In this document: piece after piece, positions 1 through 64,000 of the stretch
Layout: every line of letters starts with the position of its first letter
Position numbering within the stretch: position 1 is the stretch's first letter
From: Candidatus Pantoea bituminis
GTDB lineage: Bacteria; Pseudomonadota; Gammaproteobacteria; Enterobacterales; Enterobacteriaceae
Reading direction: 5' to 3'
Assembly (NCBI RefSeq): GCF_018842675.1
Contig: NZ_JAGTWO010000004.1
Location: 1,488,001 to 1,552,000 of the forward strand
DNA length: 64,000 nt
Made by a program: the position numbers and the translations under genes
Notes under the pieces: model-generated
What the model saw: the letters and a program-made list of their open reading frames with translations, nothing else
Databases searched by the model: none
What the model was told of the DNA's origin: nothing

Positions 1-1
1 G

Positions 2-982
2 GTGGCAAACAAAAGCTATTTCCTCGATGGGCCGATGCTGGAACGGCTGATTTATAAATACATCCCCGATCTCAATGTGATGTATACCCAGTTCGCCTCC
101 GGTGATATCGATGTGGTGGGCTTGCAGTGGATTACCGCCGATCACTATGACGAAGCGAAGAAGCTGCCCAATAAAGTGGTGGATGTGTTTCAAAGCGCCA
201 CCATTGAGAACTTTGCGTTCAACCTTGGCAAGCCGCAGTTTCAGGAGCTTGCCGTGCGCGAGGCGCTGTATTACGCCATCGACAAACAGACGATTATCGA
301 CGCGCTCTATTACGGTTTGCCGAAGCCGACCGAAACCTACATGCCGATGCAGTCATTTTATTTCAATCCCGACCTGCCGAAGCATGAATACAATCTCGAT
401 AAAGCCAAAAAGCTGCTCGATGATGCGGGCTGGAAACCGGGCGCGGGCGGTATTCGCGAAAAGAATGGCGTACGGCTGTCGTTCAGTAATTCCACCACTG
501 CGGGCAATCATCTGCGCGAACAGATGCAGCAATTTATCCAGCAAAGTTTTCAGGAAATTGGCGTGGAGATGAAAATTGCTAACCTGCCACCGGCAGTGAT
601 GTGGGGCGATTTCTGGATGCTGTCAAAATATGACAGTGCGATTGTCGGACTGAACTATCTCACCGGTTCCGATCCCGATACCGCTAATTACATGCATTCA
701 ACGTCCATTCCCGTGCAGGGCGGAGCAGGGCAGAACGTGTTCCAGTATAAAAATCCAGAAGTGGATACCTTGCTGGTTCAGGGTGCAGCAGAGTTTTCGC
801 CAGAAAAACGTAAGGCAACCTACCTGAAAATCCAGGCGCTGGTGCGTAAGGATATGCCGGTGTTAACGCTGTTTACCTTCGCTAACGTGCGCGGCTACAA
901 GCAGGGCGCAGAGAATATTACGCCAAATATTAACGTGCGTATCGACAGTTGGAACGTGAACAGCTGGGGCTGGAAAGCCTGA
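2..982 (+). CDS. ABC transporter substrate-binding protein, family 5 (C-terminal part, truncated by window edge)
   Basis: This is the C-terminal 326 residues of a periplasmic solute-binding protein of the peptide/nickel/opine type (SBP family 5), a family whose members are usually about 500 residues, so roughly a third lies before the window. The reading frame is open to the first base. Family-like features seen are the run beginning AVREALYYAIDKQTII, the segment KAKKLLDDAGWKPG and the C-terminal segment in which peptides are usually gripped. It would capture a peptide or related ligand and deliver it to the two permeases encoded next. The ligand cannot be read from the sequence. The two ATPase genes such a transporter needs are not downstream and may lie upstream of the window. 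Confidence 0.85.
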   Translation: MANKSYFLDGPMLERLIYKYIPDLNVMYTQFASGDIDVVGLQWITADHYDEAKKLPNKVVDVFQSATIENFAFNLGKPQFQELAVREALYYAIDKQTIIDALYYGLPKPTETYMPMQSFYFNPDLPKHEYNLDKAKKLLDDAGWKPGAGGIREKNGVRLSFSNSTTAGNHLREQMQQFIQQSFQEIGVEMKIANLPPAVMWGDFWMLSKYDSAIVGLNYLTGSDPDTANYMHSTSIPVQGGAGQNVFQYKNPEVDTLLVQGAAEFSPEKRKATYLKIQALVRKDMPVLTLFTFANVRGYKQGAENITPNINVRIDSWNVNSWGWKA

Positions 983-1004
983 TGGGTTAGCGCGTTTTGC
1001 TTCA

Positions 1005-1039
1005 CCTTAAGCCTCTTTTTCCGCTTAAGAGGCTTAAGG
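1005..1039. promoter_or_regulatory. 13-bp perfect intercistronic inverted repeat
   Basis: Bases 1005-1017 and 1027-1039 are exact reverse complements (core CTTAAGCCTCTT / AAGAGGCTTAAG) with a 9-base loop. The element sits between the binding-protein stop and the first permease start. No T-run follows the stem on the plus strand, so it looks less like a terminator than like the mRNA-stabilising or attenuating hairpins often found after binding-protein genes. That role is an inference. Confidence 0.7.
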
Positions 1040-1080
1040 GCGGCGCAAACCAGTGGTACATCGCTCTGAGGAGAATGCGT

Positions 1081-2031
1081 ATGGCAGCTTTTCTGTTGAG
1101 ACGCGTGGGGCAGAGCCTCATTCTGCTGTTTTTGGTTTCGATCATTGGCTTTACGGCACTGAATTTGGCACCGGGTGGCCCACTCTCGCAATTTGCCTTA
1201 ACGCCGGGTATGACGCAGGAAGCGATGCAGCGTATTGCTGAACAGATGGGACTCAATCGTCCTTTGCCGGTGCAATATTTTGACTGGTTAAGCCATCTGG
1301 TGCGCGGCGACTGGGGGCGTTCTTACCGCGACGGTGAACCGGTGTTGCGCATTATCTTCTCGCATCTGCCTGCCACGCTGTTGTTAATGGTGAGTTCAAT
1401 GGTGCTGTCGATTACCATCGGGGCCTGGGCGGGAATCAAGAGCGCAACCCAGCGCAACAGCCTGTTCGATCAGGTTTCCACACTCTCCTCAATGATCGCG
1501 CTGTCAATTCCCACTTTCTGGTTCGGTCTGGTCGCGATCTATTTCTTCTCGCTAAAGCTGCAATGGTTGCCCGCTGGCAATATGTACACGGTGGGCGATG
1601 GGTCGGTGCTGGATGTGTTGCGTCACTTGATCCTGCCGGTTTTGGTGCTGACCTTCGTGGATGTGGCGATCTGGAGCCGCTACATGCGTACCGCCACGCT
1701 GGAAGTGATTCATCAGGACTTCGTCAAAACAGCTCGCGCCAAAGGTGTGCCGCCGCGTCGGGTGCTGATGAAGCATGTGGTCGGTAACGCACTTTTACCG
1801 ATGATCACGCTGGCGGGCATGCAGCTTCCTACGGTGCTGGGCGGTGCGTTAGTGGCAGAAACGGTATTCACCTGGCCTGGCATGGGACGGCTGTTCCTGG
1901 ACAGTTTGGGGTACAGCGATTATCCGGTGGTGATGGGGCTGCTGATGTGTTCAGCCTTGTTGGTGTTAGTGGGCAATTTACTGGCTGACGTAATAACTGC
2001 GCTGGTCGATCCGCGCATTCGTCCAACCTGA
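1081..2031 (+). CDS. ABC transporter permease, DppB/OppB type
   Basis: Inner-membrane permease of a peptide-class ABC importer, about 316 residues. The start is placed at ATG 1081 because a GAGGAG ribosome-binding site ends 7 bases upstream and the protein then begins MAAFLLRRVGQSL, the usual start of this family. A longer open frame upstream runs through the intercistronic hairpin and is unlikely to be used. Hydrophobic segments and the cytoplasmic EAA loop (region TARAKGVPPRRVLMKHVVGN, near residues 218-237) that docks onto the ATPase are visible. It pairs with the second permease just downstream. Confidence 0.85.
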   Translation: MAAFLLRRVGQSLILLFLVSIIGFTALNLAPGGPLSQFALTPGMTQEAMQRIAEQMGLNRPLPVQYFDWLSHLVRGDWGRSYRDGEPVLRIIFSHLPATLLLMVSSMVLSITIGAWAGIKSATQRNSLFDQVSTLSSMIALSIPTFWFGLVAIYFFSLKLQWLPAGNMYTVGDGSVLDVLRHLILPVLVLTFVDVAIWSRYMRTATLEVIHQDFVKTARAKGVPPRRVLMKHVVGNALLPMITLAGMQLPTVLGGALVAETVFTWPGMGRLFLDSLGYSDYPVVMGLLMCSALLVLVGNLLADVITALVDPRIRPT

Positions 2032-2040
2032 GGTGAATAT

Positions 2041-2925
2041 ATGGCTTCTTCAGTATTAGCACCGCCGGTGATCAGAGTGCGCTGGTGGCACAACCGGACG
2101 CTGCAGCGTTTTATGCAGCATCGACTGGCTTGTGCCAGCCTGATCATCATCATTCTCATGGCGCTGGCCTGCGCCTTCGGCCCGCTGCTGCTGCCGTTTG
2201 ACGATCTGTTTATTGATCTGCGCGCGCGCTTTGCGCCACCGATGACCGGTTATCACTGGTTGGGCACCGATCCGTTAGGCCGTGACGTGTTGGCTCGCTT
2301 ATTAATGGCGGGACGTATTTCACTGCTGGTTGGGTTTTTCGCTATGGTACTTAGCATTATGCTGGGCACCGTTGTCGGCATTGTGGCGGGCTATTACGGC
2401 GGGCGGATGGGTGCGCTGTTAATGCGCATCGTAGATGCTTTTCTCGCTTTCCCAAGTGTCTTTTTGCTGCTGGCGCTGGCTGCGTTTATCAAACCCAGCC
2501 CGGCGATGATCACCGTGATTATCGCCGTAACCAGCTGGATGGAGGTGGCGCGTATTGTTGAGGCAGAAGTCCGCTCGCTGCGTGAAAGGGAATATATTTT
2601 AGCAGCCAGAATGCTTGGCTTATCTGGGCGATGGATTATGTTTCGCGAGCTGTTACCCAATGTCGTGGGGCCGATTATCGTCGCTGCCACATTGACGGTG
2701 GCACGCGCCATTCTGCTGGAGGCGTACATCAGTTTTCTCGGTTATGGCATTCAACCGCCGTTGCCAAGCTGGGGCAATATGCTCAACGGGGCACAGCAAT
2801 ATTTGCTGCGTGCACCGTGGCTCGCTTTGATTCCTGGCATTGCCATCACGCTTGCAGTGACCTGCTTCAACTTCATTGGCGACGGATTACGCGATGCGCT
2901 CGACAGCCGCAGTGATAAATCTTAG
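2041..2925 (+). CDS. ABC transporter permease, DppC/OppC type
   Basis: Second permease of the peptide-class importer, 294 residues, starting 9 bases after the first permease with an AGGTGAAT ribosome-binding site. The N-terminus carries the cytoplasmic segment and first helix typical of DppC. The motif GTDPLGRDVLARLLMAGRISL (about residues 76-96) is a family signature, and the EAA loop lies near residues 180-210. The operon appears to end here without ATPase genes, so the transporter must use ATPases encoded upstream of the window or elsewhere. Confidence 0.85.
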   Translation: MASSVLAPPVIRVRWWHNRTLQRFMQHRLACASLIIIILMALACAFGPLLLPFDDLFIDLRARFAPPMTGYHWLGTDPLGRDVLARLLMAGRISLLVGFFAMVLSIMLGTVVGIVAGYYGGRMGALLMRIVDAFLAFPSVFLLLALAAFIKPSPAMITVIIAVTSWMEVARIVEAEVRSLREREYILAARMLGLSGRWIMFRELLPNVVGPIIVAATLTVARAILLEAYISFLGYGIQPPLPSWGNMLNGAQQYLLRAPWLALIPGIAITLAVTCFNFIGDGLRDALDSRSDKS

Positions 2926-3031
2926 TGGCGCGGCTTAGTTGATTTTTGGTAAAGCAGCGCAGAAATTGGTGGTTCTGATCTGCGTTGAAAACCGGTTAAC
3001 TCAAACCATCAACCGTTGAGGAGACGACAAA

Positions 3032-3193
3032 ATGAAACACCTAAAAGCATGGTTTGAGGCCTGGCTGGCAGCCGATCGCTCAACCAACGCAGACGCCAGT
3101 GAATCGACCCTGGATAGTGAGCTTCTGTTCCCCATCAGCCAACTTTATGGGCTGGAGTATTATCCCTCCATTCACCGCTATCATGAAAAATAG
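3032..3193 (+). CDS. Small hypothetical protein, 53 residues
   Basis: A 53-codon frame starting ATG 3032 behind a strong GAGGAG ribosome-binding site at 3018-3023 and ending TAG at 3191-3193, followed about 40 bases on by an intrinsic terminator. The protein begins MKHLKAWFEAWLAADRST and ends with an aromatic, histidine-rich tail (YYPSIHRYHEK). It has no clear membrane segment. I do not recognise the family. The ribosome-binding site and terminator make it a credible gene. Confidence 0.55.
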   Translation: MKHLKAWFEAWLAADRSTNADASESTLDSELLFPISQLYGLEYYPSIHRYHEK

Positions 3194-3228
3194 CCGCTGT
3201 TGCTGCTTAACCTCTTACTTAACCATGT

Positions 3229-3257
3229 AAAGGCCCGCTTAGACCCGCGGGCCTTTT
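3229..3257 (+). terminator. Intrinsic terminator after the small ORF
   Basis: A GGCCCGC / GCGGGCC stem followed by seven T residues on the plus strand, ending the transcription unit of the 53-residue ORF. Confidence 0.8.
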
Positions 3258-3444
3258 TTTGTCTATTTTGCTGCTGCGTTGCCACGTACTCTTTCAACAC
3301 CGCTGCTTAACCTTTATCACAATGTATTGCGTGGCTGGATGGACGTTTAAGACGTTGCATCAGGTAGAGCAGGAGGGGTGTGCAGCGGCTGCGGTAAGAG
3401 GGCTGCTTTGTGGCAGCACCTTTTCATCAGGCTGTTTTAGGCAC

Positions 3445-3472
3445 AAAAAAACAGACATCCGGGGATGTCTGT
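3445..3472 (-). terminator. Intrinsic terminator of tRNA-Asn
   Basis: The stem ACAGACATCC / GGATGTCTGT is followed on the minus strand by a run of seven T. It lies directly after the 3' end of the tRNA gene. Confidence 0.85.
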
Positions 3473-3483
3473 TTTCTCGAATT

Positions 3484-3559
3484 TGGCTCCTCTGACTGGA
3501 CTCGAACCAGTGACATACGGATTAACAGTCCGCCGTTCTACCGACTGAACTACAGAGGA
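3484..3559 (-). tRNA. asnT: tRNA-Asn (GTT anticodon)
   Basis: The reverse complement gives a complete 76-base cloverleaf beginning TCCTCTGTAGTTCAGTCGG, with anticodon GTT in the loop CTGTTAATC, the T-loop GGTTCGAGTCC and an encoded 3' CCA. It reads as the standard enterobacterial asparagine tRNA. In E. coli the asnT copy also lies beside mtfA, so the symbol is inferred from context. No duplicated 3'-end fragment that would mark an integrated element was seen nearby. Confidence 0.95.
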
Positions 3560-3662
3560 ATCGTTGGAACGAGGCGAATATTAACGGCGACGTCTGAGGG
3601 TGTCAACAGCAAAAAATACATTATCATTCAACTGGCTAGCTTTAGCACAAAGCGATCGCGAT

Positions 3663-4439
3663 TTAAGCAGATTCTGATGCGTTTGCCGTCAGGCGGCTTA
3701 AGGGATCTTGTTGATAAAACTGGCGTAAGTGCTGATACATCGCTGGAAAACGTTCAGCTAACAGATCGGGTGCGGTGAAGAAATATTCGGATAGCACCGC
3801 AAAGCATTCAGCAGGATCGCTGGCGGCGTAGGGATCGATACTTGCCGCCTGTTCGCCGACCAGCTCAACTTCGCTTTCGATCTCTTCCATTGCCGCACGT
3901 AAATCCCTTTCCCACAGCGCGACTTCGCGCAGTGGCATCAGCGGAATACCGCTGGTGTAGCCGCTTCCACGGGCATCCAGTTTGTGCGCGACTTCGTGAA
4001 TCACCAGGTTGTAGCCGGAGAGATCAAACGAATCCTGAATATCCTGCCAGTTCAGCACCACCGGACCTTGCGTCCAGCTTTGTCCGGCATGCACCGCAGG
4101 AGCACTGTGTACCAGTCCCGCTTCATCCTGCCAGTTGTCATGCACGGAAAAGGGTTCGGGATAGATCAGCACGTCGTGAAAACCATCCAGCCAGTCCAGG
4201 CCTAACGTCAAAACGGGCAAACAGAACAGCAGGGCGATGCGCACGCTGCGTAACGCGTCGAGCTGCACGCCATCCAGCAGAACCAGTTTTTTCTGAGAGA
4301 GAAAACGCTGCGCTAACAGCACCAACGCTTGCTGTTCGTCATCGGTTAGAAGAGTAAAGATCGGTTGCGCCAAACCTTGCTGCCACGGCAGCTCGGCCAA
4401 AGCCGAATCAACATGCGTTTTCCAGGGCCAGGTAAACAT
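3663..4439 (-). CDS. mtfA: MtfA zinc peptidase / Mlc anti-repressor
   Basis: Cytoplasmic M90-family metalloprotein, 258 residues. It is known in E. coli to bind the glucose repressor Mlc and so release ptsG expression, and it also has aminopeptidase activity. The zinc motif HEVAH lies near residues 148-152, and the distal region [17 protein letters not shown] supplies further conserved acidic residues. The start could be ATG 4439 or the GTG one codon upstream; ATG gives the family's usual beginning (MFTWPWK). The final residues diverge from E. coli, as is normal for this protein. Its position beside tRNA-Asn matches E. coli. Confidence 0.93.
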
Positions 4440-4496
4440 CACAGCACTCGCTCAGAATCAGATGACCACGCTATCCTGACGTGCCAGACATAAAAA

Positions 4497-4523
4497 TGCC
4501 AGCATCGAAACATCATGCTGGCA
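4497..4523 (-). terminator. Intrinsic terminator after the phage-type ORF
   Basis: TGCCAGCAT (4497-4505) and ATGCTGGCA (4515-4523) form a stem which, on the minus strand, is followed by TTTTTA. It ends transcription from the gene at 4610-5287. Confidence 0.7.
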
Positions 4524-4609
4524 AGGTTTGTTTGGTGACAGGGACAAGGCACCTATTCAAACGGGTCGGACTCAAAATGTCTGTGATTCAACCCGCAAAG
4601 CGCGATGAA

Positions 4610-5287
4610 TTAGCCTCTTTCAACGCGTTGAAATTCCACCACCCACACCCACGGATTCACTTCCCAACTGGTGGCGCCGTACTGCTTTTGCCACGCTTTA
4701 CGGTAGGCTTCTTTGGGTGATTCTGAATTCATATTCATGGTGAAGAAGTTATTGAGAAAGTGGGAATCGGTCTGCACCCCTTCCGCCATGATGTCATCTT
4801 CACTAATATCCTGGATCTTTTCGGCACGTACGCCCGTGATCTGCAGATTGATACGGCTCGCCCAACGCGGCATGTGAATGGCGGTTTGCCAGCCAAACTG
4901 CTCGCCTTCAGTGTCGTTCATCGAATGATGGCCTAATTCATTGCTGTCGGCACGATACTGGCAAAATTCGGGCAGGCGGAACGGCGTAGGATCGCGCTCA
5001 TACTCCGCCAGGGCGCTTTCAGGCACAATCGGCCCACGCCAGGTCTCTCGCACCCATAAAATATCACCCGGTTTGCCATAAGGGCATTGATAGCTGATGT
5101 CTGTCATCGCCATCATTTTGTAACCATGCAAATGGTTTGCACTGACATCAAAGGCGTGTACACCTTCATGGTTATCTTGTCCAGGACCGAACGCCTGCGT
5201 TTTCATAATGCGCCGGGTTTGCGTCTGCTGACCAACCAACAAGGCTCGAACACGCTGCTCGGAAAAAAGAATCGGCCGTTCTTTCAT
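4610..5287 (-). CDS. Phage-associated hypothetical protein (MKERPILF... family)
   Basis: A 225-residue protein starting MKERPILFSEQRVRALL and continuing GQQTQTRRIMK. This N-terminal signature is common in hypothetical proteins of lambdoid and other enterobacterial phages and prophages. The GDILWVRETWRG segment (about residues 92-103) and the closing NPWVWVVEFQRV are also typical and resemble ASCH/PUA-like folds, though that assignment is an inference. No other phage genes flank it, so it is probably a single carried-over prophage gene. Its molecular role is not known to me. Confidence 0.7.
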   Translation of the reverse strand: MKERPILFSEQRVRALLVGQQTQTRRIMKTQAFGPGQDNHEGVHAFDVSANHLHGYKMMAMTDISYQCPYGKPGDILWVRETWRGPIVPESALAEYERDPTPFRLPEFCQYRADSNELGHHSMNDTEGEQFGWQTAIHMPRWASRINLQITGVRAEKIQDISEDDIMAEGVQTDSHFLNNFFTMNMNSESPKEAYRKAWQKQYGATSWEVNPWVWVVEFQRVERG

Positions 5288-5893
5288 TGAGTACCTCTTT
5301 TTATTAGTAGAACCCGGTTACTGCGGTAAGCATTTTTCGCTGAATGCGCTCTAGCATAGAGCGTATATATCATTTTGCTTAATAATTTGTCGCCTTATTA
5401 TCTGGCGGCTGCTGCGTATTTTGGTCTTAAAAAAGAGCAAAATGCAAAATTCGAACCAAACCCGCCAGAATAATTTGTGTTAGGCGGCTAATTGCCCAGA
5501 TACAGTACGTTATAACGGCAAAAATGGGAACCTTTTCAGATTTGTTAACCTGTCCGAATAGCCTGTTTCCGTGATAGCGCGCAGCGACGAGCGCCAGCCT
5601 GAATCTGGCAGAAAAAAGCATTAATGTTGTAAACCATTACCGATCTTAAACTGATTCATTTAACTACAATCACTTAAGGAAATGCTTAAAAGAGGATGAT
5701 TTGCGGTTATTAACGGCGAGAAATGCTATATAAATGATCGAGATCCCACTTTCCTGCCTGAAATCTCCGGCAGCGCCGCTCTTTTCCACAGCACTGTAAA
5801 AAAAGTGTCATTAGCCAGTCGTTATGATGGCCTGCCGTTCGCGACGCCTCTTCTTTCCGGGGTCGCGCATAAAACACTACAGGGAGATGGATT
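5288..5893. other. Intergenic region, 606 bases, no gene seen
   Basis: This separates the divergent phage-type ORF and yedJ. It is moderately AT-rich and must hold both promoters. A short open frame in it has no ribosome-binding site or recognisable product. I see no RNA gene or clear operator. Confidence 0.6.
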
Positions 5894-6592
5894 ATGTCAC
5901 TCACTCTTTGGCAATCCCGCTTTGAAAGCTGGTTTCAACTTAATTGGGTTCATGACGATAAGGCTCACGATATTGCGCATTTACGCCGCGTATGGATGAG
6001 TGCGCAACGGATCATGGCGGACAGCGAAGCCAATCCGCTGGTGGTATTGACCGCCTGTTATTTCCATGATGTGGTGAATCTGGCTAAAAACCATCCTGAG
6101 CGGCATCTGGCTTCCACCTATGCAGCGAGCGAAACGCAGCGGATTTTACAGCAGGAATTTATCGATTTTCCTGCTGAGTTGATCGATGCCGTGGCACACG
6201 CGGTAAAAGCGCACAGCTTTAGCGCGGCCATTATGCCGGAGACACTTGAAGCAAAAATTGTGCAGGATGCTGACCGACTGGAATCATTAGGCGCTATTGG
6301 GCTAGCGCGCGTGTTTTATACCGCCGGTGCCCTTAACCGTCCGTTGTTTGACAGCGAGGATCCGCTGGGAAAAGAGCGTGAGCTAAATGATGTGCACTGG
6401 ACGCTTGATCACTTCCAGAAAAAACTGCTGCGCCTGCCGGAAACTATGCACACCGCGACGGGTAGGGCAATGGCGGAGCATAACGCCGATTTCCTGGTGC
6501 GCTACATGGCCAAGCTGTGTGCGGAATTACAGGGCAATTTAGTCAGCATGGATGAGTCCGTATTACGCGATTTCACGCCTTTGCGCGCGTAA
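5894..6592 (+). CDS. yedJ: HD-domain phosphohydrolase YedJ
   Basis: A 232-residue soluble protein of the HD superfamily. The metal-binding set is visible: an early His in the DKAHDIAHLRRVW region (about residues 24-36), the HD doublet in CYFHDVVNLAKNHPERH near residues 57-60, a further His in AHAVKAHSFS and the final Asp in KIVQDADRLESLG. It matches E. coli YedJ along its length. It starts at ATG 5894 with a GGGAGATGG ribosome-binding site. In E. coli yedJ also adjoins dcm, so this is conserved order. The physiological substrate is not settled. Confidence 0.9.
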   Translation: MSLTLWQSRFESWFQLNWVHDDKAHDIAHLRRVWMSAQRIMADSEANPLVVLTACYFHDVVNLAKNHPERHLASTYAASETQRILQQEFIDFPAELIDAVAHAVKAHSFSAAIMPETLEAKIVQDADRLESLGAIGLARVFYTAGALNRPLFDSEDPLGKERELNDVHWTLDHFQKKLLRLPETMHTATGRAMAEHNADFLVRYMAKLCAELQGNLVSMDESVLRDFTPLRA

Positions 6593-6670
6593 TATTAAAT
6601 TTTTGTGACAGTCTGTTAATCGAAACGGTCATCCGGTAGCGTGATAGCCAGAACAATAAGGAGTACCACG

Positions 6671-6922
6671 ATGACCGAAACTGTTAATTTAACGATAAAA
6701 ATCGATCCTGCGCTAAAAGAACACCTCAAACAGCTGGCGCTTGAAAATCAAATCTCAATGAGTCAGGAGATTGTTCAGCGACTTCAGACCAGCCTGCAAA
6801 CTCAGCAGCATCCTGCGGTGGATAATCAGGATCTTGTTGAAGATGTTCCCAGCCCGCTGACATCAGCGGAGGTCAAACAACTTCGTACTCTGTTGAAAAA
6901 GCAGACCAAGAAGAAGAAGTGA
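6671..6922 (+). CDS. Arc-type ribbon-helix-helix DNA-binding protein
   Basis: An 83-residue protein with an N-terminal ribbon-helix-helix fold: the beta strand TVNLTIKIDPALKEHLKQLA is followed by helices carrying the NQISMSQEIVQRLQ pattern, typical of Arc/MetJ-like dimeric regulators. The tail is charged and lysine-rich (TKKKK). The start is set at ATG 6671 because AAGGAG lies at 6658-6663; an in-frame start 30 bases upstream lacks such a site. It is a single-gene unit closed by a terminator. Its target is unknown. Confidence 0.75.
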   Translation: MTETVNLTIKIDPALKEHLKQLALENQISMSQEIVQRLQTSLQTQQHPAVDNQDLVEDVPSPLTSAEVKQLRTLLKKQTKKKK

Positions 6923-6936
6923 AAAAGCCATAACGA

Positions 6937-6964
6937 AAAACCCGTCGATTGACGGGTTTTTTTG
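6937..6964 (+). terminator. Intrinsic terminator after the ribbon-helix-helix gene
   Basis: An AACCCGTC / GACGGGTT stem with T-run lies between the ribbon-helix-helix gene and the convergent dcm. The A-run on the left side lets it work in both directions. Confidence 0.8.
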
Positions 6965-7010
6965 TCCTTCATCAAGCTGCGAGCTCACCCGCGAAAAGGG
7001 AGAGGCGCGT

Positions 7011-8332
7011 TTAGCGTTTTAGACTGCGGATATGCGGTAACAACAACTGGGCGACGGCGGCAAAAACCGGAACCACTACCGAATTGCCAAACTGCTTGTA
7101 AGCCTGGGTATCAGAGACGGGAATACGGAAGGGTTCGCTTCCAGGTACGTCAAAACCCATCAGGCGTGCGCATTCACGTGGCGACAAACGACGCGGACGA
7201 CGCGCCATGTTCGCAACATTTTGAAAATCCGCTTCCCCGACCACGCTATCCCAGCCGCGATCGATAAGAATTTCAGATCCATCCTTGTAATAGCGCGCCG
7301 ACAGCGTTCGCACGCAGCAGTGAATATTACGCGGGTCGTTGAGGCCAAAACCAAAACCGTTGCCTTTGGCTTTATGCTTTTTTGCGTAGTTATAGAGATA
7401 ACGCCAGAGATGTGGAGAAAGGGTATATTTCTCTTCTGGTTCGCTCTCCAGCAGGCTTTGCAGGCTGGGTACTTCAGCTGGAAAATGCTGACGAATATCA
7501 CGCAACGTAAAGGCGCGGCTGCCGGCAATATCACGACGAATACCCACCAGAACGATACGTTCACGATGCTGTGGCAGGAAGTGACGCGCATCAATGATTT
7601 TGGCATCAGGCGCATTGGCGTCTGCATCGGCTACGTCGTAACCCAGCTCATCCAGCGTCTCCATAATGATGGCGAAAGTGCGGCCTTTATCGTGACTTTT
7701 CAGGTTTTTGACGTTTTCCAGTACGAAAAACGGCGTTTTTTTAGCAGCCAGAATGCGCGCTACATCGAAAAAAGCGTGCCCTGAACCTGACACTCAAAGC
7801 CATGCGCGCGACCCAACGCATTTTTCTTGCTGACGCCTGCCAGTGAAAAAGGCTGACAAGGAAAACCCGCGAGTAGAACCTGATGATCAGGGATTGTCGC
7901 GTCGATATGCTGATAAATCGCCTCATCACCTGACACATCGGCAGGTTGCGTAACCTGACGAATATCGCTGTTAAAGGTGTGCTCTTGCGGATCGCTGTAA
8001 TGATTGGCTTTGTAAGTACGAACCGCTTCTTTATTCCATTCGCTGGTGAAAACACATTTGCCGCCAATCGCTTCAAATCCACGACGAATGCCGCCAATGC
8101 CGGCAAACAAATCGACGAAACGAAACTCTGGCGCATCATAATGTGCCGGACGCGTGGGCAACAGATTTTGCAGTAATAATACTTCCTGCGCAGAGAGCGT
8201 TGGCAGCGCCGTTTTGCCCTGACGAATGCGATTAAGCAGTTGAGGTGTCCAGTCTTGATAACCCGCATCATGCAGGCGCATGACAATATCGCGTACCGAA
8301 TAGATCGCCAGCACGTGGGTTAACAGGGTCAT
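7011..8332 (-). pseudogene. dcm: DNA cytosine methyltransferase Dcm, interrupted by one frameshift
   Basis: This is the C5-cytosine methyltransferase that in E. coli marks CCWGG. The first part (to about 7760) has the S-adenosylmethionine motif DLFAGIGG (residues 74-81) and the catalytic GFPCQPFS loop (Cys159). The second frame resumes with FFDVARIL and carries [14 protein letters not shown], the target-recognition region and SVVVPVF. The frames join at a run of six A on the plus strand (7768-7773). Seven would restore G-T-L-F-F-D-V as in E. coli and give about 440 residues. If real, the enzyme loses motif IV-X and is inactive; a sequencing error is the more likely cause. Vsr is normally adjacent but here lies 2.4 kb away. 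Confidence 0.9.
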
Positions 8333-8470
8333 TTCATCAGATGGCGAAGCGGGGAGAGACGTGGTTCAGCGGTCGCGGCGGCGTGCATGCGTTTATCCTT
8401 AACAGTGAAGCGCCTATGCTAACACTCCTTACGCGCCGAAGAAATTGGCGGGACGTGCCCGCCAGTGAGA

Positions 8471-10348
8471 TCAGGCCTTTAACTTTCTCATTTCGATACC
8501 AAAAATCTGCCCGTTGATGCGTACTTTAAGGCAGCTGGTCGCTTCATCAAACTCAGCCACTTTGCCACTGGTGCCGTGAATAATCAGCTCTTTGTTATTG
8601 TTATAGCCAAAGCCGACGCTTTTATTGCCGGTCCAGTGTTGTTCAAAGCAGATCACTGGCGTGGCATCCAACTCAGCACTTTTTTCCGGCTCACATTTCG
8701 TGAAGCTTTTGCGGAACAGAAAATGCACGCCGGCTTGATAACGATCCACGCCGTTGGTTTCTAATAACGCGATGCTTTGGCCGGTATATTGGCCGATCTT
8801 CACATAGATTTTGCAGGCGGAGCTTTTACCTTCAATGTGTACCTGAACAACCGGGGAAGAGCCTTCGCTGTGCCAGGTGGCGTAAGGTCCGCCGCTGGTG
8901 GCCTGAATCGCAATATATGCTGCGCCCTGCGCGGTTCTCTGCGAATAATCAATTTGTGTCTCTCCGACGGTACTGTATCCACCGGAGCCCACAATTTTAA
9001 TATTGAGCTGATTAGATTCGGTGGGGAAAGCGACCTCGCCCAAATAAAACCAGACGTCTTTATCGGTACGGTTATCCATGCGATGTTGGGAGGTAACGTA
9101 GTCATAATTTAGCGAACCATTCAGGATCATCCCCCAGTTCGCCATCTCCACGTTGCCCTCTTCATATTCCGACAGCCAGCGTTCGCCCTCCGGTGTGAAA
9201 TCGACTTTACTTCCGCTTTGTAGATTTTTCTGCGTCATGATAATACGGGCGTAAGCGAGTTTTAACGGGTTGGCACAATCCTCCAGATTGAAGGTCTCAA
9301 TGATCCACTGACCGTTCGAGAGATCGCCGGGAAATTCTGTGTGTTCGATCCAGCCGTTACGAATAATGGATTGTGTACAGCGCGGAATATCTAAAGCAGG
9401 GAACAATGTGTTGTGCTGGATATTAAAGTTGGCCAGTTCAATCGCCGTTGAATGATCCCATACGCCTTGCGCTTGACCTGACCAGCGTGCATAGACAATG
9501 GAATTTTGACAATAGCGGCCATAAAATTGATCGAATTTGCAGTCAAGGGTATCGATAATATCCAGTGCACGTCCGCCGAGGTAGCGGAATTCTACGCAGC
9601 TCAAACGTAAAAACTGGCCACCGGGAATAATATTTTTAAAGAAGCCTTTGGTATTGGCAACCGTACTGCCGTCACCCTTGCTTTGGCCTTTTACAACGAA
9701 GCCTGATATCTCCACATAGCGCGCTTTTACTGAGAACATCACTTCGTTATTTTTCTGATCGGAAAGCAGCGTTGTTGAGGCAAAAAAGCCAAAGTTAACC
9801 GGTGCGCCAGAGATTTTAAATCGGGCAATCTCTTTCGAGGAAATATCAAACTTCGACAGCAAAAATACGCCAGCGGTAAAACGAATGCCGGTTGCAGGAT
9901 TATTTTTCTGCGACCAGTCAAACATACGTGTTACCGCTTCAAGACAATCGACTTTACCGTCTGGGACGGCACCAAAATCGATAACCGTCACGTTGTTATA
10001 ATCCAGAACGACTCGCTTCCAGCGCGCTTTTTCCGGCGTGACGATGTTCAGGCCAAAATCTTCTGCAGTGGTTTTATCTGCAGCATCGTAAACAAAAAGG
10101 CCACCGCCCCTGTTTGTGTCGGTGTTGTATTCCAATACTGAGGCAAGTTCTCCCGGCTGAGTCGGCTCGGTGCTGCGTAACTCAGCGATGTTTTTTAATT
10201 GCGTAATGCCCGCCCCATTACTGCTATTTAGGCTCGCCAACTCCACTATAATTTTGCCGAAATCAATGCTTTTACCGCTTTTATCTAAAACGGTGAGCGA
10301 GTTACTGTTATCAGCGCTAACGGTGACGTCATCTGATTTATTCGTCAT
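8471..10348 (-). CDS. Beta-helix tailspike/exopolysaccharide-depolymerase-like protein
   Basis: A 625-residue protein with a phage-tailspike look. An N-terminal adaptor-like region (about 1-110) is followed by VIDFGAVPDGKVDCLEAVTR (about 114-133), the entry motif of pectate-lyase-superfamily right-handed beta-helices found in tailspikes and exopolysaccharide depolymerases. A long beta-rich body follows and then a separate C-terminal domain. There is no obvious signal peptide. A TTAAGGAA ribosome-binding site precedes ATG 10348. Similar proteins act in phages and in Erwinia/Pantoea polysaccharide clusters (AmsF/WceF type), but the substrate cannot be read here. It is inserted between dcm and vsr, which suggests acquisition by transfer. 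Confidence 0.65.
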   Translation of the reverse strand: MTNKSDDVTVSADNSNSLTVLDKSGKSIDFGKIIVELASLNSSNGAGITQLKNIAELRSTEPTQPGELASVLEYNTDTNRGGGLFVYDAADKTTAEDFGLNIVTPEKARWKRVVLDYNNVTVIDFGAVPDGKVDCLEAVTRMFDWSQKNNPATGIRFTAGVFLLSKFDISSKEIARFKISGAPVNFGFFASTTLLSDQKNNEVMFSVKARYVEISGFVVKGQSKGDGSTVANTKGFFKNIIPGGQFLRLSCVEFRYLGGRALDIIDTLDCKFDQFYGRYCQNSIVYARWSGQAQGVWDHSTAIELANFNIQHNTLFPALDIPRCTQSIIRNGWIEHTEFPGDLSNGQWIIETFNLEDCANPLKLAYARIIMTQKNLQSGSKVDFTPEGERWLSEYEEGNVEMANWGMILNGSLNYDYVTSQHRMDNRTDKDVWFYLGEVAFPTESNQLNIKIVGSGGYSTVGETQIDYSQRTAQGAAYIAIQATSGGPYATWHSEGSSPVVQVHIEGKSSACKIYVKIGQYTGQSIALLETNGVDRYQAGVHFLFRKSFTKCEPEKSAELDATPVICFEQHWTGNKSVGFGYNNNKELIIHGTSGKVAEFDEATSCLKVRINGQIFGIEMRKLKA

Positions 10349-10732
10349 GGTGCTTTCCTTAATAAATGGTCAAGAAGAGTTAAAGTCTTTTTTAGTATAA
10401 GTCCTTGAAAATTAATATTTATGCGCGTGCCGCCGTTAACCGGAGTAAAATATGTAGTCTTATTTTTAATCAGCGGTAACGGATTGAATTGTGGCGATAA
10501 GCGAAGCGGAAGATTTACGCTTTACAGATTATTCGCAGCACTCTTTTATGCATCGTTGGACCGAAAATAGGGCCAAAAAGGATTTACAGACAGGAGGTTG
10601 TGCAGCATGGCAGCATTGTCAGGTTGAGAACCCTTGTCAGTGGCTTATTAATAGCGTCGCCGGATTGACGCTAACACTGTCGATTTTCGTGGCTCAGGCT
10701 AAAGTTGAAAGACCAGTCAAAAAGGAGACGCC
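10349..10732. other. Intergenic region between the beta-helix gene and vsr
   Basis: 384 bases between divergent genes. The left part is AT-rich and should hold the beta-helix gene's promoter. An open frame from 10491 runs into vsr in another frame and is not supported by homology. A GGAGG-preceded ATG at about 10608 gives only a few codons. I see no RNA gene. Confidence 0.5.
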
Positions 10733-11245
10733 ATGGCCGACGTTCACTCTAGCGAGATACGCAGCAAAAACATGCGGGCTATCCGCCAGCAGGACACCGC
10801 GATTGAGCAGCGCATTGCGCTCTTACTCAAAGATCGGGGGTTTACTTACCGCGTACAGGACAAAAACTTACCGGGACGCCCCGATTTCGTTCTGCTGGAG
10901 CAGCAGGCGATCATCTTCGTCCATGGCTGTTTTTGGCATCGTCATCATTGCTATCTGTTTAAAATTCCGGCCACCCGCACCGAATTCTGGATCGGTAAGA
11001 TCAACAGCAACGTAGAGCGTGACCAGCGCTATGTTAAGCAACTGCAGGAAAATGGCTGGAAGGTTCTGATTATCTGGGAATGTGCACTGCGCGGAAAGCT
11101 GCGTCTCAGCGATGAAGATTTGCAGGAAAGGCTGGAAGAGTGGCTGCTGGTGATGAAGGAGAGCGCTGAGATTGATCATCAGGGAATTCACCATTACCGC
11201 GCCCCTGAACTTGCAGCCTTGCCAATCAGCAACATAATTGGTTAG
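10733..11245 (+). CDS. vsr: Very short patch repair endonuclease Vsr
   Basis: A 170-residue T:G mismatch endonuclease that repairs deamination products at Dcm sites (CTWGG). Family motifs are present: RSKNMRAI near residues 10-18, the catalytic-site region PGRPDFV (about 48-54), the zinc/metal loop HGCFWHRHHC (about 64-73) and the closing VLIIWECAL. It is slightly longer than the 156-residue E. coli protein because of the C-terminal tail. It starts at ATG 10733 with AAGGAGACGCC before it. In E. coli vsr overlaps dcm; here it is transcribed divergently from dcm and separated from it. Confidence 0.95.
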   Translation: MADVHSSEIRSKNMRAIRQQDTAIEQRIALLLKDRGFTYRVQDKNLPGRPDFVLLEQQAIIFVHGCFWHRHHCYLFKIPATRTEFWIGKINSNVERDQRYVKQLQENGWKVLIIWECALRGKLRLSDEDLQERLEEWLLVMKESAEIDHQGIHHYRAPELAALPISNIIG

Positions 11246-11275
11246 ATCTCCGCTTTCTCCGTGAAGGATCCTGTA

Positions 11276-11551
11276 ATGAGCAGCATTAAACTGACCGTTA
11301 AACGCCTTTATCAGATCCGTGATGAGCGCATGGTAAACACCAAAGCGACAGCGCGAATTTATGTGGGCGATACGCTTATCGCCACGGAGGAAGTGACAGG
11401 GTTAACTGAGAGTCCAGTAAGTAAGTATCTGCATGCACAGACGAAAGCGGGAGAAGCGGTGCGTGTGGAATGGGATTGTGAGGGCATCGCCGAGATGTCA
11501 GTTGCCGAAATTGAGCGCTGCCCATGTTGTCAGCATAACGAACCGGAATAG
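11276..11551 (+). CDS. Hypothetical protein with C-terminal CPCC motif
   Basis: A 91-residue protein beginning MSSIKLTVKRLYQIRDERM and ending RCPCCQHNEPE. ATG 11276 is preferred over an in-frame GTG 15 bases upstream because AAGGAT lies just ahead of it. The middle looks like a small beta-rich domain, and the two closely spaced cysteines near the end could bind metal. It lies between vsr and yedI on the same strand, probably in one transcript. I do not recognise the family. Confidence 0.6.
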   Translation: MSSIKLTVKRLYQIRDERMVNTKATARIYVGDTLIATEEVTGLTESPVSKYLHAQTKAGEAVRVEWDCEGIAEMSVAEIERCPCCQHNEPE

Positions 11552-11572
11552 AACCGGCATAAGGATCGCATT

Positions 11573-12483
11573 TTGGCAGGAACGAGTTTACTGACTTTAT
11601 TAGATGATATTGCAACACTTCTGGATGATATTTCCGTCATGGGAAAAGTGGCGGCCAAAAAAACGGCAGGCGTTTTAGGTGATGATTTATCGCTTAACGC
11701 CCAGCAAGTGACGGGGGTTAAAGCCAATCGTGAGCTGCCGGTTGTGTGGGGCGTTGCCAAAGGATCATTTCTTAATAAGTTGATTTTAGTGCCGCTGGCG
11801 CTGGTGATCTCAGCGTTTGCCCCTTGGCTGATTACGCCACTTTTGATGATTGGCGGTGCCTACCTTTGCTACGAAGGCGTAGAAAAGGTTATGCACAGTT
11901 TGCAACATGATAAACAGCAAAAGTCACCGGAAGCGCGACAGGAGCGTTTGGACAAACTGACCAAGCAGGATCCGCAAGCGTTTGAAAAAAGAAAATAAAA
12001 GGGGCGATACGCACGGATTTTATTTTGTCTGCGGAAATTGTCGCTATCACGTTGGGCATTGTCTCCGAAGCACCATTAATGAATCAGGTCATCATCCTGG
12101 CCGGCATCGCCATTCTCGTTACTGTTGGGGTGTATGGCATCGTCGCGGCTATCGTGAAAATCGATGATTTAGGTTTCTGGCTGCGAGAAAAGCCTTCGCG
12201 CATGGCGCAGGGAATTGGCAGCTTTTTGCTGGCGACCGCGCCCTGGTTAATGAAGATTTTATCGGTCGTTGGCACTATCGCCATGTTTTTAGTGGGCGGC
12301 GGCATTGTGGTACATGGCATCACGCCGCTGCATCATTTTATTGAAGAAGCCACTGCTGGATTTGGCGGCCTGATTTCAAGCTTATTAAGCAACGGTGCCA
12401 ATCTGGTACTCGGTTTTATCATTGGGTCGATCGTGCTGTTAGGCGTAAATCTGATTGCAAAAATGCGTGGGAAATCGGTATAA
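11573..12483 (+). pseudogene. yedI: Inner membrane protein YedI (DUF808), interrupted by one frameshift
   Basis: A multi-pass inner-membrane protein of the DUF808 family with no settled function. The first frame begins [18 protein letters not shown], essentially identical to E. coli YedI, from a TTG start at 11573 behind AAGGAT. It ends prematurely at 11998. The second frame resumes through [18 protein letters not shown] and runs to 12483. The join is a six-A run at 11985-11990; seven A restore F-E-K-K-K-I-K-G and a total of 303 residues (E. coli 305). Either a real one-base loss or a sequencing error explains it. Confidence 0.9.
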
Positions 12484-12516
12484 AGCGCGCTGAAATTGCA
12501 TAACGGGAGCAAAAAA

Positions 12517-12648
12517 ATGAGCGATGACATGTTTGAATTTGATATTGATGCACAGCTTGAGCAGGCTGAAGCGAAAGCAGAGAAGAAGGCCAACGAAGTG
12601 CCTGACGATCTCGGCGATGAAGCAGATTGCGAAGGCTGCAAAATCTAA
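12517..12648 (+). CDS. Small acidic protein, 43 residues, C-terminal CxxC
   Basis: A 43-codon frame with a CGGGAG ribosome-binding site and a strong terminator directly behind it. The peptide starts MSDDMFEFDIDAQLEQAEAK, is rich in Asp/Glu and Lys with a helical central segment, and ends CEGCKI, a possible metal or redox pair. It is too short for most gene finders, but signals at both ends support it. I do not recognise the family. Confidence 0.55.
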   Translation: MSDDMFEFDIDAQLEQAEAKAEKKANEVPDDLGDEADCEGCKI

Positions 12649-12670
12649 TTCTTGTTAAAGAGTTTCTTTA

Positions 12671-12703
12671 AAAGCGGATAACAAATGTTATCCGCTTTTT
12701 TTA
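12671..12703 (+). terminator. Intrinsic terminator
   Basis: Bases 12671-12682 (AAAGCGGATAAC) and 12687-12698 pair perfectly and run into seven T. It closes the yedI to 43-residue-ORF unit. Confidence 0.9.
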
Positions 12704-12827
12704 TTTTCAACATATCCATCTGCTTAATTCTGAATTCGCCATTTTTATGTTTGCCTTAACAGGCAAGAACCCTTTTCGCCTGCTATAAAGAAAACTGTTC
12801 ATTAAAAAGTCAAACGGAGGGCGCAAC

Positions 12828-13007
12828 ATGGTTTTTGCAATCAGTGAAGAAGTTCAGCATAAGGAAGGCGGGCAAACGATGGTTGTCACCGGTTATGCCA
12901 GCGGTATGGTCGAGTGTCGTTGGTATGACGGCTACGCGGTGAGAAGAGAAGCTTTCCGTTCTGATGAGCTGAGTCATTCAACACCGTCACAACAGTTGGC
13001 AAGTTGA
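12828..13007 (+). CDS. yodC: YodC family small protein (DUF2158)
   Basis: A 59-residue protein starting ATG 12828 after CGGAGGGCG. The segment VTGYASGMVECRWYDGYAVR is nearly the same as in E. coli YodC (60 residues), a small SH3-like beta-barrel protein of unknown function. In E. coli it also lies in the yedI-yedP neighbourhood. No mechanism is known. Confidence 0.85.
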   Translation: MVFAISEEVQHKEGGQTMVVTGYASGMVECRWYDGYAVRREAFRSDELSHSTPSQQLAS

Positions 13008-13092
13008 TGCGTTTTTTATCCGCCGCTTCCCTGCGGCGGGTGTCTTAGCCTTAACAATCTCATCCCGTTTTAGACTTCACCCTCTAGCCCCA

Positions 13093-14313
13093 TCACACGT
13101 TACCTTCGTTATCCTCTTCCACGGCCTGATAAATACGCTGTAGGATGTCAGGGAATGCAGACTGCACACGACTCCAGCTTGGAATAAACGGCTTGTCATT
13201 AGGGCGTTCTATGAAGGCCTGTCCCGCTTCAAGAATCGACTGTGTAAACATCTCAACGGCCGCTTCTTCTACATGCTGTTCAAACTTCAGACCATTCATC
13301 GTCGCTTCGTGATTGTAGATTTCCATCATATCGAGTGCGTTACGGTAATAGGTGGCTTTCAGCACGCGGAAAGAATCACTGGTAAGCGGCACGCCCATGG
13401 TGGCGAGTTTACGTAGCAGCGACTGTACGATATCGCTGCTCATTCGTTTCAGTCCGCCCGTGCCATCTTCTTCCGCCAGCGGCTGGTGTTTGTGATCGTA
13501 GTTGTCGGCTATTTCGACCTGACACGTTTGTCGCGTGGTGTAATTACGAAATATTTCCGACAGCACGCCAATTTCCAGACCCCAGTCACCCGGAATTTTT
13601 ATGCCGTTCAGCACGTGTGTACGCATGGCAAACTCACCCGATAATGGGTAACGAAAACTGGAAAGGTAATCGAGATAGTCAGAATGGCCGTACACTTTTT
13701 GCAGCGAACGCAGCAGTGGGCCAACCAGTAAACGCCCAACACGACCATTTAGTTTGCCATCTGCCACGCGCGCATAGAAACCTTTGCAAAACTCATACTG
13801 GAACGACGGGTTCGCCAGCGGATAAAGCAGGCGCGCCAGCATGCCGCGTTCATAGGTGACGATATCGCAGTCATGGAGCGCCACACAGCTGGTGCGGTCA
13901 GAAGCCAGCGTATAGCCGGTACAAAACCAGACATTGCGGCCTTTGCCGGGCTGGCTGGGCGACAAGCCCTCTTTGTCTAATTCTGCATCTATCGCTTTCA
14001 AACGCGGGCCATCGTTCCATAAAATTCGATGGCGCTGTGGCAAACGCGAGAAGAATTCCCGGGCATGTAAAAACTGCTCGCGGTCAGCGCGATCAAGACC
14101 GATGACGATCTCATTGAGATAAGGTACCTGGGCTAGTTCATCAACAATATTGCTCAGTGCCGGGCCTTCCAGCTCAGAAAACAGTGACGGCAGAATTAAG
14201 CCCATTTTGCGCTTACGGGCAAAGCGTACCATCTCTTTTTCAAGCGACTCCACGCTGCGGTGGGTGAGGTTATGGAAGTTAGTGACGACGCCATTCTGAT
14301 AAAAATCACTCAT
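13093..14313 (-). CDS. gpgS: Glucosyl-3-phosphoglycerate synthase-like glycosyltransferase (GT81 type)
   Basis: A 406-residue GT-A fold glycosyltransferase resembling enterobacterial glucosyl-3-phosphoglycerate synthases, which join a nucleotide sugar to 3-phosphoglycerate as the first step to the compatible solute glucosylglycerate. Support includes a nucleotide-binding N-terminal half, the metal-binding ALHDCDIVTYERGML segment (about residues 143-157) and the GDWGLEIGVLSEIF acceptor region. It is followed on the same strand by a matching phosphatase gene (yedP, upstream in transcription order), so the two make a synthase/phosphatase pair. Donor and acceptor specificity are inferred from family and context. 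Confidence 0.8.
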   Translation of the reverse strand: MSDFYQNGVVTNFHNLTHRSVESLEKEMVRFARKRKMGLILPSLFSELEGPALSNIVDELAQVPYLNEIVIGLDRADREQFLHAREFFSRLPQRHRILWNDGPRLKAIDAELDKEGLSPSQPGKGRNVWFCTGYTLASDRTSCVALHDCDIVTYERGMLARLLYPLANPSFQYEFCKGFYARVADGKLNGRVGRLLVGPLLRSLQKVYGHSDYLDYLSSFRYPLSGEFAMRTHVLNGIKIPGDWGLEIGVLSEIFRNYTTRQTCQVEIADNYDHKHQPLAEEDGTGGLKRMSSDIVQSLLRKLATMGVPLTSDSFRVLKATYYRNALDMMEIYNHEATMNGLKFEQHVEEAAVEMFTQSILEAGQAFIERPNDKPFIPSWSRVQSAFPDILQRIYQAVEEDNEGNV

Positions 14314-14355
14314 CGCATTATCCTTATGGTATGCAGCGGCTGCCGCAAATTGAGG

Positions 14356-15138
14356 CTAAGTAAGAAAATAGTCCAGACCTTCGCACCAGCCTTCGGGGCC
14401 ATAGTGCGCGGTGTGATAGATATGTTTGAGATCTTGTCGGGTCAGGCGCACTGGCGTTTTACTGTAGCCTTTGATCACCACCGCGTAGTCGACGGCATCC
14501 AGCATGGGTGCATCGTTTGGGCCATCACCCAACCCAATAGTGACTCGAGGTTCACCTGACAGCTGGCTAAGTAACCAGCGTAGCGCTTCACCTTTCCCGC
14601 TGCCCGCCGGCATCACGTGCCAAAAGCGACCGCCCTGCGTTAATGTCAGATTGTGTTGCGTGAGTTCGCTGTGAAAGGAAGCAAAAGCTTCTTCGCTGTC
14701 ACGCCAGACCAGCACCTCTGACGCGTCGCGCTGGCGCGATAGTGCGGCGTCAGCCTCGCTGAGTCCTGTCATCGCCGAGACTTCCCGATCGGTAAAATTG
14801 TGAAATCCGGTGAAGCGATAACGACTTTGTAGCAGCGATAAATGGTGGCACAGCGTTTCATAGTCTGCGCTGTCAGCGGGCAAGCGAATCCGTTCTGAAG
14901 GATCAAGTTGGATCAGCGCACCGTTTTCAGCAATGAACGGTGCGCCCGTAATACCGAGTTTCTTTTGCAACGGCAGAATTTCCGCCGCGGTTTTACTGGA
15001 GCAGATCACCAAAGGAATTTGGTGTTGTTGCAACTGCTCAAGCCATTCTTCAGCGGGATCCCAGCTATAGCTGTGATGGTCGAGCAGGGAACCGTCGAGA
15101 TCGGTCACAATCATCAATGGTTGTTGAAGCGTAGGCAT
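14356..15138 (-). CDS. yedP: Mannosyl/glucosyl-3-phosphoglycerate phosphatase (HAD family)
   Basis: A 260-residue HAD-superfamily phosphatase of the MPGP type. Motif I is VTDLDGSLLD (nucleophile Asp12), motif II/III residues lie in VICSSKTAAE, and motif IV is IGLGDGPNDAPMLD (about residues 217-230). It is the E. coli YedP orthologue. Beside a gpgS-type synthase it most likely removes phosphate from glucosyl-3-phosphoglycerate to give the osmolyte glucosylglycerate. It is transcribed ahead of gpgS with a 42-base gap, so probably as one operon. Confidence 0.88.
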   Translation of the reverse strand: MPTLQQPLMIVTDLDGSLLDHHSYSWDPAEEWLEQLQQHQIPLVICSSKTAAEILPLQKKLGITGAPFIAENGALIQLDPSERIRLPADSADYETLCHHLSLLQSRYRFTGFHNFTDREVSAMTGLSEADAALSRQRDASEVLVWRDSEEAFASFHSELTQHNLTLTQGGRFWHVMPAGSGKGEALRWLLSQLSGEPRVTIGLGDGPNDAPMLDAVDYAVVIKGYSKTPVRLTRQDLKHIYHTAHYGPEGWCEGLDYFLT

Positions 15139-15519
15139 CGTAAGGCTCCTTTCATCACATTCAACGCCCCGTCACTTTTTACGCTGCAGGTGCGTTATCT
15201 ACATTACTCGACACGTCTGTGCGTCAGCGAAATGCAGGTCAAACCGATTTCGCCTACCGTGTCATTCGTTTGCCGCCTCGCTGCAACGCAAATTATTCAG
15301 GGTATAAAGCAACGATTTTTCAATATTATAGTTGAATCTTAGTTGCTCTTTTGCCGAACACTCATCTTAGGAATATCCAGGAATAATCCTAAAACGTAAC
15401 GGCGTTTACGGGTATGTTGCACGTTTCTTGCGCGCTCTAGCGCTTGGTACACAAGGTGTTTTCGGTAACAGTGACATCAAAATGGCGGTTTGTGTGGCAG
15501 GATTGTGCAGGGTTAAGAC
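15139..15519. other. Intergenic region upstream of yedP and dsrA
   Basis: About 380 bases between the yedP start and the dsrA promoter. It must hold the yedP-gpgS promoter on the minus strand. No open frame with a credible start or product was found. Confidence 0.55.
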
Positions 15520-15547
15520 TTGTCTTAAGTCACGAGAGGCGTAGTCT
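15513..15547 (+). promoter_or_regulatory. Likely dsrA promoter with overlapping inverted repeat
   Basis: TTGTCT at 15520-15525 and TAGTCT at 15542-15547, 16 bases apart, would place a transcription start near 15553. The inverted repeat TTAAGAC..GTCTTAA (15513-15528) covers the -35 box and could be an operator. The assignment is by inspection only. Confidence 0.45.
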
Positions 15548-15552
15548 GCAGA

Positions 15553-15618
15553 GGTGTTAAGAATTCCCTGGTGTAACGAATTGAATTTTTTACCCGGCCA
15601 TCCCGCCGGGTATTTTTT
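15553..15618 (+). ncRNA. dsrA: DsrA small regulatory RNA, short form
   Basis: The stretch CCCTGGTGTAACGAATT (about 15566-15582) matches the E. coli DsrA segment that pairs with the rpoS leader, and it is followed by a U-rich stretch and a terminator stem TACCCGGC / GCCGGGTA with six T (15591-15618). DsrA is an Hfq-dependent RNA that activates rpoS and represses hns. At roughly 65 bases this copy is shorter than the 87 of E. coli and lacks an evident middle stem-loop, the part linked to hns pairing. Position between yedP and yodD fits the E. coli neighbourhood. The 5' end is estimated from the promoter. Confidence 0.8.
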
Positions 15619-15628
15619 GGAAACGATT

Positions 15629-15865
15629 TCAACGATTCATTTCACTGCTGGTGCAGTCGTGAATATCGAGTTCAAATGCTTCAGCGATTTCGGTGTAAGC
15701 CTCAAAATGCCTGCTATCCAGCTTTATTCCACGATGGGATGGATCAAAATCCATATAATCGCGAACATCACCCGAAGTTTTCACCTGGATTGCTTCTAAT
15801 AGCGCATCCACGTCCACATTCAAAGCCCGCTGTGCGTCATCGCTAGACTCTTTTGCCGTTGCCAT
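15629..15865 (-). CDS. yodD: Stress-induced small protein YodD
   Basis: A 78-residue protein, similar over its length to E. coli YodD: the N-terminal ATAKESSDDAQR, the central VDVDALLEAIQ and the C-terminal AEAFELDIHDCTSSEMNR. In E. coli it is induced by peroxide, cadmium and acid, with unknown mechanism. It starts at ATG 15865 with AGGAGGCAG before it. It is transcribed convergently with dsrA, whose terminator lies just past its stop. Confidence 0.88.
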   Translation of the reverse strand: MATAKESSDDAQRALNVDVDALLEAIQVKTSGDVRDYMDFDPSHRGIKLDSRHFEAYTEIAEAFELDIHDCTSSEMNR

Positions 15866-15947
15866 AATCTGCCTCCTGAAGGCGAGATGATATTTGAGTA
15901 TAGACGGCGGCGGGGAAAGCGGAATGTGGAATGACAGGCAAAAAAAG

Positions 15948-15964
15948 CCCGCGCTGCGCGGGCA
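15948..15964 (-). terminator. GC-rich hairpin, possible terminator
   Basis: GCCCGCG..CGCGGGC stem, with an A-run to its left that becomes a T-run on the minus strand. No annotated gene on the minus strand leads into it, so it may end an unrecognised transcript starting in 15970-16180. Confidence 0.4.
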
Positions 15965-16180
15965 AAAATCCTTGTTACTTTTAGGTTGACTGCGCCTATT
16001 GGGGTTGGTGCAGTGCTAAGAAGTGTAAAAGGTTTTCGCGTTAGAAATCTTGTCGTGAAACGTTAAGGAAGTGAAATTTCCTAATCTTACTCATCTTTAC
16101 CTGCTTTTTTGCTTAAAAGCAGGAGAAACAGCTATATTTAACGACAAAGCTGTTTTTAATCAACACCTCAAGGAGCGACC

Positions 16181-16339
16181 ATGGATATTATCCGCATTAT
16201 TATTGCTATTTTGTTACCCCCGCTGGGCGTCTTTATGCAGGTCGGTTTTGGCGGAGCATTTTGGCTAAACATCCTGTTAACGCTGTGTGGCTACATACCC
16301 GGTATCATTCACGCCGTCTGGGTGATTGCTCGCCGCTAA
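16181..16339 (+). CDS. YqaE/Pmp3 family small membrane protein
   Basis: A 52-residue protein made of two membrane helices: DIIRIIIAILLPPLGVFMQ, a glycine turn, then FWLNILLTLCGYIPGIIHAVW. This is the complete pattern and length of the YqaE/PMP3/Ric1 family, whose members are induced by salt, cold or envelope stress. The start ATG 16181 has CAAGGAGCG ahead. In E. coli yqaE is elsewhere on the chromosome; here it sits beside dsrB and the osmolyte genes, which suits a stress role. Confidence 0.85.
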   Translation: MDIIRIIIAILLPPLGVFMQVGFGGAFWLNILLTLCGYIPGIIHAVWVIARR

Positions 16340-16402
16340 ACGCTACATGGAAGCCATTGTTCGTTTAAACTGTGACTCAGGAAATAATCAGGAGAAATGA
16401 GA

Positions 16403-16597
16403 ATGAAGGTGAATGACCGTGTCACGGTAAAAACGGATGGCGGCCCGCGCAGGGTTGGAACCATTTTGGCCGTGGAGCCGTTTAACGAAGGCACCATGTT
16501 CCTGGTGGCATTAGAAGATTATCCGCTGGGGATATGGTTTTTTAATGAAACTGAACAGGCTGACGGAATCTTCGTTGAACCTTATGAATCGGCCTGA
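16403..16597 (+). CDS. dsrB: DsrB protein
   Basis: A 64-residue protein starting [17 protein letters not shown] and containing [20 protein letters not shown], nearly identical to E. coli DsrB, a sigma-S-dependent small protein of unknown function. ATG 16403 is chosen over the in-frame ATG six bases earlier because the GGAG at 16391-16394 is correctly spaced only for the former. It lies between dsrA and rcsA as in E. coli. Confidence 0.92.
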
Positions 16598-16617
16598 TAA
16601 CCGCGTTTGCAAAGAGA

Positions 16618-16642
16618 AAAGGTGCGCCATGGCGCACCTTTT
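16618..16642. terminator. Bidirectional terminator between dsrB and the chemoreceptor gene
   Basis: AAGGTGCGCC and GGCGCACCTT pair perfectly around AT, with T-runs available to both sides. It ends the convergent dsrB and chemoreceptor transcripts. Confidence 0.85.
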
Positions 16643-16674
16643 TTATGGCTTCAACCTGCTAACGACAACAGTAA

Positions 16675-18381
16675 TCAGAAGGTTTCCCAGTTGTCATTTC
16701 CCGAGGCTAATGCCGGGCGGGATGCGAGCACAGGTGATTTTTGTGCGGGTGAGGGCGCGCGCGTTGCAAGCGTCTGCGCTGGCGAGTCATGCAAACGGAA
16801 AGCGGAAACCGCCTGCGTCAATTTACCTGCCTGATCCTCCAGCGAGGAGGCGGCGGCAGAAGCCTCTTCCACCAGTGAAGCATTTTGCTGCGTCACATTA
16901 TCCATTTCAGTTACAGCAAGACTCACCTGCTGAATACCTCGGCTCTGTTCATCCGATGCCGCAGCGATCTCCGCCATAATGTCTGTCACGCGGCGCACCG
17001 CTTCGACAATTTCACTCATCGTCGAACCGGCTTCACCAACCTGATGAGAGCCGTCATTAATCAATGTCACTGATTCGGCAATCAGGGTTTCAATCTCTTT
17101 CGCTGCTTGTGCACTGCGCTGAGCCAGATTACGTACTTCGCTGGCAACCACGGCAAAACCACGGCCTTGCTCACCGGCGCGTGCCGCTTCTACCGCAGCA
17201 TTTAGCGCCAGGATATTGGTCTGGAACGCAATGCTGTTAATGACATTGGTAATCTCAGCAATCTTCTTCGAGCTGCCTGAAATGTTAGTCATGGTCTTCA
17301 CGACGCCACTGACCAAATTGCCGCCGCTGCGTGCTTTACCGGACGCATCCGCTGCCAACTGGCTGGCGTGATGCGCGTTCTCGGCATTCTGTTTCACCGT
17401 GGCGGTCAACTGCTCCATGCTGGCAGCGGTTTGTTCCAGTGCAGCAGCCTGCTGCTCGGTACGAGAAGAGAGATCGGTGTTACCGGCTGAAATTTCGCTG
17501 GAGCCTTGATAGATGGCTACTGCGCCTTCACGAACAGTGCCAACGGTCTTCACCAGGGATTGCTGCATAAGCTGCAAATTATGGATCAGCGATCCAATCT
17601 CGCTGCGGCCATGCGGCAGGGAAGGGGCGGTTAAATCACCTTGGGCGATGCGTTCAATACGTGAAACTGACTGGCGCAGCGGATTAATGATCACACGACG
17701 CAAAAATACAAAGGTCAGAAGCACTAATATCAGCGCGGCAGCAAACGCAACGGCCATGGCAATAAAGCCAATACGCGATTGGTGCTCCGCTTCCACGTTA
17801 ATCGACTGCGCGCGGTCGGTACGAATTTTGATCGCCTTCAACAGGACGTCGTTATAGGCGGCATCCAGCTTTTGTGTGACGTCAGTTTCCTGCGCGATAA
17901 TGCCTTCAAAGCTGCCTTGCTTACCGGCATTGATCATCGGCACCAGGCCTTTATCAACGTACTCATTGAAGCGCGTGGTTAACGCGGCATCCAGGTCCAT
18001 ATCGGCTGCCGATTTTACTTTGCGGTTTATGTAAACTTTGAAGCCATCTTTCGCCTGCTGGATGCGTTTCTCAGTAGCGGCAACGTTAGCGCGAAACACA
18101 TCCATTTCACCGATACGTGCGGCAGCACCAGCCTGAATAATGGTTAGACGAGCGGTACGCAGATGGTTTGAACTATTAGAAATACCCATGCGCACCTGGA
18201 TTTCTTCAGTGGCATTTTGAAGTGACTGATTGCTTTGAATAAGAAAGTAGCTGGCGAGTCCAATACAGAGTGCGAACAGCAGCAGAATGCCGCCGAAAAT
18301 CATACTAAACAGGGGAACGAGTCGAAGATTTTGCCAGATGCTCGGCTTGTATTGCCCATCAATAACCTGTGCTGTGTTCAT
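16675..18381 (-). CDS. Methyl-accepting chemotaxis protein (Tar/Tsr type)
   Basis: A 568-residue chemoreceptor. It has a first membrane helix at about residues 20-44, a periplasmic four-helix ligand domain to about 205, a second helix ([20 protein letters not shown], about 206-228), a HAMP linker and a long cytoplasmic signalling hairpin with the invariant tip [20 protein letters not shown]. The C-terminus NWETF is the tether that recruits CheR and CheB, so this is a major-type receptor. Its ligand is not readable. A sigma-28-like promoter lies upstream, consistent with late flagellar expression. It sits between dsrB and rcsA, a place where E. coli has no receptor gene. Confidence 0.93.
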
Positions 18382-18416
18382 ATCCTTGCTCTCTTGAGAT
18401 TGTTGTTATGAAGCTA

Positions 18417-18443
18417 ACATCGGCAATTCAGAGAAAAGGATTA
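18417..18443 (-). promoter_or_regulatory. Sigma-28 promoter of the chemoreceptor gene
   Basis: On the minus strand TAATCCTT, an 11-base spacer and GCCGATGT match the sigma-28 pattern TAAAGTTT-N11-GCCGATAA with correct spacing, ending about 36 bases before the ATG. Confidence 0.6.
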
Positions 18444-18489
18444 GGAGATTAAGTGAGATCTGGCTCCCACTTTAAAGCAAAGAAGGGGC

Positions 18490-18522
18490 AAAAAAAACCG
18501 ACCTTAAAAGGTCGGTTCTTTC
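18490..18522. terminator. Hairpin terminator after rcsA
   Basis: CCGACCTT and AAGGTCGG pair; on the minus strand the stem runs into a T-run, ending rcsA transcription. Confidence 0.8.
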
Positions 18523-18532
18523 AGAAGGGTTA

Positions 18533-19168
18533 TTATCTCACATTGACATAAATACCCGAGGTGACATTATCGGTCAATCGCACCACATGATAAATTACTT
18601 GTTTGTTGTGGGTTTTGATCTTGCGCTTAATATTACCTTTGTGTGATGAAACTGTTTTAGCTTTAATTTGCATCTTGTCGGAAATTTGAATGGTGTCATG
18701 GCCTGACATCCACATTTTCAACATATTCGACTCAGTCTGGCTCAGCGTTAATGGATGAATATCCAACCCAGAGGAAATACGCGGAGATTGATTGAGTTTC
18801 TTCTGCAAATAAGTACTCAGTAAGGAATCCAGTGTGGATGTCTTTATCGATTTTGACGTAATAATCAGGTTCTTACGAACGTAGAGGTATTCCTCAAAAT
18901 GGATATTACTGATGGCCATAAATATAAAAAACAGAGTTTCAGGGTGCTGCATAATAATACTGCGAATACGTTCGCTGGAATCAGGCTCATGAATGAAGCA
19001 ATCTTCATTAATAAAAACGACGCCAGGTTGTAATTGTTCACAACGTTGCTGTAATTGTTCAATGTCAGAGGCTGAAGTAATATTTTTCCTCTTAACACCT
19101 TTAGAGGACATATAATCTGATAATCCCAAGCGTGTGTAGTTGCAGGAATCCATAATAATCGTTGGCAT
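18533..19168 (-). CDS. rcsA: Transcriptional regulator RcsA
   Basis: A 211-residue LuxR/FixJ-type regulator that joins RcsB to activate capsule or exopolysaccharide genes (colanic acid, amylovoran, stewartan). The start is set at ATG 19168 ([15 protein letters not shown] follows) with GAGGG ahead, rather than the in-frame GTG six codons earlier. The C-terminal helix-turn-helix ([17 protein letters not shown] through [20 protein letters not shown]) is almost the same as in E. coli, while the N-terminal half is more diverged. In E. coli RcsA is limiting, degraded by Lon and translated under DsrA control; a dsrA gene lies 3.6 kb away. Confidence 0.95.
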
Positions 19169-19799
19169 GTTAGCGACCCTCACCAATTTGTTATCCGTTT
19201 AAATCAACGATGAATTACGCGTTGCGGTACGAGAGAGATTTCTAAGACACTTTTTTATTCTGCTCATGCAGTGTGGCAACAGGCAAACGCCTGTAAAAGT
19301 CTTCTTCCCTGACCCGTTCTGCAAAATATTTTTTTACGTGCTGCTGTGACGTCACCCATCTCTCCAGCAATAGTGGGAATTGCTGGGGAGTACCGAAGTA
19401 CGGGTAAAACCTGTTTTGGGAGCGTTGTCACTATCGCCGAAAATCCGGAGTTATCTGATAGGACAAATCTTAAAAACATTTACTTCACGAAAGTGTGACG
19501 TATCAGCGCGTGTTGACAATGCCGGAAAAAACATTTCCTGACAAGAAAAATTATCGAAAGATTTTTTTGTGCAATTTCAACGTATTGCCGGATTTATCAA
19601 CAATTCCACAGAGTTATGCTTTCTGTGAACCGCCAAACTAAAATACGCGAAGCAGGGTTTAATAAGAATTATTTTCAGACTGACGGCACATTTATCAGAA
19701 TTTCCTTAGTTGATTTCTGAGAAAATTGGTTCAGAAAATGCACTGATGGTATCAAATTACTTAAGTATCGCAGAGGGGCAGTAGTTAGATACTTAATGT
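19169..19799. other. Intergenic region between rcsA and fliR, 631 bases
   Basis: AT-rich, no open frame with credible signals. It should hold the rcsA promoter region. TCAGAATTTCCTTA at 19695-19708 matches the RcsAB-box pattern (TAAGAATATTCCTA) at 10 of 14 positions, though it is over 500 bases from the rcsA start, so this is weak. Confidence 0.45.
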
Positions 19800-20584
19800 T
19801 TAGGGACGGGATAGTTCGGTGAGAAACAGTGCGAGTAAATCAAATACTTCACTGAATAAATGCTCGCAGAACGGGGCAAGTAGTGGCATTAACAGGCTAA
19901 TAGTGAGAATACCCACTGTTAAGGTAATCGGGAAGCCAATTGCGAAGATTGATAACTGTGGTGAAACGCGGTTTAACAAACCTAGTACCAAGTTTAGCAT
20001 GAGGAGCAAAACGATTAAGGGTAACGCTAACATCATGCCATTAAGGAAAATTAAGCCCGCCGATTTTACCAATGCCATAAAGGCGTTGGCATTTATCGTG
20101 GTTCCGCTGATGGGCAGTGTATGAAAACTGTCCGCCAATAACGAGATTAGCCACAGGTGACCATTGAAGGTCAGGAACAATAACATCGCCAGCATGTCGA
20201 GAAAACGCGCAAGCACTGGCATGTTCAGGCGACTGCCCGGATCAAAAAAGGTCGCGAACGACAATCCCATCTGCAAACCAATCACTTCACCCGCCGTTCG
20301 TACTGCTGCAAAAGCAAACTGCATGGTGAAACCCAGCGCGGCACCAATCAGAATTTGTTGGATCAGAATCCAGAATCCGGCAGGAGAAAACAGCTTGACC
20401 TCAACGGGCGGCAGCATGGGCATCAATAACCAGGTGATCATCACGGCCAGACCAATTTTGACCCGATTACTAATGGAACGTTCACTGAGAAGGGGGCGGT
20501 TGCAAACAGCGCCAGCAAACGCACCAGCGGCCAGTAAAACTGACTCACCCAGTGAACAAGTTGGCTACTGTCGAGAGTAATCAT
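19800..20584 (-). pseudogene. fliR: Flagellar export apparatus protein FliR, one frameshift
   Basis: A membrane core subunit of the flagellar type III export gate. The N-terminal part ([20 protein letters not shown]) starts at ATG 20584 overlapping the fliQ stop as ATGA. The frame breaks after LLALFATAP and resumes in another frame with the run to VMITWLLMP, then the strongly conserved [17 protein letters not shown] and the C-terminal helices. The break maps to five G on the plus strand at 20492-20496; six give A-P-L-L-S-E-R as in E. coli and exactly 261 residues, the E. coli length. A sequencing error is the likeliest cause; if real, flagella could not be built. Confidence 0.9.
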
Positions 20585-20853
20585 CAGCCGATGATGTAAG
20601 GCAGATTGGTAAAGACGGTGCGAATGTAATCCAGCACCAGGTTCAGCATCCACGGGCCCGCAATAATGCCAGTAGCAGCGACCGCAAGAATTTTTGGAAT
20701 AAACGACAGTGTCTGTTCGTTAATCTGGGTTGCGGCTTGCAGCAGGCTGATAAATAAACCGCTGACCAGCGCAGCCAGCAGCAGCGGTGCAGCCAGCATC
20801 AGCGCAACGCGCATCGCTTCTTGCCCCATCACCATTACCGATTCGGGTGTCAT
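20584..20853 (-). CDS. fliQ: Flagellar export apparatus protein FliQ
   Basis: An 89-residue protein with two membrane helices, part of the FliP-FliQ-FliR export gate. The sequence MTPESVMVMGQEAMRVAL through ATQINEQTLSFIPKI is typical and the length equals that of E. coli FliQ. It overlaps fliR by ATGA and follows fliP by 26 bases, within the fliLMNOPQR operon. Confidence 0.96.
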   Translation of the reverse strand: MTPESVMVMGQEAMRVALMLAAPLLLAALVSGLFISLLQAATQINEQTLSFIPKILAVAATGIIAGPWMLNLVLDYIRTVFTNLPYIIG

Positions 20854-20879
20854 GTCATGCTCCAGTCAGAAAAGGGGAA

Positions 20880-21613
20880 TCAGGAATAGAAGCTTTGCGC
20901 CAGCGAACCGACCAGCAATTGCCAGCCATCCACTAATACAAACAGCATCAACTTAAACGGCAGTGAAATGGTGGCAGGCGGAACCATCATCATCCCCAGC
21001 GCCATTAACACGCTGGCGACCACCAAATCGATAATCAGGAAGGGAATGAAGACGGTAAAGCCAATCTGGAACGCCGTTTTCAGTTCGCTGGTCACGTAAG
21101 CAGGCAGCAGGATACGCATCGGTACGGCTTCAGGGCCAGCAATAGGTGGTGTATTAGCCAGGCGGGCAAACAGCGCTAAATCTGCTTCTCGCGTCTGGCG
21201 CAGCATAAAGTCGCGCAGCGGCTGCGCCCTTTTTCAATCGCCACGTCCATGGTGATCTTGTCCTGGCTGAAGGGCAGATAAGCATCCTGATAAATCTTGT
21301 CGAAGGTCGGCGCCATAATAAAGAAGGTCAGAAACAGCGACAGGCCCAGCAAAACCTGATTAGGCGGTGCAGAAGGCGTGCCCAGGGCGTTACGCAGCAG
21401 GCCAAAAACGATAATGATGCGGGTAAAGCTGGTCATCATCAGCAATACCGCGGGGATAAACGTCAGCGCGGTGATAAACACCAGCGTCTGCACCGGCAGT
21501 GACCAGCTTTGACCGCCATTGGCTAACGGATGACTCACCAAACCCGGCAGTTGGGCATGGGCAACCGGTGCCAGCAACAGCAGCGGCAGAAGAGAAAGCA
21601 GTCGACGCATCAT
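20880..21613 (-). pseudogene. fliP: Flagellar export apparatus protein FliP, one frameshift
   Basis: The main ring-forming subunit of the export gate, with a cleaved N-terminal signal peptide ([18 protein letters not shown]). The first frame runs through [19 protein letters not shown] and [12 protein letters not shown]. The second resumes at [18 protein letters not shown] and continues through the hallmark [17 protein letters not shown] to the end. The join is at CCC 21227-21229: a fourth C (G on the coding strand) restores G-A-Q-P-L-R-D-F and gives 244 residues (E. coli 245). ATG 21613 or 21610 can start; the fliO stop overlaps both. Confidence 0.92.
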
Positions 21614-22008
21614 GGGTGTTTTCCGGGACGTTTAACCAGATTCTGTAGCAGTTGGCGAAAATCTTGTGGCGCAGCGCCTGATGGCGCATTTTCTTCCGGC
21701 GCAGCAGGCGGCAACGTGTGCAAATGGGTGATGTGCTGAGCGGTGACGCCAAGGACCAGGCGCGCATCGGCAGTATCAACAATCACAACGCGTTCACGCT
21801 GACCGACCTGAACACTGGCGGTCATTTTGAGTTCCTGGCTGCTGACCTTCTTCGGTGCGAAACCGAGGCGGCGCGCCAGCCAGGCAAAAGCCAGTATCAA
21901 CAATACAATCCCGGCTAACACACTGCTGACTTGCGTCACTACAGAACCGGTAGAAATCGCCTGCGTTTGCGGCGCGGCGGGATGCAGTGTTTGAGACTGG
22001 TTATTCAT
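21610..22008 (-). CDS. fliO: Flagellar biosynthesis protein FliO
   Basis: A 132-residue single-pass membrane protein that helps FliP rings assemble. The membrane helix is at about residues 26-46 ([23 protein letters not shown]), followed by a cytoplasmic domain with [24 protein letters not shown], the conserved FliO core. It lies between fliN (two-base gap) and fliP (overlap). Confidence 0.94.
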
Positions 22009-22010
22009 TA

Positions 22011-22418
22011 TTAACGACTCAGGCGACGCATACGTTCAGAAGGGGTGATGATATCGGTGATGCGCACGCCATATTTGTCGTTCACCACCACAACTTCACC
22101 TTGAGCAATCAGGTAACCGTTGATCAGGATATCTAAAGGTTCACCCGCCAGACCATCCAGTGACACCACTGAACCTTGCGTCAGGCGCAGCAGCTCTTTG
22201 ATGGTCATTTTGGTACGGCCCAGTTCCACGGTGAGTTTCACCGGGATATCCATAATCAGATCGATATCCTGCAGCGAGCCAGAGATATTGCTGCTCTCGA
22301 ATGTTTTAAACACATCGTCGCTCTGTGGCGCGCTGGTGCCAGCTTGTTCGTTCATTGCCTCAGCCCACAGATCGTCCGCAGAGATGTTGTCATCGGACGG
22401 TTTCTTGCTGTCACTCAT
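22011..22418 (-). CDS. fliN: Flagellar motor switch protein FliN
   Basis: A 135-residue C-ring protein. The variable acidic N-terminus is followed from about residue 50 by the SpoA domain: DLIMDIPVKLTVELGRTKMTIKELL, GSVVSLDGLAGEPLDILINGYLIAQGEVVV and GVRITDIITPSERMRRL. It takes part in switching and cargo docking to the export gate. It overlaps fliM by 8 bases. Confidence 0.97.
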   Translation of the reverse strand: MSDSKKPSDDNISADDLWAEAMNEQAGTSAPQSDDVFKTFESSNISGSLQDIDLIMDIPVKLTVELGRTKMTIKELLRLTQGSVVSLDGLAGEPLDILINGYLIAQGEVVVVNDKYGVRITDIITPSERMRRLSR

Positions 22419-23418
22419 TGGGCTGTTCCTCGTTCAGCGAATTCAAAATCGGGTTAATCAGATGTTCGACACGCAGGGCATATTGGCCGTTGATCGTGCC
22501 ATATTGGCTGGTTAATACCGGCACGCCATCCACATGGGCGATGATGCGCTCGGGCTTCTCAATCGGCAGTACATCGCCTGGCTTCAGCTGCAAAATGCGT
22601 GACAGACGCAGTGAAGTCTCAGCAAAGTGCGCAATCAGCTCCAGCTCAGAGTGCTGAACCTGCTTCACCAGGTTATCGCGCCAGTGATTATCTTCCTGAC
22701 GGGAGTTTTCCAGCGGCGGGTTCACCAGCAGCTCGCGCAGCGGCTCAATCATCGAAAACGGAATACAGATATTAAATTCACCGACCAGGTTACCAATCTC
22801 CACCTGGAACGGCGTGTTAACCACGATGTCGTTCGGTGAAGTGGTGATGTTGGTGAATTTTACCTGCATCTCTGAACGTACATACTCTACGTCCAGCGGG
22901 TAAATGGCTTTCCATGCATCGCTGTAACCATCCAGCGCCAGCTTCAGCATACGGCGGATAACGCGCTGCTCAGTGTGGGTAAACTCACGGCCTTCCACTT
23001 TAGTCGGGAAGCGACCATCACCACCAAACAGGTTATCAACCGCGATAAACACCAGGCTGGGTGAAAACACCACCAGCGCAGTGCCGCGTAGCGGCTTCAG
23101 GTGGATCAGGTTCAGGTTGGTTGGCACCGGCAGGTTGCGGGCAAACTCGTGATACGGCTGAATCTTGATCGCACCCACAGAAATATCAGGGCTACGGCGC
23201 AGCAGGTTAAACAGCGCCATACGGAACTGACGAGCAAAACGCTCATTAATAATTTCCAGCGCCTGCAGACGTTCGCGTACTACACGGCGCTGTGTATTCG
23301 GGTCGTAAGGACGAATGTCGCCTTCCGGCCCTTTCTGAATCTTTTCATCTTCCTTGCTGTCACTGTCGCCGTTGAGTAGCGCGTCAATTTCAGCTTGGGA
23401 GAGAATGCTATCGCCCAT
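22411..23418 (-). CDS. fliM: Flagellar motor switch protein FliM
   Basis: A 335-residue C-ring protein that binds phosphorylated CheY through its N-terminal LSQAEIDALLNG segment, followed by the CheC-like middle domain (ISVGAIKIQPYHEFARNLP, GTALVVFSPSLVFIAVDNLFGGDG) and the C-terminal SpoA domain. Length and motifs are those of E. coli FliM. It lies between fliL and fliN. Confidence 0.97.
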   Translation of the reverse strand: MGDSILSQAEIDALLNGDSDSKEDEKIQKGPEGDIRPYDPNTQRRVVRERLQALEIINERFARQFRMALFNLLRRSPDISVGAIKIQPYHEFARNLPVPTNLNLIHLKPLRGTALVVFSPSLVFIAVDNLFGGDGRFPTKVEGREFTHTEQRVIRRMLKLALDGYSDAWKAIYPLDVEYVRSEMQVKFTNITTSPNDIVVNTPFQVEIGNLVGEFNICIPFSMIEPLRELLVNPPLENSRQEDNHWRDNLVKQVQHSELELIAHFAETSLRLSRILQLKPGDVLPIEKPERIIAHVDGVPVLTSQYGTINGQYALRVEHLINPILNSLNEEQPNE

Positions 23419-23422
23419 TGAT

Positions 23423-23908
23423 TCACCTCAAAATGAAGGCAGTAAACAGCACGTCGTTCACGGCCTGCGGAGGTTGACCTTTTACCAGTGGTGGAGACAG
23501 TGCCTGTTTGATTTGCTCAACAAGCGCTTGCTTTCCTTGCTCTGACGCTAGCGCATTCGCGCTCTGACGTGAGAGCAGTAGCAGCAGACGGCTGCGTACC
23601 TCAGGCAGATAGTCATTCATCCGACGACGGGTGTCCTCATCCGGCAGACGCAGGGTAAAGCCTACGTACAGCACGCGGTCAGGATCGTTGTCGGGATTGA
23701 CCAGGTTAACCGTAAATGTATCAAGTGCAAAAAATACCGGGGCGGCAGGTGGTTCGACTTTCGCGACTTCCGGCTTATCGCCCTCGTGTTTATTCATCAT
23801 TCGCCAGACTGCATAGCCTGCCACGCTACAAGCGGCCAGCGTTACCACCAGTAACACCGGAATTAAGATTGAACGTTTGCGGCCTTTAGCTTTCGCGTTT
23901 TCAGACAT
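23423..23908 (-). CDS. fliL: Flagellar basal-body-associated protein FliL
   Basis: A 161-residue single-pass inner-membrane protein around the stator, first gene of the fliLMNOPQR operon. It has a basic N-terminus (KAKGRKRS), a membrane helix at about residues 13-35, then a periplasmic stomatin-like domain with [31 protein letters not shown]. The 129-base gap to the fliK stop may contain an internal promoter. Confidence 0.95.
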
Positions 23909-24037
23909 TTTTGCAGTTACTTCCTGTGAATTATGGGCAAGCCTCTCGGCTCACCTGAACAGATTATCCCGCGTCTTAAGTCAAACAATGGGAAGAAAAG
24001 ACGCGAGTTTTACGCTTACCTTCAGCGTTTGTCGCTG

Positions 24038-25297
24038 TCAGGCAAAGGTGTCGACGGCGCCGTTGCCTGCTACACGCGCCTGGAGGGCGGCGGGCACAGC
24101 AATCGGCGTGATGTCATTATCACTGTCCTGGGAGAGGGAGAAGCGGCCATGTTGTCCATCGCGGCGCGCCTCCTGCTGCTGCTGGAAGCTCTGGCCTTGC
24201 GCGGAACTGTCACTGCTTACCTGACTCTCACCCAGGTTAATGCCGCTCTCTGCCAGTGCATGACGCAGCTGCGGGAGGGCAGCTTCCAGCGCCGCCCTTA
24301 CGTGGCTGTGGCTGGAAACCATATTTAACTGTGCCGTGTCGTTATCCAGTTTCAGGCTGATCTGGATGGCGCCAAGGTCTTCAGGATGCAAACGCAACTC
24401 TGCGTTCTGCTGGCCGTTACGGCTGAACATCACAATTTGCTGGCTCAGCGCCTGCTGCCATTCGTTGCTGCCGAGCTGCGCATTCAGCATCGGGGTTGAT
24501 GGCGTATTGGTCGTCGCTGAGGCATTCAGCGGTGCGGTCAGCGAGCTGGCACTGGAGATCGGTGCGCTGTTCACCAGCAAATTATCGCTGGTGCTGTTTT
24601 TAGGCGCGGACTGATCATCCTGCTTGCTCAAGCTGCTCAACACCTGTTGAAAGCTGCTGTCGAGATTCAGCGCATTGCTGTTGTTATTACTGCTTACCGC
24701 CGCCGTGTTGCTGGCTGCCACAGGGGTTTTACCCATCAGCGCGCTGTTGTCACTGGCTTTGCTGCTTTTACCTTCAGGCGCCTCATCTTTGCTGGTCAGC
24801 GCGCTGTTCACGGCTTGCGACAGCGATGACAGCGTATTGCGGCGCACATCGCTTTGTGTCAACTCGCTGCTGGCAACGGCGGGCGTTGCATTGTTAGCGG
24901 CGGCTGCCGGTAACATGGCAAACAGTGCCTGCACGTTTTGCATCTCACTGGCGCTTAATGTACTGGCGTCTTGCTTATCTTTATCATCGGCTGATTTCGT
25001 GGCGGCTTTAATATTTTCCGGCTTCAGCAACGCATTCACTGCATCGGGATTTTCCAGCGCTGCCAGCAGCGCATTGAGCGCGCTGGTCGGCTTGGTATCC
25101 GCTTCGCTTTCTTCAACTTGATCAGTTAATTGCGTGACTTTCCCAGGCTGTTTGGCCAGCGTTAATAATTGATTACCCAGCGCCGTCAGGAAGTCCTGCG
25201 GCATCGCATCGGCACCCGATAAAATGTCTGTGGACATTGAAGTATCAGCATCACCGGTAGCCACGGTCTGCGTGCTAAGTGTTGGCAGCGTAATCAT
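24038..25297 (-). CDS. fliK: Flagellar hook-length control protein FliK
   Basis: A 419-residue secreted ruler protein. The long Ala/Ser/Thr-rich, low-complexity N-terminal two-thirds is poorly conserved, as expected. The C-terminal switch domain is clear: [19 protein letters not shown] near residues 297-315 and [24 protein letters not shown] after it. It measures hook length and switches FlhB specificity. It overlaps fliJ by 4 bases. Confidence 0.95.
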
Positions 25298-25737
25298 TCG
25301 GCTCTCCTAAAGGCGGCCCGTTGGGCAAATTCATCCATCCGTTTCTGATCGAGACGGTTTTCTTGTTGTAAGGCGGTTTCAGCCGCGCGCGTGATCAACG
25401 TTTGATAGGCGTTAAGCCGCTGTTGTTTCTCACGCCAGTTCACCAGCGCCTGCTCAAGGCGCTGATTCCAGTGCTGTAATTGGTTGCGGTGCTGCTCAAT
25501 GGCTTTTTCCAGCGTTTGGATAAACTGGTGATAGTTGGTCCAGCGGTTATTGGCGATACCGGTCGACATGTTGTCGTTGAGCTTATTGCGGTATTCATCC
25601 TGATAATCGAGCAGCATGGTGAGTTGCTGATCAGCGGCTTGCTGACCACGACGCATGTCGCCTAAAAAAATCACCGCTTTTTCCAGATCCTGCTCCGCAA
25701 GATCACGCAGTGTGTCGATGGCATTTGCAGTTTTCAT
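25294..25737 (-). CDS. fliJ: Flagellar export chaperone FliJ
   Basis: A 147-residue protein predicted to be an almost continuous coiled coil ([19 protein letters not shown] through [13 protein letters not shown]). It fits the central hole of the FliI hexamer and recycles chaperones. Length matches E. coli FliJ. It lies between fliI and fliK. Confidence 0.95.
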
Positions 25738-25769
25738 TGCTGTTACCTCACTGATTAACCGAACGTGTC

Positions 25770-27131
25770 TTAACCAAACAAAGCATGAAGATGCAGACAG
25801 GCGTCGTCGTAATCGCTGCGTTCAAAAATGCCTTGTTGCAGGAAAGCTTCCATTTGCGGATAGAGTTTGATGGCTTTATCCAGCATCGGGTCGCTACCCG
25901 CAGCATAGGCACCGACACTGACCAGGTCGCGGTTGCGCTGGAAGCTGGAGAGCAACTGCTTGAACTGGCGTACCCGCGCGTAATGGTTTTCATCAATCAG
26001 CGAGGTCATGGCACGGCTGATTGAAGCTTCGATATCTATCGCGGGATAGTGACCCGCTTCCGCCAGACGGCGAGACAACACGATGTGACCATCCAGGATC
26101 GCACGTGCGGAGTCCGCGATCGGGTCTTGCTGATCGTCGCCTTCGGTCAGTACGGTATAAAACGCAGTAATTGAACCGCCGCCATCAATGCCGTTACCGG
26201 CGCGTTCTACCAGAGCAGGGAGCTTGGCAAACACGGAAGGTGGATAGCCTTTGGTGGCCGGTGGTTCGCCGATCGCCAGCGCGATCTCACGCTGCGCCAT
26301 GGCGTAGCGCGTCAGGGAATCCATGATCAACAGCACATGCTTGCCGCGATCGCGAAAATCTTCGGCGATACGCGTGGCGTAAGCGGCACCTTGCATACGT
26401 AATAAAGGAGAAACGTCGGCGGGAGCGGCAATCACCACTGAACGGGCACGACCTTCCGCACCCAGAATGTTCTCGATAAAGTCTTTAACTTCTCGTCCAC
26501 GCTCACCGATCAGACCCACGACAATGACATCAGCTTCGGTGTAGCGCGCCATCATGCCGAGCAATACACTTTTACCCACGCCGGAACCGGCAAACAGCCC
26601 CATACGTTGACCGCGTCCCACTGTAAGCAGCGAGTTGATGGCGCGTACGCCGGTATCCAGCACGTCAGTGATTGGGGTACGTTGCAACGGGTTAAACGGT
26701 GGAGTGATCAGCGGTGCGCGGTAGCCGGTGTCGGGTGACGGCAAACCGTCGAGCGGACGCCCGCTGCCGTCCAGCACGCGGCCTAATAGCTGCGGGCCCA
26801 GCAGTAATTGTTTACCTGCCTGTGGGTTTTCACTGGTCTGGCGTGCATACACGCGTGCGCCGGGCAAAATGCCATCCACTTCTTCCAGCGGCATTAAAAA
26901 CAGTTTCTGACCGTTAAAGCCCACCACTTCACTTTCAACTTCGGTGATCTTCTTGCCATCGTTACGTTCAATCACGCAGGTCGCACCGAGCGGCAGCTGC
27001 AAACCGGTCGCTTCCAGTACCAGACCGGTCGCGCGGGTTAAACGGCCATAGCGGCGAACCGGCTGAACTTGTGCAATGCGGCCTTCAAACGCGTCGAGCG
27101 CGCCAAGCCAGCGATTAAGACGCGTGGTCAT
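25770..27131 (-). CDS. fliI: Flagellum-specific ATP synthase FliI
   Basis: The 453-residue hexameric ATPase of flagellar export. ATG 27131 is chosen ([18 protein letters not shown] follows, as in E. coli); it overlaps the fliH stop as TAATG. An N-terminal extension in the same frame is not credible. Walker A is [15 protein letters not shown] (about residues 163-177), and the catalytic and Walker B regions [14 protein letters not shown] and [13 protein letters not shown] follow. It is the most conserved protein of this operon. Confidence 0.97.
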
Positions 27132-27823
27132 TACAACTCTCCTGGCGCAGCAAGGCGGCACAGTTCCTGCCAGCGCGTGGCCACGCTGGCGTCGAGATCG
27201 CCATCTTCCGCGCTGAGTTTACAGCCGCCCGGATGCAGCGTGTTATCGGCCAGCAAACGCCAGCCGTGCAGATCCAGCGTTGGCCCCAGCGTCTGCTCAA
27301 TACGTTGCAGATCGTCAGGATGCACCCGCAGCTGCGGTTTGCCGCTGAACATCGGTTCCTGTTGCAGCAAGCCTTGAATTTGACGCAGCAGGGCGCTGCC
27401 ATCCACCGTGGTGGCCTGGCCAATCACAGAGCGCGCCGCTTCCAGCGCCAGCTGCATCAGACGCGCCGCGATGACGCTGTCCAGCGATTCAAGCGTGTTC
27501 TGGAATTCAGTCACCAACTGCTGCATACGCGCCTGAAGCGGAGCATGCTGCTGCTGGGCATCGGCTAAACCCTGGGCAAAACCGGCGTCGTAACCGGTTT
27601 TCTGACCTTCCGCAAACCCTTGCTGATGACCTTCGTTATAACCCTGGCCTTGCGCCTCTTTGCGCATTTGCTGCTGCATGCGTTCGAGCAGTTGCTGTTG
27701 CTCGTCTACTTCATTTTCAAACGATTCGATCTCTGGCAGCGGTTCTGGCTCGGGCGCATCACTACGACCTAAATCGTTGGGCTGCCACAACTGCCACGGG
27801 CGCGCGGAAAATGCATCAGACAT
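27131..27823 (-). CDS. fliH: Flagellar assembly protein FliH
   Basis: A 230-residue regulator of FliI that links it to the C-ring. It shows an N-terminal [11 protein letters not shown] segment, a charged coiled coil with small-residue repeats ([21 protein letters not shown], GxxxG pattern) and a C-terminal V-ATPase E-subunit-like domain ([31 protein letters not shown]). It overlaps fliG by 8 bases. Confidence 0.95.
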
Positions 27824-28808
27824 ACGTTTCCTCGCTGCTGCCCACTACCATTTCGCCAGATTCTGCCAGGCGGCGTACCACCAACAGGATCGCTTTCTGT
27901 TCGTTCTCGACGGCAGACATACGTACCGGACCGCGGTTGGCCAGATCGTCGCGCAGGATATCGGCAGCACGTGCCGACATGTTCTTGAGGAACTTCTCGC
28001 GCAGCGGCTGCTCGGCACCTTTCAGGGCGATCAGCAACTGCTCGGATTCCACTTCCTGCAACAGGCGCTGGATGCTGCGATCGTCCACTTCGACCAGGTT
28101 TTCGAACAGGAACATCTCGTCGATGATCTTCTGGGCCAGCTCGCCATCGAAATCGCGAACCGCTTCGATAACCGCTTCTTCCTGCTGGGTTTTCATCAGG
28201 TTGATAATTTCTGCTGCGGTTCTCACGCCGCCCATCTTCGCACGCTTGAGGTTGGTGCCATCCAGCAAGCCGTTGAGCACTTCGGTCAGCTCCGCCAACG
28301 CTGCAGGTTGAACGCCGCCGAAGGTGGCAATACGCAGCATGACGTCGTGACGTAAACGCTCGTCGAACAGCGCCACAATATCTGCCGCCTGACCCCGTTT
28401 GAGGTGGACCAGGATGGTGGCGATGATTTGCGGGTGCTCGTCGCGAATAAGGTCGGCGGCGGCCTGCGGTTCCATAAAGTTCAGCGTTTCCATACCGCTG
28501 GTGGTTTCGCGCGTTTCGAGAATGTCCTCCAGCAAGCTGGAAGCACGCTCTTCGCCCAGCGCTTTGACCAACACCGAACGCAAGTATTCGTTGGAGTTGA
28601 GGCTCAGCGCTGCAAACTGCTCGGCGTCGGCTTCAAACTCACGCAACACCTCGGTCAGCTGTTTGTGTGAAACCTGACGCATATTGGCCATTGCCGCGCT
28701 GAGGTGTTGGACCTCACGCTGATTCAGGTGCTTGAAAACTTCCGCAGCGCGCTCTTCGCCAATGGTCATCATCAGAATGGCGCTTTTTTCAGTACCGGTC
28801 AGACTCAT
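27816..28808 (-). CDS. fliG: Flagellar motor switch protein FliG
   Basis: A 330-residue rotor protein that contacts the stator. It shows the N-terminal FliF-binding domain ([23 protein letters not shown]), the middle domain with the EHPQ motif in [16 protein letters not shown] (about residues 124-139), and a C-terminal domain with the charged torque helix ([22 protein letters not shown]). It overlaps fliF by 4 bases. Confidence 0.97.
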
Positions 28809-30534
28809 AGTTCTTTACTCATCCATTCGCGAATGACCAGCGCGACGACGCGCGGATCGTTTTCAGACATGTCGCGGATACGCTGGCTCAAGACTTCAGC
28901 GCTCATGCGGTTGTTTGATTTACGTTCCTGATCCAGCTCATCTTTGCTGAGCTGAACGTTGAAGGCTTCTTCATCTTGCGGTGCAGCGGCAGCGCGTGCT
29001 GCAACAGCTTCAGCGGCAGCTTTCTCTTCTTCTTTCTTACGCACCAGATGCGGACGCACCAGTTTGCGATAGAGGATGAAGGCGACCAGCGCAATCAGCA
29101 GCCACTTACCGGCGCTCATCAGCTGATCAAAGAAGGCTTGCTGCTGCCAGAACGGCAGATCACCCACGGTTGGCTCGGTAGTATTGAACTGCGAGTTCAC
29201 CACGTTGATGCTGTCGCCACGCGTTTGCGAATAACCCATCGCTTCACGGGTTAAGTCTTCAATCTGCTTCAGCTGCTGCTCGTTCAGCGCAACCGATTTG
29301 CCTTTGTCGTCTTCGCGGTAATTCACTACCACAGCGACAGAAAGGCGCTGCACGTCGCCAACGTTCATTTTGGTATGGCGGATGGTGCGATCTAACTCGT
29401 AGTTAACGGTATCGTCACGACGCGAATTGGTTGGACCGGCGCTGGCAGCGGTGCTGGTGGTGCTGCCGTTGTTTTGCGCGTTCGCATTTTGCCCGTTAGC
29501 GTTCTGACCATTGGCTGCGTTTGCATTAGTGTTCGGCGCATTGACCGGCGCAGTATTGGCTGGCGCAGGTTGGTTCGATAACGCACCCGGCACGCCGCCT
29601 GGATAAGGACTGCCCGATTGATCGCTGGTGCTGGTTTGGCGTGAGCGAATCGCTGTGCTGTCGGGTTGGGCGTTTGGCTGATACTTCTCGTCTGTCTGCT
29701 CGCTGGTATTAAAGTTGATTTGCGCCGTAACCTGAGCATGCACATTCCCTGACCTAAAATAGGATTCAGGATCGCTTCAATACGCTGCTGGAAACGGGCT
29801 TCGACTTCAGCGGCATATTTCAGCTGCGCGTCATTCAGGTCACGTCCGGCGGCATCAGAGCGGGTCAGCAGACGTCCAGCCTGATCGACAACTGTCACAT
29901 TGCCCGGCGGTAAACCCGCTACGCTGCTCGATACCATATGCACGATGGCCTGAATCTGGCCTTCATCCAGCGCACGGCCAGGTTGCAACGTTAAGGTGAC
30001 GGACGCGGAAGGGGCTTTCTGCTCACGGACGAACAAAGTTGGTTTTGGCATCGCCAAATGCACCCGGACGGCTTTAACGGGACCGAGCGTTTCGATAGTG
30101 CGGGCCAGTTCACCTTCCAGCGCACGTTGATAGTTCACCTGTTCACTGAACTGGCTGATACCAAACTTTTCTTTATCTAACAGTTCAAAGCCAACGGATC
30201 CGCCTTTCGGCAAGCCTTGCTGAGCCAGACGCAGACGCAGTTCATGCACCTTCTCGTCCGGTACCATTAATGCGCCACCGCTTTCGGCGAAGCGATAAGG
30301 AATGTTCATCTGGGTAAGCTGAGTAACAATCGCGCCGCCGTCTTCATCGGACAGGTTGTTGTACAGCACGCTGTAGCTCGGCGCTTTCGCCCATAACACC
30401 AATGCAAAAACCACCGCGATGGTAGCTGCGGCGGCGATAATTAACGGAATACGCGGGTTAGCGCGCAGGCGGGCAAAAAGGTCACTTAAGCCTTTCTTTT
30501 CTTGATCCTGTGTGGCGGCTGCACTCGCATTCAT
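28805..30534 (-). pseudogene. fliF: Flagellar MS-ring protein FliF, one frameshift
   Basis: The MS-ring protein that founds the basal body, about 576 residues if repaired. The N-terminal frame has a membrane helix (about 31-52) and the ring-building motifs (LYNNLSDEDGGAIVTQL, ALEGELARTIETLGPVKAVRVHLAMP). It breaks after EAILNPILGQG, and the other frame resumes with VHAQVTAQINFNTSEQT, a long Asn/Ala-rich spacer, the second helix and the FliG-binding tail. The break maps to TT at 29745-29746: a third T (coding A) restores Q-G-N-V-H-A-Q. Without repair there would be no flagellum. The Asn-Gly-Ala-rich spacer is longer than in E. coli. Confidence 0.92.
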
Positions 30535-30766
30535 GACCGATTCCTGCCTGACGTAATTGACCGGGTTAGTTGTGATGGCAAAACAGACTCCCTGACCTGC
30601 GTAAATAAAATTTCCACTTCAATGCCGGGCATTATTTGATGAATCGCAAAATTTGATGGCTGGATAAGCTGGGTTTTTGCAGTCATTTAGAGGGTTTGTC
30701 TCATTGACAATGTGATAACTTTTCCAGCGTAGAAAAAATCCCACTGTCTTCAATAAGGTATCGGCA

Positions 30767-31078
30767 ATGACCATTCAGGCAATCGACGGCGTTCTGCAGC
30801 AGCTGCAAATGACTTCGCTGCAGGCGAGCAATAAAAGCAGCGAAGCCACTCATCAGATTGATTTCGGCGCAACGATGAAAGCAGCGCTGGATAAGATCAG
30901 CGAAACCCAAACCACCGCCCGCTCGCAGGCGCAAGATTTTGAGATGGGTAAACCGGGTATTGCGCTGAATGATGTGATGGTCGATCTGCAGAAATCGTCG
31001 ATTTCAATGCAGATGGGAATTCAGGTCAGGAACAAACTGGTGTCAGCTTATTCCGACATCATGAATATGCAGGTGTAG
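30767..31078 (+). CDS. fliE: Flagellar hook-basal body protein FliE
   Basis: A 103-residue MS-ring/rod junction protein, exported early. The sequence TIQAIDGVLQQLQMTSLQAS through SISMQMGIQVRNKLVSAYSDIMNMQV is typical and complete. It is transcribed divergently from fliF with 232 bases between, where both class 2 promoters should lie; start ATG 30767 has AATAAGG ahead. Confidence 0.96.
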   Translation: MTIQAIDGVLQQLQMTSLQASNKSSEATHQIDFGATMKAALDKISETQTTARSQAQDFEMGKPGIALNDVMVDLQKSSISMQMGIQVRNKLVSAYSDIMNMQV

Positions 31079-31644
31079 CGAATTAACTGGATAATATAAA
31101 GGGAAATTCGCTTAGATCGCTGCTGTGTGGGACACTGACAGGACTCATTCATTCAGTTTTTCATTCATCATGCATCTTGAGACTGGCAAATTTTGCGGGT
31201 ACTTGAGAGCCTTATCTGTGGTCACTTAAGTTGAATCTGAACCTCTTGAGCTTGCTGAAAGGCGTCTCATTGGGCTAGAAGTAAAGCAGCGTAATCAATT
31301 GAATTTATTATCTAACCGCCTACGGGCGGTTTTTTTATTGTCAGCACGATTCATTTTAGCGAAGGTATCAAATCGAAAGCAAAGGCGTAGGCGATGGGGC
31401 TCATCCGTGAGCGTTTCCTGGCAGGAATCCATTTGTTGACGAAGTGATAGTCAAGGATTACTAACTTATCACACTCAAGGCAATAAGTAGTAATACAAAT
31501 ACATCTTTTGGGGTTTTTGAAGATATTACAGTTTTGCAAAATAAGCAGAGATTATGATCTAACGTAAGATTAATCATCATGCGTTGATTAAAAAACAATC
31601 ATCGGTGTTACGATTAGTCTCATTCATAAAAAAGGCCGAATACC
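31079..31644. other. ORF-free region after fliE with an orphan terminator
   Basis: No credible coding frame. A 62-codon minus-strand frame at 31351-31539 lacks signals. A clean terminator at 31315-31337 on the plus strand follows about 230 bases of ORF-free sequence, so either it is a late terminator for fliE or it ends a small RNA. Confidence 0.5.
31315..31337 (+). terminator. Intrinsic terminator, transcript uncertain
   Basis: ACCGCC (31315-31320) pairs with GGCGGT (31325-31330) and runs into seven T. Confidence 0.75.
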
Positions 31645-31806
31645 ATGTCCTACTTCACTCAGGTAATGGACCGTATCGCCAGAATCAATACTGACGCCAA
31701 GTGCCCAACATGCGGGAAAACGTCTAAGCAGTCCGTTACAAAAGTTTCGAAAGAGCAGGCTTTACTCTGTCCGCACTGTAAATCTCTCTTCGTTATCCAT
31801 GGATAA
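31645..31806 (+). CDS. Small double-CxxC zinc-ribbon protein, 53 residues
   Basis: A 53-codon frame beginning MSYFTQVMDRIARINTDAK, with the pairs CPTC (residues 20-23) and CPHC (residues 43-46) 19 residues apart: a classic small zinc ribbon. It ends CKSLFVIHG. A terminator follows immediately and an AAAAAAGG purine tract precedes the ATG. It resembles small YnfU-like stress proteins of enterobacteria, but I cannot confirm the family. Confidence 0.7.
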   Translation: MSYFTQVMDRIARINTDAKCPTCGKTSKQSVTKVSKEQALLCPHCKSLFVIHG

Positions 31807-31823
31807 AACATCCAACACACTAA

Positions 31824-31846
31824 GCCGCCTGAGGGCGGTTTTTTAT
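31824..31846 (+). terminator. Intrinsic terminator of the zinc-ribbon gene
   Basis: CCGCC..GGCGG stem followed by TTTTTT, 18 bases after the stop. Confidence 0.85.
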
Positions 31847-32201
31847 TGCATCCTCCGATAAGGGATACGGTAGTCTTGCTGTGAAGCGTTGCGAATGACA
31901 GACAATAAGCCCTGAGCAAGTATCGAATGTCTGCTAATCAGGCAGCATGGCCCTTAGTTTTTGACGTCGTGAAGACAGTGATAAACCCAGGCTTACTTTA
32001 GGAACATCAAACGTCACTGTCTCGCCCATTGCACACGTAATAGGGTAAAAAAAGCCCACATTTGAGCAGGCACTTTTACGATAAATTAACGCGGTCTATT
32101 AAATTTTCAGGTATCGACCGCCAGAAGAGGATCCTTACTTTATATTTCTGATGTAATGACAAATATGAGCCTGGCTTTTAGCGTGCTTGCATTGCAAAAC
32201 T

Positions 32202-32224
32202 GAAAAAACCCGCGTAGGGCGGGT
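32202..32224 (-). terminator. Orphan intrinsic terminator, minus strand
   Basis: ACCCGC / GCGGGT stem with a six-A run to its left, which is a T-run on the minus strand. No gene precedes it on that strand. Confidence 0.65.
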
Positions 32225-32544
32225 GTGAAAGCTACTCACTAAGTCATCGCGTGTTGGGCGCGCATTGAATTAAAACACGAATAGATATATTAGTCGCGAA
32301 AGGACGATAGATTAAGAATTATCAAGAATATATGCGCCGATAATAATTTGTTAGAAGATTAATTACTGATTTTTATCTTTAGTTTAATAGACAGTTGTTT
32401 TTTAGTGGGAACGGTAAGGATAAGTGGGGAATAACGCTTCTTTATGGGGTGTTATTGTGATTTATTTATTCATTATCAAGGGCTTAAAATAAGCATGGTG
32501 TGGGATGAGCCTGTTGGTTTAAGAAGATTTTCTTGGGTTGTCGT

Positions 32545-32570
32545 GATAAAAAAACCCGCAAGAAGCGGGC
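32545..32570 (-). terminator. Orphan intrinsic terminator, minus strand
   Basis: CCCGC / GCGGG stem with seven A on the left, read as T-run on the minus strand; no open frame precedes it there. Confidence 0.65.
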
Positions 32571-33145
32571 GTAAAAAATTTCAAACTATTCTCTCTACTG
32601 CAACACCTTATTGTTTTCATCTGTAGGCTAGAGTAATGCTATAAATATTGATACCAAAGATATTGGAGTTAATCTTTTCGACAGGAACGAATATTGTGAT
32701 GGTAGTAAAAGATTAGTCGAGAGAAATAAGAAGGTTATTTTTATCATTGTTGTACTTTACAGGGTGTTACGGATTCATAACTTACCGCTGGCAGTGTGAA
32801 TTTAATGATTTTTAACAGGCATGTGATGGAACTCAACCCACAATATTTCCTGTACTCGGTGGTTTTATGAATATGCAGAGTAGCTATTTAATCCTTTAAA
32901 AGTACGAATTAAATTTCCTGACCGGTTTTGTATCACATAAAAGGGCATTCATGATGTATGCACCGGATTTGCCGGCTGTTGATCGGCTAAACAGTCATGA
33001 CAAAGGGATAGCTTGCCATCCGTTTTTGCTTACTTAATCACTTTGCTCAATCATGACCAGACACATCCCCGTGACATCGGGTGAATGGGGTGAACTATAC
33101 TTTTCTCGAGACAGGTTAACTATTTACCCCTGAACGGAGAAAGAG

Positions 33146-33364
33146 ATGATTGATCTGAGAGAGATGAACGAAAAAATTCACCAGACGCTGAAAGGTAACG
33201 AACCGGAAAATTACGATGCTGATACAGCGCAGCGGGTTTTAGACGTAGTAAGACCTTACTGGCGAGAAGGCGATGAAACGGTACACAACGATATTCTGCA
33301 AAAATTGTCACGATTAGAAGAGTCGGGCGTTCCCTTTCCTGAAAACTATCAGCAGTCGCTGTAA
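33146..33364 (+). CDS. Hypothetical small protein, 72 residues
   Basis: Begins MIDLREMNEKIHQTLKGNEP with ACGGAGAAAGAG just before the ATG and ends QQSL ahead of a strong bidirectional terminator. It is a charged, helical, soluble protein with no motif I recognise. Good signals at both ends support it as a gene. Confidence 0.65.
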   Translation: MIDLREMNEKIHQTLKGNEPENYDADTAQRVLDVVRPYWREGDETVHNDILQKLSRLEESGVPFPENYQQSL

Positions 33365-33366
33365 AC

Positions 33367-33394
33367 AAATACGCCCCTCAACAGGGGCGTATTT
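33367..33394. terminator. Bidirectional terminator
   Basis: AAATACGCCCCT and AGGGGCGTATTT are a perfect 12-bp stem with a 4-base loop between two convergent small genes. Confidence 0.9.
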
Positions 33395-33396
33395 GA

Positions 33397-33597
33397 TTAT
33401 TTAGCTGTGTAAGGATCCTTTTTATCATCCTCGCTGTCATCATTTTTACGCGGCACTTCGCCGTGATCTTTCGGCGCATCTGTTGCCGGATGATCGTCCT
33501 CTTCATAGGCATTACCTGCGTTTGGTGCGGCCTCCGGTAAACTTTTGCTGACATCACCTTCGCGTTTACGCTCTTCATTTGTCTGATGTTTATGCAT
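33397..33597 (-). CDS. Hypothetical small disordered charged protein, 66 residues
   Basis: Begins MHKHQTNEERKREGDVSKSL and ends EDDKKDPYTAK. It is almost devoid of hydrophobic residues, rich in Asp, Glu, Lys, Asn and Pro, and so probably unfolded. AGGAGCGAGC precedes ATG 33597. Similar hydrophilic peptides are common stress proteins in enterobacteria, but I do not recognise this one. Confidence 0.6.
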   Translation of the reverse strand: MHKHQTNEERKREGDVSKSLPEAAPNAGNAYEEDDHPATDAPKDHGEVPRKNDDSEDDKKDPYTAK

Positions 33598-33915
33598 TGC
33601 TCGCTCCTTTTGTCCAGTGCATAAAGTCTAGACGAGGCTGCCTGATCCGGCGTAACGAAGTTGTCATGTAGCTGCAAAAATGCATAAAAAGCCCGCACCG
33701 GGCGGGCTAAAGTAATTTTTATCTCTCGATCGTTTTACTAAGCGCATTCGCTGTGCGCGTTTAGCCGGCCCATGCTATACCCGAGATATTAAGGGGGAAT
33801 GGACAAATCAGCCATAAATTGCCTCTAAGCGGCATCTTGAATATCGATTAATAAATTCGATTGAAAGGATTGATAAAAAGCATATAGTAACCTGCGTTAC
33901 TGGGAGGTCGACAAT
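33598..33915. other. Intergenic region, 318 bases
   Basis: Holds the promoter of the 66-residue ORF and that of the gene at 33916, plus a hairpin AGCCCGC..GCGGGCT at 33690-33708 with A-run on its left, which would end a minus-strand transcript. No open frame is supported. Confidence 0.5.
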
Positions 33916-34164
33916 ATGTTACGTGATTATTTAAAGATTGATGCTGAAGACAAATTAGTTGAGAAGGGCACTTTGCGGACCAACAATCGTGGGCAGGAAG
34001 ATGTCACCGAATGGACCATTGTAAACCACAGCGGTGAAGAAAAAGGTGTGGTGGCGTTGTTTGATAAACTCAGCAATCGCCGCTCGTATCGGGTCAGCTA
34101 TCGTATTATGCAGACCGATCTACAGGGCAAAGTGGTGGTCGATCACTTGACCGACGTACTGTAA
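33916..34164 (+). CDS. Hypothetical protein, 82 residues
   Basis: Starts MLRDYLKIDAEDKLVEKGTL with TGGGAGGTCGAC before the ATG and ends VVDHLTDVL. It is predicted mixed alpha/beta, soluble. A bidirectional terminator follows (34200-34227). I do not recognise a family; the signals support expression. Confidence 0.6.
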   Translation: MLRDYLKIDAEDKLVEKGTLRTNNRGQEDVTEWTIVNHSGEEKGVVALFDKLSNRRSYRVSYRIMQTDLQGKVVVDHLTDVL

Positions 34165-34199
34165 GTTTACCCTAAACGTTAATGACCCAATCCTTAAGC

Positions 34200-34227
34200 A
34201 AAAAACCGCGCTATGGCGGTTTTTTTG
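34200..34227. terminator. Bidirectional terminator between the 82-residue ORF and the repressor
   Basis: AAAAACCGC / GCGGTTTTTTT stem, serving convergent transcripts. Confidence 0.85.
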
Positions 34228-34228
34228 T

Positions 34229-34861
34229 TTAACGCTGTCGATAGCGCCGCAACTCAATAATTGTTCCCGCCAGTTGTAAATTTTCCTGATGTGAATGCAA
34301 TACCGGGTAATCGATGTTTGCCGGTGCCAATTCGAATTGCGGTACATCATCAATTTTCCCACGCGGGCGATAGGTGCGTAGCAGGGCGTTATCAGACTGA
34401 AAGACCAGAACCGTATCACCGGGCAGCGGCACCAGCTGCGGATCAATAATCACTACATCTCCCGGCAGATAAGCCGGCGCCATAGCATGGTCTTCAATAC
34501 GCACGGCAAACGTGCCCTTCGATAATCCCCTTTCGCTGGATAAAACAGGTTCAAGGTGAGCATATTTTCCCTGTGTCCATTGCTGGATATCCGCTAGCGC
34601 GATCAGCGGAATGGCGCTGAAGCCTGTCTCAGTTGGCGAGCGATCAAAGATCGGGCCTTCGCCATCAATCAAATAAGCGGGTGCGCATTCCAGCGCTTCT
34701 GCCAGCCGAAGTAAGTTTTCACCCCTTGGCAATGTCTCATCTTTTTCCCACTGCGATATCGCAACGTGGGAAACCTTAACCTGAACAGCGAGCTGTTTCT
34801 GAGTCAGCTCCTGTGTTTTGCGACGCAATAAGATGCGGTTACCTGTCGTTTCGTTTTTCAT
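34229..34861 (-). CDS. Phage-type repressor, XRE helix-turn-helix with degenerate S24/LexA-like domain
   Basis: About 210 residues. The N-terminal XRE helix-turn-helix is clear (ILLRRKTQELTQKQLAVQVK, VSHVAISQWEKDETLPR). The C-terminal half has the S24 fold pattern (FAVRIEDHAMAPAYLPGDVV, then PLPGDTVLVF), as in lambdoid CI repressors. Where active family members have a catalytic Ser in a DSM motif, this has HAM (Ala), and the catalytic Lys position is Arg (ALLRTYR), so RecA-stimulated self-cleavage should be impossible. ATG 34861 is taken as start; an ATG six codons upstream is possible. Its operator is the palindrome pair at 34889-34925, and the divergent operon is its probable target. Confidence 0.85.
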   Translation of the reverse strand: MKNETTGNRILLRRKTQELTQKQLAVQVKVSHVAISQWEKDETLPRGENLLRLAEALECAPAYLIDGEGPIFDRSPTETGFSAIPLIALADIQQWTQGKYAHLEPVLSSERGLSKGTFAVRIEDHAMAPAYLPGDVVIIDPQLVPLPGDTVLVFQSDNALLRTYRPRGKIDDVPQFELAPANIDYPVLHSHQENLQLAGTIIELRRYRQR

Positions 34862-34888
34862 TAGCTTGACTTTTTGCATAAGAGAGGC

Positions 34889-34925
34889 TTAAGTTTACTT
34901 AACCATGGTACTTAAGTAAACTTAA
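34889..34925. promoter_or_regulatory. Double palindromic operator of the phage-type repressor
   Basis: TTAAGTTTACTTAA (34889-34902) and TTAAGTAAACTTAA (34912-34925) are each near-perfect palindromes and exact reverse complements of one another, with centres 23 bp apart, so the whole 37-bp site is itself palindromic around CCATGG-like sequence. It lies in the divergent promoter region between the repressor and the membrane-protein operon, as repressor operators do. Confidence 0.8.
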
Positions 34926-34997
34926 ATCCATGGCGCAGTGTGTCTGTGCGACCCGGTTGTTTTGCTCCAGACACCTTACCAGCAAGAGAGGTGGAGC

Positions 34998-35384
34998 ATG
35001 GAAAGTAGTTTAATTACCAGTGTAGGAGCCTTAGTTCTCGGTGGGGGCGCAGCGGCACTATTTTGGAAGCCGCTGCTGGCAGGGATCGCCTCAATTGTGA
35101 CCAGCAATCGCGCAGGTGGCGAAATCATTACCAGTTACAAAGAGCAGGTGATGTTGTTAAAGGAAGGTAATTTATTGCTGCGCGAGGAGAACGATGAATT
35201 GCGTGAGCGGCACGATAAAAATCTTCGTCGAATTTCCTTGCTTGAATCAGATCTACGCATCATCAAAAACGCGCTTGGCATTTTGCTGGCGATGACGGAA
35301 GCCGACCATAACGATAAGTTTCGTAATGAAGTCGATCGGCTTATTACGACTCTGGAGGATCGCAATGATGGTTCAAATAGATAA
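34998..35384 (+). CDS. Membrane-anchored coiled-coil protein of the repressor-controlled operon
   Basis: A 128-residue protein from ATG 34998 behind GAGGTGGAG. It has an N-terminal glycine/alanine-rich membrane segment (TSVGALVLGGGAAALFWKPLLAGI, about 6-30) followed by a long charged coiled coil (LLLREENDELRERHDKNLRRISLLESDLRIIKNAL). This layout occurs in phage-encoded small envelope proteins, but no specific family is recognised. It overlaps the next gene by 20 bases. It takes the place where a cro gene would usually stand. Confidence 0.7.
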   Translation: MESSLITSVGALVLGGGAAALFWKPLLAGIASIVTSNRAGGEIITSYKEQVMLLKEGNLLLREENDELRERHDKNLRRISLLESDLRIIKNALGILLAMTEADHNDKFRNEVDRLITTLEDRNDGSNR

Positions 35385-35706
35385 CAATTTTGGCCCTACT
35401 AATAACAAGCGCAAAGTTATTCTCGGCGGGCTGTTTCTGGGGTTATCGATGATCTGTATCATCATGACCATTATGTTTTTGTATGTAAGTCATGCGGCTA
35501 ATCAGCGGGTTAATCAGATTCGGGCGGATTATCGCGAAGTGGCTGATCGACGAGATGCGCAGGTTGAACAGTTAAGTACGCAGGTTAACAACTTGCAGCG
35601 CAAACTCGATTTATTGCCCGATCGTACGGCCAGTAAGACAGCAGATAGAGTGAAGGAAGTGGTGAAGTCCGATGAGGCGAATATGATCTCATCGGAGAGG
35701 AAATAG
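35365..35706 (+). CDS. Small membrane protein with periplasmic coiled coil
   Basis: A 113-residue protein; ATG 35365 follows GGAGG at 35354-35358, inside the end of the previous gene, so the two are translationally coupled. One membrane helix (VILGGLFLGLSMICIIMTIMFLYV, about 17-40) is followed by a coiled coil (REVADRRDAQVEQLSTQVNN). The arrangement resembles phage Rz-like or superinfection-exclusion proteins but the sequence is not recognised. Confidence 0.7.
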   Translation: MMVQIDNNFGPTNNKRKVILGGLFLGLSMICIIMTIMFLYVSHAANQRVNQIRADYREVADRRDAQVEQLSTQVNNLQRKLDLLPDRTASKTADRVKEVVKSDEANMISSERK

Positions 35707-35819
35707 CAGCTTCCGATTATTCCTAATGCGGCTTCGCTATTTTCGACTATCTTTAAATCTCCAGGCAACATTTTATTGGGTAAAAAGCCATTGAATAACT
35801 AACCAAAAGGAAACATAGC

Positions 35820-36086
35820 ATGAGTGATTCAGTTGAAACTAAAAGCAAGACAGATTATCTGCGCGATGTGACTTCTCAGTTAAAAGAGATGCGTCACTAT
35901 GCGCAAACCAACACCGAAACACTCTCCAGCCATTGGTTAGCATTTGACGCCGGTGAATACAAAGATAAGGTTAATGCGGACCGCGTTGACGCGCTGCTGA
36001 ACAAACAGGGAAAGCTGTTGGAAGATTTGGATGCGGCGATCCAGGATATTGAAATTGAGATCAATCACAGCGAGCAGGAGAGTTAA
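35820..36086 (+). CDS. Hypothetical soluble helical protein, 88 residues
   Basis: Starts MSDSVETKSKTDYLRDVTSQ after AAAAGGAAAC and ends NHSEQES. It is highly charged and helical with no membrane segment. It lies 113 bases after the second membrane gene and could be the third gene of the same unit. No family recognised. Confidence 0.6.
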   Translation: MSDSVETKSKTDYLRDVTSQLKEMRHYAQTNTETLSSHWLAFDAGEYKDKVNADRVDALLNKQGKLLEDLDAAIQDIEIEINHSEQES

Positions 36087-36122
36087 TATCTCCCGCTGAC
36101 TGTCGCGGTGGCTGAGAAGGAG

Positions 36123-36362
36123 TTACTCGGCCACCAGCCACATTTCCGCTTCGTCAAACATCTCTTCGACGATGCGGGCAATGGTAGCTTTATCATTCTT
36201 ACTTAAATCGGTATCTATAGCGTTACGTTCCATCGGCTTGACCTTAACTTCAAGATCAGGAAACACTCGATGCACGCGCTTTTCCAGCTCTTGCAAAATC
36301 ATTTCGCGAGCGCCAGGTAAACCCGCAACGTTACGCTTATCGTAAATCAATTCCACAAACAT
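36123..36362 (-). CDS. DinI-like SOS protein
   Basis: A 79-residue DinI-family protein from ATG 36362: FVELIYDKRNVAGLPGAREM, a central ELEKRVHRVFPDLEVKVKP segment and the acidic C-terminal helix IVEEMFDEAEMWLVAE, which in DinI mimics single-stranded DNA and modulates RecA filaments. Phage and plasmid homologues are common. A textbook LexA box lies 39 bases upstream. A longer frame upstream would overlap this region and is not used. Confidence 0.85.
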   Translation of the reverse strand: MFVELIYDKRNVAGLPGAREMILQELEKRVHRVFPDLEVKVKPMERNAIDTDLSKNDKATIARIVEEMFDEAEMWLVAE

Positions 36363-36400
36363 AATGGCAATCCGTAGAGGGCAAAATCGCCCGCACATAA

Positions 36401-36420
36401 TACTGTAAATAAAAACAGTA
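36401..36420 (-). promoter_or_regulatory. LexA (SOS) box upstream of the dinI-like gene
   Basis: The 20-mer TACTGTAAATAAAAACAGTA contains CTGT-N8-ACAG with the flanking TA of the E. coli consensus, placed in the promoter region of the dinI-like gene. Confidence 0.9.
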
Positions 36421-36541
36421 GCAAGATGTCGCGAGCGACAGAGACAAAATATTTTATGTCGTTTAGTAATTTATGCTGGTCTGGAGTAATGTGGACGGGT
36501 CAAAACGACATATTGGAATTACTGACTTCAGGAGAAGTGCA

Positions 36542-36841
36542 ATGCGACAGCTGGTTATAGATATTCTGCTTAAAATGGCAAAGATGGATGTCGACGCCAA
36601 AGAATTGACAGCGCAGACCGAGGCGCAAACTTTGTTAATCGCCGCATTGCTGATTCAGGCAAAACAAGACAATTCGCTCACCATCACCGAAACGGTGCAA
36701 GATGCGATCGTCACGGCTTCACGCTCTTCAACTGAGTTTTTGCAATCTGATGTAGATTTGCTGTTGACGCACATTAATCGTTTGCTGGCAGTGGCGAAAT
36801 ACGTCGAAGTGAATGGCAAGGCAGAAACAGAAGGGGAGTAA
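36542..36841 (+). CDS. IraP-like RssB anti-adapter
   Basis: A 99-residue protein from ATG 36542 behind CAGGAGAAG. The N-terminal coiled-coil half (QLVIDILLKMAKMDVDAKEL, then TAQTEAQTLLIAALL) lines up with E. coli IraP ([20 protein letters not shown], then AQVEALEIIVTAML), including the KEL-AQ-EA core; the C-terminal half is diverged. IraP binds RssB and stops delivery of sigma-S to ClpXP, raising RpoS. Assignment rests on this alignment by eye and the similar size (86 in E. coli). Confidence 0.6.
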   Translation: MRQLVIDILLKMAKMDVDAKELTAQTEAQTLLIAALLIQAKQDNSLTITETVQDAIVTASRSSTEFLQSDVDLLLTHINRLLAVAKYVEVNGKAETEGE

Positions 36842-36847
36842 AAATTA

Positions 36848-36885
36848 GCCTCTGGAGGTGGAAATCCAGCAACACCTCCAGAGGC
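36848..36885. repeat. 13-bp perfect inverted repeat after the IraP-like gene
   Basis: GCCTCTGGAGGTG (36848-36860) and CACCTCCAGAGGC (36873-36885) are exact complements with a 12-base loop, starting 7 bases after the stop. No T-run follows on either side, so it may stabilise the mRNA or act as a weak terminator. Confidence 0.7.
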
Positions 36886-37030
36886 AGTGCAAAAGCACTA
36901 TTCGTTCAAGGACAATCGCGACCGAAGTCGTGGGATAAACTTATACAAGATTTGTCTTGTTGTACAATTTATTTATGCCGATTTCGACTGGTTGGAGGTG
37001 TTTTTAAAGTGCACCTTTAACCCGATTGCC

Positions 37031-37353
37031 TTATAGCTCATTCTTGATGCAAAACTCTTCCCACGTCATACCCAACGATTCGGCATGTGATTTGAGATAA
37101 GTCTCGATCGCGTCCGCCGCTACCGCTTTATCTGGTTCAGCCAGCTGAATAGAAAAGATCATCCCATCGAGATTTTTTGACGTAAAAACGCAGCGTAGAT
37201 GCGTTCGGCATGCCATTCGCGCAACTGTCGCAGTGATAAGTTTGCGGCGCGCGCATCGCTTTCGGTAAGTTCATCAAGGGCTTGCTGGAAATCGGCGTGG
37301 GCGGCGAAAAACATGTCGCGCGCCTGGGCATAATAGGCTTCTGGCGTTTTCAT
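37031..37353 (-). pseudogene. DUF6388-like hypothetical protein, one frameshift
   Basis: Two overlapping minus-strand frames join into one product of about 107 residues: MKTPEAYYAQARDMFFAAHA..., REWHAERIYAAFLRQK, then NLDGMIFSIQLAEPDKA and AESLGMTWEEFCIKNEL. The join is six T at 37173-37178; a seventh (coding A) restores R-Q-K-N-L-D-G. The layout, with an N-terminal PEAYYAQARDMF helix and a terminal MTWEEFCI, resembles small enterobacterial DUF6388 proteins as I remember them. The function is unknown. The start is ATG 37353 or the ATG just before it, with AGGAA upstream. Confidence 0.65.
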
Positions 37354-37356
37354 CAT

Positions 37357-37675
37357 TACGTTCCTGAAAGTCTGTTGCAGCGCGCCAGTGTAGCCTGTTG
37401 CAATCGTATTGTCAGGAATCCGATACGCCGCTAAGTAGATGAAGGGGCATTCTGTTGAAACTTCTAGACTCGCTTTCATATTATGGCGGCAGATTGCGCA
37501 AACGTTCGAATTATCTCCAGGCGCTGTCACGCTTTGCTGCATGTTGATGAGCCGTAAAACAGCGAAAGAGAGAAGAAAGCGGGATAGAAAGCGGTTGCGG
37601 ATGCGCAGATATCTTGCGTAGCTTAGTGGAAAAATTATAACGTAGCCGCCATTGATGCGAGCTTAGGGATTAAAG
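37357..37675. other. Intergenic region upstream of yedD, 319 bases
   Basis: Lies between divergent genes and should contain both promoters. A 60-codon plus-strand frame (37439-37621) ends in a lysine/arginine-rich tail and has no credible ribosome-binding site. Nothing else seen. Confidence 0.5.
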
Positions 37676-38146
37676 ATGAAAAAGTGGATGCTGATTGCAG
37701 TACTGGCGCTGGGCGGCTGTGCCCAAATCGATAACTATAAAAGCGCGGTGAAAACGCCAGCGCCCGCCAGTTTGCAAGGCAACTGGCAAACCGTTGAGCC
37801 GCAAGGCGGTTTGATTAGCGATCAAGCCATTGCCAGTTTGATCATTGATTCTGATGGCAGCACGCTGGATTGTCGCCAATGGCAGCGCATTATCGCCAAG
37901 CCGGGGAAATTAACCTTGCTGAGCGGTGATTACGTCAACGTAAATCGTCAACTGCGCGTTATGCCGCTGGTGGTGGAAAACGGCGAACTGAAATATGACG
38001 GTTTGACGCTGCGTAGAGTGGATCGTCCAACGGTAGATTGCCAAAAAGCGCTGGATGAAGTGGCCAAACAGCCTGACGCAGCGGTGATTCAGAATATCGA
38101 ACCAGAACTGCTGCGCACAACGATTACACAGAATAACGAGAAGTAA
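37676..38146 (+). CDS. yedD: Lipoprotein YedD
   Basis: A 156-residue lipoprotein: signal peptide MKKWMLIAVLALGGC with the lipobox LGGC (Cys15), then AQIDNYKSAVKTPAP and the conserved core LDCRQWQRIIAKPGKLTLLSG, RVDRPTVDCQKALDE. It matches E. coli YedD (137 residues) with a longer C-terminus. Function unknown; probably outer-membrane anchored, since no Asp follows the lipidated Cys. It lies next to amyA as in E. coli. Confidence 0.9.
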   Translation: MKKWMLIAVLALGGCAQIDNYKSAVKTPAPASLQGNWQTVEPQGGLISDQAIASLIIDSDGSTLDCRQWQRIIAKPGKLTLLSGDYVNVNRQLRVMPLVVENGELKYDGLTLRRVDRPTVDCQKALDEVAKQPDAAVIQNIEPELLRTTITQNNEK

Positions 38147-38175
38147 GTTCCGAGTGTAATGCTAGGGTAGCTGCG

Positions 38176-38247
38176 CTGTTTGGATTACTCCTCTGCGCGC
38201 TGTTTGGATTATTCCTCTGCGCGCTGTTTGGATTATTCCTCTGCGCG
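38176..38247. repeat. 24-bp tandem repeat, three copies
   Basis: The unit CTGTTTGGATTATTCCTCTG plus CGCG occurs three times in a row with one substitution in the first copy. It directly precedes the larger 160-bp repeats. Confidence 0.9.
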
Positions 38248-38251
38248 CTGG

Positions 38252-38725
38252 CCCCCATCCCGACCTTCCCCGCGAAGCGGGGAAGGAGACGCTGCCGCAT
38301 GCAGCTTCAATACTCGCATATGGCAGCATCTTCCTCCCCCACTTGTGGGGGAGGATTGAGGTGGGGGACAAACGACCTCGCACTTAAGATGTTGAAGTGG
38401 AGTACGCTGGCCCCCATCCCGACCTTCCCCCGCAAAGCGGGGAAGGAGACGCTGCCACATGCAGCTACAGAGTTGGCATATGGCAGCATCTTCCTCCCCC
38501 ATGTATGGGGGAGGACCGAGGTGGGGGATAAACGACCTCGCACTTAAGATGTTGAAGTGGAGTACGCTGTCCCCCATCCCGGCCTTCCCCGCGAAGCGGG
38601 GAAGGAGACGCTGCCGCATGCAGCTTCAATACTCGCATATGGCAGCATCTTCCTCCCCCATGTATGGGGGAGGATTGAGGTGGGGGACAAACGACCTCGC
38701 ACTTATGGGGAGCGAGGTGGAGGAC
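38252..38725. repeat. About 160-bp tandem repeat, three copies, palindrome-rich
   Basis: Copies begin at CCCCCATCCC at 38252, 38411 and 38571 (periods 159 and 160). Each has two strong palindromes: CCTTCCCCGC/GCGGGGAAGG and CCTCCCCCAT/ATGGGGGAGG, separated by a moderately conserved stretch with GGAGACGCTGCC and CATATGGCAGCATC. A degraded fourth part runs to about 38770. The block fills the gap between convergent yedD and amyA. Open frames within it are artefacts of the repeat. Confidence 0.9.
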
Positions 38726-38774
38726 AAACGACCTCGCACCTGAGAGGATTAAGGTGGGGGCAAACGACGCCAAA

Positions 38775-40258
38775 CTACTTCTTATCCACCACCCAGACGC
38801 TCACGCTGCCGCCGTTACACAGAAAAACTGCGTTACCTTCTTCATCGGTAGTGACTGTTTCCAGGCGATGACCTAAATAATCGCTCCAGGATTTGCCAGC
38901 ATAACCTGCGCCCATCGCCACCGTTTTCTCACCCTCATCACCGTTTGACATGATAACCACACAGCCGGGATGTTCTTCCGTGCCGCTGCGACTAAACGCC
39001 ACGCAGTTCGGATGATCAAAATAGTCGGTTTGCGCGCCCCAGCCGTAAATCTGGCGGGCACGAATCAAGTTTTCCAGTTCAGCTATCACCGGTATCTGAA
39101 TGTTATACATCTCGCCATCATCACCTTCATCTTCATAGTTGGCCCCAAACAGGTCAGGGTAGAAAATTGTCGGCACGCCTTGTTCGCGCAGCAAAATCAG
39201 CGCATATGCCAGCGGTTTAAACCATGACTCAACGGGCGCTTCCAGTGATTGCAACGGCTGTGTATCGTGATTAGCAACGATGGTCACGGCATGCCAGGGA
39301 TCGGCGACCACCAGTGAATTTGCAAATATCTGGCTGAGGTCATATTCACTTCCTTGCAGAGAAGCCTGATGGAAGTTCAAGTGCAGCGGCGCATCAAACA
39401 GCATGGTTTTGCCGTCAACCTGCTCGATATATTGCTGCAATTTATCAAGTTCATGCGCCCAGTATTCGGCCACGATAAACATCGGTTCGTTGGCGACATC
39501 CTGAATGTGATCAATCCATTCTTTATAAAACCAGGCAGGAATGTGCTTCACTGCATCCAGACGAAATCCGGTGCAGGGCAGTTGTTCCATAATCCAACGC
39601 GCCCAATACTTTAATTCTTCACTCACCGCGTTGTTACGGAAGTCAATGTTGGCACCCATCAGATAATCAAAATTGCCGAGTTCATTATCAACCTGGTCGT
39701 TCCAACCTTCGACCGTGTAATCATTGATGATTTTGAACACGCCGTTTTCGTCGGGATTTTCGATATGATCCACGCCGCTAAAGCATTTGTAATCCCAGAT
39801 GAATTTTGAATATTTGCCCGCGCGCGCCGGAAAGGTGAAGCGCGTCCAGGCTTCACACTCGAGTACTTCATCATCAATCTCTTCTCGGTTATCAGGATTG
39901 ACGCGGTTAACCTTTATTTTCTCCTTTTCATCAGCGCCAATTTTATGATTCAGCACCACATCCATGACCACGCCAACGTTGTGGCTGCGCAGCGTATCAA
40001 CAGCGGCTAATAACTGCTGCTTGTCACCATATTTGGTGGCAATGCTGCCTTTTGGTCAAATTCACCCAGGTCAAACAGATCATAGGTATCGTAACCTTCA
40101 GAATCTGCACCCGATCCCCCTTTGTAGCTGGGTGGAAGCCACGCCATCGTAATTCCGATTTCACTCAACCAAGCCGCTTTCTCTGCAACTTCTGGCCACA
40201 GTTTGCCGCCTTTCGGGTAATACCAATGGAAAAACTGCAATAAGGTTGGGTTTTGCAT
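38775..40258 (-). pseudogene. amyA: Cytoplasmic alpha-amylase AmyA, one frameshift
   Basis: A GH13_5 alpha-amylase without signal peptide, 494 residues when repaired (E. coli 495). The N-terminal frame [22 protein letters not shown] to [10 protein letters not shown] breaks, and the other frame carries the rest: [14 protein letters not shown] with the nucleophile Asp, FIVAEYW with the acid/base Glu, and VANHDTQ. The break is at four T at 40050-40053; a fifth restores [11 protein letters not shown]. The real start is ATG 40258. As in E. coli it lies next to fliT. Confidence 0.92.
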
Positions 40259-40362
40259 CGCTGCACTCCATGAGGGATGATGAAAATCAAGTATGGAGTA
40301 AGCGGGAAAAAAGGCGCGTCGCGCTGAAAAATATATCTGCGCGACACGTTAAAGGCAGGAAA

Positions 40363-40728
40363 CTAGGATTGGGTTTCGCGCGGCACCATCACAATACCGC
40401 CTTGCTTACCGTAAGCGGAAAGCACGGATTTCTGACGTGAAGATTGACCGACCAGCGAGGCCAGCTCATCCATACGTATCTGCAACAGACGCTTCACTTC
40501 AGCTTCATTATCAAGGATATGACGTAAGACGGGGCGCAGCTGCTCCAGAACCTGAACAGAAGGCGCGGCGTCCTCTGTTGAACGCGCTAATTTCTGCACC
40601 GCGCTGACATAATCCATCTCTTTGCTAATCAACGCTTCCCATTCGCCGTCGGTTGCAAGGCGCAGCATCCCCTGGCTTAGCGTCAGTAACTGTTGGTAAG
40701 TCGTAATCAGATGCGGTGCAAGAGTCAT
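40363..40728 (-). CDS. fliT: Flagellar export chaperone FliT
   Basis: A 121-residue chaperone for FliD that also inhibits FlhDC. It is all-helical: [37 protein letters not shown] and [19 protein letters not shown] fit the family. Its ATG overlaps the fliS stop by one base (TAATG), so the two are coupled in the fliDST operon. Confidence 0.93.
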
Positions 40729-41137
40729 TAAACGGCGTCCTGAATCAGGGTTTGAGGTTGCGCAACTTCTTTCCAGGCGTCGGCAATATTGCGTAGCAGG
40801 CTTTCGACTTCTTCGATGGCTTCTACGTCATTGTGTAGATTGGCTTGTAACAGACGACGTACCATGTAGGTGTAAAGACCCAGCAGGTTATCTGCAAGTT
40901 CATCACCGCTGTGATCGTCGAGGCCTTGTTTCAGTCCGCTTTCAATAATATTGATCGCTTTTGAGAGGGAAAGACCTTTTCCTCAATGTTGCCGTCCTGT
41001 AAGAACAGGCGGGCACGCACCAGCGCGCTAAGCGCACCGTCGAAAAGCATCACAACCAGCTGATGCTGGCTGGCGCTCATCACGGCGCTTTCGACGCCGA
41101 TTTTTGCATAGGCTTTCGTGCCATTTGCGCTGTACAT
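40728..41137 (-). pseudogene. fliS: Flagellin export chaperone FliS, one frameshift
   Basis: The chaperone of flagellin FliC. The first frame MYSANGTKAYAKIGVESAVM, MLFDGALSALVRARLFLQDGNIEE is like E. coli FliS, then the frame is lost at four T (40977-40980). With a fifth, it continues K-G-L-S-L-S-K-A-I-N-I-I, then [20 protein letters not shown] and ends TLIQDAV, a total of 136 residues, the same length as in E. coli. Probably a sequencing error. Confidence 0.93.
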
Positions 41138-41149
41138 GTTTACTCCTTA

Positions 41150-42571
41150 TTACGATGAGCTGCTGCTGGAGCTTGTGGAAGTCGCAAACTGCTGAGTTAA
41201 GTAGTCGCTGGTGGTGTTCAGCGAACTCATGAGCACGTCTAACTGGGTAAACTGCGCTTTATAGCGCGCCACCAGATTATCGATACGCGTGCTCATGGTG
41301 TTGTACTGATCGGTCAGGTTATTCAGAGTTTTACTGACGCCGTCAGTCGCCGCCTGAATAATGCCGGTTGATGAGAGCCAGCCGGTCAAATTCGTCGCGA
41401 TGGTGGTGGTGATACCGGTGGTTTTGCCGTCACCAACGATCATCTCTTTCACACCGTCCGGATCTGTACTCAGTGCGGTGTCCAGTTTGTCAGAGTCGAG
41501 TTCTAACTGGCCGCTGGTAGGATCGGTGGTGATGCCAATCTGCGCCATAGTTTTATAGGTCGATGAGCTTTGCGCATTGGTCAGCATGGTTTTTAACTGG
41601 GTCTGGATGGTACGCAGCGTACTGTCGCCCAGTAACGCACCGTTGCTGGAGTCTTGCGCATCAGCGCCGACATCAACTGCAGTGTATTTAGTTAACGTAG
41701 TGAATTGATCCAGCAAGGTATTGTAAGCATCGACCCAGCTGGTAATGGCGCTGTTCGCTTTTGACGTGTCTTTGGTGATCGTCAGCGTCTGGTTACCGGT
41801 TGTGGTGTCATTGAGATTCAGCGTGATGCCTTCCAGGGCATCGCTGATTTCATTGCTGCTGCTTTCAATCGCCACGTTGTTCACGGTGAGCTTGGCGTTT
41901 TGCGCCGTCACACTTTCGGTCATCGCATTGGTGGTGGTTGAAGCGTCATAACCCACAACGGCTTGTAACGTATCGTCGCCGGTGACTTCAATTTTGCTGA
42001 CGGCGTTGTCGCTGCCGGTTTCGCTGGAGGTCATTGATAAACGATAACTTCCGTCACCCACTTTGATAATCGTGGCGGTGACGCCTGCATCGGCACTGTT
42101 GATCGCATCGCGCATGCCGGTCAGTGAGGTTTGTTCGGCGGTTAGCGTGATGTTTTTACTGGTGCCATCGGTCAGCGTGATAGCCATTGTGCGGCTGGCA
42201 GCGCTGTCACCCAATGCAGTGGTGTTGCTGGTTTGCACCGCTGACGTCAGGGTTTGCGCCTGCGCCAGCTGCGTTACGCTGACGGTGTACTTACCGGCCA
42301 CGGTGCTACCTGATGTGGTGGCGCTAAATGCGCTGGAGCTGCTGGTTGCCGTAGTGGCGGTAAACAGATCGGCATCATTCAGTTTGGTGTTGGCGGTTTG
42401 AAACGTCGTTAATGCACTTTTCAGCGTGCCGTAAGCACTCAACTTAGAGGTATACGCGGACTGTTGCGTGGTAATCGGCGTCAATGACGCTTTCTCTGCA
42501 GTGGTCAGACTATCCAGAATAGTACTTAAATCGAGGCCTGAACCGATACCTAAGGTAGAAATACTAGCCAT
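41150..42571 (-). CDS. fliD: Flagellar cap protein FliD
   Basis: The 473-residue filament cap (HAP2). It shows N-terminal ASISTLGIGSGLDLSTILDSL, the Ser/Thr-rich variable central domains, and a C-terminal coiled coil (TDQYNTMSTRIDNLVARYKA) ending in QFATSTSSSSSSS. First gene of fliDST, with a sigma-28 promoter 44 bases upstream. The long serine tail is a small local oddity. Confidence 0.96.
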   Translation of the reverse strand: MASISTLGIGSGLDLSTILDSLTTAEKASLTPITTQQSAYTSKLSAYGTLKSALTTFQTANTKLNDADLFTATTATSSSSAFSATTSGSTVAGKYTVSVTQLAQAQTLTSAVQTSNTTALGDSAASRTMAITLTDGTSKNITLTAEQTSLTGMRDAINSADAGVTATIIKVGDGSYRLSMTSSETGSDNAVSKIEVTGDDTLQAVVGYDASTTTNAMTESVTAQNAKLTVNNVAIESSSNEISDALEGITLNLNDTTTGNQTLTITKDTSKANSAITSWVDAYNTLLDQFTTLTKYTAVDVGADAQDSSNGALLGDSTLRTIQTQLKTMLTNAQSSSTYKTMAQIGITTDPTSGQLELDSDKLDTALSTDPDGVKEMIVGDGKTTGITTTIATNLTGWLSSTGIIQAATDGVSKTLNNLTDQYNTMSTRIDNLVARYKAQFTQLDVLMSSLNTTSDYLTQQFATSTSSSSSSS

Positions 42572-42614
42572 GTTGTTTCCTTTATATGGTCGACACGGAG
42601 TTTGAATACCGGTG

Positions 42615-42641
42615 TTATCGGCTTTTATTAAGTAAAGTTTA
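42615..42641 (-). promoter_or_regulatory. Sigma-28 promoter of fliDST
   Basis: On the minus strand TAAACTTT, 11 bases, then a perfect GCCGATAA (plus strand TTATCGGC at 42615-42622), the consensus spacing for FliA. Confidence 0.9.
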
Positions 42642-42724
42642 AGGTTATTTACGCATCGCTAATAAACCGAATAGGACATATAGAGAAGGGTATTTCGGCG
42701 ACTAGAAAAATGTTCAATTAACGC

Positions 42725-42751
42725 TAAAGAAGTTCTGAGGGTGGGCGATAA
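42725..42751 (+). promoter_or_regulatory. Sigma-28 promoter of fliC
   Basis: TAAAG at 42725-42729 and GGCGATAA at 42744-42751 with a 14-base gap fit TAAAGTTT-N11-GCCGATAA, one mismatch in the -10. Confidence 0.85.
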
Positions 42752-42908
42752 ACATTAGCGTGACAGGAACCAGCAGAAAAAGTTGGCCTGGTCCTAAAAA
42801 ATTCTAAAGGTTGTTCAAGGGCAGACGATAACAACATTGACGGCGTTGAAGCCGGCGGGTTGAAGCCCACACCTTAACCGAAAGACTTGATTAACAGGAA
42901 AATTTATC

Positions 42909-44194
42909 ATGGCCCAAGTCATTAATACCAATAGCCTCTCGCTGATCACTCAGAACAACATCAACAAGAACCAGTCTGCTCTGTCTACTTCTATCGAGCG
43001 TCTGTCTTCAGGTTTACGTATCAACAGCGCTAAAGATGACGCTGCTGGTCAGGCAATTGCCAACCGTTTCACCTCTAACATCAACGGCCTGACTCAGGCT
43101 GCTCGTAACGCCAACGACGGTATCTCTGCTGCGCAGACTACTGAAGGCGCACTGTCAGAAATCAACAACAACTTACAGCGTGTACGTGAACTGACCGTAC
43201 AGGCACAGAACGGCACCAACTCTGATTCTGACCTGTCTTCAATCCAGGACGAAATCAAATCACGTCTGGACGAAATTGACCGCGTTTCTGGTCAGACTCA
43301 GTTCAACGGCGTGAACGTACTGGCTAAAGACGGCACCATGAAAATTCAGGTTGGCTCTAACGATGGCGAAACTATCTCTATCGACCTGAAAAAATCGACT
43401 CTTCTACTCTGGGTCTGAAAGGCTTCTCTGTAGATGGCAACAGCCTGAAACTGAGCGATACCATCACTAAAGTGGGTGATGCCTCTTCTGGTGCGATGGC
43501 TGATGTTGACCTGAGCGCAGTAGCGTCCTCTCTGGGTGTGGATGCAAGCGGCCTGTCACTGCATAACGTACAGACTTCTGGCGGTGCTGCTACATCTACC
43601 TACGTTGTTTCTTCAGGTGATGACAACTACGCTGTATCTGTAGGTTCAGGCGGCGCCGTCACTCTGAACACCACTGAAGTTGATTACACTGATACCGAAA
43701 ACGGTGTTGCAAGCGGCGTGATGACCGGTGTTGCAGTTAAAGTTGGCGCAGATGCCAGCGGCAACGCGGTAGGCTTCGTTAGCGTTCAGGGCAAAAACTA
43801 CAGCGCTGATACCGGTACTCTGGACAACGGCGGCGACACGGCTAACGATGCAACCAGCAGCGACGTGGGCGATATTTCTGCTACTGGCAACGCAAAACTT
43901 TACACTGGTGCTTCAACTAACGATCCACTGGCTCTGTTGGACAAGGCTATCGCTTCTGTTGATACCTTCCGTTCAAGCCTGGGTGCGGTGCAAAACCGTC
44001 TGGATTCTGCTATCACCAACCTGAACAACACTACGACTAACCTGTCTGAAGCACAGTCTCGTATTCAGGATGCTGACTACGCAGTTGAAGTTTCAAACAT
44101 GTCTAAAGCGCAGATCGTTCAGCAGGCGGGTAACTCAGTGTTGGCTAAAGCTAACCAGGTTCCACAGCAGGTTCTGTCTCTGCTGCAGGGCTAA
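42909..44194 (+). pseudogene. fliC: Flagellin FliC, one frameshift
   Basis: The filament protein, 428 residues when repaired. The N-terminal D0/D1 part ([55 protein letters not shown]) and the C-terminal D1/D0 part (SSLGAVQNRLDSAITNL, SRIQDADYAVEVSNMSKAQI, ending VLSLLQG) are highly conserved. The central domain is variable and Gly/Asp/Ser-rich. The frame breaks at six A (43389-43394); seven restore [11 protein letters not shown] multi-domain glycosyltransferase follows at once. Confidence 0.95.
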
Positions 44195-44250
44195 TAAGCC
44201 CGGCAAAGCAATAAACGTTAGTCTTGTTAGACAGAGATTAACGTCTAAAA

Positions 44251-44292
44251 ACACAACCCTGTCAGCATTATGCTGGCAGGGTTTTTTTAATT
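44251..44292 (+). terminator. Intrinsic terminator of fliC
   Basis: CCCTGTCAGCAT and ATGCTGGCAGGG pair (one G-T) and run into seven T. Confidence 0.9.
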
Positions 44293-44445
44293 TATGGGTC
44301 TGACAAAATGGGCACGTTAATAGCGCATATTGACGATGGTTTTATCACCTACTTGAACGATTGAATTTCATTTAGCTGAATATGATGAGGGAAAATATTT
44401 CTGTCCTGCACCCTGATTCCACAGGCGCTCAGGCAGTCTGGGAGA

Positions 44446-47400
44446 ATGACTCAAATGCCTCATACACCGTTGGTCAGTATTATTATTACTGCTCAAATTC
44501 CTACTTGGTTTGAAAAAGCGTTACTAAGCGCCTTAGCTCAAGATTATTCCCGTTGTGAGATTTTAGTTGCAGACTACAGTGGTGATAAATTTATCACGCA
44601 GATGTTGCAACCTTATTTGAATCAGCCGGGTCATCCTGTTCGTCACCTTGAGTACGCCACGGATCATGAACGCATCCATGAGGATTCAATTTCCGCCGCT
44701 GAAGGTGAATACATTAAGTTCATGACTGACGCGGAATTGTTGGCTGTGAATTGTGTCAGTACACTGACTGCCGGTATGGAATCTCAGTTTGATTGTGTTG
44801 TCGCCGCCGCAAAACGTACGCGTATTGATGCAAAAGGCAAAGTCATGCCAGATATCGTGGCGACTGCGGCTTTCTTAACGGATGACAGCGTGGTCAACGG
44901 CCTGGATTTCCTGCGTTATCAAACCACTCTGCATTTTAATTTAATTGGTGAATTAACCGCTGCGCTTCTGCGCCGAGAAGATCTCTTGGCCTTAATATCC
45001 CAGGAGCAGCCTTTATTAAATTGTGATAGCGAAAGAATGGAAGGAGCGGAAGCGCTGGTTGTCTACAGTAAACTGCTTACCAAAGGACATCTGGTTTATT
45101 TTACAAAACCGCTCTGTTCTATTCGCGTTTCTGATGTTTATACCCAGCCACAGCAGCATGAGGGCAGGGAACACATCATCAAAAAACGTGAAGCGGTATT
45201 TAACCATATACGCAATAAAGCTTGGTATCAGGAGCAGAGTGGTCCGGCGAATAGCGTGCGAGTTGCGCTTTTATCTGATCCAATCAATTTCCGCCGCCAG
45301 AATCTCAATGCGTTACAGCATAAAAATTTAAACTTGAATAGTTTTCATTGCTGGCTGGATGAGCGAACGCTTAAAAATTTTCAAACAGAATACCTAATTG
45401 CGTCCGCCGTCAATCCTGACCAGGCAACACGCATTGCTGTGGTGATTAATGTTGACCAGGAAAAAGCGGCACATCTCACTTTAACGCTCGCGTCATTAGA
45501 AAAACAAACGTTGCCAATATTAAGCCTCCAGCCGATTTTAGTCGGTGAAGGTTTCGATAATCATACTGACTTGCTGTGCTATCCATCAACAGCTGAACAA
45601 CGTCTGAGCACCCTGAATCACATCATTAATGAGCACGATCATGCGTGGTTTATCTTTATTGATGCGGGAGATGAGTTTAATGCTTCAGGTCTTATTGCGT
45701 TGTCCGCAAATTTGCCACAGGCAGAAGGCCTCTTAGCCCTATACGCTGATGAGTTTTTCCACATTGACGGACAACCCACTGGCATAGCTTTCCGTCCTGA
45801 CTTCAATCTGGATCTGTTGTTAAGCTCGCCAAAAACCATGGCGCAACATTGGCTCTACCGCCGTGAACTGCTTCAGGCAGCAGAAGGTTTTGACACCCAA
45901 TATCCTGCCGCGGCTGAGTTCGATTTAATTCTTAAGTTAATAGAGTCACAAGGTTTCAATGTTGTCGGTCATCTCTCAGAACCTTTGCTGACGGGCCGTT
46001 TGAAAAGTCGTGAGTTGACAGAAGATGCAGCAATTATTACGCGTCATTTGAATAATCGTGGTTATCCCAATGCGCAAATCGCGCTCGACAGCTTTTACAA
46101 TTATCGTTTGCGCTATCAGCATCCGACCACGCCAACGGTGTCATTTGTTGTCCTCGTTAACTGGCATTTACCTTCGCTGATCAGTTGTGTCACTTCGCTG
46201 CTAGAAAAAACTACCTATCTCAATTATGAGCTGATCATCGTTGCTGATAATCACAGCAGCCCTGAACGCGAGAGCTGGTTAGAAGGGATCAGCGCGGTGG
46301 ATGAGACGCGCATTCGCGTTGTGAAATTTGATGCGGTTTTCCACCATGCTGCGATGGCGAATTTAGGCGCCAGTCACGCTCGTGGTGACTATTTGATGTT
46401 TATGCATTGCGAACTGGCTGTCACTGACGGCGAGTGGCTTGATAATTTGCTCAATCATGGGCAGCGAGCTGAAGTGGCCGTTGTGGGAGGCAAGCAGCTT
46501 GCTTCCAATAATAAAATTCGCCATGCGGGTTACGTTTTAGGCGTCAATGGTGTTGCAGGGGAGTGCTTTCGAGGACAGGAAGATAGTCAGCCAAGCTATT
46601 TAGGTCGATTGCAATTAGACCAGAACTATACGGCGGTTTCCGGCGATTTCATGCTGGTGCGTAAAGCTATTTATGATGAGTTAAAAGGATTTGATGTCGA
46701 ACTGGCACTTTTTGATGACGTTGATTTTTGCTTAAGGGCTCGACAGCTGGGATATTTAACCGTCTGGACGCCTTATGCGCGCATTTTGCGTCCGGCCGCA
46801 CGCCAAAGCCAGTTTGTAGGCGAAACAGTGCACAATTCAAACCGATTAAAACAGCTCGAAGAAGATAAAATTTATGCGCGATGGATGCCTGTAGTTTCTC
46901 GTGATCCAGCTTATAACAGCAATTTATCTTTACGCAGCCGTCATTTTGAACTCAACAAAGAGAGTTCACTTTGTTGGCGACCTGCTCAACGACCGAATGT
47001 GCCTGTAATTATGGCGCATAACGCCGATGTGGCTGGCTGCGGCTATTATCGCGTTATTACGCCTTTTGAAGCGATGCAGCGCGAAGGTCTGGCTGACGGA
47101 AAGGTGAGTATTTCTCTGCTGACGCACAGCGAACTAAATCAGTACAAACCGGACTCACTGATTATTCAGCGTCGATACTCTCCCGCTTTCCATCAATGGA
47201 TTGAGCGCGTAGGAAAAATGAGCGACGTTTTTAAAGTGTTTGAGTTAGATGATTACATTTTAAATGTGCCAATGAAGCATTATCGCCGCCGCGATTTCAC
47301 GCAGGAAATTACTGCCCAGTTGCGAAAAAGTCTCAGCTTTTTCGATCGTTTTGTGGTTTCGACTGCGCCACTCGCAGAAGCATTAAGCAGTATGCACAGT

Positions 47401-47982
47401 GATATTCGAGTGATGCCAAACCGTTTGCCTGTTGAGTGGTGGGGTAACCTACAAAGTTTACGTAACCAAGGACGCAAACCTCGAGTAGGTTGGGCGGGCG
47501 GTGCGAGTCATACTGGCGATCTGGAAATGATCGTTGACGTGGTTAAAGAATTTGCTAATGAGGTTGAGTGGGTATTTTTTGGCATGTGTCCTATGAAGCT
47601 ACGCCCTTATATTCATGAGTTGCACATTGGCGTTGATATTAGTTTATATCCTGAGAAGCTAGCCTCGCTCAACCTCGACCTCGCGTTAGCGCCAGTGGAA
47701 GACAATATATTCAACATCTGTAAGAGTAATCTGCGTCTTATGGAATATGGCGCATGTGGTATTCCAGTTATCTGTAGCGATGTTGAATGCTACCGTGACA
47801 CACCATTGCCAGTAACACGGGTAAAAAACCGTTTCAAAGACTGGTGCGATGCAATACGTTTCCATTTGAATGATCTGGATTACAGTGAAAAAAATGGCTT
47901 GGAACTACAGAAAATTTTGCGTCGTGACTGGATGTTGACCGGAGAAAATTTGCAGGATTGGGTAAAAGCCTGGACTCCTTAA
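44446..47982 (+). CDS. Large multi-domain glycosyltransferase next to flagellin
   Basis: A 1,178-residue cytoplasmic protein with several glycosyltransferase modules. A degenerate GT2-like domain spans about residues 7-230 (PLVSIIITAQIPTWFEKALL). A second GT2-like region is at about 330-540 (WFIFIDAGDEFNASGL). A third, apparently intact GT2 lies at about 565-810 (VSFVVLVNWHLPSLISCVTSLL, FMHCELAVTDGEWLDNL, FDDVDFCLRARQLGY). A C-terminal GT-B/GT4-like domain runs from about 855 (ADVAGCGYYRVITPFEA) to the end (LRLMEYGACGIPVICSDVECYRDT). Its place directly after fliC suggests flagellin O-glycosylation, which is an inference. ATG 44446 is very close to the GGAG; ATG 44455 is better spaced and may be the true start. 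Confidence 0.85.
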   Translation: MTQMPHTPLVSIIITAQIPTWFEKALLSALAQDYSRCEILVADYSGDKFITQMLQPYLNQPGHPVRHLEYATDHERIHEDSISAAEGEYIKFMTDAELLAVNCVSTLTAGMESQFDCVVAAAKRTRIDAKGKVMPDIVATAAFLTDDSVVNGLDFLRYQTTLHFNLIGELTAALLRREDLLALISQEQPLLNCDSERMEGAEALVVYSKLLTKGHLVYFTKPLCSIRVSDVYTQPQQHEGREHIIKKREAVFNHIRNKAWYQEQSGPANSVRVALLSDPINFRRQNLNALQHKNLNLNSFHCWLDERTLKNFQTEYLIASAVNPDQATRIAVVINVDQEKAAHLTLTLASLEKQTLPILSLQPILVGEGFDNHTDLLCYPSTAEQRLSTLNHIINEHDHAWFIFIDAGDEFNASGLIALSANLPQAEGLLALYADEFFHIDGQPTGIAFRPDFNLDLLLSSPKTMAQHWLYRRELLQAAEGFDTQYPAAAEFDLILKLIESQGFNVVGHLSEPLLTGRLKSRELTEDAAIITRHLNNRGYPNAQIALDSFYNYRLRYQHPTTPTVSFVVLVNWHLPSLISCVTSLLEKTTYLNYELIIVADNHSSPERESWLEGISAVDETRIRVVKFDAVFHHAAMANLGASHARGDYLMFMHCELAVTDGEWLDNLLNHGQRAEVAVVGGKQLASNNKIRHAGYVLGVNGVAGECFRGQEDSQPSYLGRLQLDQNYTAVSGDFMLVRKAIYDELKGFDVELALFDDVDFCLRARQLGYLTVWTPYARILRPAARQSQFVGETVHNSNRLKQLEEDKIYARWMPVVSRDPAYNSNLSLRSRHFELNKESSLCWRPAQRPNVPVIMAHNADVAGCGYYRVITPFEAMQREGLADGKVSISLLTHSELNQYKPDSLIIQRRYSPAFHQWIERVGKMSDVFKVFELDDYILNVPMKHYRRRDFTQEITAQLRKSLSFFDRFVVSTAPLAEALSSMHSDIRVMPNRLPVEWWGNLQSLRNQGRKPRVGWAGGASHTGDLEMIVDVVKEFANEVEWVFFGMCPMKLRPYIHELHIGVDISLYPEKLASLNLDLALAPVEDNIFNICKSNLRLMEYGACGIPVICSDVECYRDTPLPVTRVKNRFKDWCDAIRFHLNDLDYSEKNGLELQKILRRDWMLTGENLQDWVKAWTP

Positions 47983-47997
47983 ACAACTAAAACAATG

Positions 47998-48036
47998 AAG
48001 CCCGTCAAATAAATACAGCTTTTGGCGGGCTTTTTT
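47998..48036 (+). terminator. Intrinsic terminator of the glycosyltransferase gene
   Basis: AAGCCCGTCAAA and TTTGGCGGGCTT form an imperfect stem followed by TTTTTT just after the stop. Confidence 0.85.
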
Positions 48037-48179
48037 AAGCAAATTTTGCCCCGTTAAGCATGACATCATGCTAAAGCCAGCAAACGTTAACACCCCGTTA
48101 CAGATCCCGCCGTGTCTGCCGATAACTCCTTTTACAACAACACAACGTTTGATCCTTTTTTCCGACTTCTGGAGTGTCT

Positions 48180-49148
48180 ATGCGCTTCAATTATGACTTG
48201 TTACCGGGTGAGCTGCTGACCTTCGAAGAGATCGCCTTACGCTACTCCCAGCAATACCCTGATGATAAAGAGTTAACGGCACGCGCTTTACTCAGTCCCA
48301 GCACCAGCTTCCGCACGCTGAAAATTCGCGCGGTGTTTGCCCATGAAGAGAGCAACAGTCCACAAGAAGATTTGCTGTTCATTTCTAACGACAATGAGCG
48401 CAAAAACTATCTGCGCCGTTTTGAGCACTATTTAAAGCAGCAACTGCCGTTTCTCTATTTCCGCCGCAGCGAGCAGGGCAAAAAAGAGAATCTTTGGCAG
48501 GTGATGGGAGAGAGTCGGGTTTACGCGATGATCGATCCGCACTCCGCGGTGGCGCAGAATCTGCTGACCAGTCGCGGCTATAAGTTGGTGCTGATGCGCC
48601 AGGATGAAGAAGAGGAGTACTGGCAGCTGTTTAATCCGCAGGCCAATCCCTGTTTCCCGCAGTCGCGACGCATTCAGTTCATTGTGGTCCTCAGCACGCC
48701 GCAACATAAAGTGCCTACAGCGGTAATGCCTGGCACAGAAGTGGGGCGGCGCGTCAAAGCCAAAGTGCTGCAACGCGCCAGTCAGACAGAATTCACCGCC
48801 GCAGTTAAAGCGCGCTATGGTGCCTGCGTGATCACCGGCACGCGTCTTACCGATCGTCATAACTGGCCGTGGGTTGAAGCCTGTTATATCGATACGCGTG
48901 AAAACGAAGAGGGCTTTTTAGCCGACAACAGCGTGGATAACGGCTTGTTTTTACGCAGTGATTTGCAGCGTTTATTCATTAACCGATTGATTAATATTGA
49001 TGGTGAATCGGGACGGATTTATTTTCATCCGGGTGAAGAAGCGCTTGAAAGTATAAGCCCGTTTTATCAGGCGCTGGAAGGGCAGACCTGTGCATTATGG
49101 GATGCTGTGCCGTCGGGCACGCGGCAGCGCCTGCTCGCGCTGCGCTAA
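48180..49148 (+). CDS. HNH-type (HNH_2) domain protein
   Basis: A 322-residue protein from ATG 48180 (GGAG at 48171-48174). The N-terminal two-thirds is not recognised. The C-terminal part, about residues 210-290, fits HNH_2: ARYGACVITGTRL, then the position of the usual aaHI motif reads VEACYIDTRE, and NGLFLRSDLQRLFINRLINI supplies the N-H-like segment, with Q where many have H. The degenerate first His position makes catalysis uncertain. It lies between the glycosyltransferase and fliA without an obvious flagellar link; a restriction, defence or nucleic-acid role is possible. Confidence 0.65.
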   Translation: MRFNYDLLPGELLTFEEIALRYSQQYPDDKELTARALLSPSTSFRTLKIRAVFAHEESNSPQEDLLFISNDNERKNYLRRFEHYLKQQLPFLYFRRSEQGKKENLWQVMGESRVYAMIDPHSAVAQNLLTSRGYKLVLMRQDEEEEYWQLFNPQANPCFPQSRRIQFIVVLSTPQHKVPTAVMPGTEVGRRVKAKVLQRASQTEFTAAVKARYGACVITGTRLTDRHNWPWVEACYIDTRENEEGFLADNSVDNGLFLRSDLQRLFINRLINIDGESGRIYFHPGEEALESISPFYQALEGQTCALWDAVPSGTRQRLLALR

Positions 49149-49240
49149 TCTATTTCACAGGGGGCGTAATCGTCGCCTCCTGATATAACAAATTTGAAAT
49201 AACCTCGATTTACCCCGCCTATTCACCCAATCAAAAACCC

Positions 49241-49267
49241 TACAGAATTGGATAATCATGCCGATAA
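49241..49267 (+). promoter_or_regulatory. Sigma-28 promoter upstream of fliA
   Basis: TACAGAAT, 11 bases, then a perfect GCCGATAA at 49260-49267, ending 24 bases before the fliA start. This would let FliA drive its own gene, as in E. coli. Confidence 0.75.
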
Positions 49268-49291
49268 CTTCATTAACGCAGGGTAGTCAAC

Positions 49292-50014
49292 GTGAACAAT
49301 CTCTATACCGCCGATGGCGTGATGGATAAGCATTCGCTCTGGCAGCGTTACGTTCCTCTGGTGCGGCACGAAGCGCTGCGCCTTCAGGTGCGTCTGCCAG
49401 CCAGCGTTGAGCTTGACGATCTGCTGCAAGCAGGTGGCATTGGTCTGTTGAATGCCGTGGAGCGCTATGACGCGCTGCAGGGCACCGCCTTTACCACTTA
49501 TGCAGTGCAGCGCATTCGTGGCTCAATGCTGGACGAGCTTCGCAGTCGGGACTGGGCACCACGTAGCGTTCGTCGTAACGCACGCGAGGTAGCCGGTGCC
49601 ATGCATCAGGTAGAACAGACGTTGGGGCGTGCTGCTACCGAGCAGGAAGTGGCTCAACAGTTGAATGTTTCGATGGAGGAGTACCGGCAGATTTTGCTGG
49701 ACACCAACAACAGCCAACTCTTTTCCTACGACGAGTATCGAGAAGAACACGGCGACAGTGCGGAGCTGGTGACGGAAGGCCACGAAGAGGCTAATCCGCT
49801 TCATCAGTTGTTAGAAGGGAGTCTGCGTGAGCGCGTCATTGAAGCGATCGAAGCGTTACCCGATCGCGAAAAGATGGTGCTGACACTGTACTACCAGGAA
49901 GAACTGAACCTGAAAGAGATTGGCGCGGTGCTTGATGTAGGGGAATCCCGAGTCAGCCAACTGCACAGTCAGGCGATCAAACGCCTGCGTGCCCGACTTA
50001 CGGGAGCGCGCTAG
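49292..50014 (+). CDS. fliA: Flagellar sigma factor FliA (sigma-28)
   Basis: A 240-residue sigma factor. It starts with GTG as in E. coli (NNLYTADGVMDKHSLWQRYV). Region 2 is LDDLLQAGGIGLLNAVERYDALQGTAFTTYA split across residues 42-72, region 3 has SVRRNAREVAGAMHQVEQTL, and region 4 has LTLYYQEELNLKEIGAVLDV and ESRVSQLHSQAIKRLR. It reads the GCCGATAA promoters of fliC, fliD, the chemoreceptor and itself. It is held by FlgM until the hook is complete. Confidence 0.97.
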   Translation: MNNLYTADGVMDKHSLWQRYVPLVRHEALRLQVRLPASVELDDLLQAGGIGLLNAVERYDALQGTAFTTYAVQRIRGSMLDELRSRDWAPRSVRRNAREVAGAMHQVEQTLGRAATEQEVAQQLNVSMEEYRQILLDTNNSQLFSYDEYREEHGDSAELVTEGHEEANPLHQLLEGSLRERVIEAIEALPDREKMVLTLYYQEELNLKEIGAVLDVGESRVSQLHSQAIKRLRARLTGAR

Positions 50015-50064
50015 CAGTATCAGTTCCTGGCGATTCAAAAATATAAGAAACCGGGGACTCAGCA

Positions 50065-50568
50065 ATGGGAGCCAAAACCAAAGCCAGACCGTTAAGTCGT
50101 TATCTTAAAGACTATAAACACAGCCAAAGTCATTGTTCGCATTGTGGCAAGGTATTAGATCGTATGGCGCTCGTTTTTCGCGGTCAGATCATCAATAAAG
50201 AGGCCATCGCTCGGATGGACCAAATGATTGATGAACCACTGTGGCTGAAACTTCAGCCTGAACTGACCGCGTTATGTCGTTTTTGCAGCGACATTTTTTG
50301 TAATACCCATCCAAACTATTTCGACATTATGGCGTTTAAGCAATATTTGTTCGAACAGACTGAAATGAGCCCCAGCACCATACGTGAATACGTGGTGCGG
50401 CTACGTCGGCTGGACGACATGTTGAAAGCCAAAAATTTCCCTGCCGACAGACTGCAAGGTAATAGCTGGCATGAGTGTCTGGAACGTGATTTACCGGATG
50501 CGGGTAATAACAATTACCGCATTGCGTTGCGTAAGTACGACCAATTTTTGGGTTGGCAGCAAAACTGA
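50065..50568 (+). CDS. fliZ: FliZ regulator
   Basis: A 167-residue protein, slightly shorter than E. coli FliZ (183). It starts GAKTKARPLSRYLKDYKHSQ, has a zinc-finger-like CSHCGKVL...CRFCSD set in the N-terminal half, and a core-binding integrase-like domain (FKQYLFEQTEMSPSTIREYV, then VRLRRLDDML). FliZ represses sigma-S promoters and curli and thereby favours motility. It follows fliA after 50 bases. Confidence 0.94.
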   Translation: MGAKTKARPLSRYLKDYKHSQSHCSHCGKVLDRMALVFRGQIINKEAIARMDQMIDEPLWLKLQPELTALCRFCSDIFCNTHPNYFDIMAFKQYLFEQTEMSPSTIREYVVRLRRLDDMLKAKNFPADRLQGNSWHECLERDLPDAGNNNYRIALRKYDQFLGWQQN

Positions 50569-50707
50569 GGGGCCATTCGCGGCTGAATGGATAGCACGCG
50601 AGCAATGAATAGTTGCTCGCGTGCAGCGCCTCGCAGATTTACGGATGATCCTTTCCTCATCTTCTGCAACACTGTAAAGATCATTGCGCAATGCCTTGGA
50701 GGCAGCC

Positions 50708-51694
50708 TTGTCTTTACATCTTATTCATCAATTTCCTCGTCTGGAACTGCTGGGCGCACCCACGCCGCTTGAGCATTTACCCCGTCTTTCCGACTATCTT
50801 GCCCGCGATATCTTTATAAAACGTGACGATGTCACGCCAGTAGCGATGGGCGGCAACAAACTGCGTAAACTCGAATTCCTGGCCGCTGATGCGCTGCGTG
50901 AAGGAGCCGACGTGCTGCTGACTGCGGGCGCAATCCAGTCCAACCATGTGCGGCAAACCGCGGCCGTCGCCGCTCGGCTGGGTTTGAAATGCGTTGCCCT
51001 GCTTGAAAATCCGATTGGTACTGCCTCAGAAAACTACCTCAGCAACGGGAACCGCTTGCTGCTCGACCTGATGGATGCCGAAATCGTCATGGTTGATGCC
51101 TTGCATAATCCTCATGAACAACTCGCTGAACACGCCACGCGGCTTGAAGCGCAGGGTTTCCGTCCGTATGTGGTGCCGGTGGGCGGCTCGAATACGCTTG
51201 GCGCGTTGGGTTATGTTGAATGCGCACAGGAGATTGCGCACCAAAGCGAAGGTGTGGTGGATTTCGCCGCTGTGGTGGTGGCATCAGGCAGCGCTGGAAC
51301 CCACGCGGGTTTAGCTGTGGGTCTGGAGCACTTGCTGCCAGAAACTGAGTTGGTTGGCATAACGGTTTCACGCACAGTAGAAGCGCAGCTGCCAGTGGTC
51401 GAGCGCATTCGTCAGCCGCTGGCAACACAATTAGCGCTAACCGCCAACGCGCCCATCACGCTCTGGGATGATTACTTTGCACCCCGCTACGGCGAGCCGA
51501 ACGAAGAGGGCATGGCAGCGGTAAAACTGCTGGCGCGCCTTGAAGGTATCCTGCTCGATCCGGTTTACACCGGCAAAGCAATGGCGGGATTGCTGGATGG
51601 CATCAGTCAAAATCGCTTCCGCCGCGAAGGCCCGCTGCTGTTTATTCATACGGGCGGCGCACCGGCGTTATTTGCTTATCACCCTTCAGTCTGA
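50708..51694 (+). CDS. dcyD: D-cysteine desulfhydrase DcyD
   Basis: A 328-residue PLP enzyme that splits D-cysteine to pyruvate, ammonia and sulfide. The start is set at TTG 50708, with GGAGG at 50698-50702: this gives [20 protein letters not shown] and exactly the E. coli length. The PLP lysine lies in [17 protein letters not shown] (about 45-61), with [14 protein letters not shown] and [15 protein letters not shown] also conserved. It precedes the transporter genes here, whereas in E. coli tcyJ precedes dcyD. Confidence 0.95.
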
Positions 51695-51798
51695 TACAGC
51701 AGGAAAAATCCAGTTTATAATCTAAAACTTACTCAGTAAGGCTCGGCAGCAAACGCTGCCGCACAACACACATCACATACTAATAAATTGGGGTGAAT

Positions 51799-52599
51799 AT
51801 GGTTTTTTCTCGTGTACGTCGCCAACTGGCGCTGGGCGTTATGGCGATGGCGCTGGTCGCCGGCGTTAACGTCAATACTTTCGCGGCAGAAAATTTGCTG
51901 AATAAAGTGAAAGATCGCGGCACGTTACTGGTTGGCCTTGAAGGAACGTATCCGCCGTTCAGCTTCCAGGATGAAAGCGGCAAGCTGACCGGTTTTGAAG
52001 TGGAGTTCGCCGAGCAGCTGGCGCAGCACCTTGGCGTGAAGGCCAGCCTGAAACCGACCAAATGGGACGGCATGTTGGCTTCGCTGGATTCTAAGCGTAT
52101 CGACGTGGTCATCAATCAGGTCACCATCTCTGATGACCGTAAGAAGAAGTATGACTTCTCCACGCCTTACACTGTTTCTGGTGTCCAGGCGCTGACCATG
52201 AAAGCCAAAGCGGGCACCATCACTAAGCCTGAAGATTTGTCCGGTAAGAAAGTGGGTGTCGGCTTAGGTTCTAACTACGAGCAGTGGCTGCGAGATAACG
52301 TTAAAAACGTGGATATTCGTACCTACGATGATGACCCAACCAAATATCAGGATCTGCGCTCAGGCCGTCTTGATGCGATCTTGGTTGATCGTCTGGCTGC
52401 GTTGGATCTGGTGAAAAAGACCGGCAACACCATGGCCGTGGCGGGGAATGCGTTTTCACGTCTGGAATCGGGTGTAGCGCTGCGTAAAGGCGATGATGAT
52501 CTGCTGAAAGCGATTAATCAGGCGATTGCCGATATGCAGAAAGATGGCTCACTCAGCAAGCTGTCCGAAAAATGGTTCGGCGCGGACGTGACTAAATAA
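51799..52599 (+). CDS. tcyJ: Cystine ABC transporter binding protein TcyJ (FliY)
   Basis: A 266-residue periplasmic binding protein of the family-3 type. ATG 51799 is taken after GGGGTG; the signal peptide ends near VNTFAAE. The sequence LVGLEGTYPPFSFQDESGKL, KPTKWDGMLASLDSKRIDV and TYDDDPTKYQDLRSGRLDAI closely follow E. coli TcyJ of equal length. It delivers cystine and related compounds to TcyL/TcyN. Confidence 0.96.
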   Translation: MVFSRVRRQLALGVMAMALVAGVNVNTFAAENLLNKVKDRGTLLVGLEGTYPPFSFQDESGKLTGFEVEFAEQLAQHLGVKASLKPTKWDGMLASLDSKRIDVVINQVTISDDRKKKYDFSTPYTVSGVQALTMKAKAGTITKPEDLSGKKVGVGLGSNYEQWLRDNVKNVDIRTYDDDPTKYQDLRSGRLDAILVDRLAALDLVKKTGNTMAVAGNAFSRLESGVALRKGDDDLLKAINQAIADMQKDGSLSKLSEKWFGADVTK

Positions 52600-53267
52600 T
52601 GCAGGAAAGCTTACAACTGGTGCTGGATTCAGCACCCTTTTTGTTAAAGGGCGCGCTGTTCACGCTGCAACTCAGCATTGGCGGGATGTTTTTCGGCCTG
52701 GTGCTGGGTTTCATCCTTGCGCTGATGCGCCTGTCGCACTTGTGGCCGATAAGCTGGCTCTCCCGCATCTATGTGTCGATCTTCCGTGGCACGCCGCTGA
52801 TCGCGCAACTGTTTATGATTTATTACGGTTTGCCGCAGTTCGGCATTGAGCTGGATCCGATCCCGTCGGCGATGATTGGTTTGTCGCTTAATACGGCGGC
52901 GTATGCGTCAGAATCATTGCGTGGCGCAATCTCTGCGATTGAACGTGGCCAATGGGAAGCGGCCGCCAGTATCGGTATGACGCGTTGGCAAACGCTGCGT
53001 CGCGTTATTCTGCCTCAGGCTGCGCGTACGGCATTGCCGCCGTTAGGTAACAGTTTTATCAGCCTGGTAAAAGACACGTCGCTGGCGGCAACCATTCAGG
53101 TGCCGGAACTGTTCCGTCAGGCGCAGTTGATCACCTCGCGGACGTTGGAAGTGTTCACCATGTATCTGGCAGCATCATTGATCTATTGGGTGATGGCGAC
53201 GCTGTTGTCTATGTTGCAAAACCGTCTGGAAGATCACGTTAACCGTCAGGATCGGGAGTCGAAATGA
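52599..53267 (+). CDS. tcyL: Cystine ABC transporter permease TcyL
   Basis: A 222-residue permease of the HisMQ type, overlapping tcyJ by one base. EAA loop: EAAASIGMTRWQTLRRVILPQA (about residues 128-149). Five hydrophobic segments are visible. As in E. coli, a single permease probably forms a homodimer. Confidence 0.95.
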   Translation: MQESLQLVLDSAPFLLKGALFTLQLSIGGMFFGLVLGFILALMRLSHLWPISWLSRIYVSIFRGTPLIAQLFMIYYGLPQFGIELDPIPSAMIGLSLNTAAYASESLRGAISAIERGQWEAAASIGMTRWQTLRRVILPQAARTALPPLGNSFISLVKDTSLAATIQVPELFRQAQLITSRTLEVFTMYLAASLIYWVMATLLSMLQNRLEDHVNRQDRESK

Positions 53268-54016
53268 GTGCCATTGAAGTGCGTAAACTGGTCAAAACCT
53301 TCAACGGCCAAACGGTGCTGCACGGCATTGATCTTGACGTTGCCTCCGGTGAAGTAGTGGCGATTATTGGGCCGAGTGGCTCAGGAAAAACTACCTTACT
53401 TCGCAGCATAAACCTGTTAGAAGTTCCAGACAGCGGTCGCATCAAAGTGGGTGACATCACCATTGAAGCCGCGCTGGCGCAGAGTAAACAGAAAGAGCAG
53501 GTTCGTCGTTTACGTCAGCAGGTGGGCTTTGTCTTTCAAAGCTTCAACCTTTTTCCTCACCGTTCGGTACTGGAAAACATCATCGAAGGTCCGGTGATCG
53601 TAAAAGGTGAACCGAAAGCAGAAGCGATAGCCCGAGCGCGTTCACTGCTGGAAAAAGTGGGATTGCAGGGCAAAGAGGAGAGTTTTCCTCGTCGTCTTTC
53701 GGGCGGGCAGCAGCAGCGTGTGGCAATCGCCCGTGCGCTCGCGATGCGCCCGGAAGTTATCTTGTTTGATGAACCGACCTCTGCGTTGGATCCCGAGCTG
53801 GTAGGCGAGGTGTTGAACACTATACGGGCGCTGGCAGAAGAGAAGCGCACCATGGTGATCGTCACACATGAAATGAGCTTTGCCCGCGACGTAGCCGATC
53901 GCGCTATCTTCATGGACCAGGGCCGCATCGTTGAACAAGGTGACGCGAAGGCGTTGTTTAGCAATCCGCAGCAATTACGTACCCGCCAATTCCTCGAAAA
54001 GTTCCTGAATCAGTAA
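53264..54016 (+). CDS. tcyN: Cystine ABC transporter ATPase TcyN
   Basis: A 250-residue ATPase. Walker A GPSGSGKTTLLR (about 36-47), Q-loop in VGFVFQSFNLFPHRS, signature LSGGQQQRVAIARAL (about 144-158), Walker B VILFDEPTSALDPE and switch His in VIVTHEMSF. Overlaps tcyL by 4 bases; last gene of the cystine unit. A CGCCTTCC..GGAAGGCG hairpin follows at about 54023-54043 without a T-run. Confidence 0.97.
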   Translation: MSAIEVRKLVKTFNGQTVLHGIDLDVASGEVVAIIGPSGSGKTTLLRSINLLEVPDSGRIKVGDITIEAALAQSKQKEQVRRLRQQVGFVFQSFNLFPHRSVLENIIEGPVIVKGEPKAEAIARARSLLEKVGLQGKEESFPRRLSGGQQQRVAIARALAMRPEVILFDEPTSALDPELVGEVLNTIRALAEEKRTMVIVTHEMSFARDVADRAIFMDQGRIVEQGDAKALFSNPQQLRTRQFLEKFLNQ

Positions 54017-54244
54017 TTATCTCGCCTTCCGCCAGGAAGGCGCATTACTGCTGTTAACTATTTCATCCAGGTATTATCTGAAAATAACGCAAAGATATGA
54101 GTGTAACTTCCTGAATTAGACCTTAATTCGGACAAACCTTGCCCGCTTAAACCCTGAAATTTTCCTTTTGGGATTCCACCTCATTGTGACTTTTTTTATA
54201 AATCTAAATAATTCTTTACAAATACATGGCATCAGGACATCACA

Positions 54245-55334
54245 ATGAGTACGCCAGCGAAGAAAGAAGTTCTTTGGATTAACACCTTGAAAGGGGGTGT
54301 ATTTTGCTGGTGGTGTTACACCACACCATCATCACGACCTTTGCGCCCTCACTGCATTATCTGACTGCAGGCATTGCGCCAGCTGAATGGTGGGTCGCCT
54401 TTAATAAGTATCTCTCACCTTTACGAATGCCAGCCTTTTTCTTCGTTTCTGGTTTACTGGCCTGCAGCTCCATCGTCAAAAAAGCTGGCAGGACGTTTTT
54501 ACAAAAAAATTCAGCAATATCGTTTATCTTTACCTGTTATGGGGCGTGATTCAGTGGCTCTCTATTCACTACATCGCGACACATCTGGGTGAAAAGCTTT
54601 CGGGTACCAAGAATGCGGCTTACGCCGATACGCCGCTGGAGTTTGTGAAGCTGCTGATGCTGTCAATGACCAGCTTATGGTATCTCTACGCGCTGGCAGG
54701 TTTTTTCCTTGCTACCAAGCTGTTCCACAAACAAAAGATCGCCCTGGTGGTGTTGGCATTAGTGGCGAACTATGCGGCCCAATTCAATCTCATCCCCGGA
54801 TGGGGCCCGGCCAGCGTGGCGCAGAACTATCTCTATTTTCTGCTCGGCGTTTTCTTTAGCCAGGCGCTGGTTGAGTTAAGCAAGCTGGAAGGCCGCCACT
54901 GGGTGTGGTTAGCCGCGATCGCGGTAGTCGGCATTGCACATCATGCAGTCGGCCATTATAAAAATCCGTTCTATAGCTTACTGACCATCGTATTTGGCAT
55001 TGTGCTGTGCCGCTTCCTCAATGAGCGCTTTAACATGGCATGGCTGAACTGGATTGGCCGCAACACGCTGCAAATCTATGTTTTGCACCGTATCTTCATT
55101 GAACTGCTGGGCCTGAGCGCGCTGACGCTGGCATTACATTATGGTTGGTTTGGCACGGCAGCCTTCAGTTGGACGTGGGCGTTAGTGATGCCAGTGTGCG
55201 GTGTCACGCTATGCGTGCTGATCTCTTTAGCGGTATGGTCAATACTTAATCGTGGTCCGGGACGCATGCTGTTTGTGTATCCGCGTTTACTGCGACAGCC
55301 CGTTAAACCTGAAGAGGTGCCTGGCGAACGTTAA
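54245..55334 (+). pseudogene. Acyltransferase-3 family membrane protein, two frameshifts
   Basis: A predicted ten-helix inner-membrane acyltransferase, about 363 residues when repaired. It starts at ATG 54245 (STPAKKEVLWINTLKGG). The frame is lost first at five G (54293-54297) and again at six A (54478-54483); adding one base at each gives C-I-L-L-V-V-L-H-H-T and V-K-K-S-W-Q-D-V-F, both matching the intact paralogue 1.5 kb downstream. The final part (LNWIGRNTLQIYVLHRIFIE) is well conserved with that paralogue. Family members transfer acyl groups to polysaccharide or glucans; the substrate here is unknown. Confidence 0.88.
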
Positions 55335-55775
55335 TCCCGATAAGGCCAGATATTCTGGCCTTTTTTATTTCATTCCTACACGTAATCCTACCCATTTAAT
55401 TCTGCATAGCATATGTTTTATATTCTCGTTAAACATTTTGACGCATCTGACAAATCTTTTCTACTCGCCCACTTTATTCTGGTTTAATTGCCCTTAGGTT
55501 TCTCTCATTTAAATATGCTGCAGGCGATAATAGCCAAATTCATTTTCACTTCTTAGTGTTTAAAATTAAGCAGGATTATTTATGCGCAGCTAATGTAAAG
55601 AAACATGAGATAGCGTAAATAACTGTTTGTAACAGGGCCACTCCAAGACTTTTAAGAGTTTCGCTACATTCACCCATCCTTCATTGGCGAATAATCACCT
55701 AATAATTCTAAAAACCTAGTGCAATACCTCGCATTGTTTATTCAGCATTCTGTACCACACAGCAGGAGTCAATAA
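55335..55775. other. AT-rich intergenic region between the two acyltransferases
   Basis: 441 bases. A terminator for the first gene lies at 55344-55366 (GGCCAGA/TCTGGCC, six T). The rest is AT-rich and must contain the promoter of the second gene. No open frame is supported. Confidence 0.65.
55344..55366 (+). terminator. Intrinsic terminator after the first acyltransferase
   Basis: GGCCAGA (55344-55350) pairs with TCTGGCC (55354-55360), followed by TTTTTT. Confidence 0.9.
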
Positions 55776-56861
55776 ATGAACAACACCAAGTCAGATGAAA
55801 TATTGTGGGTGAATACCCTAAAAGGCGCCTGTATTCTGTTGGTCGTGCTGTATCACACAGTATTGCCTGGGTTTGAAAGCACGCTGAAATATCTCTCTGC
55901 GGGATGGATTCCTGCTGAAATATGGGTGCAGTTTAATACTGTTTTGTCGCCGTTACGAATGCCAGCTTTTTTCTTTGTTTCTGGTTTATTGGCGACGAAT
56001 GGAATTATGAAGCGGCCATGGAAACAGGTATTCACCAGCCGAATTACTAATCTATTCTACCTTTATATATTATGGGGATTCATTCAATGGTGGTCGATTG
56101 TTGGCATATCCACTGAAATTACCGGTCAACGTATTTCTCAAAACTTAAACGCTGCTTATGCAGGTTCTTTATTTGAATTTCTAAAATTAACCTTTATGGC
56201 CATGAGTACTTCCTGGTATTTGTACGGATTGGCGATATATTTCCTGTGTGCGAAGATGTTTCGCCAATATAAGTTGGCGCTGTTTATCGCGGCGGTGGTC
56301 CTTAACTATCTTGCTGTCGAGAAAATCATTCCGTATTGGGGACCGCAAAGCGTTGCGCAATATTTTCTGTTCTTTTTATTGGGCGCTTTTTGCAGCAGCA
56401 CCATGTTGCGTCTCAGCGAATGGCGTCGTGAGAACTTCATGCCTTGGGCAATCTTGGCGGCGCTGGCCGGTATCCATGTGATTTTTGGACTCGATAAAAG
56501 TCTGTTTACCTGCATTATCGCGGTGTTGTTTAGTGTGGCCGCCTGTCGCTGGCTAAACCAGCATTTCAGTATGTCTTACATGAACTGGATTGGACGCAAC
56601 ACGCTACAAATTTATGTGATACATCGCATCTTCATTGAGTTCTTTGGCATGTCGGCGATTTTGTTTGCCCAACGTCACCATCTGTTTGAACAGGCCTGGT
56701 TTTCGTTTATATGGGCGTGCTTCTACCCGTTGGCTATCGTGGCCCTTTGTTCACTCTGTTCGGTTGCTGTGTGGTCGCTCACCAACCGTGGATTGGGGCA
56801 ATCGCTGTTTATTTTCCCAACGTTGATTGGGATGAAGCGGAACCGCAGTCCGTCGGTGTAG
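55776..56861 (+). CDS. Acyltransferase-3 family membrane protein (intact paralogue)
   Basis: A 361-residue membrane protein with about ten hydrophobic helices. The N-terminal WVNTLKGACILLVVLYHT contains the conserved His of the family, followed by LSPLRMPAFFFVSGLLATNG, FLKLTFMAMSTSWYLYG, and LNWIGRNTLQIYV-like NWIGRNTLQIYVIHRIFIE. Start ATG 55776 with CAGGAGTC ahead. It is a clear tandem duplicate of the preceding gene. It could acylate an exopolysaccharide or osmoregulated glucan; OpgC-like members are the nearest named relatives I can suggest. Confidence 0.88.
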   Translation: MNNTKSDEILWVNTLKGACILLVVLYHTVLPGFESTLKYLSAGWIPAEIWVQFNTVLSPLRMPAFFFVSGLLATNGIMKRPWKQVFTSRITNLFYLYILWGFIQWWSIVGISTEITGQRISQNLNAAYAGSLFEFLKLTFMAMSTSWYLYGLAIYFLCAKMFRQYKLALFIAAVVLNYLAVEKIIPYWGPQSVAQYFLFFLLGAFCSSTMLRLSEWRRENFMPWAILAALAGIHVIFGLDKSLFTCIIAVLFSVAACRWLNQHFSMSYMNWIGRNTLQIYVIHRIFIEFFGMSAILFAQRHHLFEQAWFSFIWACFYPLAIVALCSLCSVAVWSLTNRGLGQSLFIFPTLIGMKRNRSPSV

Positions 56862-56999
56862 CGGAGGGAGGGTGCCCAATGTGGGCACTTTCACGCTTGC
56901 AGCGGGCTAAGGTCAGTGCACGGAGTGCGGATTTCGCTTGCAGCGGGCTGTGCAGGTGACTCACTCCGTGAAGATTCCGCCCGCCAGGCGCTGGGCAGT

Positions 57000-57182
57000 T
57001 TCATCTGCTCCGGGCAGGCGGACGTGTTAAGGGGCTCACGCCAGCCCCTTAACAATCCCGGCGTCCGGCAGACTCCGCGCCACGCTTCGCGCGGTTCCTT
57101 CGTCACTCACCCGGCCTGACGGACCGGCTGGACTCGCCGTCCTGGCTCGACCCAGCCTCTTCGCGGCATCCCTGCCGCTCGC
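57000..57182. repeat. Left arm of a long imperfect inverted repeat
   Basis: Shares, in inverse order, GGGCAGTTTCAT, CGCTTCGCG.GGTTCC, CTGACGGACCGG and an exact 20-mer ending in CCCTGCCGCTCG (57163-57182) with the right arm. It contains its own hairpin TTAAGGGGCT/AGCCCCTTAA near 57030-57053. Confidence 0.8.
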
Positions 57183-57300
57183 CCTGGCCTCCGTTCTTTC
57201 CTCAGCGCTGCGTATGCCTCCGGCACCCCACCGCCTGCCACTTTCTTTTCTTTCTTACATACATCCTCGTCTGAAACTCCGATGCGCCAAAAATAATTTC

Positions 57301-57405
57301 AAAACTCAAAACTCAAAACTCAAAACTCAAAACTCAAAACTCAAAACTCAAAACTCAAAACTCAAAACTCAAAACTCAAAACTCAAAACTCAAAACTCAA
57401 AACTC
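57301..57405. repeat. Heptamer tandem array, 15 copies of AAAACTC
   Basis: Exactly 105 bases of perfect AAAACTC repeats. A 7-base unit changes frame with each copy, so it cannot encode a stable repeat protein, and the perfect copies suggest recent or ongoing slippage. Confidence 0.97.
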
Positions 57406-57584
57406 AGTTCATAAATTTAAAGCCCACAGACAAGTCTGTAGTAATTCAGTAATCGAAGACGCGAGAAGGCGGAATGGGTTTATGAGATTCACAGCAGCGC
57501 TAAACATACAAGAAAAGGTGCCGCTGTTGCAGCGGGGTCTGCCAGAGGCCATTTCACTCGCCGAGAGAGTGAGGGATTTCAGGA

Positions 57585-57790
57585 CGAGCGGCAGGGATGC
57601 CGCGATGAGGACGGGGTGAGCCAGGGATGGCGAATCCGTCCGGTCCGTCAGAAATCGTGAAAAAACGAGGGAACCGCGAAGCGGCGAGGGGGCTGGCCGG
57701 AAGCGCGGGTCAAGGGTTGCCGCTCAGCAACCCTTGTCGGTCGCCCGCAGGGAGGAAATGAAACTGCCCGGCTGGCGGGCGAACGAAACA
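57585..57790. repeat. Right arm of the long imperfect inverted repeat
   Basis: Reverse complement of the left arm: CGAGCGGCAGGGATGCCGCG at 57585-57604 is exact, then GGTCCGTCAG, GGGAACCGCGAAGCG and ATGAAACTGCCC follow in mirrored order. Its internal hairpin is AAGGGTTGC/GCAACCCTT. Confidence 0.8.
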
Positions 57791-57878
57791 GCCACCGCGC
57801 CCGGTTCGGCGCCCCGGACTCAAGCGCCGGTTCGCGCCCCGAACCCAAGCGCCCGGTTCGCGCCCCGAACCTCCATCC

Positions 57879-60800
57879 TTACCCGATGGTCATCAGACTG
57901 GCATTCCCACCTGCGGCAGCAGTATTCACACTCAGTGAGCGCTCAATCAGCAACCGCTCCAGCAGCAAATTAGTTTCACCACGCGCAAAGCCCTGTACCG
58001 AAACAATCGCGCCGTTGCGCGCAGCAATCTGTTCGCAGAGCGTGCGGAGCTGATCGGCATCTCCATGATAAATCACCGCATCAAACGCTTCAGCCAGCGG
58101 ATCTTTCGCCAGGCTAACGCGGGCTTTCACTGCGGCAGGCAGGCTTGCCAGCAAGGTGCGATGTAATTCGTCATCCGGCCACACCGCTGTGCTACCGACG
58201 CTGGTTACCGCAGCCAGCTGAGTTAACGCATCCTGCTGGTTATCGGCCAGACACAACACGCTGTCGCGCGGTAACAGTGAGAAGGTGTTGCGCTCGCCGG
58301 TTGGGCCAGGCAGCAGACGTACCGTTCCGGCCTGCGCCAGATCGGCATACTGTTGACACAGCATCGCCAACTCCGGCTTCTCTTTTGCCCACTCGCTCAG
58401 CGCCTTATGCGGTTCCAGCAGCGCCTGACGCAGCGTGCTGTCTGCTGGGCGTTCAGCATCCTGACGATCAAAGGTCAGACGCAGCGCGCCATCCGGGCGG
58501 TGAGAGAGCAAGCGATAGAGGTAAAGCGGGCCACCCGCTTTCGGGCCGGTTCCAGACAAGCCTTCGCCGCCAAAGGGCTGCACGCCCACCACCGCACCCA
58601 CCATGTTGCGGTTAACGTAAAGGTTGCCGACTTTGGCATTGGCCGTCACCTGCGCGATGGTTTCATCGATGCGCGTGTGGACGCCTAGCGTCAGCCCGTA
58701 ACCAGAAGCGTTAATGTGATCGACCAGTTTAGGTAAATCGTTGCGTGTGAAGCGCACCACATGCAGCACCGGACCAAAAACTTCTTTATCCAGATCACTG
58801 ACCTGATCCAGTTCAATCAGCGTTGGTTTGATAAAGGTGCCGGTTGCCCACTCTTTGCTGTCCTGCGGGTTTTCCTGCACGGCCTGATACACGGTGAAGC
58901 CTTTATTGCGCATCGCCTGAATGTGACGCTCAATGTTCTCTTTCGCTTCGGCATCAATCACCGGACCGATATCGGTTGAGAGACGCTCAGGATTACCCAT
59001 ACGACATTCTGCCATCGCACCGCGCAACATTTTGAGGGTGTGATCGGCAACATCGGCCTGGATACAGAGTAAACGCAAGGCAGAACAGCGTTGACCGGCG
59101 CTGTCAAAGGCCGATGCCACGATATCCGTCACCACTTGTTCAGTCAGCGCCGAGGAGTCGACGATCATTGCATTCATGCCGCCGGTTTCTGCAATCAGTG
59201 GGGTAGGACGGCCTTGAGGATCAAGGCGACCCGCCAGATTACGCTGCAGCAGCGTGGCAACAGCGGTTGAACCGGTAAACATCACGCCACGTACGCGCTC
59301 ATCGCCGGTCAGCTGTGCGCCAACAGTTTCACCCTGGCCGGGCAAAAGCTGCAACACGCCAGCTGGAACGCCTGCATCCAGCAGAATCTGCACCGCCTGT
59401 GCGGCAATTAATGGCGTTTGCTCAGCCGGTTTAGCCAGCACGCTGTTACCCGCCGCTAACGCAGCAGCAATCTGGCCGGTAAAAATCGCTAATGGGAAGT
59501 TCCACGGGCTAATACAGACCACCGGGCCTAATGGACGATGCGTTTCGTTGTCGAAATCATCGCGCACCATGCCCGCATAGTAATAGAGGAAATCGACCGC
59601 TTCGCGCACTTCTGCAATGGCGTTGTTGTAGGTTTTACCCGCTTCACGCACCAGGATGCCGAGCAGCTGTTGCATCTGGCTTTCCATGATCTCTGCAGCG
59701 CGTTCCAAAATGGCGGCACGCTCTTCCGGTGGCGTTGCGAACCAGATCGGACCCGCATTCACGGAGGCATCCAGCGCTTGCGACACTTCCTGCTCGCTGG
59801 CTTCACGTACGTGGCCCACAACATCATTTGGCATGGCAGGGTTAATGACGGCACGGGTTTCACCCGCGATCAGTTCGCCATCAATAATCGGCTGTGCCAC
59901 AGTGGGATGTGCCGCGCTGCTGAGCAGGGCGCTGGACAACGACGCAAGGCGATGCTCGTTGGCCATATCCAAACCGGCAGAGTTAACACGGTATTTGCCA
60001 TAAAGCTCACGTGGCAATGGAATCTTCGGATGCGGTAGGCCAATAGCCCCTTCGCTGGCACCCATTTTTTCCACTGCGCTAACCGGATCGGCCACCAGCT
60101 CATCAATTGGTAACGACGTGTCAGCGATGCGGTTAACGAATGAGGTATTGGCGCCGTTTTCCAACAGACGACGCACCAGGTAAGCCAACAGTGTTTCATG
60201 CGTACCTACCGGCGCATAAATGCGGCAAGGTCGATTCAGTTTGCCATCCGCAACTTTGCCCACCACCTGCTCGTAGAGCGGTTCACCCATCCCGTGCAGG
60301 CACTGGAATTCATACTGACCTGGATAATAGTTATTGCCCGCCAGCTGGTAAATGGCCGCCAACGTATGCGCATTGTGGGTCGCAAACTGCGGATAAATCA
60401 GGTTCGGCACCGACAATAATTTGCGGGCGCAGGCCAGATAAGAGATGTCGGTATACACCTTGCGGGTATAAACCGGATAACCTTCCAGGCCTTCCATTTG
60501 GGCACGTTTGATTTCGCTGTCCCAATAGGCGCCTTTTACCAGGCGGATCATTAGGCGACGGCGGCTGCGTTGCGCCAGATCGATCAATTCATCAATCACA
60601 AACGGGCAGCGCTTCATGTAAGCCTGAATCACAAAGCCGATACCGTTCCAGCCTTCCAGTTCCGGCTCGAAGCAGAGTTTTTCCAGCAGATCCAGCGACA
60701 GCTCCAGACGATCGGCTTCTTCTGCGTCAATGTTAATACCGATGTCATAAGAGCGCGCCAGCAGCGTCAGCGATTTCAGAATCGGATAAAGCTCTTCCAT

Positions 60801-61824
60801 TACGCGTTCATATTGCGCGCGGCTATAGCGTGGATGCAGCGCAGAAAGCTTGATCGAAATGCCAGGGCCTTCATAGATGCCGCGCCCGTTTGAGGCTTTG
60901 CCAATCGCGTGAATCGCCTGTTGATAAGAGACCAAATAGGCTTTGGCGTCGCTGGCGGTCAGCGCGGCTTCACCCAGCATGTCGTAGGAGTAGCGGAAAC
61001 CCTTCTCTTCCAGCTTGCGGGCATTTGCCAACGCTTCAGCAATGGTTTCGCCCGTAACGAATTGCTCTCCCATCAAGCGCATCGCCATGTCTACGCCTTT
61101 ACGAATCAGCGGTTCGCCACTTTTCCCGATAATACGGTTAAGCGAATGCGAAAGATTCGCTTCGTTATGGGTAGAGACCAAACGACCGGTAAACAATAAA
61201 CCCCAGGTTGCCGCGTTGACGAACAGGGAAGGGCTGCGGCCAAGATGCGATTGCCAATTGCCGTTGCTGATTTTGTCGCGGATTAACGCATCGCGGGTAG
61301 GCTTGTCAGGAATACGCAACAGCGCTTCCGCTAAACACATTAGCGCAACACCTTCCTGAGAAGAGAGAGAACTCCTGCAACAGGCTTTGCACCATCCCAG
61401 CGCGCCCAGTTGCCCCTTTTTGGTGCCGGAGCTTGTCAGCCAGCTTGTAGGCTAACTGATGGGTTTTTTCTGCCAGCGGAGCAGGAAGACGCGCCTGTTC
61501 CAACATCATCGGTACCGCATCCGTTTCGGGGCGACGCCAGGCGGCAGTCACCGTAGAACGCGTAACCGACTGCGGCAGAATCTGCTCAGCGAAGTCAAGG
61601 AACGGTTGATGGGACTCGTCTGGCGCGGCTTCATCACCTTCTGCCGCGGCCAATGCCGACAGCGGAATTTCCGGCAGTGAAATGCCCGTTTCAAGCTGGC
61701 CAAGATAGTTAAAAATCGCTTGCTTGATCAGCCAGTGCGGCGTGCGATCGATGCGTTGTGCGGCCAGTTTAATGCGCTCGCGAGTCGCATCATCCAGTTT
61801 TACACCCATGGTGGTTGTACCCAT
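57879..61824 (-). pseudogene. putA: Bifunctional proline dehydrogenase / P5C dehydrogenase and repressor PutA, one frameshift
   Basis: Trifunctional PutA, about 1,315 residues when repaired (E. coli 1,320). An N-terminal ribbon-helix-helix (TTTMGVKLDDATRERIKLAA) represses putA/putP. The FAD proline dehydrogenase barrel includes RLMIRLVKGAYWDSEIK, and the aldehyde dehydrogenase has ETGGMNAMIVDSS with the general-base Glu and FDSAGQRCSALR with the catalytic Cys. The frame breaks near residue 155 in a CT-dinucleotide run (61358-61372): after EFSL the other frame reads Q-E-G-V-A-L-M-C-L. Loss of two bases (one CT) or gain of one explains it. All other residues are intact. Confidence 0.94.
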
Positions 61825-62273
61825 GACTCCAGTGCTCCTTAAAAGTGGTTCGGTACGGCGTGGCCAGCACTATCACTCATGTTGCAACTTTGTGCAACCA
61901 TGTTAATCGTGAGCCAGATAGCAAGGTTTCCACGTCGTCGAATGTTAAATTTCAAAATGCGGCACAGATCTTGCTGCAAGAATCTGGCCAACGTGGCAGG
62001 CCAGAGAAACTGCGGGTTTTATAAGAACGTTCTTGGGTGCAACTCCAGATCTGTGAGCGAGTGCAACCTCTGAGCAATTTTTCGCAAACGGTTAGTGAAA
62101 TCGCTGTAGCGCCTGTGTTAAATCCATTGTGCGCGTCACGCCTTTCCGGCAGGATACTGCGCCTCGGGGAAATGGCTCATGCCCTGATGAGGATACGCTG
62201 CCTGGTTACCCCGTTCCGGCAACCACCAGCAAGCGATTTCTCTGGGGAAATTAAATAATAAATGGAGAGACAG
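61825..62273. promoter_or_regulatory. putA-putP control region with clustered PutA sites
   Basis: 449 bases between divergent put genes. GTTGCA-type hexamers, the core bound by the PutA ribbon-helix-helix, occur at 61881-61886, 61883-61888 (complement), 61893-61898, 62038-62043 and 62062-62067. The first three overlap in GTTGCAAC and a nearby TGCAAC. Promoters for both genes should lie here; I did not fix their exact boxes. Confidence 0.75.
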
Positions 62274-63758
62274 ATGAGTATAAGCACACCAATGTTGGTG
62301 ACCTTTTTGATTTATATTCTCGGGATGATACTGATTGGCTTTATTGCCTACCGTTCAACCAAGAATTTTGATGATTATATTCTGGGTGGTCGTAGCCTCG
62401 GTAGCGTAGTTACAGCCTTGTCCGCAGGGGCATCTGATATGAGCGGCTGGCTGTTAATGGGGTTGCCAGGTGCCATTTTCATTTCTGGTATCTCCGAGAG
62501 TTGGATCGCTATCGGCCTGATTATTGGCGCATGGCTAAACTGGAAAATTGTAGCGGGTCGCCTGCGTGTTCAAACGGAGCACCACAACAATGCCCTGACG
62601 CTGCCAGACTTCTTCTCCAGCCGTTTTGAAGATCACAGTAAAATTCTGCGTGTCATCTCCGCGATCGTTATCCTGGTTTTCTTCACTATCTATTGCGCCT
62701 CGGGCGTGGTGGCCGGGGCGCGCCTGTTTGAAAGCACCTTTGGCATGAGTTACGAAACCGCATTGTGGGCTGGCGCCGCAGCTACCATCCTCTATACGTT
62801 GGTGGGCGGATTCCTGGCGGTCAGCTGGACCGATACCGTGCAGGCCAGCTTGATGTTTTTTGCGCTGATTCTGACGCCTGTCATTGTGATTATCTCGGTC
62901 GGCGGCTTCTCAGATTCACTGGCAGTGATTGAAGCCAAAAGCCTCGAAAATATCGACATGCTGAAAGGGCTGAATTTTGTTGCGGTGATTTCGTTGTTGG
63001 GCTGGGGCTTGGGCTACTTTGGGCAACCGCATATCCTGGCGCGCTTTATGGCAGCGGATTCGCACCGCTCCATTCGTACCGCACGCCGCATTAGCATGGC
63101 CTGGATGATTTTGTGCCTGGCAGGTGCCGTGGCGGTCGGCTTCTTCGGCATCGCTTATTTCCAGAACAATCCATCACAGGCAGCAGGCGTGAGTGAAAAT
63201 GGCGAACGCATCTTTATCGAACTGACGCGCATTCTGTTTAACCCATGGATCGCCGGTATCCTGCTTTCCGCCATTTTGGCAGCAGTGATGTCAACGCTGA
63301 GCTGCCAACTGTTGGTCTGCTCCAGCGCCTTGACGGAAGATCTCTATAAAGGGCTGTTTCGCAAAAACGCCAGCCAGAAAGAGCTGGTTTGGGTAGGGCG
63401 CTTAATGGTGCTGTTGATTGCGATAATCGCCATTGCGCTGGCTTCGAATCCAGAAAACCGCGTACTGGGTCTGGTGAGCTATGCCTGGGCAGGTTTTGGT
63501 GCTGCCTTTGGTCCGGTTGTGCTGTTCGGCGTTTGCTGGAAGCGCATGAACCGCAATGGCGCGCTGGCCGGTATGATTATCGGTGCCGTTACGGTGTTGG
63601 TATGGAAACAGTATGGCTGGCTGGATCTGTATGAAATCATCCCAGGCTTCATTTTTGCCAGCATCGCAATTGTGGTTTTCAGCCTGATGGGCCGTGCGCC
63701 GTCAGCCGAAGCCATGAAACGTTTTGATGCGGCAGAAGCGGAGTTCCAGACGAAATAA
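62274..63758 (+). CDS. putP: Sodium/proline symporter PutP
   Basis: A 494-residue sodium:solute symporter family protein with 13 membrane helices, importing proline. ATG 62274 is chosen (SISTPMLVTFLIYILGMI follows) with GGAGAG at 62264-62269. The sodium-site region GRSLGSVVTALSAGASDMSG (about 40-59) and the SSS signature near GWGLGYFGQPHILARFMAA are the same as in E. coli. It is divergent from putA and repressed by it when proline is absent. Confidence 0.97.
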   Translation: MSISTPMLVTFLIYILGMILIGFIAYRSTKNFDDYILGGRSLGSVVTALSAGASDMSGWLLMGLPGAIFISGISESWIAIGLIIGAWLNWKIVAGRLRVQTEHHNNALTLPDFFSSRFEDHSKILRVISAIVILVFFTIYCASGVVAGARLFESTFGMSYETALWAGAAATILYTLVGGFLAVSWTDTVQASLMFFALILTPVIVIISVGGFSDSLAVIEAKSLENIDMLKGLNFVAVISLLGWGLGYFGQPHILARFMAADSHRSIRTARRISMAWMILCLAGAVAVGFFGIAYFQNNPSQAAGVSENGERIFIELTRILFNPWIAGILLSAILAAVMSTLSCQLLVCSSALTEDLYKGLFRKNASQKELVWVGRLMVLLIAIIAIALASNPENRVLGLVSYAWAGFGAAFGPVVLFGVCWKRMNRNGALAGMIIGAVTVLVWKQYGWLDLYEIIPGFIFASIAIVVFSLMGRAPSAEAMKRFDAAEAEFQTK

Positions 63759-63772
63759 CCTGCTTTCCTACC

Positions 63773-63805
63773 GAAGCCTGCCTTCTGACAAGGCGGGCTT
63801 TTTTA
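63773..63805 (+). terminator. Intrinsic terminator of putP
   Basis: GCCTGCCTT / AAGGCGGGC stem (one mismatch) followed by TTTTTT. Confidence 0.9.
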
Positions 63806-63874
63806 TGGCTTGTTACAAAGCTTCTTGCGACAAAAGCGAAATAATCTCACTCAGCAACTTGTTTTTTACTCAGC

Positions 63875-63893
63875 GATAATGATAATCGAACTC
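63875..63893 (+). promoter_or_regulatory. Fur box upstream of efeU
   Basis: GATAATGATAATCGAACTC matches the 19-base Fur consensus at 15 of 19 positions, including the first 13 without error, 60 bases before the efeU start. Confidence 0.8.
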
Positions 63894-63952
63894 GTTTAGA
63901 TTTACGAAAATTTACTTGTCATTGACGCTGCTTAACATTCAAGAGGTTGGCG

Positions 63953-64000
63953 ATGTTTGTTCCGTTTCTCATCATGCTGCGTGAAGGCTTAGAAGCCGCA
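63953..64000 (+). CDS. efeU: Ferrous iron permease EfeU, N-terminal fragment (window end)
   Basis: The first 16 codons, FVPFLIMLREGLEAA after the Met, contain the REGLE iron-binding motif of the FTR1/EfeU permease. ATG 63953 follows AAGAGGTTGGCG. It is the first gene of the efeUOB ferrous-iron importer and carries a Fur box; the rest lies beyond the window. Confidence 0.92.
   Translation, partial: MFVPFLIMLREGLEAA

Follow-up and report, generated by a model that had tools for sequence, protein, structure and literature searches.

A short DsrA without the middle stem-loop in Pantoea and related genera

In E. coli DsrA, the region acting on rpoS (nucleotides 1–27) and the region acting on hns (nucleotides 28–60) were mapped separately, according to the excerpted text of that study (PMC4231740). 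The preferred Hfq site of E. coli DsrA is given in the excerpt of PMC8468756 as linker 1, between SL1 and SL2, and the excerpt of PMC4509938 describes a U-rich stretch plus a terminator hairpin and poly-U as the module by which sRNAs contact Hfq. A point that weighs against the reading proposed below is that nine known sRNAs, but not DsrA, are named in the available part of an sRNA-seq study of P. ananatis LMG 2665 (PMC6749038); for E. amylovora, the accessible text of PMC6538786 states that there is no DsrA homologue. Among the literature matches listed, the excerpts gave no description of a DsrA without the middle stem-loop or of a Pantoea DsrA, and the closest context for the RNA described here was found in the excerpts of PMC4231740, PMC4070566, and PMC6749038.

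The stretch of Candidatus Pantoea bituminis DNA that we analyzed in its whole length of 64,000 nucleotides (the window) contains a predicted transcript of about 66 nt at 15553–15618 on the forward strand, whose start is placed by homology and which, judged by its sequence, is a DsrA orthologue. The Rfam DsrA model (RF00014) matched this RNA from end to end with 20.3 bits (E = 0.24 in 601 bases), and this match, together with the nearby dsrB, upholds the identification as DsrA made in the first-pass annotation. The score does not reach the Rfam cut-off of 60 bits, and a search of the entire 64 kb at the gathering threshold reported tRNA only and no DsrA. The short RNA is a real, under-recognized DsrA variant. 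Its position near dsrB, the two-arm rpoS core, the U-rich linker, and the intrinsic terminator are all shared with E. coli DsrA; in contrast to the latter, it is only 66 nt long, has neither a middle stem-loop nor an hns-complementary segment, shows an apparently degenerate first stem-loop, and stays below the Rfam cut-off.

The dsrB gene (PF10781) is found at 16397–16597 on the forward strand, less than 1 kb downstream of the short dsrA, and dsrB likewise lies beside the long-form dsrA of genome G139. On the reverse strand, the RNA gene is flanked upstream by a HAD phosphatase gene (14356–15138, PF08282), which we take to be yedP-like, and downstream by a gene for a DUF2525 protein (15629–15865, PF10733), presumably yodD-like. 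A LuxR-type regulator gene (18533–19186, reverse strand), for which the only domain match was PF00196 (GerE), is assumed to be rcsA on the basis of its position and sequence, and a Pmp3 gene also occurs among the neighbors of short dsrA. The segment 16675–18381, between dsrB and the rcsA-like gene, presumably encodes a protein resembling a methyl-accepting chemotaxis receptor; an apparently similar coding sequence was seen by eye near dsrB at loci L300 and L303.

The core CCTGGTGTAACGAATT is located at 15567–15582, and the terminator stem TACCCGGC..GCCGGGTA at 15591–15612 is followed by a T run at 15613–15618. This intrinsic terminator on the forward strand (15591–15618, an 8-bp stem and six U) was recovered by RNAalifold as well as by a terminator scan, for which shuffled sequences lead to an expectation of 0.7. 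Only 8 nt, GAATTTTT (15583–15590, forward strand), separate the core from the stem, and this unpaired, U-rich linker, the presumed Hfq contact, stands where E. coli has the middle stem-loop. Both structural claims of the first-pass annotation, namely that the rpoS core and the terminator stem are retained and that a U-rich spacer has replaced the middle stem-loop, are thus confirmed. When counted from the end of GUAACGAA, the spacer comprises 10 nt in the window and 8–15 nt, without predicted pairs, in 16 Pantoea. In the genus that we term g120, which probably is Erwinia, it comprises 5–26 nt in 22 of 23 cases, some of which are clipped by the automatic terminator call. The corresponding lengths are 21–32 nt in 8 of 10 enterics and 24–47 nt in five outgroup genomes. 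This count omits G452, G068, and G019, which had no callable terminator, and G065, which gave a length of 0. Small and weak hairpins were seen at the linker position in several RNAs of g120 and Mixta.

For the structural alignment, duplicates were removed and the loci L228 and L237, which have no terminator and were taken as chance matches, were dropped. The consensus structure obtained with RNAalifold from 44 sequences consisted of the terminator only, with two-sided changes at four of its eight stem pairs. The first stem-loop appears degenerate in Pantoea, and RNAalifold gave no consensus helix for it; a wobble-rich version of this stem-loop had 86.4% paired cells and not a single two-sided change in the helix. 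For the 5' half, three alternative helices were scored across 44 of the 52 distinct short sequences. The helix AAUUC/GAAUU had the most paired cells (91.7%), but just one of its pairs showed a two-sided change, and RNAalifold picked none of the three. The apparent degeneracy of the first stem-loop, like the clade-wide spread of the short form, had been missed in the first-pass annotation.

Two arms of the RNA match the rpoS leader of the same genome, as had been anticipated for the core: arm B (UGUAACGAAUU, 15572–15582, forward strand) has an exact, contiguous complement of 11 nt, and arm A (UUCCC, 15564–15568, forward strand) has the complement GGGAA. The rpoS leader motif CGTTACAAGGGGAAATC was present in all 60 genomes. 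On the side of the RNA, 56 distinct 5' segments of short forms were compared. Each of the eight columns of GUAACGAA was kept in 54–56 of them, and arm A, taken as five or more consecutive nucleotides of GGAUUUCCCC, was found in 50; in these 50 segments, the bases between the arms took 12 forms of 2–8 nt. The full GGAUUUCCCC, which is an exact 10-nt complement, occurred in four g120 genomes. At the sequence level, both rpoS-pairing arms are conserved, the intervening bases are variable, and the rpoS site is unchanged. The invariance of that site is not specific to DsrA, as it is also kept in G448, in which no DsrA was detected, and in G456, G462, and G478 the rpoS leader had changed without compensation in DsrA, with the best duplex lying elsewhere in two of these.

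The duplex of the window RNA with its own rpoS leader was calculated at −26.9 kcal/mol. When the 64 kb was cut into 6378 overlapping windows of 70 nt, 15 of these did at least as well, and so did 8 of 200 shuffled sequences in this genome; over 16 Pantoea, the number of such shuffles ranged from 0 to 81 of 200. As background windows and shuffles can do as well, duplex energy alone does not single out rpoS in the window genome. In the proposed mechanism, an RNA of about 66 nt would be made from 15553, and its arms B and A would bind the rpoS leader, whose inhibitory stem would be opened as in E. coli, so that short DsrA is predicted to activate rpoS. In a g120 subclade (L265, L268, L269, and L270 of G474, G472, G454, and G468), the arrangement GGAUUUCCCC-NN-GUAACGAAUUUU forms a nearly perfect complement of the rpoS leader, and the computed rpoS energy of these genomes was lower than that of the E. 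coli-like G139. At L118 (G146, P. ananatis LMG 2665), the rpoS match reads through one TAG codon.

We regard it as likely that this RNA is a DsrA orthologue cut down to the rpoS-activating module and the terminator, with the hns route and the middle hairpin lost. A tree of 60 nlpD–rpoS regions from 60 genomes, rooted on five outgroup genomes, contained one clade of 45 (support 99), made up of 44 genomes with a short form and G448, in which dsrA was not detected. Its sister group consisted of 10 enterics with long or divergent forms (support 100), and the five outgroup genomes had a different middle hairpin, which was folded in four of the five and recognized by eye in G112. As the enteric sister clade is long and the outgroup has another middle hairpin, a single loss is the simplest reading. 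The middle hairpin would then have disappeared a single time, on the branch leading to the Pantoea–Erwinia–Mixta clade, and small, mostly AU-rich hairpins may have been left or regained in some members. The converse history, in which the short form is ancestral and a middle hairpin arose separately in the enterics and in the outgroup, would fit the apparent lack of sequence relationship between the enteric and outgroup hairpins and the observed restriction of the hns segment to the enterics. However, it demands two gains against one loss on the rooted tree, and weak hairpins persist at the same place in several g120 and Mixta RNAs, which makes this history unlikely.

With regard to hns, the long forms carry AAGTGCTTCTTGC, complementary to the hns start, with at most two mismatches in 27 of 30 loci. 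A scan of 49 RNAs, either short or from the outgroup, gave no AAGTGCTTC at up to one mismatch, and the absence of an hns-complementary segment claimed in the first-pass annotation holds for the window, where the unpaired 8-nt linker takes its place. The target itself is still recognizable, as the hns start of the window genome, ATGAGCGAAGCACTTAAAATTC, has a 13-nt match to an E. coli-type long-form DsrA. The E. coli hns site amounts to 13–14 nt in four of seven Pantoea and to 8 nt in G189, G177, and G194. The best contiguous match of the window RNA to hns comprises 9 nt and lies at a different site. We used contiguous complement for hns, as duplex energy is no test even for long-form DsrA, whose value with hns (−25.3 kcal/mol) was equaled by 872 of 6378 background windows. 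By the E. coli route, hns would thus be left uncontrolled by the short RNA, and a loss of hns control is suggested by these comparisons.

It is also conceivable that hns is still controlled through a new pairing between the RNA 5' end, UGUUAAGAAUU, and hns codons 6–9 (from +18), in place of the lost middle arm. This pairing comprises 9–10 Watson-Crick pairs (11–12 with G-U) in G000, G178, G191, and G164, and 7 Watson-Crick pairs (11 with G-U) in G189, G177, G190, G192, and G197, whereas 9 Watson-Crick pairs, or 11 with G-U, were not reached at any of the window's 141 ORF starts, and the 5' end is conserved at 1.00 in 30 Pantoea. However, the pairing is present in only 9 of 15 Pantoea, being absent in G194, G146, G168, G201, G195, and G175, and it was likewise missing from G068, G119, and G139, the three genomes tested outside Pantoea. 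Matches of at least 9 also occurred in 8 of 2554 windows of 100 nt outside the sRNA, and the site was found after looking. Moreover, hns keeps CUUAAUAAU (codons 8–10) whatever the 5' end of DsrA, without co-variation; for this comparison, 8 further hns genes were obtained by synteny from 12 genomes (none was found in G176, G173, G157, and G206). Continued hns control through this site thus appears quite improbable. In its more elaborate form, according to which DsrA was rebuilt in the main Pantoea lineage such that the hns arm was dropped and the conserved 5' end came to pair with hns codons 6–9, we consider it very improbable; if true, one short RNA would address rpoS and hns through adjoining segments.

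Under the reading that the hns route was lost together with the middle hairpin, the locus is a natural counterpart of the rpoS/hns split that had earlier been mapped by laboratory mutation. As in the mutation-defined modules of E. coli DsrA, within the excerpted text of PMC4231740, the rpoS and hns parts are separable; the difference is that the hns part is here naturally missing throughout a clade. DsrA is a model two-target, two-module sRNA, and a clade with one module kept lets evolution test this modularity. The loss of a module would uncouple the RpoS response from the relief of H-NS silencing. The evolutionary meaning of the locus is in this respect larger than the first-pass annotation held, and its meaning for Hfq is smaller. 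Hfq binding had been tied there to the lost stem-loop, which is probably wrong, since the reported preferred site is linker 1, and this is still U-rich here. Both a U-rich linker and a poly-U tail are present in the short DsrA, and Hfq is predicted to hold the RNA by these two elements.

A search with a 125-base query at E values up to 1 gave matches in 58 of 60 Pantoea genomes, and reading of the matches confirmed the short DsrA in 55 of 60 (30 + 23 + 2). The five unconfirmed cases are G160, G170, G183, G198, and G187, and all of these except G170 are genomes of 1.4–2.9 Mb. In G187 (L345; 2.9 Mb), dsrA is gone by eye, and a terminator is left directly behind yedP-like sequence. For g120, a search model was built from 44 of the 52 distinct short RNAs, and its matches were then read. 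In this way, short DsrA was found in 27 of 37 genomes, four of which have divergent copies (G447, G473, G280, and G458). Among the other ten, G459 has kept a terminator remnant with the core gone, G467 and G469 contain RprA-like loci only, and seven gave nothing convincing. Short DsrA was also detected in Mixta (L220 and L222) and in four further genera with one genome each (G068, G086, G020, and G064). A DSRB match was absent in 6 of 15 g120 genomes searched (G448, G461, G464, G475, G476, and G467), and DsrA was found in none of these six. G448 (3.8 Mb), in which neither dsrA nor a DSRB match was detected, may be E. amylovora, and the published statement that this species has no DsrA may be right for it. 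The standard Rfam model misses the short form, and yet short DsrA occurs in those 27 of the 37 genomes of what is probably the genus of E. amylovora. For P. ananatis, neither fnrS nor ryhB was found at Rfam gathering cut-offs in the surroundings of the dsrA of G146 (about 80 kb to one side and 60 kb to the other), and no sRNA of the P. ananatis study was consequently matched to short DsrA.

Losses of this kind, with 10 of 37 g120 genomes lost, remnant, or undetected, the terminator alone in G187, and four divergent g120 copies, could in principle indicate a decaying dsrA without function, as could the score far below the Rfam cut-off. Decay is highly improbable, however, in view of the conservation pattern. 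In 30 aligned Pantoea loci, the mean column identity was 1.00 at 15553–15565, 0.98 at 15566–15582, 0.95 at 15539–15548 around the −10 hexamer, and 0.84 at 15519–15528, and the identity over the −10 region, RNA 5' end, core, and terminator (0.95–1.00) stands against 0.69 in the upstream flank (0.77 in the downstream flank). In addition, the terminator stem shows two-sided changes, and both rpoS arms have been retained at genus depth.

Model R1 also detects RprA-like loci in some genomes, but it is hardly credible that the short RNA is RprA, or some new sRNA, having no more than the rpoS-complementary core in common with DsrA. The sole RprA (RF00034) match of the window's genome G000 is a separate gene at another locus (C4:2125075-2125163, 71.2 bits), and the short RNA has dsrB close by and is aligned over its full length by the DsrA model. 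The RprA covariance model gave no match at the short dsrA locus. RprA resembles short DsrA in having a related core in an rpoS-activating sRNA, and differs from it in locus and 3' half.

In the promoter region, a strict sigma-70 consensus scan found no promoter at short dsrA, and the start site at 15553 was thus placed by comparison with homologous dsrA promoters. The −10 hexamer TAGTCT (TAATCT in many relatives) at 15542–15547 on the forward strand was assigned from column conservation, and the −35 hexamer TTGTCT at 15520–15525 on the same strand from a by-eye alignment with CTTGTC of long-form dsrA promoters. The −35 hexamer is situated inside the 16-bp palindrome TTAAGACTTGTCTTAA (TTAAGAC-TT-GTCTTAA, 15513–15528), just as had been described. 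At least six of the seven palindrome arm pairs were present in 10 of 53 Pantoea loci, 4 of 23 g120 loci (one of them with a different palindrome, and 8 of the 23 without a scorable site), 1 of 7 other loci (3 unscored), and 0 of 30 long-form loci. The palindrome is thus intact or nearly intact in a minority of relatives only, and most Pantoea loci are without it. It may be an ancestral dsrA operator in the clade, and we considered that it might be an RcsAB operator. The excerpt of PMC5829831 gives no consensus letters for the RcsAB operator. The perfect 16-bp palindrome is intact at L037 and, in another genus, at L179, and it is nearly so in three g120 genomes.
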